From Cephalotus follicularis (Eukaryota; Streptophyta; Magnoliopsida; Oxalidales; Cephalotaceae), in NCBI GenBank assembly GCA_001972305.1, contig BDDD01000309.1, positions 124,001 to 188,000 on the forward strand: a stretch of 64,000 nucleotides of DNA, written 5' to 3'. Of the stretch, positions 1 to 64,000 are shown piece after piece. Both the position numbers and the translations under genes were made by a program. The stretch's first letter is position 1. Each line of letters starts with the position of its first letter. Below the pieces are notes generated by a model that saw only the letters and a list, made by a program, of their open reading frames with translations, was not told where the DNA came from and did no database searches.

Positions 1-1401
1 CCTCCTGGAAAGCTTGTGCCTGAGGTCGTCCTTGGTCAGGTCTGACCTCTCTCTCTTCTTTCCGGGAGCATTTCGTGAATGCTCCCCTTTCTCCTCCTGA
101 TGGCCCGAACATGGTATTTTTTGTTTCCTGGCTGCCATCTCTTCATCCGCATTGACGTACCTCTCCGCTCTCCTCAGCAGGTCCGCCATATCCACGGTGA
201 GTTTCTTCAACAGGGAGAAAGTAAAATAGGAGTTATTCCTCAGCCCACTATTCAATGCCGCAAAGGCGAAGGAGGGCTCCAGGTCCTTCACCGTGAGAGA
301 CTCCCTGTTGAACCTGGTGAGGTAGTCCCTCAGCGACTCATCTCTGCCCTGCACCACGTTGATCAGGTGGGTGGAGTTCCTCCTCTGTGTGGTGCTGTTA
401 AGGAATTTTGTGACGAACAGCTCCGTAAGATGGTTGAAGTCCTTCACCGACTTCTGAGCCAGGGTCGAGAACAACGACTGGGCAGCTCCAGTCAATGTTG
501 TTGGGAACCCTCATCAGAGTGTGGCGTCTGAGGCCTGGTGCACCAGCATGGTCTGGATATAAGTGCGCACGTGCTGGATGTGGTCCGCGGACCCATCATA
601 TTTATCAAGGCTGGAGAGCCGAAATCCGCTGTGGATGCGCTCCGTCATGATCTCGGCTGTGAAGGGGTGGGCGCTGAGGTTGCGCACCTCCGCCAGATAC
701 CCTCTTGGCTTGTCGGCTCCTTGGAACCTTCTCTCCACCTCGGCAAGCCTTCTGTTCATCGCTTGCTCCACATCCTCGATGTCCCTAGCCCTGCTAGAAA
801 CACGTGACCCCCGAGCTAATGCGGCTGTGTGGCCATGTCTGCTCCCCTGGGCCGCGCCAGCTCTGTGCGGAGCATTGGAGCGCACTCGTGCTTCCTCTAC
901 GCCCCGGGCCTCCCCTCGAGGATCTCCTTCCATGGCATGGTGCTCGGGGTGCACCCTCATGGGATCGTTGGGCTGGTCCCGGGCAGTTGATGACTATGCC
1001 CTCTGAGACACATTGATCTCAGGTCTCCTCCCCAGGGGAACATCGTCCCCTGACCGCCTTGGGGGAAGTTCGTCTCCCCTAAGCGGGTTTCGCCTGGCAC
1101 CTCGGGGTGCCCTTTCTCCACCGCTGGCCTGTTGGGACCAAAAAGTCCTCGGACCACTGAAGGAGCGGGTCCGGCACGTTGCTGGTTGGCCAAAGTGGTG
1201 ACCAGCAACTCGGTGAGGCACTCCACCCCCTGAATCAGTTGGTTCAACCGCTCCCCCGTAACCGGAGCCTGTTCTGCGATGGCGACAGCTTGCGTAGTTT
1301 GGGCTGGGTCGCTTCCAGTGGCAGGCTGGCTTCCACCTGCTGTGGAGTAGTTGTTGATATGCTTCCTCGGAGGGATGATTCGATACGGCTTTTTGCTGCG
1401 T

Positions 1402-1420
1402 TCCCCACAGACGGCGCCAA
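1402..1420 (-). other. Primer-binding site (tRNA-Asp-like)
   Basis: One base inside the LTR, the minus strand reads TTGGCGCCGTCTGTGGGGA. This is the form common in Tat/Athila-type plant gypsy elements and resembles the complement of a tRNA-Asp 3' end. It fixes the element's orientation as minus. Confidence 0.8.
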
Positions 1421-1421
1421 C

Positions 1422-2002
1422 TGTTGATGCAGAAATCTTCCCTTCAACAGTATCCCGCGTGTAGGGGCTTGATTTGTTTAAAGGAAACGCTGGAATCTGT
1501 CCGAGAAAAAGTATTTGTGGGCTGATAATCCCTGCACAAGTAAAAGAGAATGATAGAAGGTCTAGGAGGTTGTTCTCCCGGGGACACTCCGACGCTCTAG
1601 TTAGTGATTGCACGGAGAATATTGGGTTCTTTTGAATGCTAAAATGGCTGACCTTTGTATTTACTGTTCAATTGGTATTTATAGAGCTTCCAAGTAAGTG
1701 TTGAGCGTTTCAATAGGAGTTGATTGCCCCTAAGGGAAAAAGCGTCAGAAGTGCTGGCATTTCCCCTGATCTCTTCCAGATTTAGTAGCCTTTTTCCCCC
1801 TTGATGTGATGGTGTGCCAACCTATCTAGGTGGCTGCGGGGGCGTGCAAGTCTGATCAGGTGGCTATTGTGGCGTGTCAGTCTGTTTAGACGGCTTTTTC
1901 CCTTTTTGATATGATGTGTGCCACGTGCCCAAGTCCTTGAACGACACATGTTGCCCTTCCATTGAAGCGCGTGTCCTTATGCTTAATGTAAGATTTTTCC
2001 CA
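1422..2002 (-). repeat. 5' LTR of Tat-lineage element
   Basis: The 581-bp LTR starts TGTTGATGCAG on the plus strand and ends CCCA at 2002. On the minus strand a TATAAATA box (plus 1676-1683) precedes the conserved block near 1560-1610 that reads GTCGGAGTGTCCCCGGGAGA. The same block occurs in the LTRs at 46583 and 50822 and, on the other strand, at 53280. The outer flank is TATTA; its partner lies outside the window. Confidence 0.8.
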
Positions 2003-2883
2003 TATTAATTCTAATTAACACACTCCATTAATTATCATTCAATCAATTTTAAAAAAAACTTTAAAACGTTATCGTCTTACATTAAAATGAAAAAAATCGA
2101 AATTTAAAGCGCATGTAGTACTCTTAATTAAAAAAAATATTACATATCAAATTGAAAAAACACTAAAATATGATGATATTAAAATGAGATTTTTCCTTTA
2201 TTTAAGCCAAGACAATTTTTTTTTTGCCAATTTTTTTTTTAGTTGTTATCTATGCCCATTTACTAATTTATTAAAAGTTTTTGTTAGATTTTTTGTTATA
2301 TTTTATAGGTTGATTATTAAACTAAACTAATCGTGAACCGATAATAAAAATATGAAATTATTAAATAATAATGTTATAAAGATAAATACCAATCATAACG
2401 ATATGAAATTAATAAATAATAATATGATAAAGATAAGTAGATAATCAACCAAAGAAATGAAAGATAACTAAGAAGTCAAAAGAATTAGACTTTCCTCTGA
2501 TAAAAAAAAAGTCGAGCAACATCTCAAAATTTTACACATTTAAAAAAAGGAATAGTTAAATATCAGCGAAAATGTTGGGCACAAATAGACGGCCTGGTCC
2601 ATATATCCGTTGCACATCAGTGTGAAAATGTGAGAAGCCATCTCCTTAGATTTCAAAGCAATTAGGCGCCAAGCCACCATAAGTCCTATACAAAATATGT
2701 GAATCTACCTTCTTAACCTGCAAAAAATGCAGCTTTAACTAGACATGTTGTGTTGCTTCAACAAAATGCAGTTGCTTTCAAGATTGTATTCCATAATGAT
2801 CGACCATGAAAATCGAACTTTTTTTTAAATGAAATTTTAACAGTTTCCTTTAAATTATCAGAAAATTTTAAAGCTAGCACTTA
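2003..2883. other. AT-rich intergenic spacer and probable 3' UTR
   Basis: Low-complexity AT-rich DNA with poly-A/T runs and no credible ORF. The last few hundred bases before 2884 probably include the 3' UTR of the minus-strand gene that ends there. No polyadenylation signal could be assigned with certainty. Confidence 0.5.
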
Positions 2884-5800
2884 CTAAGTCCATCTCTTCT
2901 GCGGAGCTGCACCCTTAGAAGCGGGCTGAATTCGCCTTCTACTCCCCTTGTAATCTCCGCTAGCAGACAACTGCTTTTGCCCTGCAGGGGTACCAGACTT
3001 CTGATTTGCCGAATTTTCTTGAAGAATACTCACGGGTAGGGACTTTGTAAGTTGGTTGGTCAGTCTGACCAAAGAACTTGAGGATTTTGCTGGAATTGGT
3101 TTCTGATTTCTTGTTGTAACAGAGTCACTGATAATTTCAACCCGGATTTCGTCCACTTTGGCAACGGGAGTTTCTGACCTGCTGGCGGGTTGGGAGTCTG
3201 AATCAGAAGATGAAGGGCTAGTAGTACTATCCATATCATAAAGAAGATTGTCTGCCATGACTGGAATTTGCCAAGAGTTTGAGCTAGAGGTACAGTGGGA
3301 GGGTCTACGAAGCCTTGTCAACTGCACCACCTATAAGGATGTGCTCAGGAGATCATTGACCTAATTATCTCGGATTTATTAACTACACATGAATCCGTAA
3401 TCAAGGTCAAAAAAACCCGGTTTCTGTTGCATGAAGAATCAAGTCATGAACACATAGAAACTATCTCAAATTGCAAAGATGCAGCATCTGCTGCTCTATG
3501 TTTACCATTTACATGCAACCTTTCCAATTAAATTTCAGAGAAGTGCCTACTGAAAATTTCATCTATTACTGCATGTTTGGGTTTACAATGATTTCAGTAT
3601 TTGAAAGACAATAGCAATGTACTACATCTATCACATACAATGTAATGAAAAGATAAATGGTAACTAGTCAGAGCTAAGATAGGAAATAAATAAAAAAACT
3701 GCAAAGCATATAACCTTGTAAGTTCAGTTTTTGATCTTGGTCACTACATTATACAGAATGTTGTTCTCACCTTTTGTTCCAGAACCACCATGTCCTTCTT
3801 AAGTCTAGTAATTGTCATATTCTTCCTACGTATGATGTCTTCCAAATCAGCAATCCTCTGTTATAGGGAAAATATGTTTGGATTAACCAAGTGGCCAAAC
3901 AAAAAATTAGTAAGTGCAGAAGTAAAGGAGAGCACAAACAACAAATATCACCTTTGAACCAGCCACACCAGATGACTGAAGAAAAGTAGTCAACTCCTTT
4001 ATGGTGGTATCCTTCTCTTCACACTCCCTCTTCAGATTGAATAAATCTTGTTCTGTGGCAAATGTGTTCATCTGAAAGCAACATATAACATGACACTAGA
4101 AAAAATGAAAACTCAATACCATCTGTAGAAATCAATTTTCACTTTACCAACTCTTATTGATATATATTATTTTCTCAGTCGATCTTTATATAATCTACTT
4201 GATTATATGAAATTTAGGTAATATCGATGTTACAAAATTTAGGTAATATCGTTGGAGGCTATCAATTCAACCTGTAATCTAAAATTCAATCAAGAAGGAT
4301 GTATGATAAAGTCAAATAGCTGATAAGAAATCGAAACGATAAAAGCTTCTTCTTTATCATTCAATCACCTGTATTTCCACAGAAGATGTGACACTTGAAC
4401 CCCAATCAGACAAATCAGACATGCGGCGCTCCTCTGGTTCTGCATCATTTGTATGATTCTGGAGCTTCTCCTCCCCTGCAGAGGCTTTCCTAAAAGAATG
4501 ACCCTGATACAAAAAGTCATAGAATTAGCAAGCTTCAACTTGTCAGTAACAACAACCACAACTGTCATTTCTTCAGGGCTGTCATTTCTTCAGGGCTGTC
4601 ATTGCTAAGAATTAGAATGAAAACAAATCCATGGAATCGGATACAAAGAATCCTCACCGCTAGCCCAGTAAACAGGCCATGATGATCATCACAAAGCCAA
4701 CAACCGCAGTCAACAAATTGAATTTTGTCAGATTTAAGGGTTTCGTTCCATGGTGATTCAACATTCTTGTTGAATGACATGTTTCTGCTCTCTGCCTGGT
4801 CCTTAACAGTAGTCAACTGTTCACATAGATTGTCAAGCTTCTGCTGCATGCTTGTTAGCACATGATCCTGTACACGGATTTGCAAATGAAGTTAAAAATC
4901 GTAGAGATCCTGGCAGTTCTTTGCATAAATTTTTAGCCACATGTCATGAAGAAGGGTAAAAAAAAACTCATTGTTCCTAATTGAAACTAGGAAAAAAAAT
5001 GCAATCCAATTTTTTTTTAAAAAACTTAGATCCTAGAATTCATTTATTTTAAACTGATACTTTGAAGATTAAAAGAACAGACAAAAGCCACATTTGTAGA
5101 GAACAATAACCCAATTGCCTATATTAAATATGCTGAATAACCTATAGAGGAAAGATTGCTAGTTTAAAGATAAAATGCACTTGCAAAACGGAATATATTT
5201 TGACGAGAAAAAAACCCGAGAAAAGATATTACATTTACTGCATAATATTATACAGAAATCCCTATTTAATTAAACAATGAAAGGCTTAATCTGTACATTT
5301 AAATGATATTAACTCGGACAGTACATGCGTTTAAGCAGCCTAAAGTGTTAAATGTAACCATAAAATCAAAACATAAAAACAGACCCATGTTCAAGTAAAC
5401 TCTGCTCACTTGCAGATACATTTAAGAAACACGCATTAGAAAACAGAAAAACTATCAAACAAGAAAACCCATTTCGTAAAACAAGCATGGATATTAAACT
5501 ACAAATACATTAAACCACATAATTAAAAAAAAAAAAAAAGAAGAAGAAAGCATTTAAAACAAGCAAAAGTATTAAACAATAACTAACTCCGAGTTAAAAG
5601 AGGATTAATTGATATTAATAAATAATAAAATTATGGAGACAATAAATCTTTCAAAAAAAAAATAACTAACCCTGAGTTCGACAGATTTTTTGAGCTGCCG
5701 AATGAGCCGATTTTTCTTCGACTCGGCGGAGGATACGCCGACCACGGCAACGATCAAAAACCTTTCGAAGGGGGTAAACAGCTCCCAAGCAACGGATTCA

Positions 5801-6048
5801 TCCCGGCTCAATCCGCCACCTATGGCTCGAGCCGAGGTGGCTTCTTCAGCGTTAACGAGCCGGCCTTGTAGGGAGACCCAAGCCATCTTCCTAGCCGAAG
5901 AGACAGGTCGGCTCGGCTGGGTGAAGCTGCTGGAGAGCCGACGGGGGCATGGTGAGGTGGTGTGAGAGAATTGGGCCAGAGTGACCACGGAAGGGGGATG
6001 AGCAGCTTTAGCCGAGCCGAAGCCGAGGTCATCTTCGGCTTCTGCCAT
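2884..6048 (-). CDS. Conserved plant coiled-coil protein, function unknown (6 exons)
   Basis: Six minus-strand exons join in phase 0: 6048-5671, 4867-4658, 4503-4369, 4071-3952, 3857-3771 and 3330-2884. All introns are GT-AG, and the predicted protein is 458 residues. The start is the ATG at 6048 (MAEAEDDLGF). Residues 94-108 form a short hydrophobic stretch (FERFLIVAVVGV). Basic, heptad-like helices follow at about 111-155, a small Cys cluster (DCGCWLC, about 179-185) comes next, and a second coiled-coil-like region lies at about 242-315 (DLFNLKRECEEKDTTIKELT, RIADLEDIIRRKNMTITRL). The C-terminal 140 residues are Ser- and Lys-rich and look disordered. I recall similar uncharacterised proteins across flowering plants but know no assigned function or symbol. 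A single membrane-anchored or membrane-associated scaffold would fit, but that is inference. Splice sites were chosen by eye for phase and consensus. A (GA)n run sits directly upstream of the ATG. Confidence 0.85.
4563..4603. repeat. 17-bp tandem repeat in intron 2
   Basis: The unit TGTCATTTCTTCAGGGC occurs twice in full (4563-4579, 4580-4596) and then as a 7-base partial copy. It lies in the 154-bp intron between exons 2 and 3 of the coiled-coil gene. No function is apparent. Confidence 0.9.
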
Positions 6049-6049
6049 G

Positions 6050-6051
<2 letters not shown>

Positions 6052-6084
<33 letters not shown>
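6052..6084. repeat. (GA)n microsatellite in the 5' UTR or core promoter
   Basis: About 16 GA units lie only a few bases upstream of the minus-strand ATG at 6048, so the transcript would read (CT)n there. Such tracts are common in plant 5' UTRs and core promoters and are length-variable. Confidence 0.9.
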
Positions 6085-6087
<3 letters not shown>

Positions 6088-7101
6088 CGTGAATTAAGTG
6101 ACTGTTACAAAATGCTTGATGGACGTATTCAATTTGGTACATAAATTTGTTTATGGAATTGGACTTTGAAATCAATAAGCAATAAGCTGTATTGTACCGT
6201 TTTTTGTTTGAGGAATTCAAATTTTGCGATTCCAGAGGGAAACCCCTAAACATGAAAGTGAACGTTACTTGTGCATTTCGTGACACGTGTATTTTTTTTC
6301 TTTTTTAAATTATCTAGTTGAACATTATTGTTGATATAGAATTGTAAGCTCCAAAATTGTATGTAAATAATATTGTGGGACTCTGATTGGGCTTAATATT
6401 ATTTCTCTCTTTATTGGGACGAACTCAAACCAAGGGAAATAGAAGCTAGGTCGGCCATTGTAAGAAAGGCAGCAGGTGTGTGTAGCAAATTCTGGAGCCT
6501 TCCGCTCAAATAATTGGGATATTTGTGCGAAGTGGGACCTCATTGTCTCACAATTCCGAAAGAGACAAAGGGAACGCTTTTGTTCAAAGAGTTTGACACT
6601 CTCCCTTTTTCTCTCGTTGTATCCTTTCATCTCCGGATCTAGAAAGAGACAGTGAGAGAGCAAAATTGAGAGAGAAAGCTCGGAGTGGAGCAAAGAAATG
6701 GTCGCTGAACTTGTAGCAGCATAAAGAGCTTAAAGAGTGGATGGAATCGAGAGTCCAACAGTATATTCTTCCAAATCTGCAAACGGCTTTAACAGCAAGG
6801 AGTTATAGCTCGACACATATTGAGGTAGGTTCTACTTACCTTGAGCTCTTATATGTACGTCTAATTGTTGTGAATGATATATGCTATTGTGAATTGATAG
6901 ATCGTGTTGTCATGAATTGATGTATTGTGCGGCTAAGTCTTAGACTGTTGGAGCTTCCAATCAGAGCATTGGCGATTTACTAGATGCGTACCTCAATATT
7001 AGAGGTAGACCTCGTACTTGAGGGCAATTGTATTGTTATACTTCGAAATTGTGTTAGACACTAAGTCTAAGTCAGACCAGACATCGGAGGAGGATGTCAC
7101 T

Positions 7102-7310
7102 GCGCCACAAGACTGCAGAGCAGACTTGTCCATGAGACGGCAGAGAAGACCTGCGCCACAAGACTGCAGAGCAGACTTGTCTATGAGGCGGCAGAGAAGA
7201 CTTACGCCACAAAACTGCAGAAAAGACTTGACCACGAGGCGGTAGAGAAGACCTGTCCCACAAGACTGCAGAGCAGACTTGTCCACAAGGCTGCAGAGCA
7301 GACCAGCACC
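7102..7310. repeat. 51-bp minisatellite within the solo LTR
   Basis: Four units begin at 7102, 7153, 7204 and 7255, each close to GCGCCACAAGACTGCAGAGC followed by a variable part. The exact 51-base step is easy to see. Further GCAGAGCAGAC words continue to about 7450. Confidence 0.9.
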
Positions 7311-7554
7311 TAGGTCACAAAGAAGAGTGGGCATACACTAATAGTATTGAATAGTAGAGCAGAGCAGACCTATTCCAACGATCGTAGTGCAGACTTACGC
7401 TAGTAGTGCTGAAATGGCAGAGTAGGCGTTAACATCGTTCTCTGCCAAACATTATACATCCCTTTGAGGATTCTATACTGATCTTGTAGGGAATTGTATT
7501 GTAAAGAATTGTATTGTAATGAATTGTATAGTTAGGAACCCTAAGGGTCACCCA

Positions 7555-7680
7555 CAATGAGATGACCGTATAAGTCACCATCGATAGAGATGACCGAGAA
7601 GGTCACCACCAATGGATATGACCGCAGAGGTCACCACTGATTGAGATGACCATAAATGTTACCAACCGAGATGATGGCTA
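7555..7680. repeat. Degenerate GATGACC...GGTCACC repeats
   Basis: Three to four imperfect units of roughly 40 bases contain GATGACCG followed by AGGTCACCA, so each has a short inverted character (TGACC/GGTCA). They lie in the 6343-8453 solo LTR and resemble GGTTCACC-type repeats in the solo LTR at 26582-29331. Confidence 0.6.
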
Positions 7681-8458
7681 TTGATTGTGATTGTATGGAT
7701 ATATATATATGCGGTTATTGATTGTGATTGTAGCTACAAGGTCGCTGTCCAAGGAGACTAACGATAGGGATGGTCAGACCAGCTAATAATTACCCTCTCT
7801 GCTCTACTAGTAAATGTCACCCTAGTCTGCCAATAGGGAATCGTTTTCTGCCTAGGATACCATGTGTGCCTAGTCTTCTCTACCTCGGTAGGGGAGCCCG
7901 AGGAGAGCTCATATGCGCTGGTGACAATTTTTGGAATGATATGGACGTTGAATGATGATGGAATTGTATTGTTATGGTTATGGAATATTGTGGATGACGA
8001 CTCTGTGATTATATGTATTGCTACATTGTGCATCTCGCATGTCATGCATTCGCATATCCTGCATATAGTAGTTCCTATACAATCATGGGTTGCTGACCCA
8101 TTCTCTGAATGGGTCAAGTTCAGGTGATGCAACGCAATGACCAGATCGACGAGATTGCAATGTAGAGCTTTGTTATCAAGCAGTTCTGTACGACCAGCCT
8201 TGTATAATGGAAAGGATGTTGTAATTAATTTTATTTGAGCTACCGACTTGTGGCAGAGCTGTGATATGGAACATTGATGTATATGAATGGGTATCCACAC
8301 GCTAAATATATTGATTGATCATTCCGCTTGTATTATTCTGATTTGATCTAAAATTTTAATTTTATTGCATATTTTGAATGGTGGATATTGATTGTAAAGA
8401 CGACATGCCGCGTGTCAGACTGTGGGGTTCCCCTCATGGTTCAGAATGTGACAAGAAT

Positions 8459-9541
8459 AGTTCAGTCTTTTGTCGTTATTGGCTTTATGTATTTTAGTAA
8501 AATTTTTAAAAGCAAAAAGTACAAAATGAGTGCTGAACTTTAATCTAATATACAAATTGAATATTGAACAAAAAAAATTAACTCAAGAAATGAATTTTTG
8601 AAATTAAATCCAATAAGATACTCTTTTAATTTTTTTCATCCATGGTCATTAATTTAGTTAACGTGTCCCTAATTTGGCGATAACGTGACCATGGTACTGG
8701 ATTTCAGACCAAAAAAAATTAGATCCCATTTACAGATCTGTCTAAACAAAACGTGCATTCCAAACAGGAAACATTACAATATGGACAAACGGGTATCCAA
8801 TCACATATAGCTAAAATCTGACATGGAATTATATTATGCTTCTGGATAATACTCAGTTTGATAAAAAAGTATATCAAATACGTGTAATATTATAAACAAT
8901 AATTAAAAATCATAATAATTATAATAATTACTGATTTATCATAATATAAAAAATAAAACTAAAAATAATCTCATTAAATTAAATTAAAAAATGTAATATA
9001 TCTTAATTTTAATAATTATTGTTAATTATTATTATTATATTTTCTATTTAAGACATTATTCATCAAATATACTCATTAAATAATAATATATGGTAGACCC
9101 CACCTGTTTCGCATGCAATTCCCACTATTATATCAAGATAGAGAAGAGTACAGCGGACCTAAGCTTCAATCACTCTCACTGTCAGTCAGATATCTACCAG
9201 GTAATCAATAAACATAAAACTATTTCAAGTTTCTTAAAATACACAACTAGAAACAACCGTAATAATTACAAAATGCACTACACCAGTTACTAACTATAGA
9301 GCTTGCTTTCTATTATTACATCAACGAATTTGCACCTTGCACTTAGCTTTTAGCAGCACCCACCTTTTCCTCTTTTTTTTTGGTTTTCATCCACACCCCA
9401 CAAAATACATAGATGCACCATCTTCTTCTTTGCGGTGACCACCCAACTTTGCTTTCTATCTGCTTTTTGCAAATTCACCTACCATACTTCTTTACATTAG
9501 CATTTCATGATACCCCAAGAAGCTTTTCTGTGTTGTTCCTG
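8459..9541. other. AT-rich intergenic spacer and bHLH 3' UTR
   Basis: No credible ORF. Bases 8860-9080 are very AT-rich. The part next to 9541 is probably the 3' UTR of the minus-strand bHLH gene. Confidence 0.5.
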
Positions 9542-11634
9542 CTACTGCTGCTGCTTGTTTGAGCACGTACACTTTGCCCGATCCTTCGAAAGTATCTAAA
9601 ATTTTGTAATAAGAAATTAAGATAACTAAGGTTAAGAATTTCTTGAGGGGCTTGGTAATTAATTGCTAATGTTCTACCTTGAATTGTCTTTGAAGGTCTT
9701 TTATGTAGTCAACAGCCAAATCTAGCATGTCGGCTGTGTTTGTTTGCTTCAAAGAAGGCAGAAAGAGAAAGAAAAATGTGTAAATTTGAGTCTCCATTAA
9801 TAATTGGATCTTAAGGAAGACATTTGAGAGAAGTTCTCAAGTTTTACTTTCTCCATGTTGGGCACTAACTCTTGAAGTTTCCTCATGCGCTCACTTATTC
9901 TGGTTCTTCTCACCTGAGTACAATCCACAAGGGAAAATGAACTCATGTAAGCTGTTTAAGACCATGAATCACAATCAACATAACAATTATTGTTCTGCTT
10001 TAATAGGCATTTGTTTCTTAGCCACAGCGATTTAAGATCATGAATTACTCTTACCCTCTCGGCAATGCTTCTGGGATGAGTGGCACAACCACGCTTAGCT
10101 CGAACTTTACAAGGTACAGAATCTGAAAATTGCAAGAACTTCTCAATGGCAGACATCTCAGCCAAAGTATTTGGCAAGCTCAAATGATGAGCTAAAGGAG
10201 GCCGATTCGTCCCCTCTCCATCCTGTTCAACAACAAGAACTATTATAAGATCAAAACAATGGGAGAATATGGAGGATAAACTGGCTAATTTATCCTGACA
10301 ATAGTTAAATTAGACCACGGTATGAAAGGAATAGCCTTGAATCTTGAAAGTATCCTACCTTAGTAAGGGATGCATTAAAATCTGAAAGTGTTCTATCTTC
10401 ATCTCTAAGTCTTTTTGCACCAGTGGTCTTATCAGAAACCATTGTAGGATCATCCCAAGAGCCAATGGGAAATTCAGCGGAGTAATCATCACGACGATTT
10501 TCACCAAAATCACTAGTGATTGGGATGCTTGTTCCCATACTTTTGCTTTCCATTCCAGCTATTGGACTCATCACTCCAGAAGAAGGCAACTTGATGGCAG
10601 AAGAAAAAGATGCTTCTCTATTATAGCTAGTTCCAGCTCCAAAATCAACCATGGTTCTCATTACAGGACAGCCTGCCATTAGCTAATGCTACTTTAACTA
10701 CTGCCCTTAAATTATCAATCAAGAAATAAACTGTTCATTGCTGTAAAAATATAGGCAAGAACCCAAACAGAGGAATGAAGTGTTGCATTAAGAGATAATT
10801 CTTTTCAACTTTGAATGCAAATTTTTATTTTTTTAATACCCAAGTTGATCACTAAAAATGATTACTTTATCCAGAAATATAATCGTTGAAGAGAAGTGTC
10901 AATTCAACATTCAAGTTGATAGGAAACAAAAACTTCACTGATGGTATTAATCAAAACCTTTTTATCTTTTTATTTTCTTCACTACGAACATCCTACTTGT
11001 TACCTCTAAATTTAATTGGCTGATAACAAACTTCAACGATTTGATTAAGAAAAGTCAAACATTCATCAAGAAAAAAAAAACAATTAACTAAGTCAAGTTG
11101 ATAAAGAGAAACTTCAAAAGTAGTACTACAAAAAATTCATCAAAAAAATGACATACCAGTTTCAACATTAATATTCGACAAAATCCCAGCAGGCGAGCTA
11201 CTTTGCCTAATAAGATTGGAATTCAACTTCATTTGCTGACTTTGGTTTCGATAGAAACTCTGTTGCAAAGCAGAGGGATAACTTCTCTGTTGCTGTTGCA
11301 TGATAGATCTCTCATCGTTCATGGACCCCAAAATCTGGTTTTGCTGCTTACCAACGACAGCCTCAGTTTCTGTTTCCTTTGCTGGAGAAATCATCGACTT
11401 AGGGAATCGATCTAGTGTGTTTCCAGAGCTATTTGATGATGTAAATCGAGAGAAAATCCGTTCTGTTTCGGGGCTTGAAGGTCGAGTGATAAATTCGGAG
11501 AATTCTCTGTCAACGATATTGGAGAAGTAGGAGCTTGGAGCTGATTGGTTCCTTGTCAAGCTTGAAATTGAATGTTTTTGATGGTGTTGGTCATCAAGTG
11601 GCTTGTGAGGCTGTTGGTGAAGATCTGATTCCAT
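9542..11634 (-). CDS. bHLH transcription factor, FLOWERING BHLH / bHLH122-130 group (6 exons)
   Basis: Minus-strand exons 11634-11157, 10672-10359, 10222-10055, 9913-9848, 9746-9678 and 9595-9542 give 382 residues, with GT-AG introns and the stop at 9542-9544. The start is the first ATG in frame (MESDLHQQPH); the frame is open a little further upstream but has no earlier ATG. The N-terminus carries the subgroup signature LTRNQSAPSSYFSNIVDREF and RPSSPETERIF. The bHLH spans about residues 313-363: basic region HPRSIAERVRRTRISERM with the H/E/R DNA-contact pattern of E-box/G-box binders, helix 1 RKLQELVPNMEK, loop QTNTADM and helix 2 LDLAVDYIKDLQRQF. The C-terminus ends KCTCSNKQQQ. The intron inside the basic helix, after AER, matches what I recall for this family. 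Known members bind E-boxes; in Arabidopsis, FBH proteins activate CONSTANS, and others act in stomatal or drought responses. Which of these applies here is unknown. Confidence 0.92.
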
Positions 11635-13094
11635 TTGCTTCTCTCTTCTCTTTCCAATACTCAAAAAAGGGAAGATTTTAAAACAACTCCGGTTGCTTTT
11701 TCAGTATCTTTTCTTTGCTTTTTTAATCAAATCAATTATGGTTATTGAAAATCAAGAACCTATAGATACATCAATTCTATGTAATCCACTTCAACTCATA
11801 TTACTATTGAAGAAACGTCTATGAACAGAGGGAAACAGAGACAGAGAGAACTATTTCTAACTTTTATCATTTCCTCCAATCCTTGATCACAAACTATAAC
11901 AACTATCAAATGTTTTAACAACCCATTAGTTTTTTAACATGAATCACTCAACTCAAGAAGATAACATTAACAGCACCAAACAACCACTCAAAAAGGGGTT
12001 TTTACAAGATTACAAAACAAAACAAAGAAACATATATACTCCTAGTCTCCTACCACAAGCACTCTCTAAATCTTACTCTCTTTAAGAAGCAGCTGTTGGT
12101 GGTGTCGTTGACGCCAGTGAGTGAAGAGAAAGAGAGAGATTGATATTTTTATATTTTGAACTACTTAAAAAAAGGCATTTTGGTATCCTCATTTATGAGT
12201 GCAGCCAGTGACAAGAAGCAGAGTCCAGAAATCTAGTAGGATATTCATCCATCGTTTTTGGTCCTTGATGTCCTTCATATTTGTTTGTTATTACCAAATT
12301 AGTCAATTATTTGATAGTTAAATGTCTGGATGACATTATTTTGTCTTTTTTCCTTTTTTTTTTTTAATATGGGGTTGAAATATTTTGTTATTTTGGCGAA
12401 TTATTGACAAAAAAAATTCTTTCTCAAATTTTCGTTTAGAAATTATTGTAAATCACGGTTTGCATAAATCCAAATAAGTAAGGGGTCTAATTGAAAAATG
12501 ACTATAATGTCCACCTATTGAACAAAAGTATATTTTGGGAGTACCTATTTAGACATTAAATACCAATAGACAAATTCGTCTTTTCTTCATTTGTTTGGAT
12601 TTATTTCTTCTGTTTAAAAAATAATAATAATAAGGAAAATTGTTGTTTTCTTTCTTTTTTTAGTTCAAAACAAAACAAATCATATTCCTATGATGTATTT
12701 GTCATACTCAGGATATAAGGACCAGGACCAAACAAATTATGAGAAATTTGGCTTCACTAGGTGCAGAGGGAGATCCATGAAAGTCTAATAGTTATAATTA
12801 TTTTATTTGTTATAATTTAAGTGTTGAAATACGAATACAAAAAAAAAAAAAAGGTAAAACCCCTTGAAAATGTAAAATACTACTATCATTATCATATTTG
12901 TCCTTTTCATTAATTAATGTCTTACCTTGCCCAAAAGTCCACTCTATGACTTCATTTTAGAAGCTATTTTTTTATTTAATTCTATATAAGATGGCCTAAA
13001 AACCAAAGAGCTCTTGTTTTTATTACTTTTGTCCTTTTTTTTACTTACTTTCTAATAATTTATTTAAACCAATTCAAAGGGTTAAATTAAATAT
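11635..13094. promoter_or_regulatory. bHLH 5' UTR/promoter and AT-rich spacer
   Basis: Upstream of the bHLH start codon, a pyrimidine-rich 5' leader on the minus strand (GA-rich on plus near 11840 and 12125) runs to about 12150. AT-rich spacer without a credible ORF follows up to the copia LTR at 13095. No specific TATA box or transcription start could be fixed. Confidence 0.4.
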
Positions 13095-13352
13095 TGTTAG
13101 ATCAGAAGCTCAAATTTGATTTAAACCTAATTTTTTATTTTGGAGTAGATTAGTATTTTTATGTATTAGATTTTATCTCTATATATGTGATTGAATAGAT
13201 GGTTTAAGGTTAAGTCGCAAACATATTTTCATAGTATATGTTTTTATCTCTCTCATGATTTTTTCTCAGTTTTGTTTTTTTCACGTAAAAATTTGTATTC
13301 TTTATTGCTTTATTATTGATCGATATCTATATGTGTATATGCGAATTCTACA
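13095..13352 (+). repeat. 5' LTR of the copia fossil
   Basis: The 258-bp stretch from TGTTAGATCAG to GAATTCTACA is followed two bases later by TGGTATTAGAGCG, a close match to the initiator tRNA-Met primer-binding site TGGTATCAGAGC (13355 onward). The left flank is AATAT; no matching right flank is available. Confidence 0.75.
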
Positions 13353-16300
13353 AGTGGTATTAGAGCGTTAAGTTGGTGTGTTGCATGATTTCGTCAGTCT
13401 CACAGATGGCTATCACAACTTTGAAGCACAAGGTTGAGGTGTTTGATGGAAAGAAGAATTTCAGTATATGGTAGAGTATTGCTAAGGATATAGTGATCAA
13501 ACAAGGCTTGTCGAAAGCTCTGAAGAGGGTGAAACCATAAACGATGAGTATTGACGAGTAGGAAGAACTTGAGGCAAATGCGGTTTTGATGATCCGATTG
13601 AGTCTGGCACCAAAGATCAAATACCGGGTTTTACAAAAGACTTCTCCGAAGGCATTGTGGGATAAACTTGAAAAGGTTTACATGTCGAATTCTCTATCAA
13701 ATTGATTGCATTTGAAGAAGGATTTGTACGAGTTAAGAATGACAGAAGGATCGGATTTGGTCAACCATATTAATGAGTTCAATTGATTGGTGACTCAATT
13801 GCCAAGTATAGAAGTTAAACTTGAAAAGAAAGATCAAGTCCTTCTCTTGATATTATCACTGCCATAATCATTTTCAACGGTGAAGATAACACTCCTTGTT
13901 GGAAATGAGAGATTAACAATTGATGAAGCAATGTCGACACTCTTAGATACCAACAAGATAAAGGCTACAAGTTCTACTGGTCAAGGAGAGAGCTTGGTAG
14001 CAAGTTCAGAACGATGTGGCATAAGTAATTCTCGAAAGAAGAACTCATGGAGGAAAATCGAGATCAAATTCATAGCCAAGAAAAAAGAATAAGTCTCATA
14101 TTGAGGTCTCATATTGAGTGTTTCCATTATCATGATAGGGTAATTATAGATCAAATTGTGAAGTTTTCAAGAAACATCTAGATAAGAAGAAGAAAGGGAA
14201 GAAGATCTCTAATTCTGCTAACATCACTGATGACAACAGTGATGGAGAATTGTACTCAATTTCGACAGTTATAGCACAAGGTAATTCTCTTTCCATAAAG
14301 GTTGATAGTTTTATCACAGATTGGATCCTTGATTTCGTATGTTCATTCCACATCTGTCACGGAAAGGATTAATTTGATTGCAATGGTGTTACTGTGTTGA
14401 TGGGTAACAATGCAGCTTGAAAAGTTATAGGTATAGGTACCATCAAGATCAAAATGTTTGATGGTATTGTTAGGACATCAGGGGATGTTAGATATGTTCT
14501 AGATTTAAAGAAAAACCTGATTTTTATAGGCACATTAGATGCATCTGATTGTAGTATTTCAATTAGAGGTGGGGTCATACAGATCTGTAGAGGATCAATG
14601 GTGATTATGAAGGGTAAAAAATCTAGAAATCTTTACCAGTTGATAGGAGATACAGTTATAGGTGAAGCAATAGTATTTAGAGACAGAGACTTCAAAGCAG
14701 CTTCTCATACCAACAAGGATGCACTCGATTATATACATTCAGATGTCTAGGGGCCGATAAGGCATACTTCTAATGGCGGGGCTCGATGTTTTGTTATCTT
14801 CATTAATAACTACTCTAGAAAAGTGTGGGTGTATTTTCTGAAGCACAAGTCAGGGGTTTTCAGTACATTCAAGCAACGGAAATCTAAGGTTGGAAATCAG
14901 ACTGGTAAGAAGATAAGGTACTTCAGATTAGATAATGGCATCGAGTAAAAAGATGACAAGTTCATTCAATTCTGCACGAATGAGGGCATCACTAGGCATA
15001 TCTATGTTAAGGGAAGCCCCTGGAAAAATGGACTAGCAAAGAGGATAGATAGGACACTTCTTGATTGGGCCAGATGTATGAGATTGAATGCTAACTTGCC
15101 AGTGAGCTTTTGGGTTGAGGCAATTAATACTGCCTGCTATTTAATCAACAGGTCTTCATCAGCAAACATTGACTACAGAGTTCTCGAGGAAGTGTGGTCA
15201 GGTAAACCTATTGATTTCTGAATTTTGAAAATATTTGGTTGTCCTTTATATGTTCACTTGCAGAATGAAGTGCGATATGAACTTGAACCAAAATAGAAGG
15301 AATATGTATTCCTTGATTATGAAGATGGAGTCAAAGGGTACATGTCATGGGATCCAGTGACCAAAAAGAAGGTGGTTAGCAGAGATGTTGTGTTCAACGA
15401 GAAGAAAATGTTGAATACAAATGAAGAACCAATAATTAAAGGGGAACAGAGACACATTGTAGATGTGGAGTTGCATGAGAATGAAAGAGAATTAGATGAA
15501 GTTTCAGGTGAGCAACCTACAGAGCAGAAGCAATCTTATAACTTGGTCAAAGATAGGGAAAAACGTGCTAGTAAACCTGCGCTGAAATATTGGTTTGAAG
15601 ACATGGTTATTTTTGCCTTGGTTACTGGGGGTGGAGATCCAATTAGTTACCTAGATGCTATACAGTCATATGAAAAAATCAAATGGGTGACAGGTATGAC
15701 AGAGGAAATGGAATCTCTACACAAGAATAAGACTTGGGAGTTGGTCAAACTTCCAAAAAGGTTTAAGGCTACGATTGCAAATGGGTATTCAGAAAGAAGG
15801 AAGGTTAGTCTGAAAAAGAAAGGGGAGAAGTATAAGGCAAGGTTGGTGGCAAAAGGGATCTCTTAGAGAGAGGGAATCGATTACAATGAAATTTTCTCAC
15901 AGTAGTCTAGCATACTTCTATCATGTTGATTTTATCTATCGTAGCATCATAAGATATGGAGTTGGATCAGCTAGATGTTAAGACAACTTTCCTACAGGTG
16001 ATCTAGAAAAGAAAATCTACATGCAACAACCAGAGGGGTTTATAGAATCAAGCCAAGAAGACTTAGTTTACAGGTTGAGAAAGTATTTATGTCTTCTGAA
16101 ACAATCCCCTAGACAATGGTACAAGAGGTGCGATACTTTTATGGTAACTCATAGTTACTACTATTGTCAGTATGATCCATGCGATTATTTTTGAACTCTT
16201 GATGATGATTCTCTTATCTTGTTGACTTTCTATGCGGATGACATGTTGATCGTTACCAAGAGAATGTTAGTTATCATACAATTGAAGAGATTATTGAGCA

Positions 16301-16970
16301 GAGAGTTTGATATGAAAGATCTGGGAACGACGAAGAAGATACTAGGTATGGAGATATATAGGGATCGTAATGATGGAAAATTATGGTTAACCCAAAATGG
16401 CTATGTGGAGATTGTGTTGGAAAGATTTAGCATGCTAAAAGTTAAACTTGTTACTACACCTTTGGGAGCACGTTTTCGTTTATCTTCACAACTATGTCCA
16501 AAGACGAAGAAGCAGGCGGAGTACATGTCACTTGTACTGTATGCTAATGCGGTTGGATGTCTTATGTATGCTATGGTTTACATGATACCGAATATCTCAC
16601 AGGCTATTAGAGTGGTTAGTAAGTATATGAAAAATCCAGGAAAACAATATTGAGATGTTGTTAAATGGATTTTCAGATATCTTGTAGGTACAACTAACTA
16701 TGGTATCATGTTTGATTGCAATATAGCAAGGGGTGAGATTATGGGTTTTTTTTATTCAAACTATGTGGGGGATTTAGACTGTAGAAGGTCTACAACAAGT
16801 TTTGTGTTCACTTTCTCGGTTGGGCCTATATGTTCAAGATTAATGCTGCGGCCTACAACAACATTGTCAACTACTGAGGCAGAATACATAGCATTGACAG
16901 AGGCATGAAAAGAGGCTTTGTGGCTAAAGGGACTAATTCAAGTACTTGGATTCAAGTAGAACAGTGTTCA
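13095..16970 (+). mobile_element. Ty1/copia fossil, 5' LTR through RNase H
   Basis: The plus strand shows an LTR, a PBS and then recognisable copia domains in order. These are gag (from about 13387), GAG-pre-integrase (about 14560-14700), integrase (about 14750-15230), reverse transcriptase (about 15650-16650, with FYADDMLIV) and RNase H (about 16700-16960, with STTEAEYIALTEA). It is an old, heavily broken copy with many interruptions. Its 3' end and 3' LTR are not seen; the outer LTR at 16971 begins there. Confidence 0.9.
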
Positions 16971-17079
16971 TGACACGACCCGTCCCGCAAGGTTGTGCAC
17001 GCTATAAAAACGAGCCGTGAAAACTATAACTAATTTCGCACACCAAACAGCGTGTTTTGTAGATGATAAGGGACTAAGT

Positions 17080-17390
17080 GTTGAGGTATGCCTTAGCTTC
17101 CAGAGCCCTGTCTTAGCTTCTTTTCTCCAAGGTCTGACCTCTACCTCTAAGGTCTGCCTTCAGGCACCAAGGTCTGACTTCGAGCTTTGAACTTTGGTCT
17201 CTACCTCTGGTCTTTTCCTTTGAGGTCTGCCTTCAAGCACCGAGGTCTGACTTCAAGCTTTGAGCTATGACCTCTACCTTTGAGGTTTGCCCTGGCATTC
17301 GTAGCTCTGCTTTCCCTTGTCTGAGCTATGCCTTAGCATTATGAGCTCTTCCTTCAGCTGTCTGAGCTCTGCTTTAGCAGAACATCAAAA
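17080..17390. repeat. GAGGTCTGCCTT / GAGCTCTGC word repeats
   Basis: Irregular tandem words such as GAGGTCTGCCTTCAGGCACC and GAGCTCTGCCTT recur about every 30-60 bases. Related GTCTGCTCTGCTAACGC words recur near 40040-40320, in the right part of the same interrupted LTR. Confidence 0.7.
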
Positions 17391-18159
17391 ACGGTTGCTA
17401 AAATCTACAGTTAATTTACTTCAAATCCATCACAAGGATACCACAATCAATTAAAGGTTCCCTATTTCAACATATAATCCATACATAAACATTATTACTC
17501 CAAATATATCAACATCTTATTATAATTCTAGTTATCAAGCATGAACATAATAACAATCCCATATGTCCCCATGCATGCATGTGTTACTGGCCAACTCTGC
17601 CAGTGTAAGGTGCCTGTACTCCCGTGGTCTATCTCTAGCAGACACAACTGCTAATGGTCTGGTGGATCAGGTGAATCGTCGGCTGCTGCCTCAACTGAAA
17701 AATGTAAATAGGGGAGGGGGGTTAGTCCAAATGACTAAGTGAGATGAGACAAGTCATTCCCTGTTACATCCATCAATAACCGGATGTGCTGAATAAAAGT
17801 GATATGGTATGATCAAAAATGTATAAGCAATAATGGAACGGAATAGATCCATGGAAGATATCTCAACCAAATTCCAATAAAGGAACTCGTAACTCAATAA
17901 TGAAAATCCAATGAACAAACTCACACTCAAAATAGTACTCCATGAGTACAGTAAAATCATAATGCAATAAAGTATCAAGAGTTATGAATATGATCCATAA
18001 TCATAAATTATCTGCGTATGCTGGTACAACTATACTGTCATCATCATATATCATATCACCGTCATATATCATGGCATCATAATACAGCTGCTGCAGCAAT
18101 AATCATAGATCAATAGGCTACATGATATGTACATCATCCTTCATACACCGGTACAGAGT

Positions 18160-18270
18160 GCCTATACCTCAGCCTCGTCTGAGGGGCCGACGTATCACCT
18201 CATAGACCCTAGCCCTCGTCCAGGAAACCACTTGCAACATATCTCAACCTCGTCTGAGGGGTCGGCATAT
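18160..18270. repeat. 75-bp minisatellite of the outer LTR, left part
   Basis: CTCAACCTCGTCTGAGGGG recurs with a 75-base step (about 18168 and 18243), and GACCCTAGCCCTCGTCC lies between. The array is interrupted at 18270 by the chromovirus and resumes at 32933-33061, where the same words continue. Confidence 0.8.
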
Positions 18271-20773
18271 TGTGACGATCCGAATTCCTTTTTTGTACTA
18301 TTCATGCGTATACTGTACTGTATTGAACTGTATCGGACGGTATTGAACAGAGGTATTCCTATACCTATTGTTATTGTATCGATTATATGTATGTATAGTC
18401 AGGATTTTGGGCTGAGTTTCAGAGAAAAGGCCGGACTGACTATATAAGTCAAGTTCCTTAACCATTTCTCTCATTCCACACATTTCCCATTCTTCTCCCC
18501 CTCTCTTTATCCTTCTTCCTCTCTTCCTCCCAGCTGAGCAGCCTCCATACCCTTCTTGAAGCTCCGGATTTGCTGCTCCATCAACAAGTAGAGATTGCAA
18601 GTCGCCTTCTTGCGGATTGAACAACATAGCAGCCGATTCTTGAGGGTTTCCAGTCATTGATCGATCGTTAGCTCAACTTTTGAAGCTTCGTTAAAGGTAG
18701 GACTTCCCTACTTCAATTGATTATTGCTTAATTGCATGATTGATTGAATTGCATGATTGATTGAGTGATTGAATGATTGTATGGTATAGAATTGAAAAAC
18801 TAGGGTTTTTATTGATTTCCTTGATCTAACCGATCTAGAAGGTTTTAAACTAAAATGAGAAGGTTGTAACAAGTTTTACTAACCTTAAATGATTGATTTT
18901 AACCCTTAGTTTTCAAAGAATGGATTTAAATTGGATTTTGACTTGAGATTGGCCACTTTTTCTGCACAAAAATCGACCCTGCCTAGTAAAGACATCGACC
19001 CCAGCCCATGGACGTCGATGTCTTTCACTTTAGAATGCTGTATCCTTGATTCCGTAGAAAAGACATCGATGTCTTTCAATGACATCGACGTATTTGCCTT
19101 GAGATGTCTTCTCCCCAGGAAAGACATCGATGCTGAACATCGATGCGCATTCCCAGGCTACTTTTATTGAATCGCATCGACGTCTTTGTTCAAAGACATC
19201 GACGTCCTTTGGCCAGATCTCTATACAAATAGAGAAAGAAATTGACGTTTTTCAAAGACGTCGATGTCATTCTACCGTTTTAAAGGAATGCCCTGATATG
19301 CATCGATGTCTTTGTCCAAGGACATCGACGCCTTTTGGGCTGAATGGAACTTTTAACAGTTTTAAAGCTAGTTTTCAGCTCCTTTTCACATTATCGTTTG
19401 ACCAGAGCCTCACTTGAGGTATTCAAGCACATAGTTTTATACAGTTTTTAAAGATTGAATTGTTAGAATGATGGTCAAGCCATAGGCGATGACCCAGTGA
19501 CTTTCGTGGACCGAATATATGTTCTTTCCTATTTCATCGACTCGATCGTCACCGTCTAGTGGCTTCTAATTGATTGATTGTTTGCTTGGGTCATAAGTGT
19601 CGAGAGTCTAAGTCCGGAACGTTGGATGCACATTCCCATTCCTTCGATTAGACATCACCACTTATTGACCTTGTTTTGACATTGTACTGACAGATTGATT
19701 GATTGATTGATTGTATTGTATGGATCCTATAGAGCGACCTTATGATTCGTGTCGGCATGTTAGGTTGATGACTTTGTCCACCTATTCTTTTGATCGTATC
19801 ATTTATTGAATTGTATTGACCTGTTGACGAGCAGTATTGTATTGATTGACGATTGATGCTCCCTTGAGGGCCGTAGCTCCCTAATGGTAACAATAGCTCT
19901 CTTGGTTATAGCTCATTGATATTGTATTGACCCAGCCATATGCTGGAAGATCTACGAGTTCCAGACCTGATCAGTCTGAAAACAGTAGATAGATCTCCCA
20001 CATTTTTCGAAGGACTACCTTTCGTGGGATTGATCATTACTATTGATTGACATTGTACTGACCCAAGGTCGCATGCTCTATAGAATTTGATTTATTGATT
20101 GGGTGTTTAATACACCACCACTGAGTGTCTGCCATTGATTGATTGTTATAGATCCTATCCATATGCTCTGTTATGGGCCAGTGTCATACGGATAGTCCGA
20201 TCACTAATTGTATTCATGCATTTTCCATGTCATGCATTGATATTGTACACTGCACATTGATATTGCATAGACTGCCACTGATATTGCACATTGTACATGC
20301 ATACACGCTGCATGAGGTTTCTGCTTGGCCAGTGTGGCTAACCCCATCCTTTGGGGTGGGGTTGTGTTGTACATTTTTGTGTACGGCATAGGTTGGGCAG
20401 CAGGTAGTAGCGGACAGAAGGACTGAAGACTCGTTTTGATCGCACAGCTGCTCAGGTACCGCTGAGTTGGTGGTGAGATGTTATAGTGAAAGAGTTGAAT
20501 GTAATATTTTGATATGACTGCTATCGTATTGTAAAAGATTGGTATTGTAGAGCACTGCACTGTATTGTATTGTATCGAATGACTGATACGGTATTGTAAC
20601 AGAACTTGTATTATATTGCATCGTATGGATGGATGGATTATTGTGTTGTATCTTCCACGCATTGTAAAGTTTTAAGTTTTTCTGTATTTCTATATTGTTA
20701 GTCCTGACCACTATATTGTATATTGGATTGAGAGTAATGCCACGTGTCCATTGTGTGGGCGCGGGGTGTTACA
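18271..20773 (+). repeat. Chromovirus 5' LTR
   Basis: From TGTGACGATCCG to GGGGTGTTACA, 2503 bp. It pairs with the 2488-bp copy at 30445. It includes a promoter-like TATATAAG (about 18438), a GT-starting leader (AAAGGTAGGACTTCCC near 18692) and the ATCGACGTC word array. Confidence 0.92.
18979..19340. repeat. ATCGACGTC word array in the 5' chromovirus LTR
   Basis: At least ten copies of words like AAGACATCGACGTC occur in both orientations, including the perfect 18-base palindrome AAAGACATCGATGTCTTT (about 19060) and facing pairs such as GACGTCTTTGTTCAAAGAC. The same array is kept in the 3' LTR at 31146-31500. Confidence 0.85.
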
Positions 20774-20776
20774 GAA

Positions 20777-20788
20777 TGGTATCAGAGA
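20777..20788 (+). other. Primer-binding site (tRNA-Met)
   Basis: TGGTATCAGAGA lies three bases inside the 5' LTR and matches the 3' end of plant initiator tRNA-Met, the usual primer for chromoviruses. Confidence 0.85.
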
Positions 20789-20938
20789 CACTTGTTGGCC
20801 TGCTAGCTAAGTATATTAATGCGTTGATTGAGATTGATTGAATGGAATTGCATGATATATGTTCTTGCTTATTCATGCCATTGTTTATTGGAAAAAAGAT
20901 TGATATTGGAATTGAAAGTGATTGCATTTGATCATCCC

Positions 20939-22535
20939 ATTATTGTCTTTTATAGCAATGGATAATAGAGGAAGACGTTGCCGACGGGGTGGAAGGAATA
21001 CTCCTGCCCTTGCCCCTGCCCCCGCGTCTGTTGATGATGAACCGGCTCATTATAACGTCTTTCCAGAGTATGATCCTAATGCTCTACTAGCCGGGGCTGA
21101 CCTTGAGGTTTGGAGACAGTTGTGTGCCACCATGGCACAGATGCATACTCTGATGGGACGCCGACAGGCTAGAGCTGAACATAGACCAAGGAGAGAAGAC
21201 ATGTTGAGCCGTTTCTTAAAGTTGCAATCTCCAGCATTTGTAGGACTCCCCGACCCTACCCTTGCTGAGTCTTGGCTAACTCAATTGGAAAAGATCTTTG
21301 AAGTCATGGGATGTGATGATGAACAGAAACTGGTATTGGCAGTGTATATGCTCCAAGGGGAAGCCGAGCACTGGTGGGCTATGGTGAATACAGATTGGAC
21401 AAGAAATGGTACAGCCCGCTCTTGGGATGCCTTCAAAAGAGAATTCAATGCAAGGTACCACCCTCAGGTAGAGACAGACAGATGAGAGATTGAATTTGCT
21501 AACTTGGTACAGGGAAGTATGATAATTGCTGAGTATGAGGCGAGGTTCATGCAATTAGCCTGAACTGCCCCGTACTTAGTGGAAGGCCAAGGGCATAGAG
21601 CAAAGAAGTTCCTTTGGGGACTGAGATTGGATTTGATGAGGCATTTGACTCCCTTGGGATTAATCCCCTATCGGATATTTCTTCCCGGGCTATGCAGCTT
21701 AAGGACATTGCAGCTGAGACTAAACTGATGAGAGATATGGCCCGCACCAGGCCTGCTCATTCTTCTTGGCAGGGTGGTAGTGACAGTGGCAGCGCGAAGT
21801 CGCAGAAGACTGATAGTAGCCCATCTCCTGGTTCTTAGGGTAGCAATCAGGATAACGAGAACCTGTCCCGTTCTCAGAGGAGAAACAGATCAAGGAACGC
21901 ACATCGTGGAAACCGATCTATAGCTCCTAGTCAGGGTACACCTTCTAGATTTTCTGGAAGTGGTGATCAGAGTGCTTTGGTCCCTTAGGTGCATTGTCAG
22001 AAAACCAACCATACTTCTGAGAATTGTAGGTGGTTTTTGGGTCTTTGCTTGGGTTGTGGTAGCTCCGACCACATTGCTAGAGTCTGCCCTCGGATTTTTC
22101 GTCCTAGAGGAGTGGATCAGATATAGCGGTTACTGCCTCCATAGGGACCGACTACCGGTATACTGTTTTCTTCCCTTGGGACTTCGCAGTCCGGAGGGAA
22201 ACAGCCTATGAGTTATGCTCCGACAGTTCAGGCCAGAGTTTTTGCTATGGAGCTGAGTGCTGCAGCAGGGTCTGATGTTGTGATTGGAGGTACTATTCGA
22301 CTCTTAAAGCTCCCTGCACGAGTTCTTATTGACCCAGGTTTATCACACTCATACATTGCATTGCATTTTGTTTCCTGTGTTGGTTTGAGACCTGAGTACC
22401 TTCCTTTCTTGATGGAGGTATCCACACCTCTCGGTGAGTCAGCGACTACCGATCGAGTGTGTAGAGATTGTGTTATTGAGATTGATGATCATTGCTTGTT
22501 CGCCGGTCTTATTATTTTACCGATGCATAGCCTAG
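20939..22535 (+). other. Chromovirus gag and protease start (fossil coding region)
   Basis: It begins with a Gly/Arg-rich leader (MDNRGRRCRRGG) and then carries the retrotransposon-gag pattern (PDPTLAESWLTQLEKIFEVM, QGEAEHWWAMV). A zinc-knuckle remnant lies near 21990-22110, and the pepsin-like protease begins near 22210 (LIDPGLSHSYIA). The solo LTR inserted at 22536 interrupts it. The frame is broken in a few places. Confidence 0.8.
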
Positions 22536-22719
22536 TGTAATGACCTGAATTTTTATTAAAGATATTAATTATGAAAAGATAACTGCTATTGTGTAATTGG
22601 CAAATATATCAAGGGACCCGTTGTATGACCCTACACTCAGGAGAGTTCGAGGGTAGGGGCTCGGGGGTAGCGCCCCCGGAAGAAAACTGAAATTGATTAT
22701 TGCTTTGGACTGGAAATTT

Positions 22720-22925
22720 TGACTTAAGCGCCGACGGTTCTAGGTAAAGAGTCGACGCTTTGGTGGTAAACCGGCGACGCTTGGACAGTGCAACGGAAAA
22801 TTGGACAAACCCCTCACACCGACGACGCTTACTAGAAAGCTCAGCTCTTTAGTCGGGAAGTAAGTTGAAGAACTCAGGATAAGCCCGTGACCGGCGACGC
22901 TTAGAGAGAAAGCATCGATGCTTTG
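22720..22925. repeat. CGACGCTT words in the solo LTR
   Basis: GCCGACGGTT, GTCGACGCTTTGG, CGGCGACGCTTGG, CGACGACGCTTAC and CGGCGACGCTTAG lie within 200 bases in the leader part of the LTR. They are similar in type to the words at 54420-54740 and 43330-43590. Confidence 0.75.
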
Positions 22926-23835
22926 ACCTGTGTCAGGTGCAGAATTCTAAGTTTTATGTCACTTGAGGAGGAATTAAATGGATTGTGGGACACTTGTCAA
23001 GCAAGGAAAGGAAGACCTATGATATTTTGATGTTAAGGGACATGTGTCATCAGCTGAATTGGAGGAAATAAACACATGGGCAACTAGGAGGCAAACTCAC
23101 ATGGGTGAGGTCATGGATGACACCATGCAAGCTTGGCCTCCAAGTTTGTCTCTCCTATATATATATATATATGCAGCTTTTAACCTGGAAAAGGGTTGGT
23201 TTATGCTGAGTTTGGAGAGGAGATTTCAGCTAAGGGAAGAAGAGGAGGAGATCAAAGTGAGGTAAGGAAATTTTATACCCATTTATGTCAAAGCTTTCTC
23301 TGTTTTACTTCAAAATTATGCAGCAGATTGTTTTGTTCATATCTTGCTCGTTTCTTGATGAAATTTCAAATGGTTGAATGTTTTGAAAACCTTAAGATGT
23401 CTACTTTAACTGTTATATTTTATGCATCTCTAAATTCTGCATAATTCTTGATGAAAAGCCCCATTTACTTCTACTGCTTAGGTCCTATTTTCAAAAGAAA
23501 ACTACAACTTTAAAAATTCATTGCAGCTTATTTTCTCAATGGAATTTTATGATTTTTATCTCTATGGATTCTTTGAGATGTCTAGTTTAACTATGATGTT
23601 TTAAGTTTTTCAGGAAAGAGTTTATTTCTATATGAAATATCTATTTTAGAAAAGTTATGCAAAACTGTTTTATAAATGTTTTTTCGAGTTAATTACTCAA
23701 AGTGATGAGAAATGTTTTATGATTGTGAAATGAAATGAATGAAATGAATGTTTCTACACGAGAAACCAGTTTTAGAAATGTTTTACAATGATGTTTTATG
23801 AATGCTTTGATCTGATCACTCAAGGTATTAAGGAA

Positions 23836-24100
23836 GATTTTATGAATGCATTTGAGCTAACTACTCAAATGAAGATAAATGTTTTATGAATGCATTTGAG
23901 TTAAGTACTCAAATAAAGAGAAATGTTTTATGAATGCATTTGAGTTAAGTACTCAAATGAAGAGAAATGTTTTATGAATGTATTTGAGTTAAATACTCAA
24001 ATGAAGAGAAATGTTTTATGGATGCATTTGAGTTAATTACTCAAATGAAGAGAAGTGTTTTACGAATGCTTTGAGCTGGTCACTCAAAGTATTAAGAAAT
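23836..24100. repeat. 44-bp tandem array with an internal palindrome
   Basis: GTTTTATG recurs at 23881, 23925, 23969, 24013 and, slightly changed, at 24057, an exact 44-base step. Each unit holds TTTGAGTTAAGTACTCAAA or a close variant, whose TTTGAGT and ACTCAAA arms are complementary, so every unit could fold into a hairpin. Confidence 0.9.
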
Positions 24101-25385
24101 GTTTTATGAAATGAATGAACAACTACTGGATTACGATCCAGTGAGGATTAATCTAGTAAAGACTAATGAATGAACCACCATTGAATTGCGATCCAAGGGG
24201 AATGAATCCGAAATGGATTATGATGGAGCGTAAAGTGCTCGCGGACATGCATGTGACGTAAGTATAGTAATCCGGGAGTGCACAATGCCCCAGTGAAGTG
24301 GTGTGAAAGGGTTCATTAAAGGTTCACGACCATTAAGTTTTATGAAATGTTCTGAATCATGAGATATGATTAGAAAAAGAAAAGGAATTTGAAATGTTCT
24401 TGTTGTATACTAGAAAAGGGGTTTTAAAGATGTTTTGTTTATGAATGTGAAGAAAATGATTTTACTGATGTTCTCAAGTATGGCTATGATACAAGCCAAA
24501 AGAAGGTATGATTGAAAAACGTTTTTGATTGTTTTCAAGTATGTCGGTGTTATACACACAGAAAAATGTATGATTTTAGAAATGTTCTGATTTTATGAAA
24601 GTTATCCAAAAAATGGATTTCAATAGTACAATGTTCTGGTCCTATAAACTAGAAGATGATTTTCAAAGATATTTTGAAATATATGATGTTGAAACGTTTT
24701 GATATAAATTATCAAAAACAATGGATTTCGATAACGTTTTATGACTATGTTTCGTACTGGGAAATTTAAAGCTCAGTCCTTTCAATGTCTTGTTTTCAAA
24801 CAAATCTTCCAGGAAACGTTGAACGTGAAGTTGCGAGCTTTAGAGGAAGTTCGCAAAAGAAGTGTAAGGAAAGGAAGTATGATATTCTATGAAGTTATGT
24901 TTTAATGTCATATGTTAATGTTTTCTGCCATGTAACGTTTTATGATAAACGATGTGTAGATGTTAAAGTAAGGAAATGAAAGCTATAGGTTATGATGTTT
25001 TTATGTAAGATGATGATATCTAAAGTTATTGAACATACTTGAGAGTATGAGAAGTTATTGGTAAAGGTGAGTATATGATTGTTTTATGATGTAATAAGTT
25101 TATGTTTTTCCGCTGTGTAAGGTTACATGTTAAGTGATGTACAAATGCAAATGTATTAGAAATGATCATGATAATGGGAATATGATATTTTGAAATTAGT
25201 GTTTCAAAGATGTAAGCATATGTGATCCTGCGAAGTTATTGAGTAATAATGTTAGATTAAATAATTAATGGATAGTTAATTGATTAAACGATTTGATGGT
25301 TAATGGTTCACCCCACGTAACGCACCGATTCCTCGAGGCTCGCTTTGAGCATAAAGTGGACTCGGGTCGGGGGCGTTACACCTAG

Positions 25386-25841
25386 ACATGATTCTTAGCA
25401 TGGATTGGTTGTCTGCTTGTTTTGCTCAGGTGGATTATCGTCAGAAAGTTGTGTTTTTCAGTCCCTTAGGACGAACCCCTTTTTTCCATTTCTTGACACC
25501 TTAGAGCCTTTGTTTGTTCTAATGATTTCGGCCTTGCATGCGGACAGATTATTACGACAGGGATGCCAGGGGTTTCTGGCACATGTGCTGATGGCGGCCA
25601 GAACTGGAGGATATTCCAGTGGTTTGCGTGCTCGAAGATGTTTTTCTTCCTTGGGATTTGACTTCGTTATCGCCTGACCGAGAGATAGTGTTCGCGATTG
25701 ATTTGATGTCGGGAACTGCACCGATTTTTCGAGTACCATACCGAATGTCACCGATAGAATTGAAAGAGTTAAAGATACAGTTACAGAATCTTCTGGACAT
25801 GGAGTTACAAAAAGTGGCTATTGCTTTTGATGGGGGTTAAA
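25386..25841 (+). other. Chromovirus protease end and reverse transcriptase start
   Basis: Directly after the solo LTR the sequence resumes with LDMILSMDWLSA, the protease C-terminal signature. It continues to DREIVFAIDLMSGTAPIF and RVPYRMSPIELKELKIQLQ, which open the Ty3 reverse transcriptase. The CACTA element begins where this ends. Confidence 0.8.
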
Positions 25842-25857
25842 CACTACAAAACAACAG

Positions 25858-26245
25858 GCCTTTTGAAACGGATGGAATCCGTTTCAAAAGGCCTATTTTT
25901 CCGTTTCAAAAGGTCTTTTGAAACGGTTTTGAAACGGAAAAATGGAATTTCAAAAAAGTGGCGTATCAATAGCCTTTTGAAACGGACAAACCGTTTCAAA
26001 AGGGTACCCTTTTGAAACGGAGAGATTTACCGTTTCAAAAGGGTTTTAAAAAAATAAAAAAATAAGACCTCCGTTTCAAAAGGGTTTTAAAAAAATAAAA
26101 AAATAAGACCCTTTTGAAACGGTTGACACTAACCGTTTCAAAAGAAGTACCCTTTTGAAACGGTTTAACCGTTTCAAAAGGTTTTAAAAAAAATAAAAAA
26201 AATACCCTTTTGAAACGGTTAACACGAACCGTTTCAAAAGGGTAC
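25858..26245. repeat. Left subterminal repeats of the CACTA element
   Basis: A dozen or more CCTTTTGAAACGG words or their complement alternate, many as facing pairs, and the stretch TTTTAAAAAAATAAAAAAAT recurs between them. Such an array is diagnostic for CACTA ends. Confidence 0.9.
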
Positions 26246-26581
26246 CCCAAAAGACAATTACCTATTTCATATTGACAGTATTGACAGTATGGATAGTTCT
26301 AACAATCCTTTCCCCATCAACACTCAGCTTGAATGAACAATTGTGCAACCCATCTTCCACCTCTATAAATGCACCTCTCACTCAAGGCGTCAACTGCACA
26401 TTCAAGGAATCAACTGCACATTCAAGGCGTCAACTGTACCACAGAGCATTGACTGGTACGTGGACCAGTCACTGCAAATATCGACTCTCCTAGCCAAGGC
26501 GTGGCAGGTAGTCTTAGGCATTGACAACTCTCCCTCAAGCGTTGACAGTCTGCCTGAGGTGTCGATAGAACACTCTCAAAC

Positions 26582-29331
26582 TGTCACGCCCCGAATCGTG
26601 GGATGGGCCCCACGGTTCGACACGTGGCAATCCGTACAATCATCATAAAAAAATTAAAACTTAATATAAGTCGTAATCAAAATCAAAATCAAAATCAAAA
26701 TCAAAATCAAAATCCTTTATTTATTGTGTGGATTACAGACCCAGTTCAAATCATATAAATTACATCATCATGAACCAGAATAAAATAAATACATAATTTA
26801 TCTCTGCAATTGCGTCCATGGAAGCGTACTGCCGAGGAGGTACTTACACAATAATTCTTTGTCTTTAGTGCTGCTGCGATGTGCCTCCACTACCTGTACC
26901 TGTACCTGGCCCATTCAAAAGAATGGGTCAGCAACCCTGAGGGTTGTGTAGGTCACCCCATACACGGGCACATACCAGAGGAACAAACAAACACAAGCAG
27001 AGGAGAAAATAATATAAACGTGCATGCATACAAATCATAGTCCATAGCATAATCATCATCATCAATTTATCCTCGGACTACTCTACTCGAAACATACATG
27101 ACAATCATATCACGGAGGAGTCTAGTCCGGTCATCCTATTGTCGTAGTCAATATACATGGTTCACCTTTGGGATCACCAGCCTGTGGAATTCTCCTCCGG
27201 TTCACCTGCTGAGCGGTTCGCCCTTCGCTCACCTGCTCGCGGTTCACCCCTTGGATCACCAGCCTTGGCGGAATTCACCCTTAGGTTCACCATTGGCGGT
27301 TCGCCCGAGGATCACCTGCCTTGCGGAGTTCACCCCGTAGGTTCACCTGCTCGGCGGAATTCTCCCCAGTCGGGCTCACCAGCCATATATTATCCTCATA
27401 TTTCCTTTACAAATTCCTTTCATTCTTTAACATTTGTAATCCTTGGACCTCACTTTCTAATTCCATTCATTAAACGCCATTAAGCCACGAATAAAACGCA
27501 TGCATGGGTATTGCCTCAAAACGCACCGTTCGGCGTTAAGTCTTAATTCCCTTCTTCTTCGTTGGTTACATGCAGGCATATCATTTGAATACTGGCGCCA
27601 ACACATCTTCGTCTTCCCTCCTCCAAGGGCCATGGCGCTTAACACAGCACACTTAAGACGCGCGACAGTGGACGAGGATGACCACGGCACCTTGTCCTCG
27701 GAAGTTTGGCGTTATTACAGTGGACCAGCTTCGTGAGTGCAGGTCGACCATGGCGCCCTGTTATGGCGCAACTTCGGGCAGAGCAGAGGAGAGTGCAGGG
27801 CGCCTTCGTGGAGAGCTCAGGCGCTGTTCCATGCTTAGGATGCATGGTCTTGCTTCCTCGGACGCCTGGGACTAATGCTTTCCTGGCAGCGTCCTCGGAA
27901 CGGTGCTGGCGCATCTCTCATGTTGTGGCAGAGAGCGATGCGCATGGAAGAGGACAAGGACGTCCTCTGCGCATGGTGTCCTCAGTGTCTTGAGTCCTCT
28001 GCTATGCTCGATCAGTGGCACCTCGGCAGGTCACCTCGGCGCCTTGGGTCCACAGGCATGAGCCCATGGTCTTTACAAAAGATGGGATACATGCAGAGGA
28101 CAATGGTGTCCTCTGCACTTGCGCTGGTACGTCCACTGCTTTATCCTCAGTCATGGAGCATACGCATGACGCTGCATGCCTTCTCGACCCATCACGTTAG
28201 CACGTTCAGTGGTGCCCAGCACTGTGGCATCTCGGGTGCATAGCGATGGCACCTCGGACGCATGTTATTGGTTCCTCGGGTGTTGCCAATGGCTCATTGC
28301 ACAATGGAAGTAGCACTTCATCTCTATCATTGGCAGTGAGGTCCGGGAGTGGTAGAGGAGACGGTGCTGGTCGGCTAGGAGCTCAACCCGTAGTCATGCT
28401 AGATTGCAAGGCTAAGCAAGCTCATCACCCCTTTCCCCACACCTCTGCCAATGGCGTCCTTTGCGTGCGCACTATACATGCATGCAGAGATGCACTAAAT
28501 AGAGGAGGAAGCCAATCACGTGTAATGCACGGTTTCATTAAACTCATGCCCTGGTCCTTATTCATGTATGTGGTAACAAAGAATAAAATGCATACAATTT
28601 CACAGACAACGACCAAGTAGCAAGAAGAGGACACACAATCAACAACAAGCAGTAAACACACAAGATAATTACATATATAAACATGCTGGTAGGCACTCGG
28701 CATAGAGCAACCTACCTGGAGGTGGTTGGAAACGGAGATCGTCTTCCTCAATTCCTGGACTTCCTTTCTTGCCAAGGATCCCCACACTTCAAGTGATCTC
28801 TTCCCCTTTCACTTGCTCTCCTCTCTCCTTACTCCCATAAAGAGAGTATTTAAAGATCTCCTTCTTGTCTTCTTCCTCCTTTTCCCAACAGCAGGTCCCC
28901 ACCTCCATAACTCCCTTTTTCTCTCGACCATTCTGGAACCAAGGCATGTGAAAATGCTAAAGCTCCATTCACAGCCACTCTTTGTCCTTATATACTCACA
29001 ATAGAAAATTCTAGACTTCTCATGACATTTTTGACGGATACAGGCTATGTGATTTGGGCTTTGGGCTTTAAGCCTCCTTCTTTTCTTCAAATGGTCTTTC
29101 TTCCTTAGATTGTAAGCCCAATTGCTTTGCACCATGTTAGTCTTGGCCCAATCACTTTACACTTTATAATTTCAGCCCAAAATAAATAAAAATAATTCTT
29201 AGGCATGGGACTATTATTTACACCACATTAAGGCCCGAATAATTACGTCATAAATTCGGGTCCAGCCCAAAAAGTGAGAAAATAATTACAAGGCCCAGTA
29301 ATAATATTTTATAATATTTAGGGCTCTTACA
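26582..29331 (-). mobile_element. Solo LTR (2.75 kb) inside the CACTA element
   Basis: On plus it runs from TGTCACGCCCCG to GGGCTCTTACA, flanked by exact CAAAC copies (26577-26581 and 29332-29336). The minus-strand start TGTAAGAGCCC and a TATATAAGG on minus (plus near 28990) give the orientation. It is richer in GC than its surroundings and holds GGTTCACC-type repeats (27160-27370) and CCTCGG-rich repeats (27690-28280). No gag or pol. Confidence 0.9.
26673..26714. repeat. (AAAATC)n microsatellite
   Basis: About seven copies of AAAATC in a row, near the edge of the nested solo LTR. Confidence 0.9.
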
Positions 29332-29753
29332 CAAACCGTCAACTATTGCACAGGGCGTCAACACATTAACACAAAGTATCGACGCCTTTAACCATGGCAT
29401 CGATGGGTTGTGTGAAGCAGAGGAAGTTCGACAGAAAACTTAAACCCAGATTCAATCCCCTTTCAATCCATCCCAAAATGAAATTCAAGCATATGTAATT
29501 CGTATATTGTACCTGTTATTTGCAGCTTACGAATTTGGAGGACTTGCAGCGGCGCCGTCGACTGCCACTTCTTTCAGCTTCATAATCGGACACCAACACA
29601 GCGACAACTCCATCCGGCGCCACTCAGCTTCACAATCGAACACCAACAGTCTTTCCCCTACGGCCAGTGGTCTTGGTATGCTGCCCACGCACTCGAAGAC
29701 CCCAGTAGTGTCGGAGATCCTCCAACCTCCTCGTTCTCTCTCCAAACGTGCGT

Positions 29754-29900
29754 CTCCACATTGAAATCAAAGGCTTCATTCCTCTCCACGAACCCTAGCC
29801 CAATGATGGCGTGCTTCCCGGTCCCGTCCTCGATCCTCAGCACAAAATACGGTGACGAGTCAAGCACCGATCCGCGGCATCGCGCTGCCCAGGGTTCATA
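29754..29900 (-). pseudogene. Captured fragment of a NECAP-like (adaptin ear-binding coat-associated) gene
   Basis: On the minus strand, [20 protein letters not shown] and [15 protein letters not shown] closely match the conserved PH-like N-terminal domain of plant NECAP proteins, which act in clathrin-mediated transport. Just upstream, in another frame, NPGQRDAA matches the preceding NPGQRETA-type segment, so at least one frameshift separates the two parts. The similarity stops after FDFNV, where unrelated sequence follows. There is no start, promoter or remaining exon, so this is a gene piece carried by the CACTA element rather than a working gene. The match is from memory of the family. 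Confidence 0.7.
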
Positions 29901-29993
29901 AAGAGAGAGACAGAGGTTGCTTGGAATGGATGAAATCGAAGGAGAGAGACGAAGTGCCGTGCGAAATGCTTATGTTAAAATAATTTCATCTTG

Positions 29994-30205
29994 CCTTTTG
30001 AAACGAAAATTTTCATCTGTTTCAAAAGGCTATAGCCTTTTGAAACGGATTACACATAACCGTTTCAAAAGGTATAGGATTTTGAAATGGATTACAAATA
30101 ACCGTTTCAAAAGGCTTGTCCTTTGAAACGGAACACGCGGCCGTTTCAAAAGGTTAGTCTTTTAAAACGGCCGTGAGTTCCGTTTCAAAAGGGTGCGTTT
30201 CAAAT
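29994..30205. repeat. Right subterminal repeats of the CACTA element
   Basis: Eight or more CCTTTTGAAACGG / CCGTTTCAAAAGG words, the same motif as at the left end, lead up to the right terminus. Confidence 0.9.
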
Positions 30206-30227
30206 AGCCTCTTTTTTTGTAATGAAA

Positions 30228-30444
30228 AACCCGATTCCTTTCTCTCGACAGATGGATTGTTGACAAATGGATCAGAGTTTTGAGGAACAAGACCATTTCA
30301 TTGGTTAGTGCTCTTTGGCAGTATCACGGTTCAATGGAATGCACCTGGGAGCGCGGGGACGATATGAGAGAGAGATACCCTTTTCTGTTTGTTGACCGAC
30401 TGACTGTTAAATCTGGGGACCAGATTCTTTTAAGGAGGGGAGAA
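30228..30444 (+). other. Chromovirus pol C-terminal end and polypurine tract
   Basis: It encodes RNKTISLVSALWQYHG and ECTWERGDDMRERYPFLF, matching the chromodomain-like tail of plant chromovirus integrases. The tract CTTTTAAGGAGGGGAGAA touches the 3' LTR. Confidence 0.75.
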
Positions 30445-32932
30445 TGTGACGACCCAAATTCCCTTTTTGTACTGTTCATGTGTATACTGTACTGTATTGA
30501 ATTGTATTGGACGGTATTGAACAGAGGCATTCCTATACCTATTGTTATTGTATCGATTATATGCATGTATAGTCGGGATTTTGGGCTGAGTTTCTGAGAA
30601 TAGGCCGGACTGACTATATAAGTCAAGTTCCTTAACCATTTCTCTCATTCCACACATTTCCCATTCTTCTCCCTCTCTCTCTATCCTTATCCCTATCTTC
30701 CTCCCAGCTGAGCAGCCTCCATCCCCTTCTTGAAGCTCCGGATTTGCTACTCCATCGACAAGTAGAGACTGCAAGTTGCCTTCTTGCGGATTGAACAACA
30801 TAGCAGCCGATTCTTGAGGGTTTCCAGCCATTGATCGATCGTTAGCTCAACTTTTGAAGCTTCGTTAAAGGTAGGACTTCCCTACTTGAATTGCTTATTG
30901 CTTAATTGCATGATTGATTGAGCGATTGAATGATTGTATGGTATAGAATTGAAAAACTAGGGTCTTTATTGATTTCCTTGATCTAACCGATCTAGAAGGT
31001 TTTAAACTGAAATTAGAAGGTTGTAAAAAGTTTTACTAACCTTAAATGATTGATTTTAACCCTTAGTTTTCAGAGAATGGCTTTAAATTGGATTTTGACT
31101 TGAGATTGACCACTTTTTCTGCATAAAAATCGACCCTGCCCAACAAAGACATCGACCCCAGCCCATGGACGTCGATGTCTTTCGTTTTAGAATGCTGTAT
31201 CCTTGATTCCGTAGCAAAGACATCGATGTCTTCCAATGACATCGACGTCTTTTCCTTGAGATGTCTTTTCCCCAGGAAAGACATCGATGCTGAACATCGA
31301 TGCGCATTCCCAGGCTACTTTTATTGAATCGCGTCGACGTCTTTGTTCAAAGACATCGACGTCCTTTGGCCAGATCTCTATACAAATAGAGAAAGACATT
31401 GACGTCTTTCAAAGATGTCGATGTCATTCTACCATTTTAAAGGAATTCCCTGATACGCATCGATGTCTTTGGCCAAGGACATCGACGCCTTTCGGGCTGA
31501 ATGAAACTTTTAACTGTTTTAAAGCTAGTTTTCAACTCCTTTTCACATTGTCGTTTGACCGAAGCATCACTTGAGGTATTCAAGCGTTTGAAACATAGTT
31601 TTCTACGGTTTTTAAAGATTGAATTGTTAGAATGATAGTCAAGCCATAGGCGACGACCCAGTGACTTTCGTGGACTGAATAGATGTTCTTTCCTATTTCG
31701 TCGACTCGATCGTCACTGTTTAGCGGCTTCTGATTGATTGACTGTTTGCTTGGGTCATAAGTGTCGAGAGTCTAAGTTCGGAACGTTGGATGCACATTCT
31801 CATTCCTTCGATTAGACATCACCACTTATTGACCTTGTTTTGACATTGTACTGACAGATTGATTGATTGATTGTATTGTATGGATCCTATAGAGTGACCT
31901 TATGATTCGTGTCAGCATGTTAGGTTGTTGACTCTGTCCACCTATTATGTCGATCGTATAATTTATTGAATTGTATTGACCTGCTGATGAGCAATATTTT
32001 ATTGATTGACGATTGATGCTCCCTTGAGGGCCATAGCTCCCTAATGGTAACAGTAGCTCCCTCGGTTATAGCTCATCGATATTGTATTGACCCAGCCATA
32101 GGCTGGAAGATCTACGAGATCCAGACCTGATCAATCTGAGAACAGTAGATAGATCTCCCACCTTTTTTGAAGGACTACCTTCTGTGGGATTGATCATTAC
32201 TATTGATTGACATTGTACTGACACGAGGTCGGATGCTCTATAGGATATGATTGATTGATTGGGTGTTTAATACACCACCACTGAGTGTCTGCCATTGATT
32301 GATTGTTATAGATCCTATCCATATGCTCTGTTATGGTCCAGTGTCATACGGATAGTCTGATCGTTAATTGTATTCTTGCATTTGCCATGTCATGCATTGA
32401 TATTGTACACCGCAGATTGATATTGCATATACTGCCACTGATATTGCACATTGTATATGCATACACGCTGCATGAGGTTTCTGCTTGGCCAGTGTGGCTA
32501 ACCCCATCCTTCGGGGTGGGGCTGTTTTATACATTTTTGTGTGCAGCATAGGTAGGGCAACATGTAGCAGCGGACAGAAGGACTGAAGACTCAGTTTGAT
32601 CACACAGCTGTCGGGTACCGCTGAATTGGTGGTGAGATGTTGTAGTGAAAGAGTTGAATGTAATATTTTGATATGATGGCTATCTTATTGTAAAAGATTG
32701 GTATTGTAGAGCACTGCACTGTATTGTATTGTATCGAATGACTGATACGGTATTATAACAGAACTTGTATTGTATTGCATCGTATGGATGGATGGATTAT
32801 TGTGTTGTATCTTCCGCGCATTGTAAAGTTTTAAGTTTTTCTGCATTTCTATATTGCTAGTCCCGACCACTGTATTGTATATTGGATTGAGAGTAATGCC
32901 ACATGTCCGTTTTGCGGGCGCGAGGTGTTACA
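30445..32932 (+). repeat. Chromovirus 3' LTR
   Basis: From TGTGACGACCCA to GAGGTGTTACA, collinear along its whole length with the 5' LTR at 18271. It is preceded by the polypurine tract CTTTTAAGGAGGGGAGAA (30427-30444). Confidence 0.92.
31146..31500. repeat. ATCGACGTC word array in the 3' chromovirus LTR
   Basis: This is the counterpart of the array at 18979-19340. The words are in the same order and orientation with only scattered base differences, so the array was present when the element inserted. Confidence 0.85.
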
Positions 32933-33066
32933 CATATGACCGCACGGACCCTAGCCCTCGTCCAAGAAATAGCACGCATCATATCTCAACCTCGTCCAAG
33001 GGACTGACATATAAGTGCACGGACCCTAGGCCTCGTCTGAGAAATCGCATGCAAACACATCAATAT
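32933..33066. repeat. 75-bp minisatellite of the outer LTR, middle part
   Basis: This is the continuation of the array seen at 18160-18270. GGACCCTAGCCCTCGTCC, CTCAACCTCGTCC and GGACCCTAGGCCTCGTCTG follow in order between the chromovirus and the Sirevirus derivative, so both inserted into or beside the same array. Confidence 0.8.
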
Positions 33067-33457
33067 TGTAGGAANTTACAGAAGCTTCTGCCTGATTTGT
33101 ACCCCATGGCAGTCGACTGTTGCCCTGTGACAGTCGACTGGATTTGCCTGGCAGTCGACTGGACCCCTGTGTCAGTCGACTGGTGTGCTGTTTCTGCAGA
33201 TTCTGGGTTTTGGTTGAAGATGCAGTCGACTACATGACTTTGGAAGTCGACTCCTAGCCTTGGCAGTCGACTGGATTGCTCTCCAGTCGGCTGGATTGGC
33301 CTGTATCTGCATAAACATTCTTGGCATAACTTTGGACAAAGAATCAAGTGAGTAAATGCAGTTATAACTGAAAGAATTATGCATACAAGTAATCTACGTT
33401 TGTTAATCATCAAAATAACATGTGTAATGCAATAAATCGGGGTGGCAATGGCCAACA
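33067..33457 (-). repeat. 3' LTR copy of the Sirevirus derivative (contains an N)
   Basis: Nearly identical to 38197-38587 except in its first nine bases, where an undetermined base (N, 33075) sits. The outer end TGTAGG resembles, in reverse, the CCTACA end of the related LTR at 57583-58909. Confidence 0.8.
33107..33300. repeat. CAGTCGACTG word array, left LTR copy
   Basis: The palindrome CAGTCGACTG or close variants (CAGTCGGCTGG, AAGTCGACTCC) occur about eight times. The same words recur at 38237-38420 in the right copy and at 37918-38190 outside the shared repeat. Confidence 0.9.
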
Positions 33458-33471
33458 ATCTCCCCCTTTTT
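33458..33471 (-). other. Polypurine tract of the Sirevirus derivative
   Basis: AAAAAGGGGGAGAT on minus touches the 3' LTR. A second tract-like run (plus 33726-33741) and shorter ones near 33770 and 33800 follow, as is typical of Sireviruses. Confidence 0.85.
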
Positions 33472-34086
33472 GATGATTGACAAAACATGCATATTTTGCA
33501 TAAATCTTGACAAATCTTACCCATTTTTGTTCCAAAGTCCAAATTTACCAATAAAGGCATATCCAATGCATTTGTCATACCAAAATATACTTGCTCAATG
33601 CAAGATTTCAAGCCATCTTCATCAATATGCAATATTTTCAATTTTATCAATAACTTCCCAAAATGCATACAATTGCATACAAGTTCATTTTCAATCTCAA
33701 ATGCAATGTGCAAAATATAAATCTTCTCTCCCCCTTTTTGTCAAACAACAAAAAGAGAAGACGGAAGCTCCCCCTCAATCATAGCATGGATTGAAGATCC
33801 CCCCCTCAAGTTATGCATTCCTATATAATTTAATCAATACGATCAATGCAATAAGAGAGAACAAATTAGATTGAAGCACAATTCCATTAAAATCTTGAAG
33901 TGCATAAGCAATCACATTAACCACAGGATTAAATTCCATAAAAACCAAATGCATATTGTCATTAAAAGCTCAAACACACTTAAGTCTTTTACAATTCAAA
34001 GCATAAAAATACATTCCACAAGTAGAGTTCCAAAATGCAAATAAACACATGATGATGCAAATGTAAGCTCAAGATGGTGGAGGATG

Positions 34087-34704
34087 CTATGGGAAAGCGT
34101 TTTGAAGTAATTGAAGGATGTCCGCTTGTCCCTGTCGGAGATCCGCTTGACTTTGCATGATCTTTGCTTGACCCTCACGAAAGTGATGCATTTCTCCATT
34201 GAGAAACTCAATGTCAGCTTGGGCAAGATCCATTCTTGCCTGAAGAGATTCCATGGAGGGTCTGCTGCTGCTGCTGCTGCTCTGTCCAGCACTCGGACGT
34301 ATCTCATACTGTTGAGGATCGTCCTCCTCCTCATCATCATCATCCCCAGCCCTAACCTCCGCTTTCTCTCTTGCTTGCTCTCCACCTCTTCCTCTCATCT
34401 TGACCCACTCACCATCCTCAAAAACAATGCCACAATGTCTAAGCCCCGTTTTATTCACTAACTGCTTATGGGAAGGTTTAATACTTTGCTCATCATCCGG
34501 GAAATCTATGTTAAGTGAAGCAAGAACAAACGAAATGATCCTACTAATAAGCATAGGATATGGAGTGTGGTTTGGTCTAGACAAAAGATGGTTGACAATA
34601 AGATAGGGTAGGTTAATTGGGGTTCCGTTTTTAACACAAGCAACGAATTTAAGGTCGCGCTCGGAAATTAGACTCTTCAAATAAGACATGAATTGACTCT
34701 TCAA
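34087..34704 (-). CDS. Plant-transposon-protein-like ORF in place of reverse transcriptase
   Basis: This 205-residue open frame overlaps the end of the integrase frame. Its N-terminal half (RDLKFVACVKNGTPINLPYL, PYPMLISRIISFVLASLNID) resembles the plant family called putative plant transposon protein, as I remember it (Pfam PF20167). An acidic run (DDDDEEEDD) and a Ser run (SSSSSS) follow, then a regular helical, coiled-coil-like tail (MESLQARMDLAQADIEF, QADLRQGQADILQLLQ). It carries no reverse transcriptase motif. The role of this family is unknown; it is usually found in non-autonomous plant LTR elements and degraded copies. The junction lies exactly where pol would continue, so the ORF was joined to a truncated pol. 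It is open and young-looking, but expression cannot be judged here. Confidence 0.6.
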   Translation of the reverse strand: MKSQFMSYLKSLISERDLKFVACVKNGTPINLPYLIVNHLLSRPNHTPYPMLISRIISFVLASLNIDFPDDEQSIKPSHKQLVNKTGLRHCGIVFEDGEWVKMRGRGGEQAREKAEVRAGDDDDEEEDDPQQYEIRPSAGQSSSSSSRPSMESLQARMDLAQADIEFLNGEMHHFREGQAKIMQSQADLRQGQADILQLLQNAFP

Positions 34705-36510
34705 TAATCAATGTTCTCTTATTAAACACCCTATATGCCTTAGAATTTAAAGAGTAGCCTAGAAATATTCCTTCATCACTCTTGGCATCAAATTTTCCAA
34801 GATTATCTTTCCCATTATTTAAAACGAAAACTTTGCAACCAAAAGGTCTCAAGTGACTAACACTTGGTTTTCTTTCATTGAAAAGCTCATATGGGGTTTT
34901 CTTTAAAATTGATCTAATCATGACTCTATTTATTATATAGCATGCGGTGTTCACGGCCTTCGCCCAAAGATATTTAGGTAGATTATTTTCACAAAGCATG
35001 GTTCTCCCCATTTCTTCTAGGGTTCTATTCTGTGAATACCTAGTTCATTACAAAAAGTTTCAAAACCAAGGTTTTCAAATTCTTTGCCGTGATCACTACG
35101 AATGCTAACAATAGATAGACTCTTTTCATTTTGAATTCGTGTACCAAAATTAACAAAGGAATCTAAGGCATCACTCTTCAAAGCTAAGAAAATAACCCAA
35201 GTAAACCTAGAATAATCATCAACAATAACTAAGCCATATTGTTTACCACCAAGACTTAAAGTTCTAGTTGGTCCAAACAAATCAATGTGTAGTAATTGTA
35301 AAATGCGAGTAGTTGAAACAACATTTTTTGCTTTAAAAGATGTTCTAGTTTGTTTGCCTTGTGCACAAGCATCACACAATTTATCATTTTCAAACTTCAT
35401 TTTTGGCAAACCAATAACTAAATCTTTTCTAGAAGTTTGGCAAGAACATCCATGCTCGCATGGCCTAATCTTCTATGCCAAAGCCATTTATCATTTGTAT
35501 TTGCATTAAAACAAACATCTTTTGAAAACATTTCTTTTAAATACACTACATACACATTGCCTTGTCTATGACCAACAAATTTTACAATATTGGTGCTAGA
35601 ATCAATAATGTGACAAAGTGAGGACTCAAAATTAATTTTATATCCTTTATCACATAATTGACTCACACTAAGCAAATTATGCTTAAGGCCTACAACATAA
35701 GACACATTTTCAATAAGAGTTGATAATTTGTTACCAATTGAACCAATGCCACAAATTTTTGCCTTGTTGTTATCCCCAAAGGTGACCTTTCCTCCATCTA
35801 CTTCTTTAAGATCGATGAAGATGCTTTTGTCACCCGTCATGTGCTTCGAGCACCCGCTATCGACATACCACGGTTGCTCCTCTTTGTGGTTTGCCCGCAA
35901 GCATTGTTCCACCTACAAAAACGTTAAAGGAATTTGATCTTGGTACCCATTGTTTATTGGGTCCTTTAATGTTACTTTTAGCACTAATAGTTCCCTTTGG
36001 AACCCACACTTGTCTAAAAGTAATTGCATCATAATAAGGTGATGGTCTAGTGTGTAAGTGATGTGAATGTGCAATCCTTCTAAAGCATTTATTTCTAGTA
36101 TGTCCTATTTTATTACAATAAGTACAATGAGGTCTTAGTCTAGCCTTTTTCAATTTAGCCTTAACCTCTAAAGGAGCATAACCTATACCGGTCTTATCTA
36201 GGTATGATCTTTGACTACCTAGCATCTCTTCTAACTTCTTGCTTCCTAATGTGAATTTACTAAAGGATTGCTCTAAATTCACATTCTTTTGTCTAAGTGA
36301 CTCTACTTCTTTTTCTAAAGTAGTGTCACTAGGTGAAGTAGGTTTAGCTATGTCATTATCCCTTTTGGCTAATTCATGTTCTAACATAGCAATGTCACTT
36401 TTCAAATGCTCATTTTCAACAACTAGTAATTCCTTTTCCTTTTCTATACTAGTCATATTTTTCTTAAGTGAAGTGCATTGTGAACATTTTTTCTTAAACA
36501 CTACAAGCAA
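34649..36510 (-). other. Second zinc knuckle, protease and integrase region
   Basis: A coiled-coil stretch and CTYCNKIGHTRNKCFRR lie at about 36100-36510. WYVDSGCSKHMTGDKS (about 35850) is the copia protease/gag-pre-integrase entry. WLWHRRLGHAS (about 35450) is the integrase HHCC start, DDYSRFTWVIFL the catalytic core, and LRPFGCKVFVLN to GIFLGYS the integrase C-terminal part. The coding region ends with VLFEESN, just before the position where reverse transcriptase begins in relatives. Confidence 0.85.
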
Positions 36511-36531
36511 TTCATCAAAAGCAAATTGAAA

Positions 36532-37647
36532 TTAACCAAAAGTATAGGAATCACCTACCTCATTCTCGTTATCCTCATCATCATCACTCAATGCCATAAA
36601 GCATAGGTTTGCTACTTGCTCGGTGACTTCATCTTCGGAGGATTCATCATCACTTAGGTGCCAAGCCTTGAGTGCTTTCTTCTTGAATAGCTTCTTTTTC
36701 TTCAATTGTGGGCAATCAACTTTGATGTGCCCCGGTTTGTTGCATTCGAAACATGTGGGAGGATCCATCTTGCTTCCTTCTCCCTTGTTGAAGTTTCTCT
36801 TTTGAAATCTTCTTGCCTTGTTCATCTTTGCGAATTTTGTAAACCGTTTCGCAAAGAGAACATAGTCCTCTTCCTCTAGCTCATCTCCACTAGACATTTC
36901 TTCCTTGTGTGTACTTTTGAGAGCAATGTCCTTTCTTTTCTCCTCTTGCGGCTTTGTCTCCACCACATTTGCCAATTTCTTGTTCAATTTAACCTCATGA
37001 GTCATGAGGGAGCCTAGAAGTTCTTCAATCTCCATTGTCTTCAAGTCCTTCGATTCTTCAATTGCCGTCACCTTGGGTTCCCACTCATCATTGAGACACC
37101 CTAGCAATTTCCTTACAAGTTCGTCCTGCCCAAATACCTTACCAAGACTAAGCAAACCATTAGTAATATCAAGCAACCGATTATACAAATTCTTAATGGA
37201 TTCGTTCGGTTGCATTTTAAACAATTCATAATCTCTATTTAGCAAGACAAGTTTGGCATTCTTAACTTGCTCGGTACCATAGTGGGTTAGGGTGAGCAAT
37301 TTCCACACCTCATGTGCGGAAGTACATCTCCTAACGAGATTGTATTCGGTCTTGTCTAAAGATACAAGTAAAATGTTCAAGGCCTTGTTATCTATAGTCA
37401 ATTTTCTAAAGTCATCCTCATCCCATTCGTCTTCCGGTTTGGAAACGAGTTCATTTTTGTCATTGAGCTTCATAGGGGTGTGAGGGCCATTCTTAACACT
37501 AAGCCAATTCCTAAAGTCTCTAAACTTAAGATATATCTCCATACGGCTTTTCCAATAAGGAAAATCGTCACCACTAAAGAATGGGACCTTAAATTCGGAA
37601 ACATCGTCATTGTGTCAGGATTGGTTGTTCATGCTAGTAGCGGCCAT
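36532..37647 (-). other. Sirevirus-type gag with zinc knuckle
   Basis: Minus strand: VPFFSGDDFPYWKSRMEIYL begins the gag core, and WKLLTLTHYGTEQVKNAKLV with YELFKMQPNESI follows in the UBN2-type pattern of SIRE/Maximus elements. CFECNKPGHIKVDCPQ is a CCHC zinc knuckle near 36730. It acts as the capsid and nucleocapsid component in autonomous relatives. Confidence 0.85.
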
Positions 37648-37917
37648 GATCTAAACTCAAGATGTTAATCTTTAAAAAAAATGAAGCTCACTTTGAACAA
37701 AGCTATAAGTGTGTATGTAATGTAAAAGTAAAGCTTTGTAAATGTAGATGATTGCTTTGGATTTGATCTCTTTTGATTTTGTGAGTGCTTGGTATTGTAC
37801 TTGAGATAGCTTGAGAGAATGTGTAACTTGAAAGCTTGATCACTTGTGCAAGAGCTCTAATTTTCCTCTTATAGTTGAGCCTCCAACGGATCTATTTTTA
37901 ACTGTCTGATACAAATC

Positions 37918-38420
37918 CAGTCGGCTGGATTTGGACGGCAGTCAGCTGGTTTGATGGCGCGTATATTTGAATATAGCCCTTGGTAGTGCGGCAGTCGGCT
38001 GGATACTGTAGGCAGTCGACTGGAGTGCTTGGCAGTCGACTGGTCCCCTGCTACAGTCGGCTGTTGAGGCTAAATAAGAAGTTACAGAACGTACTGTCAT
38101 ATTTTGCACAATTGATGGCAGTCGGCTGGATTCCCTGGCAGTCGACTGGACCCCCTGGCAGTCGACTGGTCCCCTGCTTCAGTCAGCTGGATTGGGTGTT
38201 AAATGTTACAGAAGCTTCTGCCTGATTTGTACCCCATGGCAGTCGACTGTTGCCCTGTGACAGTCGACTGGATTTGCCTGGCAGTCGACTGGACCCCTGT
38301 GTCAGTCGACTGGTGTGCTGTTTCTGCAGATTCTGGGTTTTGGTTGAAGATGCAGTCGACTACATGACTTTGGAAGTCGACTCCTAGCCTTGGCAGTCGA
38401 CTGGATTGCTCTCCAGTCGG
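37918..38420. repeat. CAGTCGACTG / CAGTCGGCTG word array, right LTR region
   Basis: At least 16 copies of CAGTCGACTGG or CAGTCGGCTGG, spaced roughly 15-40 bases apart, run from beyond the 391-bp repeat into it. Confidence 0.9.
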
Positions 38421-38587
38421 CTGGATTGGCCTGTATCTGCATAAACATTCTTGGCACAACTTTGGACAAAGAATTAAGTGAGTAAATGCAGTTATAACTT
38501 AAAGAATTATGCATACAAGTAATCTACGTTTGTTAATCATCAAAATAACATGTGTAATGCAATAAATCGGGGTGGCAATGGCCAACA
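38197..38587 (-). repeat. 5' LTR copy of the Sirevirus derivative
   Basis: On minus it starts TGTTGGCCATTGCC. The 391-bp figure covers only the part shared with the left copy. A TATA-like CTATAAGA on minus (plus 37867-37874) lies beyond it, so the true LTR probably extends further toward gag. Confidence 0.75.
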
Positions 38588-40574
38588 AATATAATCAGAT
38601 TGCCAAACACAGTCCGACAGGTGAGTAACGGAGCTCTGCTGTACTCACACTCAGCATACCATCATAGACCAATGGTATGTTGTAGATCTAGGCTATGGAT
38701 ACTTGGGGGCAGTCCCACATAACACCACATCATAGACAATGAGCCTACTAAGGAGAGTTGAGCGTCGTATGTACACCTCACCCTCTACCGGTATCATATG
38801 TGACATGTCACAAGGTACCAGCATCAGAGTAGAAAGCATGATATCATAATCACAGAGATCCATAAATAGGAAGGTGACCTCATCACCCAGAATCCGAGCA
38901 CTCGTATGCTCGTAATCACATAACAATCAATGCTCATACTCAACGCAAGACATATGGGATTCAAATCCCGGTCGAATCATAACATATCATAATCATAAAA
39001 AGGGCACATATATAAAAGTCTCAATGACAATAAAAGATAGGAAGGGAATGTCTCACTCACAGATTACTGCAATCCACTATCGCAGACTAGTCTCTCGATG
39101 CTCCGGATTAGCTACCGGATCCACGTCTACAATGCCATCACATTACGAATTCAATAAGCATATTTCATATGCTTATACGAAAAAGATGCAGGCAATGCAC
39201 ATATATGCCATACAAAGGCCATATTCTCCATGTTACCCTTTGATTCTAAATTAGCATTACCAACCATTTCATTAAAGCAAAGGATTTAATCAATCTCTTA
39301 TCATTTAATCATAAAAGCCAACATATTTAAGGCATCAAAATGATCCTCTCATTACTAATTTACTTCCTATTCTTAGTCCACAGGCTACTAACATACAATA
39401 ACACCCTTTAATCATTCTTTTAAACCATAAAAAACATCAATTCTCCTTTCCTTTATGGAACCCAAAAATTAAAAGAAGAAACTTGATGATTAATCTGTAA
39501 TACTTTACTCCAATATAGTCCAAATATCTTCTACTATCAAGCTATATTCATCACTCCAATCATCCTTCCTCCTCCGCGAGAATTGAGAGATAAAATGCAA
39601 ACATATCCACAAATCTTAGAAATGAAATGATGAACCTACCTTAATGTATTAGAAAAGAGGATAATAACTCTATTACAAGCTTGATTTCCTTGAAGAAAAT
39701 TGAAGAAGAATTGGGGAGCTTGTAAGTTGATATAGTTCAGCCCCAAGAGAACAAGAATTGCCATTCTTCCTTATTTATAAGGCTAATAAGATACTAAGTA
39801 TGGAGTGCTCTAGAACCCGTGAGAATAGTGTAGAGCTTTGCTGAATTTTTTGCATATATTCAGCATAATTTGGGCCTTGGGAAAGCATGATTTCGGCCAT
39901 ACAAGATGGAGTAAGAATTAGGCCGAATTTTGGGCCTTAAAAATGTTTACATCATTTTTCATACATGACTTTACCGCAGGGTAAGCCAACCCACCCAGAG
40001 CAAATCTACAATCCCACCTTTTTTTTCCTAGTCACCCCATGTCTACTCAACATATATCAGGTCTGCTCAAGGAAGGCATTGAGCATATCTGCTCATCATA
40101 GGTTTCCTTCCATTCTCAGCATAGGCCTAGTCTGCAACCTGTAAACATGTACAATGCTTTTCCTTGTCAACTCCCAGGGCTACTCGGCAGAGTACCCCAT
40201 AAGCTAACATGATGTTGAACATACTCCTTGAACGGGTATGCTCTGTAACAGTTAACGCAGGTCTGCTCTGCTAACGCATGTCTGCTCTGCTAACGCATAT
40301 CTGCTCTGCACTCATTACGGAACATCCTGTTGTGTTCAATCCAACAGAAGTATATCGAAGCCTCTAGAGCTACCCTTGTGATCCACCTCTTGAAACCCAT
40401 ATCGCCTCCTCCTACTAAGGTCTACAACTCCTTCGGAGGCCACATTTGCGTAGGCATTGGTTCCAAAATAAAACAAATAAATCACTCAAGTCTCACAAAT
40501 TATAATGAATGGCAGGCACACATAAAATGCATACTTAAATGGTTATTCTCCAAAATATAACACGGGGTGTTACA

Positions 40575-42562
40575 ATTCAGCTACAATGTAATATTTGCAT
40601 AGTGCCATCCCTGCAAATACAAGACTATCCCTTCCAAAGCATACTTAATATCTAACTCAGTGTCATATTTGTCTAAAAAATATCAATACTTTGATATGTT
40701 GTATTAATAATACAATTTGTCTTTGATCACTACAGGTGGCACAAATAATAAAACTTGGAATTTCTAACAATGAGATGGAGTGTAAAAGGATAATCGACTA
40801 TCCCCTCTACAGAAGCCAAAAACAAAATTTTCTCGTCTTTGCTCAATTCACTCCAAAAATCAATGTTAACATGCTTTTTCTAATTCGTTTAAAATGAAAC
40901 TTTAAAAAAAAACATTTAGGCATATCCAAGAACACAATATCTAGATTTCTACTCATTTCGTGCATTAAAACATCATCAAATTGAAAATGGGGTAAAATGG
41001 AACCCTAGGTTCCTAACAACCAATTATTGTCAATTCAAGCTCTAATCTTTACACAAACAATTCACATGCCTCAATGGCAACTCAATATACATTCAAGCAA
41101 TCAATTTAATGCATCCAATACAATTTAAATCCACAAAATCAATGATTGAATACATATGGTAGAAATTCTACCTCTTAAGAAAGCTCGAGCAATGGTTGGA
41201 GACAATCTCTAATTCGTTCAATGATCCGTGCCATTAATCCGAGCTTCGAACCGATCCTCCGTCTTCCCTTTCTTCCTCTTGACTGCCTGCCTCTCTCTTC
41301 TTCTCTCTCCCTCTTTCTAAAACTCAATAGAAATGTGAATTATGAGCCTTCACTCAAGTCAAATGACTTATATAGGCAACTCGAAAGCCCATTAACCTCA
41401 ATCTCGCTCATTTGAAGCCCGTTTGTCCCGTGAATCCCATTTCCATAACTCGTCCTTCATTCTAACACCCAATATCATACCGTACTATTATTTTGTTGTT
41501 GTCTCATCAATTCCGTGTCAAATGTCTAAAATGCCACTTATCAGAATCTAGTCTCTACAAAGGTAGTTTCCTTTGAGACTTTTAGTGAGGGTTTAAATAC
41601 AAGTGCTCAGTACAAGTAGTTCGTGGATTGGATAGCCTTATATTGGTGAGATGATTCTACAAATAAAATGCAGACTCTAGGTTTTTCTAAATCTTACTAA
41701 GGATTTAAATGGGAAGTTATTTATGAGTCTAAGGAATGATTAGTCATGGACAAAACGTTAGAGAACATGGATGGCAATTGTTTTGCCGAACAGAGACTAT
41801 GGACAGAAATTGATTTGGCTAATGCAAAGGAATTGATTAATAAAGTAGTATTGAGGGTTAAGAGATGTATTTACAATAGTAAAATAGATCGAGAACATAG
41901 ACAATTTTTTTTACCATTTGACTAAAGATAGCGCTGAAAGTATTCAAAAGGCTTGAATTATTGTACTATCTCTCAGTTTATCTTATGAGATGGAGCCAGT
42001 TTATCTTCCAGTATGCAAATCGATTTATTTTTGAAACTCTATCTCTATTTTGAGGGGAAATTACATCTAATAGAAGTTTTTTTTTTCTATCATTGTAGAA
42101 TCCACAATATTAAATCTATGAGGCAACTATCAAGTCATTTATTTTGACCGTTAAGAATTTATTATATAACATTGTCTTAATTTCTTCTTATTGATGTGAT
42201 GATGAATTTAATATATCGCGATTATATGGTTGATTGCATAATATGTATTAGTAGCTAATAGAGTAATAGTAATGTTTTTTTGCCTGATGTTTATGGAGAA
42301 ACTGCAGGACAAACTATTAGCTCAATGGTAGAACGCGTCCCTAATATATGATTGCCTCATTAATCTTGTCATGCGAACTCTCAGTCACATGAATAGTTTA
42401 ATGCGTTCATCAGTGAGGTTGGCAATTCGTGTTAATGGCTCGCCTTGTGTCCAATAATAGTTACAACACTATAAATGTCAACCCTAACATGACTCATTTA
42501 TATATCGTGTAAAAAATTCAAACCCTACCACCATTCATTTATTAAACGTGTTACACATGTCG
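40575..42562. other. Unassigned spacer with chromovirus-LTR-like fragment
   Basis: No credible gene. On minus, 41470 down to about 40740 looks like a chromovirus LTR promoter and leader (TATATAAG at plus 41367-41374, a GA-rich leader, a GAGGTAGAATT donor-like site near 41170). I could not fix its ends. The stretch 41500-42400 has no recognisable feature. Confidence 0.35.
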
Positions 42563-42813
42563 TGTTACGCCCTGAAACAACCTCTACTCGCTTTAGTATT
42601 TAATTGCATTACATGGCATGGTAATTATGGATATTATGAAATTGATTATGCATATGAATATGTAGGGCATGAGAGTAAATCTATACCCATATAGTTTTAT
42701 TGTATGTCTGTTTACAGTATTGATATGCATGGGGGTAGATTTTAGAGTTGAGACTATAAATAGAACCTTTTAACTCATTTCTCTCTTTTCCCACTCTCCA
42801 ATATATCCATCCC

Positions 42814-42816
<3 letters not shown>

Positions 42817-42860
<44 letters not shown>
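42817..42860. repeat. (CT)n microsatellite in the LTR leader
   Basis: About 22 CT units lie 55 bases downstream of the LTR TATA box, so they would be near the start of the LTR transcript. Confidence 0.9.
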
Positions 42861-42863
<3 letters not shown>

Positions 42864-43329
42864 ATAGATATCTCTCCAAAACTCACCCAAACAATAGTTT
42901 TAGCATGGGAAATCAAGGGGTTATAGTATATTATTGATTGAGGAGTTGATTGACACAAGATTGGAGCTTTATAAGCCAAGAACTTGAGTTTTTTCTTCGA
43001 TTTCGGACCTATAGACCAAGAAGAAGCTCTAATCTTTGGTAGAAACCTCCTATACCTAAATATGCTATGATTTACACATTTATGCACATATATGAATTGA
43101 TTACATGGACTGAAATGAATTGAAATGGTATGAATTGGATGTTAGGGTTATAAGGTTAATTGGGGGGGTTTTATATCTAAAATGAAAATGGATTGATTAA
43201 AATTATTGAAAACGGTTTTAATGGCATAAAAATGACCAATAAGACTTGTCTTGAACTTGAAATGAAATAATTTGAAGAAAAGAGTTGGATTTGCAAAGTT
43301 TTTTTTGGCAAGAAGTCTGGTTCCTCTGT

Positions 43330-43590
43330 GCTAAGAGTCAACACCCACGCTCTAAGCGTCGCCGCTATGCCTTCTTTTGAAAAGGAAATTGTTTTACAAA
43401 CCATTGGTGCATTGCTTCTCCGACAACGCTTAGCCTAACTGATGACGCTTAGTCCTTAAGCATCGCTGCTTAGTTCTATTTTTCAAATTCCTAACAGCAT
43501 TGTACCAAACCGTTGACACTTGAGGCTTAACTAACGACGCTTAAGCGCTTAGCATCGCCACTTAAGACCAAGGCATCGCCGCTTTGGCAG
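43330..43590. repeat. CGCTTAAGC / GACGCTTAG words in the solo LTR
   Basis: GACAACGCTTAGCC, GATGACGCTTAGTCC, AAGCATCGCTGCTTAG, AACGACGCTTAAGCGC and GCATCGCCACTTAAG occur in 250 bases. Similar words start near 63905 in the related LTR at the window end. Confidence 0.75.
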
Positions 43591-44987
43591 ATAGTTTTTT
43601 CGCAAATGATTGCAAATCATGTTTTTCAAAGGATTTTTCTCATGGGTCCTTTTCTAGGATCGTGTAAGGTCAAGAGTGGGTTTCTTCCCAGGTTTTTAAT
43701 GATGACAGGGTAAAGAAAAGGCGTAGAGTAAAGTCTATAGATGTGTTTACCGTAGAGTGAACTGTAACTCCTAGTCAGGTACGTGGAGTCGATTTACAGT
43801 CGACTAATCCCTTAACTAGAGTTACTCATATTATGTGATTGGTTGAGCTCCTATTGGCCTACCAACAAGCAACCAATTCTAGTAGAGCTCATATCGGTCT
43901 ACTGATCGGTGACCAGATGTATATAAATCTTGGGCTTGTGCCACCTTCGGGGAAGTTTATACTCATATATGGATAGGGTACAGACCTCATGACCGGTTGG
44001 GCTCCTATCGGTCTACCGGTATGCTACTAGGTCTAGTGAACTCCTATCGGTCTACTGGTAGGCACTAGATGTCTAGGCCACAAGCTTCCGCCAGGTTATA
44101 GACTCATGTTGTTACGGTATAGTACGGATGATTGTATGACAGTATGCTACAGTATTATGAACGGGAGGATGTATGGATTTGTAACTAGTTGAGCTCCTAT
44201 GGGCTCACATAAACTAGTTCTAGTGAGCTCCTATCGGTCTACCAGTAGGCACCTGATGTTCTTAACCTCGAGCTTTTACCGATTCGGACTTACAGATATT
44301 GTATGCTTAGATTAACTACTTATATATGCTGGTCTAGGACAGTGCATATATGGAGTTAACTTCTTGATTGTCTGATAGATGTATGGATATGAGTGTATGT
44401 TTAGATTAATGGTTTATATATAAGCTGGTATGGGATAGTCTTATATATGGATTCGTTTACCACAATTGTACACGCATTATGCCATGACATGCATTGATAT
44501 TTGTGATACTTGTACATATCATCAGCATAGAGGTTGTGTTTCTGCGTGGCTTTTGGGCTGACTCATTCTTTAGGATGGGGCATCTTTATGTGTTCAGGCA
44601 CAAAAAAAATCCAAAGCTAGTGGCAGTGGTCATGGTCATGAGGATCAATGATGGCATGGATGGATAGATCATGGATGCAAGGATGCTTGTTTTACTATGA
44701 GTTTTATGTTATATGTGAAGTACTTGTAAGCAATTGTAAAAGATGATGTTTTATTGTTTAAGCATGATAAGTTTTGAGTTGTAAGGGTGTTTATGGATAT
44801 GACATGTATTAATTATGAATCGTTTAATGTTTAAGAGTATTTGAATGTATGCACGTACATATTGTTAATGTTTTATTTTGCATGGTTTTTCGCTCTATGG
44901 AATAGACTTACTAGTACCCGACATAAGTGATTGATCGAATTTGGGTGACGTAACGGACCCCCTATGGGTTCGGGGTGTCACATGTCG

Positions 44988-45100
44988 ACTTGTATAGCCC
45001 GTTTAATAAACGAATCAAGTCAAATTAAGTCAGTTAACTTATTCAATAATATGAATTTGATTCGATTAAAATCCATTTATACTTAATATTTAATAACAAT

Positions 45101-45131
<31 letters not shown>

Positions 45132-46346
45132 AAATACAAATTATTATGATAAATGATGTATTAGTCCCTGTTAGTAAACATAATTAGGAAATCAAGTAAA
45201 ATATAGGGACTAAAGTATCCGGTTAATAGTCCTATTTAGTGCACTGTTGTGTCTTTATTATCATATGTCAGAGACTAATTTATCATTTATCCTAATGGAA
45301 TTGGTAATGGTCAACAAACGAATGGACTAATGTGTAAAATCAACGTTCATAGTTAGGAACTAACATATCATTTGTCATAATAGTCCTAGTAAAGTAAATA
45401 TGCATAAATATATATATATATATATATATACCCAAACACCTATACATACATATACACATACTTTAATAAATATAAAATACTTAATTAATATGTTAATCTA
45501 TATATGAAAGAGAATTAAAAAAATAATTGTCATTGTAAATTAATACATATTTTATTATTTTTTTAGTTAAGTAAATATACATAAATACTACTATATCAAA
45601 TTAATCAAATTGACAATAGACATACTTAATAAACAAGTTAATTATGAGTAAATTTCAATTTAAGTATATTAACCCTAAAATGACTTTAAACGTATTGACC
45701 ATAAATTGATCCAAAATCATTTAAACCAAACTCAAACTCAAACTCAAACTCAATAACTTCGTGCCGCTTTTAACCCGTATTCAGGTGCCATGATTGAAAT
45801 TGATAACCCATTATCTCTTGAGACGATGAATCTACCAAGCCAGAATTTAGATGAAACTTTTTTTTTTAACAATAAAAGGGTATCATGAATCAGTTTGCTG
45901 GTCTCGTATGAAGTCCACTTCCTAGGTAAGTCAAAATCACGTTATCCACATCCTGCTTAGAGAATTCGTGGTGAATATCTTAGTCACATGCTCCCAAGGA
46001 GACTCAAACTGAATTCATCAAAGAAATAACTTAATATCCCTTATCAGTCTTTTCACTAGTCTAAATCACCACTTGTTTTGATATGGAAAATTAGATGTTA
46101 ATGTACTTGATTTACTATTTTCAATAATTTACGCTATGCAACCGTAACTTACACAATGAAGATCACATTGCACAGATGCGGTCAGTTCTATTTTTGGCGT
46201 TTAAAGCTGCTTTTGTTGAAAAAGTTACAAATAAAGAGGAGGACTTGCTTCTGTTGAAAAGCCTGCAAAGTAAAGAAAAGCAAAACAGACATATTTCATG
46301 TCAAACTCTTTTTTGTTCACTTATTTGTCTTTTTGAGAGGCTTATC
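44988..46346. other. AT-rich spacer with microsatellites
   Basis: (TA)n runs at about 45105-45127 and 45411-45430, and an ACTCAA repeat near 45731-45755. No credible ORF. Parts of 42410-42562 and 44988-45790 resemble low-complexity ends of plant hAT-like elements, but no clear termini were found. Confidence 0.5.
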
Positions 46347-46582
46347 TAGGGATGATAACGGGTCTTTTATGATACATATTTTTTTTTAATCCGTATCTTA
46401 TCTGAGTAAGGATAATCAAAATCGAGTCCGATCCGATTCGTTTTTATAATTTTTTTAAAATTTAAATTATAATATATATCAAAATTTTATGAAATAATTT
46501 TAAATAATTTTTAAAAATATATATAATAATAATAAAATATTAAATATAATAAATTTATTATATATCAAGACGGGTTCGGTTC

Positions 46583-47483
46583 TGTTGATACAGAAATCCT
46601 TCTCTCAACAGTATCCTACGTGGAAGACTTTGATTTGTTAAGAGAAACGCCCGTCACTGATGCCTTGAGGAAGAAGGTTGATCTCGGACACCTGCACAAG
46701 GTAACAAAAATGGTGGAAAGCCCAGGAGGTTGTTCTCCCGGGGACACTCCGACGCTCAAGTTAGTCATGTGCAGATGTAATATAATACTCTCTTGAATGT
46801 GAAAATTGCTGACCTTTGTTCAGTATGTTGAACTCGTATTTATAGTGGAGTTTGGTAACTAATAGAGCGTGTGAATCGGATGTGATCTTTATCCCCTAGG
46901 GAAATGCTGAGGATCCCGGTCATTCCCTTCATCTCCGCCTGTAATCTCGCAGTTTCCTTAAGTAGTTGGATATATCACTACTTCTTCATTCGGATAAGTA
47001 CGGATCCCACTAAATCTGGTGAAGATGATAACCTTATCCCGTAGATAAGGTTGAGGTCCTCCATTATAGGATGATAGAGTAAATTGGTTGTAATACTGCT
47101 GCAGAGGTCACGGTCCTCCTTGGTCCGAGAACCAAACTAACTTGAATATGTCCGAGAAGGAGCTTCTCAGTTTTTGTATTGGGGAGGGCGTACCTCCGGT
47201 CCTCCGCCTGATAGATACTTTGGGCCGAGGGAGTCCTCGGCCCTTACACCGTGAATGTGGTCTTCTGCCTGTGAGTCCGAGGAGTGTCCTCGGACTTGTG
47301 GTCTCAGTGTGTTGCCCTCAAAAAATAATGATCCCCGGCTCTTGGTCCGAGAAGGACATTCTTTGTCATGTGTGCGCTCCTCGGCACGGCCTGTTTGTCA
47401 AGCTTGTAACCCCTGATGGACAGCTGGTCAAATCTGCTATGGACATCTGTCCTTGTTAATATAAACATATTTTTCCTCCATCA
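46583..47483 (-). repeat. 3' LTR of the Tat-type derivative
   Basis: Plus-strand ends TGTTGATACAG and CTCCATCA. The TATAAATA box on minus is at plus 46837-46844. It shares its length and nearly its full sequence with 50822-51722. Confidence 0.93.
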
Positions 47484-47500
47484 TATGCCCCCCTGATCCT
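47484..47500 (-). other. Polypurine tract (minus strand)
   Basis: On minus, AAGGATCAGGGGGGCATA leads directly into the LTR start TGATGGAGG at 47483. A purine tract here means that plus-strand DNA synthesis starts at the left LTR, so the element is oriented minus. Confidence 0.7.
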
Positions 47501-47910
47501 TATTCTCTGACATTGGTCAGAGGAGGAGGATCAGAGTTGAGAGCCTTGGCCCGGGCAATACTCCTCTGCAATGTTTTCTGTTGGCCTTTCTTGCACAAAC
47601 GGTCTGGGGCCGAGAGTATATCCTTTGTCGTTCCTCTGCCACACACCCTAGTCTTTTTGAACTGAGGACTAGAGCCTACCCTTTGGTCTGCCACCAATCT
47701 TTTCAACAGGCCTCAAGTTTTGAACTGTCATGATTAGCCTTTAGGTTGCGCATTGGGTACGCTTCACACGTGGCATGCACAGAGCAACTCCCGCCTTTGC
47801 CTCTTCGGTTCCCGCGCTTGTTTCCTCATTTCCCACGCCTGATTTGACAATCTGTCTTCCCACCGTTGGATCTTATGCGAGGTGGAGGGCCAGGATCCGA
47901 GGAAAGGGCC

Positions 47911-47918
47911 TATAAGAG
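47911..47918 (+). promoter_or_regulatory. TATA-like box of the antisense gene
   Basis: TATAAGAG on plus lies about 210 bases before the ATG at 48121. A CT-rich leader (TTCTTCTCTCATCACACC) and a donor-like GGTAAGTTCC near 48043 follow, as in a plant core promoter with a 5' UTR intron. It is independent of the LTR promoters, which read the other way. Confidence 0.5.
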
Positions 47919-48120
47919 CTTTTGTTCTTCTCTCATCACACCTTTCGCTTCTTCAACCTTCAAAACTCCTAGTGCTTTTTCGAGAGCTTAGATTCGCAGT
48001 GTTTTCAGTTCCCTTCTTCTTCAACTCTTCAAATCAAAAGTTTTGGTAAGTTCCTGTCAACTTCTTTGTTTTCCCAGATTATTTTCTTCTTCCTGTAATT
48101 TCTTCTCCTTCAACTTTTAA

Positions 48121-49107
48121 GTGATGGCTAGTCAAGAACTGTCCACTGGGTCTCCTTCTTCTTCTTCTTCTCCCCTGTCCGTTGCGCCTTTAGCCATGGT
48201 GGTTCCCACCGCTGAAAGGCTAGCCAACGTCGAAGGTAGTTCTAGGGCTGCTGTGGGTGACCCTGATGCGCCCACTGCCGAGGTCAATCCTCTGCCCGAG
48301 GATTGTGCCTTTGGTTTAAGTAAACTTAGTCAAGCCGAGGTCAAAAGGCTTAGCAGAAAGTATAACTTCCCTCGTGGGTTGACCTTCAACCTTCCTAAGG
48401 ATCCTCGGGTAGTCACCGAGAGCCGAGAAGGCCTCTTTGTAGTCTTCGAAGCTGCTCTTTCCCATGGTCTGAGGGTCCCTGTCCCCTCCTTTGCCATCTC
48501 GGTCCTTCTTAGCTTTAGTCTTCATCCTTCTCTTCTTCAACCTCAGTCTTGGGGCTTTATGATAGGTTTCTTAGTTAAATGTATAGAGTCCGAGGTTGAA
48601 GCCACTGTGAATCTCTTCAAGGAGTTTCATGTCATCTCGGCCACCCCCAAAACAAGCGGGTATTTTTTCAAGTCCCGTTCTAGGGTGAAAAAACTTCTCC
48701 TCAACCCCACCCAGTCTATAAAGAACTGGAGGAGAAAATACTTTTTGATAAAGGACTTCGAAGGGTTTATTCCCTCCCCTTGGTGTACCTCCTTAGATGT
48801 CAAATCTCTAAACCAAAAATCTCGTCTGTCCTCGACTGAAAAAATAGGACTTAATAAGCTCCTGGCTCTTGAGCCAGAGGATGTTAACTCCACCATAACC
48901 GAGGATCGCCTGGTCCAGGCAGGACTAAGTGTGGTCCTCGGACAGGAGTCCTCCTCGGACGGATCTGAGGAGGAGGAATCAGAAGGAGAGGGAGAGCAAA
49001 GTAGTCCTCTGCCCCCAATGTCTGAACAAACTTGTATAAAACCTTTGTCTTCTCTGTCTCTTCCATTAATACTGTTTTTACTAACCCTTGCATTCTCTGA
49101 TCTCTAA
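48121..49107 (+). CDS. Antisense ORF 1: putative gypsy-type transposon (PF04195-like) domain protein
   Basis: The open frame of 328 residues has a Ser/Pro-rich N-terminus. From about residue 75 it carries the domain described in Pfam as putative gypsy-type transposon (recalled as PF04195): SQAEVKRLSRKYNFPRGLTF, GLFVVFEAALSHGLRVPVPS, LQPQSWGFMIGFLVKC, and KNWRRKYFLIKDFEGFIP later. An acidic tail (SDGSEEEESEGEGE) follows. The last residues probably run into an intron-like spacer rather than coding sequence. Tat-lineage elements such as Grande, RIRE2 and Tat4 are known to carry an extra antisense ORF near the 3' LTR, and this ORF sits in that position and orientation. The protein's role is unknown. 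The start was chosen because MMAS follows the leader directly. Confidence 0.65.
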   Translation: MMASQELSTGSPSSSSSPLSVAPLAMVVPTAERLANVEGSSRAAVGDPDAPTAEVNPLPEDCAFGLSKLSQAEVKRLSRKYNFPRGLTFNLPKDPRVVTESREGLFVVFEAALSHGLRVPVPSFAISVLLSFSLHPSLLQPQSWGFMIGFLVKCIESEVEATVNLFKEFHVISATPKTSGYFFKSRSRVKKLLLNPTQSIKNWRRKYFLIKDFEGFIPSPWCTSLDVKSLNQKSRLSSTEKIGLNKLLALEPEDVNSTITEDRLVQAGLSVVLGQESSSDGSEEEESEGEGEQSSPLPPMSEQTCIKPLSSLSLPLILFLLTLAFSDL

Positions 49108-49134
49108 CACTGACTTTCTTGTCTTCTTTCAGCA

Positions 49135-49593
49135 ATGCCTCCTCGTCGTGATCTATCTTCCATCATCAAGTCCACTGATCAGAGGAGGGCCTCTACTGCC
49201 ACTGCCTCGAAGCCTCAGGCAAAAACTCCCGCGGCCGAGAAGACAAGGCCGCCGACCAAGACACCTCCTTCTCCTCCTTCTAGGGTCTCGGTAGCTGTGA
49301 CCGAGAAGAGGAAAGAGACCGGCAAGAGGCCGGCTGACAACGCCCCCTCCTCTGAATGAGCTTCTCTGACAAAGAGGAGCAGGAAGGGCAAGGCTGTGGA
49401 CGGCTCTGATAAAGTTCGAGAGGTCGAGGATGTTGCTGCCCTCGGATCCAGCTCCCAGGATCCAATAATCATTCCCCCATCCCTGACGATGGACGAGCTG
49501 CTTGATGGGTTTGATGGCATGGAGTGTGACCACTTGAACTTAAACGGTCCAGGGGTTGCCCAAAGACTTAGTCGGCTAGTCTTCTTGCCCTAG
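49135..49593 (+). other. Antisense coding block 2 (low-complexity linker)
   Basis: It begins MPPRRDLSSIIKSTDQRRAS after a CTTTCAG acceptor-like site. It is rich in Pro, Lys and Thr, and later in acidic residues (SLTMDELLDGFDGM). In proteins of this kind it joins the N-terminal domain to a C-terminal coiled coil. The block is not continuous as one open frame. Confidence 0.45.
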
Positions 49594-49771
49594 GAGATGG
49601 AGGCGAGGCAGAGATGGACCAATGAAGACTTGGCGACCGTTTGTCTGAAGAGCCACCTGAGGGTAAATGATCTCTTCCTTCGTCATCTTAACTTTTCTTG
49701 CACTTTAGTTTTTTATAATTCCTAACACTTTTTTACTTCTCTGACAGTCTCTGAACAACACCCAGCTGCTT

Positions 49772-50584
49772 GTGGACAACTTCTGTGTAGTTGTGGCCAG
49801 GGACCGAGAGCTGAGGTCGAGCATGGCCACCTTAGAAGAAACTGCTCGCTCGGCCCAAGCCCAACTGAACGAGGTTCTAAAGGCTCAGGAATCCTTGGCC
49901 GAGGAAAAGAAACAAGCAGTTGAGGCCCTGGAGGAGGAGAGATCAGAGTATAGGAGGCTCGAGGCCAAGCTGAAACTGGCCGAGGAGAAAAATTATGACC
50001 TGGTGGCCAAGCTTGAGCGGCAGCAGAGGAAAGACAAAGAGCAGCTGAGGAGGGAACAACACCAGGCCGTTGCCGACTTTAAGAACTCGGAGGAGTTCAA
50101 GGAGTTGCTGAGGTTCTCGGTGGAGGAGTTTAAGGGCTCAGAGGAGTTCGATGAAGCAGTCTTCCAGGAGTCGTCCGAGTACTTTCGCCGAGGCTTCTAT
50201 GCCTGTCGGAACTGGGTCGCTTCTCTGAAGCCTGATTTCCCCTTGGATGAAGTGGTGTATTGTCACTCTGCCGATGCATTTGACTTCTACCCTGAGGGGA
50301 TTTATGAGGTGGAGGACCAGGTCCGTCAGAGGTTGGCGCAAGAGGCCTCGGCTGGTCCCGTGGATGTTCCGGCTACCTCCACTTCTCCCGAGGTGGCGAT
50401 TCTTGCTGAGGATCCCACTGCTACTTCCTCGGACCCTGCAGTAGACTCCTCAGCTCTTCCTCCTTCTCTAGAAGACATTTTTGCCGGCGTTGGAAATCCT
50501 CCTCTGCCCTCTACTGAAGCCTTCTTTCCTCCTGCTCCTGTCGAAGATCCTCCTTCAGAGCACGATGATGCTCCTCAGGCTTAG
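49772..50584 (+). CDS. Antisense ORF 3: coiled-coil C-terminal part
   Basis: The open frame of 270 residues begins inside the exon-like block that opens after a CTCTGACAG acceptor-like site (about 49747). Residues 10-120 form a long coiled coil (EETARSAQAQLNEVLKAQES, EEERSEYRRLEAKLKLAEEK). A globular segment follows (FKNSEEFKELLRFSVEEF, ESSEYFRRGFYACRNWVASL), then an acidic Pro/Ser-rich tail (PSLEDIFAGVGNPPLP). Plant proteins annotated as putative gypsy-type transposon often end this way. It lies on the same strand and in the same order as ORF 1, so they are probably parts of one spliced antisense gene. Function unknown. Confidence 0.6.
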   Translation: MDNFCVVVARDRELRSSMATLEETARSAQAQLNEVLKAQESLAEEKKQAVEALEEERSEYRRLEAKLKLAEEKNYDLVAKLERQQRKDKEQLRREQHQAVADFKNSEEFKELLRFSVEEFKGSEEFDEAVFQESSEYFRRGFYACRNWVASLKPDFPLDEVVYCHSADAFDFYPEGIYEVEDQVRQRLAQEASAGPVDVPATSTSPEVAILAEDPTATSSDPAVDSSALPPSLEDIFAGVGNPPLPSTEAFFPPAPVEDPPSEHDDAPQA

Positions 50585-50821
50585 CTTTTATTTTTACTCA
50601 GCTTCATTATTTGTAGCCTTGAATTTAAACCTCAAAGCATACTCCAATGTCCAACCATCTGGACTCGTCAACACTAACCCTGCCCCGCTGCCAGTGAGGC
50701 ATGAGGATCCATCCACTGATAACTTCCACATTCCCTTCTCGCTCTCGGAAGGGTTCTCCTCCATACACCCCGTAGGTGTATTATCTCCAACAAAGTCGGC
50801 CAGTACCTGAGATTTGATTGT

Positions 50822-51722
50822 TGTTGATACAGAAATCCTTCTCTTAACAGTATCCTACGTGGAGGACTTTGATTTGTTAAGAGAAACGCCCGTCACTGAT
50901 GCCTTGAGGAAGAAGGTTGATCTCGGACACCTGCACAAGGTAACAAAAATGGTGGAAATCCCAGGAGGTTGTTCTCCCGGGGACACTCCGACGCTCAAGT
51001 TAGTCAGGTGCAGATGTAATATAATACTCTCTTGAATGTGAAAATTGCTGACCTTTGTTCAGTATGTTGAACTCGTATTTATAGTGGAGTTTGGTAACTA
51101 ATAGAGCGTGTGAATCGGATGTGATCTTTATCCCCTAGGGAAATGCCGAGGATCCCGGTCATTCCCTTCATCTCCGCCTGTAATCTCGCAGTTTCCTTAA
51201 GTAGTTGGATATATCACTACTTCTTCATTCGGATAAGTACGGATCCCACTAAATCTGGTGAAGATGATAACCTTATCCCGTAGATAAGGTTGAGGTCCTC
51301 CATTATAGGATGATAGAGTAAATTGGTTGTAATACTGCTGCAGAGGTCACGGTCCTCCTTGGTCCGAGAACCAAACTAACTTGAATATGTCCGAGAAGGA
51401 GCTTCTCAGTTTTTGTATTGGGGAGGGCGTACCTCCGGTCCTCCGCCTGATAGATACTTTGGGCAGAGGGAGTCCTCGGCCCTTACACCGTGAATGTGGT
51501 CTTCTGCCTGTGAGTCCGAGGAGTGTCCTCGGACTTGTGGTCTCAGTGTGTTGCCCTCAAAAAATAATGATCCTCGGCTCTTGGTCCGAGAAGGACATTC
51601 TTTGTCATGTGTGCGCTCCTCGGCACGGCCTGTTTGTCAAGCTTGTAACCCCTGATGGACAGCTGGTCAAATCTGCTATGGACACCTGTCCTTGTTAATA
51701 TAAACATACTTTTCCTCCATCA
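50822..51722 (-). repeat. 5' LTR of the Tat-type derivative
   Basis: 901 bp, same ends as the left copy, TATA box on minus at plus 51076-51083. It is the 5' LTR because the LTR promoter reads leftward into the interior from here. Confidence 0.93.
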
Positions 51723-51881
51723 GGTTCGGATACGGATTGATTACGATATACTGATGAAATTACTATCCTGGGTTTATCACGTGAGGCATAAATAGAAAAA
51801 GAAAAACAGTAAAAATTTAAGCATATAACAATCCAATCGGCTAATGGGTGATCAAGAAAGCTGAAGTGCACCTAAATTTCT

Positions 51882-51989
51882 AATTATTTATGATTGAGTT
51901 CCCCAAAGTTCAGGTAATTACATTATGGCTTATCAAATTATTTATGACTGAGTTCCCCAAAGTTCAGGTAATTACATTATGGCTTATCA
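51882..51989. repeat. 54-bp tandem duplication
   Basis: AATTATTTATGATTGAG and the following bases to TTATCAA are repeated once, at 51882 and 51936, with a single difference noted. It lies in AT-rich spacer (51771-52421) that shows no gene. Confidence 0.92.
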
Positions 51990-52421
51990 AATCAAGGGCA
52001 CACAAAGTTGCCGTACTATTCCTTTATCAGAATTGAAAATGAATATTTACATTTAAATAGTAAAAAGTTAACCAAAAAATCTCTATGGGTCACACTTTCT
52101 CTCCCGTCAAATCATTTTCCAATCCTTTTTTACAGTGGCGTTGTGCATCTACTGGTGTTATATGCACCAAGTTCATGTGCGTGAACCGCTATAAGATGTG
52201 AACTCTATCGTTTTTATGTTTTGTTTTCTTCAGTTGTTTGTGTAGTGGTATCTTTAGCGATGATTTTGAATTGTGACAGTAACAAACTTAGCATACTAAT
52301 TATCAAGCGATTCTCCAAATTAAATGTGAGCCTCAAAATCTTATGTAACTTTATAGTATCATTTTTTTAATAATAATCTTTATGATTCAACATGATCATG
52401 TGGGATGGTGAAGTTTCAAAT

Positions 52422-53468
52422 TGATAGGGTAAATATCTGTTTATACTAAGAAGGACACGTGTCCTTCGTGGATTCGGCCAATTGACCAGAAGGGTCTTGA
52501 AGCTCCCGAGAGGCCCAGCCTAGGACCCCTTTTTTCTGAAGAACCCATGCTGAGACATCAGAGGCGAGGAGAGCTAGATTGACCAAGAGCGCACTATAGG
52601 ACAGCCGTGCCGAGGACCTCCCCTGCCGAGGAGGTTACTTGGGGTATAGGTCAGAGGACCTCCCCTGCCGAGGAGCTTACTCAGGGTACAGGTCAGAGGA
52701 CCTCCTTCAGGGCACCAGTGCCGAGGACCTCCTTTACCCGAAGTGACTATTGGACATGAGACGGAGGACATACCCCCGCTACACAGATACCGAGGATTTT
52801 CTCCTCGGCACTATCCAAAAGGACCTCATCCTCGGATACATGTTAGAGGACCTGGCGTCCTAAGCGTACGTCACAGAGGAAGCACCAGAAAAAGAGGACC
52901 CATGAGCGAAAGGGGAAGCATGAGGCCCATCACCTCGACAACAGAGCCATGGCTCACTTCCTCGGCGGCCCTGTGGCAGAGGACCCCCACTTCATTTATG
53001 GGATAAGGGCATGAAACCTGCCTGATTTCCTGGGATTTGCCTTTATCTAAATAAGGAAGTAGTGATATAACGAACTACCAACAAGGGAAGCAGTGACATA
53101 TCTGGCGGAGATCAAGGGAAATGACCGAGATCCTCGGCATTTCCTTAGGGGACAGTTATAACCTCCTCTTTTCACGCTCAAACGGTTACAAGCCAGCACT
53201 ATAAATACAAGTTCAACAGTCTGAACAAAGGTCAGCCATTTTTACTCTTTAAAGAACCTTGTTTTCACTGTGCAAATGCCTAATTTGAGCGTCGGAGTGT
53301 CCCCGGGAGAATAACCTCCTGGACCTTCAACGTATTTGTTCCTCTGTGCAGGGAAAGCATTAACAGTCATCCACGACCTTGTCCTCGGAGCATCACAGCA
53401 GCGTTTCCTTAAACAAATCAAGCCCTCACACGTGGGGTACTGTTGAGGAAATAATTTTTGTATCAACA
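52422..53468 (+). mobile_element. Solo Tat-type LTR (1.05 kb)
   Basis: From TGATAGGGTAAA to TTGTATCAACA, flanked by CAAAT and CAAAC (4 of 5 match). TATAAATA lies at 53200-53207, with the conserved GCGTCGGAGTGTCCCCGGGA block near 53290. Its two ends match those of the LTRs at 1422 and 46583, while its middle differs, so it is a separate subfamily. No internal region. Confidence 0.85.
52612..52740. repeat. 42-bp tandem repeat in the solo LTR
   Basis: GAGGACCTCCCCTGCCGAGG begins at 52612 and 52654 and, altered, at 52696. The step is 42 bases, and GAGGACCTCC words continue to 52740. Confidence 0.85.
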
Positions 53469-53599
53469 CAAACGATAGTATACTCATAGGGTACTATTTC
53501 TAGTACAAATCCGAGAAAATTTTTCATTATAATTACTTTTGTGATTGTTTTTCAATTTCCTGTTATTGTGATTGTAATTTCACTCACTTTTGTGTGTAC

Positions 53600-54753
53600 A
53601 AATTATTTGTTAGTTTGATATGGAGTTGGTTATCTATAAGACCCAGACTCAGTGAGTCCCCATTTGTTATACTATTAGCATACCCATCATGTATTGTACT
53701 GTTATTGCATCTTTTGTGTAATGAAACTGATTGACTGGATTTTAGTATTTAATACTCGTTTATATGGTTTCGTGTTCTTTATATTGCTTTATTAACTTAT
53801 TATGAGCTTTTATACTTACTTTTAAGTGAGTGAGACCATTTTGAATCCTACTCACACACTGTAATCAAACCATAGCCACTCATTATTGCTTAAAACTCCA
53901 CCTGCTCCCCATCACAAAGCACTACACCTACCCATCTTCTCCCTTTTTGAAGCACACAACACAAAACACAAACACAAAAACACTCTTCTCCTGCTCATTG
54001 CTACTGCCTCAACCAGCCACAAAAAGGAAGAGATTTTCATTGTTCTTCTACTGATGCAAACCCATCAAAACAGATTGGAAGCTTGATCTAAACCAAGGAG
54101 TTAAGTCCTTCTTCCATTAACCGATTTCTTTGCAAAGTTCAAGCTCAAACAATTAGTAGAGTATCCCAACCTGAAATGCTTCTTAAAAGTGTGTTTAGAA
54201 GCTTTATATAACCTGTTTTAAGCTTTATGTAACCAGTAAATGGATTGAAATTGACTAAACTAAGCTTTGGGTTAAAATGGTGGCTTTTTATCTAAACTAT
54301 TCCAAAGGATTTTAAAGCTTTAAAACTGGTTTAAATGGACTCATAAGCTATTAACTAACCTTAAAATGAACTTTGGGTTGAATTTGGTTAAGAAATCGAG
54401 CTTGGATATGCTCTATTTTTGTTGGGAATCGAGTGATGTCTCAACGCTTTGTCTAAAAGCACTAATGCTTTGCTTTGTGTCTTCATCGTTTTTCCCATAA
54501 CCAGCTGAGCCGTCGACGCTTTGTCGTAACTGTCGACGCTTAAGACTTGTAGTACTGAGCTGAAACTGCTTAATCGTTGACGCTTTGTCCTAACCATAGA
54601 CACTTAAGACTTACAGTAATGAGTTGAAACTACTTAACTGTTGACGTTTTGTTCTAACCGTTAACGCTTAAGGCGTACATAATTGAATTTTGATTCTTTA
54701 GGGGAATGCTTCAACGCCACTCCTTTGGGTATCAAAGTCCTTTTCCCTGAAAT
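53600..54753 (+). repeat. Probable chromovirus LTR fragment, promoter and leader part
   Basis: A pyrimidine-rich leader (CTGCTCCCCATCACAAAGC), a donor-like AAGGAGTTAAGTCC region and CGTCGACGCTTTGTCG words give it the character of the chromovirus LTRs in this window. The left end is not defined. No gene was seen, and 53469-53600 is plain AT-rich spacer. Confidence 0.4.
54420..54740. repeat. CGTCGACGCTTTGTC word array
   Basis: CCGTCGACGCTTTGTCG, CTGTCGACGCTTAAGAC, CGTTGACGCTTTGTCC and CGTTAACGCTTAAGGC recur about every 25-60 bases, alternating a CTTTG and a CTTAAG version. Confidence 0.8.
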
Positions 54754-56030
54754 TGTGACACCCGGAACCCGCTGGGGGTCCGAGACATCACTAACATCCG
54801 TTCAGTCACTTGATCCTTAAGTTGGAAACTAGTTAAGTCTATTATGTACAGGCGAAAATCCATAATAACTTTAAAACTTTTACATTACATATGTGCGTTT
54901 CCATTTAAACATACTCAAACATCAATACATTACAATTTCATATCATACAATTCTGATAATCTTTAAAATTCATTAGCATTCAATATTTATCTTTTATTAC
55001 AGTAAAATTTATGCATAACATAAAAGCCAAATCAAAGTCTCTTCCTAGAAACCATGCTCCATACAACTCTACCATCACTAGTCTCTATATGTCATTGCCA
55101 CTATCACTGGCCCTTACTTTATCTGAACCTGAACAAAATATAAGTGCCTCATCCTGAAGGATAGGTTAGCCATACGTCCAAGTAGGACATAACCCCATGC
55201 ATAAAGAATGAATGAACATTCATAACACTTATATCCATGGCATGAATAAACGGATATTAAAGTCATAAGCGTGTCATGTCCTGATGCATGATAACAATTG
55301 CGGTTAACCGAATCATGTATATAACCATCCCATACCAGCATATACATAATTCGTTAACCTATACATACACTCCTCCATAAATTTATCAGACAATCGAGAG
55401 GTTAACTAGATATATACACTGTCCCATACCAGCATATATAAGTGGTTAACCTAACATACAATATTCGTAAGTCTAACCCGGTACAAGCTCGAGGTTAAGA
55501 ACATCTAGTTGCCTACCGTTGAGATTTATAGGAGCTCAACTAGTTACAGATGTATACAAGTCATACCATAGCATACCATAACATACCAAAGCCATCGTGA
55601 GTCTAGAACCCCCCCTATCGGTAGATGTTACAAGCCCAAAGTCTAGACATCTAGTTGCCTCCCATTGAGATCGATAGGAACTCAACTAGATCCAGTTGCC
55701 TATCGTTGAGATCGATAGGAGCTCAATCGGTCACGTATATACATGAATATAAACCAACCTGAAGGTGGCGTAAACTCTAGGGTTATAAGTCTAGTCACCT
55801 ATCATTAAGATCGATAAGATCTCGACTAGAGTTAGTTGTCGATCGTTGAGATCGATAGGAGCTCAGCTAACCGAGTACCATGAGTAACTGTAGCAGAGGG
55901 ATTAGCCAACTGTAGATCGACGCCTAGCATACTGACTAGAAGTTACGGTGTACTATACGGTGAACACATCTATAGACTTTCTCTTATTCTTTACTGAGAC
56001 ATTGTAGAAAACATTTTAAAGAATCATTCA
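54754..56030 (-). repeat. Inverted 3' half of a chromovirus LTR
   Basis: It starts TGTGACACCCGG on plus, the reverse of the GGGGTGTCACA end of the solo LTR at 42563-44982. It follows that LTR backwards through the repeated GAGCTCCTATCGGTCTACC words to about its position 43640. The 5' half of the LTR is missing here. It lies head to head with the fragment ending at 54753. Confidence 0.75.
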
Positions 56031-56053
56031 CTTAATGTAACGCACATTTTTTA

Positions 56054-57582
56054 TGTTAGAGATAAAGTCCTGCAAGCCAGTGCTGAGCTTGTATTTACTC
56101 TATCTTGTATATAAATTCAATAAAGATGTTTAAATTTTATCATTAGCTATGAGTTCATTATTTGAATATATGTTTATTTAATAAATGAATGTCCTAGAAT
56201 AAAGTTAGAGAACCAAGTTCATGATGAGATCATGATGTGAGAATTGGAATCTCGGTATACTTTATTTCGAATCTTCCTGGTCATAGGATTGACACTCAGG
56301 GCATGATCAATCCAGATAGATCAGCACGTACTGTCAGATCGGTAAGCAGAGGGTAACTGATCTCACACCACTCGCATGGTTGATGCTATGACAACTACGT
56401 GGGTGCTCGTTAATTTATTAATGAGTTCACTGAAGGTGACTGTTGATAGAATTTATGTATGGAGTTTTACTTACATGTCAGACAGAATTCTAGTTTTACA
56501 GCAGTGCATGTGGTCCTTGGACATGAGCCGTCACTGGATGTCTTGTGCATAGGGTGCTATGTTTTGATGGTGCTTAAATACATATTCAATGAAGTGTATA
56601 CATGCATTAGTTGGACACAGTACGCTTATGTATGGAGGCATGTGAGTGCGTAATAATGAATCCATTACTTCCATTAAAAGAAGATTATGCTCATGATGAT
56701 TTTCGTTAGCAATTAAGTGCCTGGCCAGGCTAGCCACGATATCAAGAGTATGATATCATTGGTTGAATATTAGAAGAACACCTCTAATATTATTTGGGCT
56801 GACGAAAGATAGTCACGAGGCTAAAGATTAAATTATTGGGGTCTGACATAATCCGTACCCTAGATTTAATTAGAGCATTATCAATGGAAGGACTATACGT
56901 GCATGTACCTGTAAATAGTGGTTCGTAGATAATTTATATTACCCGGGGGTCGTTATGCATTGCTAGATGTCGATGTCGATCGGTAGGACGCATAAGATTA
57001 AATTGATAATTAATTTTGGAAGAAAATAATTAAAAGAGTTTTAATTCGAAGTGTCAGAGATAATGTTTTTTATGAGATAATAAATATTTAATCGGATAAT
57101 TGTGAGTGTCACAATTTAATCCTACGGCCACCGTAATAGTGAAACCATAAGGTCACACACATTACAGGCTGATATTTCTGACATCATACGAGAGAAAAAA
57201 TAATTAGAATATTATTTTCTAATTATATTTAATGAGATTAAATATTCTTAATGCGATTAAGGAAAGAAACCATTCTTTATGAAAAGAATGGTTATTTAAG
57301 TTAAGTGTGATACTTAACTTATATAGGAGACTGTGAATTAAAGAGAAAACACGTTTTTACTTTCTGTCTAGCAGCAGAAATAAAACACACACGTTTTCTC
57401 TCATTTGCAAGTCTTGTCTCAACAACAAGAAAAACACAGTAACACAAAACAAGAGTTGTTGACTTGAGAAGTCTGGTGTTGGAGATTAAGCTTGGTATGG
57501 ATACCTTGGAGGCCTACTGTTCTTGGAGGCTAGAACCAACAATCAACAAAGAAGGAGCAGCTCCATTTTTGTGAGTAAATTC
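56054..57582 (+). repeat. LTR-like sequence of unknown family, 1.5 kb
   Basis: It begins TGTTAGAGATAAAG, has a CTTATATAGGAGA promoter-like site near 57330, and ends in a leader-like stretch (GTCTTGTCTCAACAACAAG). No coding sequence and no matching second copy in the window. The Sirevirus LTR begins at 57583. Confidence 0.35.
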
Positions 57583-58909
57583 TGTTGACATTTGTGTGTT
57601 ACAATCTTGGTTTTAATGATAACAAAACACCTAATGTGTTTATTGATGTGAATGATATGTTTGAAAGTAACAAACAGGAAAAGTTGCAAGTGAAAACAAG
57701 CAAAATGTGCATATCAGTCATATTGGCGTCAACGACTAGAACCTATGAGTCAACGTGCTGGGCTTGAGCACATGTTTCGGACTTTGCAAGATGATTCTCG
57801 TTAACGTGTTGATTATTCTCGTCAACGTGATGGAGATTCATTATTAGCGTCAACGTCATGCTGAAGACGTCAACATCAAAAGGTGCAATTTCAGACAGTA
57901 GCTTTAAACGTCAACGTGAAGATATATTGGCGTCAACGCAGTTGAGATAAATGTCAACACCATATTTAGACATCAACGCAAAGAGTGCACAAATCAGACA
58001 GACGTTAACGTACAAGGCAAATGGAGTGAACACAAATGACATTCGCGTCAACGTCATGAAAACGCGTCGACGTATATATGAATGAAAATAGACAAAAGAT
58101 TATGGTGTCAAGGCAAAGAGCTGATGGAGTTAACGCACAAGGAGATACGCGTCAACGCCAAAGACAGCCAGACATAAAATCTGCGAGAATTGAAGGTGCT
58201 GAAATGGTGAAGACTTACCATACAAGATTGCAATGGCTCTTTGACGATTTCCTTGATGATAGCAACGGTCATATTCAACAAAAGGCTATAAATAGAGGCT
58301 GAATCAACATCAAAATCATCAAGCAAATCTACAAGTGAATTAAAATACAAACTTTCATATTCTAAGAGCTTTTATTCTATTTTTGAGCTATATTTTTTCT
58401 GAGATTGTTTTCTATCTTCAAATCCAACCTTTTAAAGGTGACAGAAAACACAAACACAACACTGAAATTATTTGTGTAACACCAGGTCATTAGTACCTAC
58501 ATTCAAAGTTAGGATTTAGCTTTCAAAAATCTGAGTTCGGATTGAACTCGCAAAAATCCGAGTTAGGATTGAACTTGCAAAAATTCGAGTTAGGATTGAC
58601 CTTGTAAAAATCCAGAACCATTTGGGATTGTGATCGGGGGATTACAATCTTAGTGGAACCTCAAGTGCGGCTTGGGAGAGTGGACGTTGGCACATTTGGC
58701 TGAACCACTATAAATTTGTTTGCCATCTCTTTCCTTTACTCTTTTACATTTCTGTAATTTATTTTTTATATTTGATTGCTTATAATTGTTTAGAGTAATC
58801 TGTTTGAGTGTTCTTTTTGTTTAATCTTGATTATCAATTTTGAAGAAGAATGGTTATTTTTGGCATAACCTATTCACCCCCCCTCTAGGTTGCTAGTTGT
58901 GGACCTACA
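57583..58909 (+). repeat. 5' LTR of the Sirevirus-type element
   Basis: 1327 bp from TGTTGACATTTGTG to GGACCTACA. The TATAAATA box is near 58285. At least 14 GCGTCAACG-type words (57725-58155) fill the region before it. Confidence 0.85.
57725..58155. repeat. GCGTCAACG word array
   Basis: GGCGTCAACGAC, GAGTCAACGTGC, CTCGTCAACGTGATGG, GACGTCAACATC, GCGTCGACGTAT, GTTAACGCAC and others recur roughly every 20-35 bases, upstream of the LTR TATA box. Confidence 0.9.
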
Positions 58910-58911
58910 TT

Positions 58912-58923
58912 TGGTATCAGAGT
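58912..58923 (+). other. Primer-binding site (tRNA-Met)
   Basis: TGGTATCAGAGT lies two bases after the LTR end and matches the initiator tRNA-Met site used by copia elements. Confidence 0.88.
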
Positions 58924-59013
58924 AGTTTCTATCGTTATTCTTAATCGAGATAGTTTCATCCATGGCAACCTTTTTCAATGATAATGTTATTCAGTCCATT
59001 AACAAACCCCCTA

Positions 59014-61799
59014 TGTAATACCCCGTACTTTTTTGGAGTTTAAGAGTTTTTTTTTTTAAAGTTATATGATATGATGATTTTGTCTTTTTGGCTTATGTGT
59101 AATAATGGATAAGAGAAGTATATGTTAAGCCAATGTTTAAGTAAGATTTGTGGAAGTTGAAGGACTTTTATGCAAAGCTTCTTGAGGAAGATTCCAACTT
59201 CCAAGATAAAAGACAGCTTAAGTTGGGATTAGTGTGGAGATATCTTGAGATGTGGTCATTCCTTTCTTCTAGCTTCAGCAGGTTAGAGTGTTTTAGAGAG
59301 AGAGAGTTCTAGTTTTCTTTTCTTCATCTTCTTTGTTCTTGCGCCTAGACCAGTAGCAGTTGAAGCTTTTCGAGCGCAGTAGTGGAAGAAGCAGACAAGC
59401 CAGAGAAGAAGGGACGTTAACGTTCAAGGAAGTAGCAAGAACTGTGAGTGGGAAATCCTTTCTTTTAAAGCATTTTATTGTTCATCTTATGATCTTTGAG
59501 AATCCTTCTCCTCAGCTTCAGTTCGAGTAAGTGAGTTATGATGGGAAGTTGTTTTCCCTAATGTCTTATGTTAACCATTCTTTTTGAGTGGAGTGTTCCC
59601 AAAGCCCAGAGCAATATGTTATGTAGCCTTGATATCGATCATCTTCGGATGAGATAACGTGTACGTGTTCACCCCCCTCCTCAGCGTACCTATTGTCTAT
59701 GATGGGTTGTTGAGCGAGTCTGCATCTCCTTACATTGTGGCTAGGACAGTGTACAGGGTGAGCGTAGCCGAACACACATGTACAAGATCCTTCCTCCTCA
59801 GCCTATCATCACAAGATGAGAAGTTGAGTGAGTCTGTCCCTGGGTTCCATACCTGGATCTCCTTGCATTGTTGCTAGGACAATGTGTAGGGGTTGAGTAC
59901 AGTTGAGCTAAGTTATCAGATATAGTAGTATGTAGAGCCTTTCAGTAGGTTTTCTAGATGAGGACTTTGTCCTCGGCAGCCATGCCATCAGCTCAGATAA
60001 GCAAGTAAAACAAAGAAATAGCAAGTCCAGATGTGAACCACGGGATTCTCGGCAGATACTACCAAGCAGGCTTCAGCCTAGATCAGCTCAGACCACTATA
60101 AGTTGGCAAGTATATTATGTAACCAGCAGGCTTCGGCCTAGATCAACTCAGCGCCACTATAAGTTGGTAAGTATATTATGTAAACAGCAAAGCAAGCACA
60201 ACAAAGAAAAGCCAGTTCTAGCTTAGTTGTTCACCTCGGGTGTTTAGCCGGGAAGGACCCCAGTTCTTTATCAGATCTCTTTCTTTTAATCAGTTGTATT
60301 CTTATGTTTATTTCAGCTTTCATGAACATTCTAGAATCAACTAAGCAGAGAAAAGAGTAAGTTTTTCATGTACTTTGAGCTTTTCCTTATTGTATGCCAT
60401 GAGATATGCTTTGTATACAGTCTTTTCCCCAGTTGGGATAGTTAATCATGCTCATGGTAAGTTTTCTTCAGCGCATTCCTTTTTAATGAATGCACCAGAG
60501 GATGATTTGTTCCCAGTTACTTAGTCAGTTGGACTAATCCCCTCACAGATTATTTTGCAGACCAGCCAGCCGGAGGAGACCCTCCAGCCCAGCAGTAGAT
60601 AGCTAAGCAAGGTAGTTTTTGAGCTTAGCACCGTGGAACGTCAGCTCGGGCGTTTAGCTTTGCATTGCATTGGGCATTCTTTGGGTTCTTTTACCCTTCT
60701 TTTGTAGTAGAGTAGTTGTGAGTATATCTTGTAAAGAAATATAAGTTATGATATTCTTTTGCCTGCCAGGGAAGGCATCGTATGTATGCCAAGGATCAAA
60801 TATGTAATGGTTTGATACTTTTAAGAAAGTTTATGGATGTTTTGAGTTTATAGATGTGTTTATTTTGTGTTTTTATGGATCTTTCATGTTATGAGTTTTT
60901 AGTTATCAGGTCTGTCTCGGGTGCTGAGGAGCCCTTGGGTTTCTAGCTGGGGATAGCCCAGCATAGGTGTTATGTTTATGCTTGGGAGCATGGGTTATGT
61001 TTAAAGATCTTTACCCCGGGGAGGCAGGGTGTCCCCGGGGTGATGATGATGTTGGGCCTTGGCAAGGGAGCAGGGAAGGTGTCCCTGGAGAGAGTGGCCA
61101 GGGGTGCCATGTTAGAGTAAGGCCCATGACGAGTTATATGTTAAGTGCTTTATGTTTTAAGTTAAACGGTGCGTTTGATATCTGTTTTGATATGTGATCC
61201 TTAGGGACGTGCAAAGGAGGTTGTATGCCGGGGGACAAGATATGTATGCGTGGTCTCGAGTATGGAGTTTAAGTGATCACGTGAGGCGTGCGTGGGTTTC
61301 TTCCCAGGCGCTTATGTTGGTTTCTCCCCAGGCGTTAGTTATGTTGTGCGTTTCAATGTTAGTGCTGTTGTGTTGAGCAGGGGTGCCGGGAGACATTATG
61401 CTTGCCCCCAGGGGAGTTTAAGTGGGCACGTGAGGCGTGCGTGCATCTCTCCCCAGGTGTTAGGGTCTTTGCGTGTCAGCCCAGGCCCTCTCCCCGGGCA
61501 TGTTTTGTTCGCTGGTGTTTAAGTAAGCAGGTGCGGTGCACGTGGCCCTCTCCCTGAGCATGTTTGTCCACAGGTTGTTAAGAGAGCTCGTGAGAAGCAC
61601 GTGAGCGCTCTCTTCCGGGGTTTTATGCTTGTTGCGCGTTTAGCCCAGGCCTTCTCCATGGGCTTTTTGCGCAATAGGTTCCTGGAGAGTTTTAAGACAG
61701 CTCCTCTGGCAGTTTCAGTTAGAGAGGGTTGTTGGCAGGAGGAGTGCCATCCCCGGCAGGATACGTGTCCCATAGAGTTAGCGGGAACGGGTCCTGACA
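59014..61799 (+). mobile_element. Solo LTR (2.8 kb) inside the Sirevirus gag
   Basis: From TGTAATACCCCG to GGGTCCTGACA, flanked by exact CCCTA copies (59009-59013 and 61800-61804). The host gag reads on across the site, which confirms both borders. It contains a 60-bp duplication (60066-60184) and CACGTGAGGCGTGCGTG / CTCCCCAGG words (61270-61620). No gag or pol. Confidence 0.93.
60066..60184. repeat. 60-bp tandem duplication in the solo LTR
   Basis: GCAGGCTTCAGCCTAGATCA starts at 60066 and, with one change, again at 60126. Both copies end in TATATTATGTAA. Confidence 0.88.
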
Positions 61800-62257
61800 C
61801 CCTAGTTTTGATGGAAATAATTACAGTTATTGGAAAACTAGAATGACTATTTTTATGCAATCTTTGGATTATCAACTGTGGAATATCATTACAAATGGTA
61901 CTGAAATTCCCACAAAGATAGTTGATGGTCAAAGAGTTCTTAAGCTGAACAATGAATATAATGATCATGATTATAAATTGCTCCAATTAAATGCTAAAGC
62001 TAAGCATGTAATTTTTTGTGCATTAAGTCTTAGCGAATTCAATAGAGTCTCCTCTCTTGATTCCGCAAAAGAGATGTGGGATAGACTCATGGTTACCTAT
62101 AAAGGTACTAATTAGGTAAAGGACACTAAGATTAATAGGAAGGTACTAATCAGGTAAAGGACACTAAGATTAATAGGCTTGTGCATGATTATGAACTGTT
62201 TACAATGCTCAAAAATGAAAACATTTTTAGCATGTATGCACGATTTAATGATATAAT

Positions 62258-62613
62258 TAGACCTGGCAAACGGGTACCCGTGGGTACGGGTGAGAACGGG
62301 TTCACCCGTTGGGTAACGGGTAATAATTACCCGTTTCTTAACGGGTACAAAAACCAATACCCATTACCCGTAAAAATTACGGGTACCCACGGGTACCCGC
62401 GGGTACCTGCGAGTTTTAATACATTTTACAATGTGAGATAAAATTTTATGTACCCGTGGGTACCCGCGGGTACGGGTGACAACGGGTGTACCCGTTGGGT
62501 AACGGGTAAAAAATACCCGTTTCTTAATGGGTAGGAAAACCATCACCCATTACCCGTAAAATTTGCGGGTACCCGCGGGTACCCACGGGTATGGGTAAAT
62601 TTTGCCAGGTCTA
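62258..62613. mobile_element. Non-autonomous hAT-like element (356 bp)
   Basis: Terminal inverted repeats TAGACCTGGCAAA and TTTTGCCAGGTCTA are flanked by exact 8-bp copies GATATAAT (62250-62257 and 62614-62621), the hallmark of hAT. The interior is made of GGGTACCCGTGGGTACGGGT words in two similar halves (about 62270-62415 and 62450-62600), many of them palindromic around GGTACC. No coding capacity. Confidence 0.92.
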
Positions 62614-63130
62614 GATATAATTAATGCTTTAAAGGGCTTTGGAAAAGTTTACACTAATCATGAACTTGTGAGTAAGATTCTCAGGTGCCTTCCAAAGTCT
62701 TGGGAACCCAAAGTAACTGCTATTGAAGAAGCAAAAGATTTATCATCTCTTCAACTGGAAGACTTAGTGGGATCATTGATGACACACGAACTTCGGATGA
62801 GCGATCAAGCAAGAAATTACCCAAAGAAGAAAACGATTGCCTTAAAAGCTTCAAAAGATGAAGAAAGTGATGAAGATGAAATGGCGTTGCTCACTAAAAG
62901 GATTAGAAAGATCCTTATGGACAAGAAGAACTTTTCCAAGAAACAATTAAAGAAGTTTCAATCCAAAGGAGATACAAGCAAGATCGAAAAAGATGAAAAA
63001 GAAGTTATCTGCTATGAATGTGACAAACCGGGTCACATAAGGCCAGATTGTCCTAAATTGAAGAAAAAGAAGGATAAAGTTAAGAAGAAGGCGATGGATA
63101 TAACTATGAATATGGATATGGTTATGGATG
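62614..63130 (+). other. Sirevirus gag, 3' part with zinc knuckle
   Basis: DIINALKGFGKVYTNHELVS and WEPKVTAIEEAKDLSSLQLE match the gag of the derivative at 36532-37647. CYECDKPGHIRPDCPK is the CCHC knuckle, and a Lys-rich run follows. Confidence 0.85.
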
Positions 63131-63150
63131 GTGAATCTAGGGACCATATT

Positions 63151-63168
63151 CTTTTAAGGAGAGGAGAA
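63151..63168 (+). other. Chromovirus polypurine tract
   Basis: CTTTTAAGGAGAGGAGAA is almost the same as the tract at 30427-30444 and leads directly into an LTR start. Confidence 0.8.
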
Positions 63169-64000
63169 TTTAACGCCCCGAAACAACCCCTTTACATTTT
63201 AGCATATTTTGCATTACATGGCATGGTATATATAGACATTATGGACGACGATTGTGCATATGGTTATTGATGACATAGGGGTATTTCCAATACCCTATGA
63301 TATGATTCTATGTATGTTTATGGTAATTGTTATGGATGAGGCTATATATTAGTGAGAGATCTATAAATAGAACCATAAAACCCCTAAACACATTCCTTCT
63401 CTATTCTCTCTCTATGTTTCTCTCTCTAACCCTCTCACAAACTCACCAAAAACATCACCATAACCAGCTGATTGATCCAAGAAGAAGAGGGGAAGGGTAT
63501 ATGATTGATCAAGCCTTTGATTGACACAAGATTGAAGCTCCATAGACCAAGAACTTGAGTTCTTTCTCACATTTTTCCACCTAGGATCAAGGTACAAGCT
63601 TCAATATTTGGTAGAAACCTTATCTACCTAAATATTCTATGATTTGCACATGTATCCACATATATGAACTGTTTTCATGGGCTGAGTTAAATGAAATTGT
63701 ATGGTTTCAATGTTAGGGTTTATAAGTGGTGAAACTGGGGTTTTGACCTAAAATTGATAAGGAATGGATTTGAAGGATTGAAAATGGTTTTAATGGCATA
63801 GAAATGGTTAATATGAATTGTATTAAACTTGAATTGAAAGGATTTGAAGAAAGGAATTGATTTGCAAAAGTTTCAATTTTTAGAACCCTAGTTATGCAAC
63901 ACTAAGTACTGACGCCTCTCCCGTGAGCATCACCGCTTAGGGTCTTATTTTCAACTGTCCATGCCTAACCTTCCTTTGGCAGAGTTTGGCTAAGCAAAGA
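63169..64000 (+). repeat. Chromovirus 3' LTR, running off the window
   Basis: It begins TTTAACGCCCCGAAACAACC and is collinear with the solo LTR at 42563: ACATGGCATGGTA, the TATAAATAGAACC box near 63362, CT-rich leader, GATTGACACAAGATTGAAGC, and the ACGCCTCTCCC / CATCACCGCTTAG words at the end. The outer end is not in the window. Confidence 0.85.

Follow-up and report, generated by a model that had tools for sequence, protein, structure and literature searches.

A probably dead, internally deleted Retand-type retrotransposon copy in Cephalotus follicularis, and the apparently selected antisense Transposase_28 gene of its family

Elements of the LARD/TRIM type are multi-copy LTR retrotransposons in which polyprotein domains are absent between intact LTRs. 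Antisense genes have been described for Grande, RIRE2 and Retand (PMC11963269; also the available part of PMC7264820). In a survey of 63 Retand clusters, Transposase_28 was reported antisense in all but two, and ten were missing a gag or pol domain; antisense ORFs of at least 600 bp were counted, and introns of the antisense gene go unmentioned in its text (PMC11963269). A second RNase H (aRH, here aRNH) between RH and INT is a Retand feature, shared with Ogre according to the accessible part of PMC6317226.

We analysed a window of 64,000 nucleotides of the Cephalotus follicularis assembly (contig BDDD01000309.1, positions 124,001 to 188,000), in which a sequence-only reading had recognised an LTR element on the minus strand, framed as follows (window positions):

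46583..47483, minus strand: 3' LTR, length 901 bp, with 9 differences to the 5' LTR
50822..51722, minus strand: 5' LTR, likewise 901 bp, with the same 9 differences to the 3' LTR
46578..46582, unstranded: target-site duplication (TSD) GGTTC, low side, from sequence reading; contiguous in a paralogous empty site
51723..51727, unstranded: TSD GGTTC, high side, from sequence reading
47484..47499, minus strand: polypurine tract (PPT) region adjoining the 3' LTR; C run in 20/20 fetched relatives

The two-LTR structure holds, with the divergence of about 1% corresponding to the nine differences; this identity dates the insertion and is not a sign of activity by the deleted form. The 5-bp GGTTC duplication flanking the copy is backed by the paralogous empty site. 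Minus orientation likewise stands, given the polypurine tract at 47484, the CTATAAATAC LTR box on the minus strand and the gag/pol of the relatives on the same strand, and the proposed likeness to the LTR at 1422 amounts to 72% over 263 bp. Beside the polypurine tract one relative (L026) has one base different, and on the other side of it the window copy is unlike all 20 at one base.

Twenty relatives, three of them partly masked, were fetched through their match to 47300-48500 of the window copy. Gag and/or pol can be identified beside the antisense gene in 18/20, the remaining two being 47% and 69% masked; these tallies omit a 43% gag match (L027) and a 26% INT match (L034), both beyond the LTR of the element. 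RT, RH, aRNH and INT follow in that order in 13/20 relatives, aRNH being partial in some; Pfam RVT_3 is also matched in relatives, and the antisense gene occupies the same place, adjoining the 3' LTR, with an unbroken piece in 14/20. The four relatives whose total length was measured come to about 9-12 kb, and TSDs of 5, 5, 5 and 4 bp flank four. A family-type PBS is present at seven other 5' LTR inner edges (that of L018 was not placeable). Other copies, among them L010, L013, L018, L026 and C6, bear different private deletions. One copy (L019) considered as lacking gag-pol was ruled out as such: it is an interrupted copy, whose adjoining 8 kb holds another LTR together with gag, RT and a portion of RH. 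The highest-identity LTR match outside the window, among the best matches, is C3114 (98% over 849 bases), whose LTR holds about 780 extra bases and which has antisense-gene sequence (91%) further along the contig.

The family resembles Retand of Silene, RIRE2 of rice and Grande of maize in its RT-RH-aRNH-INT order, antisense Transposase_28, 5-bp TSD and total length, and the Transposase_28 match together with the published descriptions upholds, for Grande and RIRE2, the earlier suggestion of a Tat-type element with an antisense extra gene. Judged on architecture rather than on a tree, the family would belong to Retand (Tat clade, Ty3/gypsy). The relatives have aRNH between RH and INT, of which 225 bp survive in the window copy; the antisense Transposase_28 ORF lies between pol and the 3' LTR, and the TSD is the 5-bp GGTTC. 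The family-type PBS after the 5' LTR is absent from the window copy, a single-copy loss that gives no ground for another placement. In contrast with Retand-lineage elements, the window copy is without PBS, gag, RT, RH and INT and has only part of aRNH, its interior being marked by two junctions and a remnant:

50596..50597, unstranded: deletion junction J2, integrase lost; INT lies between these points in relatives
50597..50821, minus strand: sense pol remnant, aRNH domain, 225 bp; tblastn aRNH match at 50597-50695
50821..50822, unstranded: deletion junction J1 at the 5' LTR inner edge; PBS, gag, RT and RH lost

The view that everything but the antisense gene had gone is thus corrected by 50597-50821, a minus-strand aRNH piece of pol with 88.6-98.7% identity to its counterparts in the 13 fetched relatives that show it, and a 17-base aRNH word occurs at 743+779 genomic places, versus 0+2 for a read-backwards control. 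The J1 deletion begins at the 5' LTR, within about two bases of its inner edge, and extends into aRNH. At that edge aRNH coding sequence stands where a PBS was sought and not found, and nowhere in the window element does a 16-base PBS word match at more than 11/16 bases.

We consider it highly probable (about 93%) that the window element is a dead singleton, derived by internal deletion from an abundant Retand-type LTR retrotransposon. The relatives have the layout LTR-PBS-gag-pol(RT-RH-aRNH-INT)-[antisense TRP28 gene]-PPT-LTR, from which one deletion took INT and another the stretch from the 5' LTR inner edge through to aRNH; it so happens that the antisense gene, at the 3' end, was spared. 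By the established mechanism, a copy without a PBS should be incapable of being reverse transcribed again, so its further movement is implausible, although a PBS might conceivably be provided by some other route.

The sequence-only reading had instead proposed a distinct mobile form, i.e., a non-autonomous element reduced to the antisense gene, with full-length relatives mobilising it in trans. The two complete LTRs (99.0% alike), the TSD and the PPT would suit such a form, and deleted LTR elements do amplify elsewhere: the ten Retand clusters without a gag or pol domain share with the window copy the loss of polyprotein domains between intact LTRs (PMC11963269), and amplified truncated copies are reported for two rice families in the part of PMC1940013 available. 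However, those Retand clusters are multi-copy (PMC11963269), whereas the window copy is a PBS-less singleton that keeps its PPT, and several copies with separate TSDs were not found. The J1 and J2 junction words each occur at one genomic place, the window locus (1.58-Gb assembly, at most three mismatches), so that the check for other copies sharing the deleted interior returned none, although whole-genome searches score best candidates only, three of the 20 relatives are partly masked and the assembly may be incomplete, so that the deleted form could conceivably occur elsewhere too. Moreover, in 9/20 fetched copies both LTRs were observed or could be placed, with gag or pol lying in between; this and the singleton state of the joints are two outcomes named beforehand as fatal to the proposal; the carried gene has two private stops; and, among the 40 best LTR matches, ten further pairs, each on one contig, span 10.1-13.7 kb (computed by hand), about twice the 5.1 kb of the window element. 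Taken with the lost PBS, these results make a distinct mobile form very improbable.

When the deletions arose, during reverse transcription or after insertion, is about even. J1 on the LTR edge would fit an aberrant plus-strand strong-stop transfer while this copy was being reverse transcribed; an origin of J1 by autointegration or from a one-LTR circle is conceivable on paper as well. Close to an even chance attaches to a full-length insertion that later suffered two illegitimate-recombination deletions in the chromosome. Consistent with this, overlaps at the J1 and J2 joints are 0-3 bp, varying with the relative compared, and other fetched copies bear internal deletions of their own; a micro-homology route of illegitimate recombination has been described in rice, and insertion of truncated copies was, to the knowledge of those authors, undescribed (PMC1940013, available part). 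Internally deleted LTR copies of rice resemble the window copy in their private deletions and little or no joint overlap, (same part of PMC1940013); the window copy differs in having one of its joints at the inner edge of an LTR. A random break would seldom hit so small a target as that edge, which speaks against deletion in the chromosome, an argument noticed post hoc and drawn from one copy. Another deleted copy (C6) argues against a general rule of LTR-edge joints: it keeps the PBS, part of RH, aRNH and INT, has its aRNH piece 365 bp from an LTR, and carries a different deletion ending within the leader, away from the LTR edge. With C6 taken into account, a slight lean towards deletion during reverse transcription gives way to an even balance. 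As debris of an abundant element, the deleted copy matters little of itself.

The antisense gene was compared in 21 copies, i.e., the window copy and the 20 relatives:

47911..47916, plus strand: TATA-like box preceding the antisense gene, putative promoter; TATAA there in 20/20 relatives
48124..49033, plus strand: exon 1, Transposase_28 (PF04195), Pfam E 9.6e-9
49034..49132, plus strand: predicted intron 1; in 18 readable copies GT 17/18 and AG 18/18; short indels in threes 0/10
49133..49662, plus strand: exon 2, interrupted in the window copy by two in-frame stops (49357, 49591)
49663..49747, plus strand: predicted intron 2; GT and AG in 16/16 readable copies; short indels in threes 0/10
49748..50584, plus strand: exon 3, includes the stop codon; best Pfam E 0.27, not significant

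What the sequence-only reading noted on the plus strand, coding blocks behind a TATA-like box with intron-like spacers, is real and common to the relatives. An intron-bearing plus-strand gene with its own TATA-like box could suggest that two LTRs have enclosed a captured host gene; however, the fetched relatives (chosen on 47300-48500) carry the gene beside the 3' LTR, most of them with gag-pol, and its domain is the retrotransposon-linked Transposase_28 in 10/10 exon-1 frames scanned (the window copy and 9/9 relatives, from 9 of the 20 fetched). With the same gene in the same place in relatives, and with this domain, capture was rejected as very improbable.

The proposed comparison of synonymous and non-synonymous change shows purifying selection across copies that mostly have gag-pol, with dN/dS of 0.18 in exon 1 (19/21 copies), 0.27 in exon 2 (16/21) and 0.23 in exon 3 (15/21). 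Short indels across copies are mostly multiples of three in exons and never in introns (indel runs were joined over columns gapped in both sequences, since unjoined counting overstates frameshifts). Strong sequence evidence thus suggests that the antisense gene of the family behaves as a single three-exon coding gene under purifying selection, presumably transcribed and spliced. In the window copy it is broken: the stops at 49357 and 49591 are common to 0/16 and 0/15 readable relatives.

Copying through RNA would leave the introns in place, since they run backwards in the sense genomic RNA and could not be spliced out of it. An antisense-placed intron is a marker for scoring retrotransposition, and the introns of this gene would be its natural counterpart. 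The Retand survey counts single antisense ORFs (PMC11963269), whereas the antisense gene of this family reads as three exons, and we found no description of splicing of the antisense TRP28 gene in the portions of the Retand literature available. We give even odds to the broader proposal that the antisense gene is one spliced three-exon gene, that the separate antisense ORFs of Retand surveys (TRP28, Smc-like, others) are its exons, and that the introns survive only by antisense placement. The three-exon gene may extend to other Retand elements; if it holds across Retand, the product (about 758 residues here) would be bigger than single-ORF surveys assume. A useful by-product of the analysis is sequence evidence for a selected multi-exon TRP28 gene, testable via spliced antisense transcripts and the full-length protein.

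The element at 46583-51722 (5,140 bp) is an internally deleted Retand-type LTR retrotransposon (Tat clade, Ty3/gypsy) whose sense strand is minus, as proposed by the sequence-only reading and as indicated jointly by the polypurine tract, the LTR TATA-like box and the gag-pol strand of its relatives. Its LTRs (901 bp each) differ at nine sites (K2P 0.0101), in agreement with the 1% estimated earlier, which gives an insertion age of 0.39 My at a substitution rate of 1.3e-8, or 0.72 My at 7e-9. Because GGTTC is present on either side, and because the joined-flank pattern matches two further assembly sites at three mismatches—L035, where 239 aligned bp of the left flank (79%) run straight into the right flank's first 22 bp, and L036, where the left flank alone aligns—the element looks like an ordinary insertion into a dispersed repeat. 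A piece of a related minus-strand element lies at 1-1684, comprising gag (241-507, 80% to the gag of relative L010), a PBS and an LTR from 1422, whose previously noted likeness to the element's LTR amounts to 72% over 263 bp. Another related LTR, on the opposite strand (52979-53468, 71% over 479 bases, ~1.3 kb from the element), is possibly a solo LTR, with no TSD visible by eye.

The element had been read as a distinct mobile form that kept only an antisense gene. Further copies with a related interior do occur in the assembly (1.58 Gb, 9,746 contigs). When 47300-48500 was used as the query, 40 of 5,039 candidates were scored and 41 matches listed; besides the window's own, these fall at 39 places, one of them split in two, at 84-93%. 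The best 20 of these places were fetched at 10 kb each; having been chosen by this search, all of them necessarily match the gene region. In 14, a single unbroken alignment runs from the 3' LTR through to where the antisense gene ends, and the stretch is interrupted or truncated in L010, L013, L018, L023, L025 and L026. Gag and/or pol are present in 18 of the 20, which argues against a distinct mobile form without gag-pol. Queried with five L010 domain pieces, 13/20 show RT, RH and INT together with aRNH (the second RNase H domain of pol), whole or partial; L018 and L023 gave only gag, L026 gave no RT but gag, INT, aRNH and some of RH, and L012 (37% masked) gave INT. L019 has no domain in its first 10 kb, but the 8 kb beyond hold gag, RT, some of RH and a further LTR; no gag or pol domain was found with these queries in L024 and L025 (47% and 69% masked). 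Pfam names across seven open frames include RVT_1, RT_RNaseH, RVT_3, Retrotrans_gag, rve and Integrase_H2C2. Both LTRs flanking gag or pol were seen or located in 9/20 (L013, L015, L016, L018, L019, L021, L023, L026 and L028), the far end lying outside the fetched sequence for the others. Four two-LTR copies measure 9,088, 10,831, 11,878 and 11,630 bp; their TSDs are 5, 5, 5 and 4 bp long (by eye), and their LTR pairs are 96.2-98.9% identical. The 40 best LTR matches include ten further pairs, each on the same contig and strand, which span 10.1-13.7 kb (hand-computed).

Two deletions shaped the window copy. At 50596/50597 the end of the antisense-gene region is fused to aRNH codons, the INT-holding stretch of the relatives being missing, and at 50821/50822 another aRNH point is fused to the inner LTR edge. 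With up to three mismatches allowed, the assembly contains each junction word a single time, in the window itself, and among 40 candidates scored in a search spanning 50821/50822 no match beyond the window's own crosses it by more than 13 bases. GTTGGCRCCGYCTGTG, which contains the PBS, follows the inner edge of seven other 5' LTRs (that at 1422 and six from fetched loci) and of an eighth in L039; it is absent at the element's 5' LTR edge, and the best match to the 16-base PBS word across the whole element is 11/16. Minus-strand synthesis is primed by tRNA at the PBS (PMC5371799, in part). Since a PBS-less copy cannot be recopied by this route, the deleted form is expected to be a dead end. 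The single junction words and the absent PBS likewise contradict a distinct mobile form, an idea refuted within the assembly searched; the window copy represents a known kind of deletion derivative, present as a singleton.

Other copies carry internal deletions of their own, as in C6 (L039:2013-3000), where the leader with its PBS is joined to pol and part of RH, aRNH and INT are kept. The position of 50821/50822 at the LTR edge suggests mis-annealed plus-strand strong-stop DNA, which would stop at that edge and anneal in pol rather than at the PBS. However, only one joint is involved and its position was noticed post hoc, the deletion in C6 ends elsewhere, and joint overlaps are 0-3 bp. In addition, illegitimate recombination with micro-homology is described in the consulted part of PMC1940013, whose authors state that they knew of no description of truncated copies inserting. 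We consider aberrant annealing during reverse transcription and illegitimate recombination after insertion about equally probable.

The part worth specialist attention is the multi-exon, selected antisense gene, the deleted copy itself being of low interest.

Predicted exons of the antisense gene
48124-49033, plus strand, exon 1: Transposase_28; joins in frame with the other exons
49133-49662, plus strand, exon 2: in-frame join with exons 1 and 3
49748-50584, plus strand, exon 3: in-frame join with exon 2

Transposase_28 was found in exon 1 of the window copy and in 9/9 other exon-1 frames scanned. Predicted intron 1 has GT in 17/18 and AG in 18/18 readable copies, window included, and predicted intron 2 has both in 16/16. 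In relatives covering at least 80% of the region, short indel runs (up to 30 bases, counted per copy, so that shared indels count repeatedly) are multiples of three in 52 cases and not in 8 in exons, against 0 and 20 in introns and 12 and 73 in the leader.

Selection on the antisense gene, raised earlier as selection for helping mobilisation, is seen in synonymous and non-synonymous change among copies, most of which carry gag-pol: dN/dS (stop codons excluded, pairs not independent) is 0.18 for exon 1 (95% 0.14-0.24; 19/21 copies), 0.27 for exon 2 (0.20-0.37; 16/21) and 0.23 for exon 3 (0.19-0.30; 15/21), versus 0.90-1.94 in shifted frames. Exon 1 differences at codon positions 1, 2 and 3 are 4.9, 6.6 and 17.1%, compared with 13.2, 12.4 and 14.3% in the LTR. 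As counter-evidence, 19/20 relatives have stops or missing gene parts, as would be expected of old insertions; the window copy's two stops are carried by 0/16 and 0/15 readable relatives.

At sites separating L012 from L016, the window copy sides with L012 nine times and L016 73 times in 46833-47332, and 127 and 23 times in 47833-49332 (Fisher 1.9e-29, nominal, sites being linked); the family recombines. Compared with the fetched relatives L009-L028, 46583-50597 is a mosaic, its LTR part near L015, L016 and L023 and its antisense gene near L009, L010 and L012, a sign of template switching between subfamilies.

An antisense TRP28 (PF04195) gene is a stated Retand feature in the portions consulted of PMC11963269, PMC7264820 and PMC6317226, and PMC7264820 proposes that antisense and spliced transcripts be sought. 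No description of splicing or introns in this gene was found in the literature covered, partly as excerpts, most subscription papers and the Grande gene23 paper falling outside it. The spliced intron of Ogre, by contrast, lies in the sense gag-pol region and is distinct from those predicted here (PMC6317226, in part).

Elsewhere in the window, other retroelement pieces lie at 15297-15863, 20922-21482, 36535-37614 and 62599-63267 (Pfam, as listed: SH3_retrovirus with weak RVT_2; Retrotrans_gag; two copia-type gag frames with a zinc knuckle), and a tandem array of a 44-bp unit (~6 copies, inside a 132-bp period) occupies 23791-24110.
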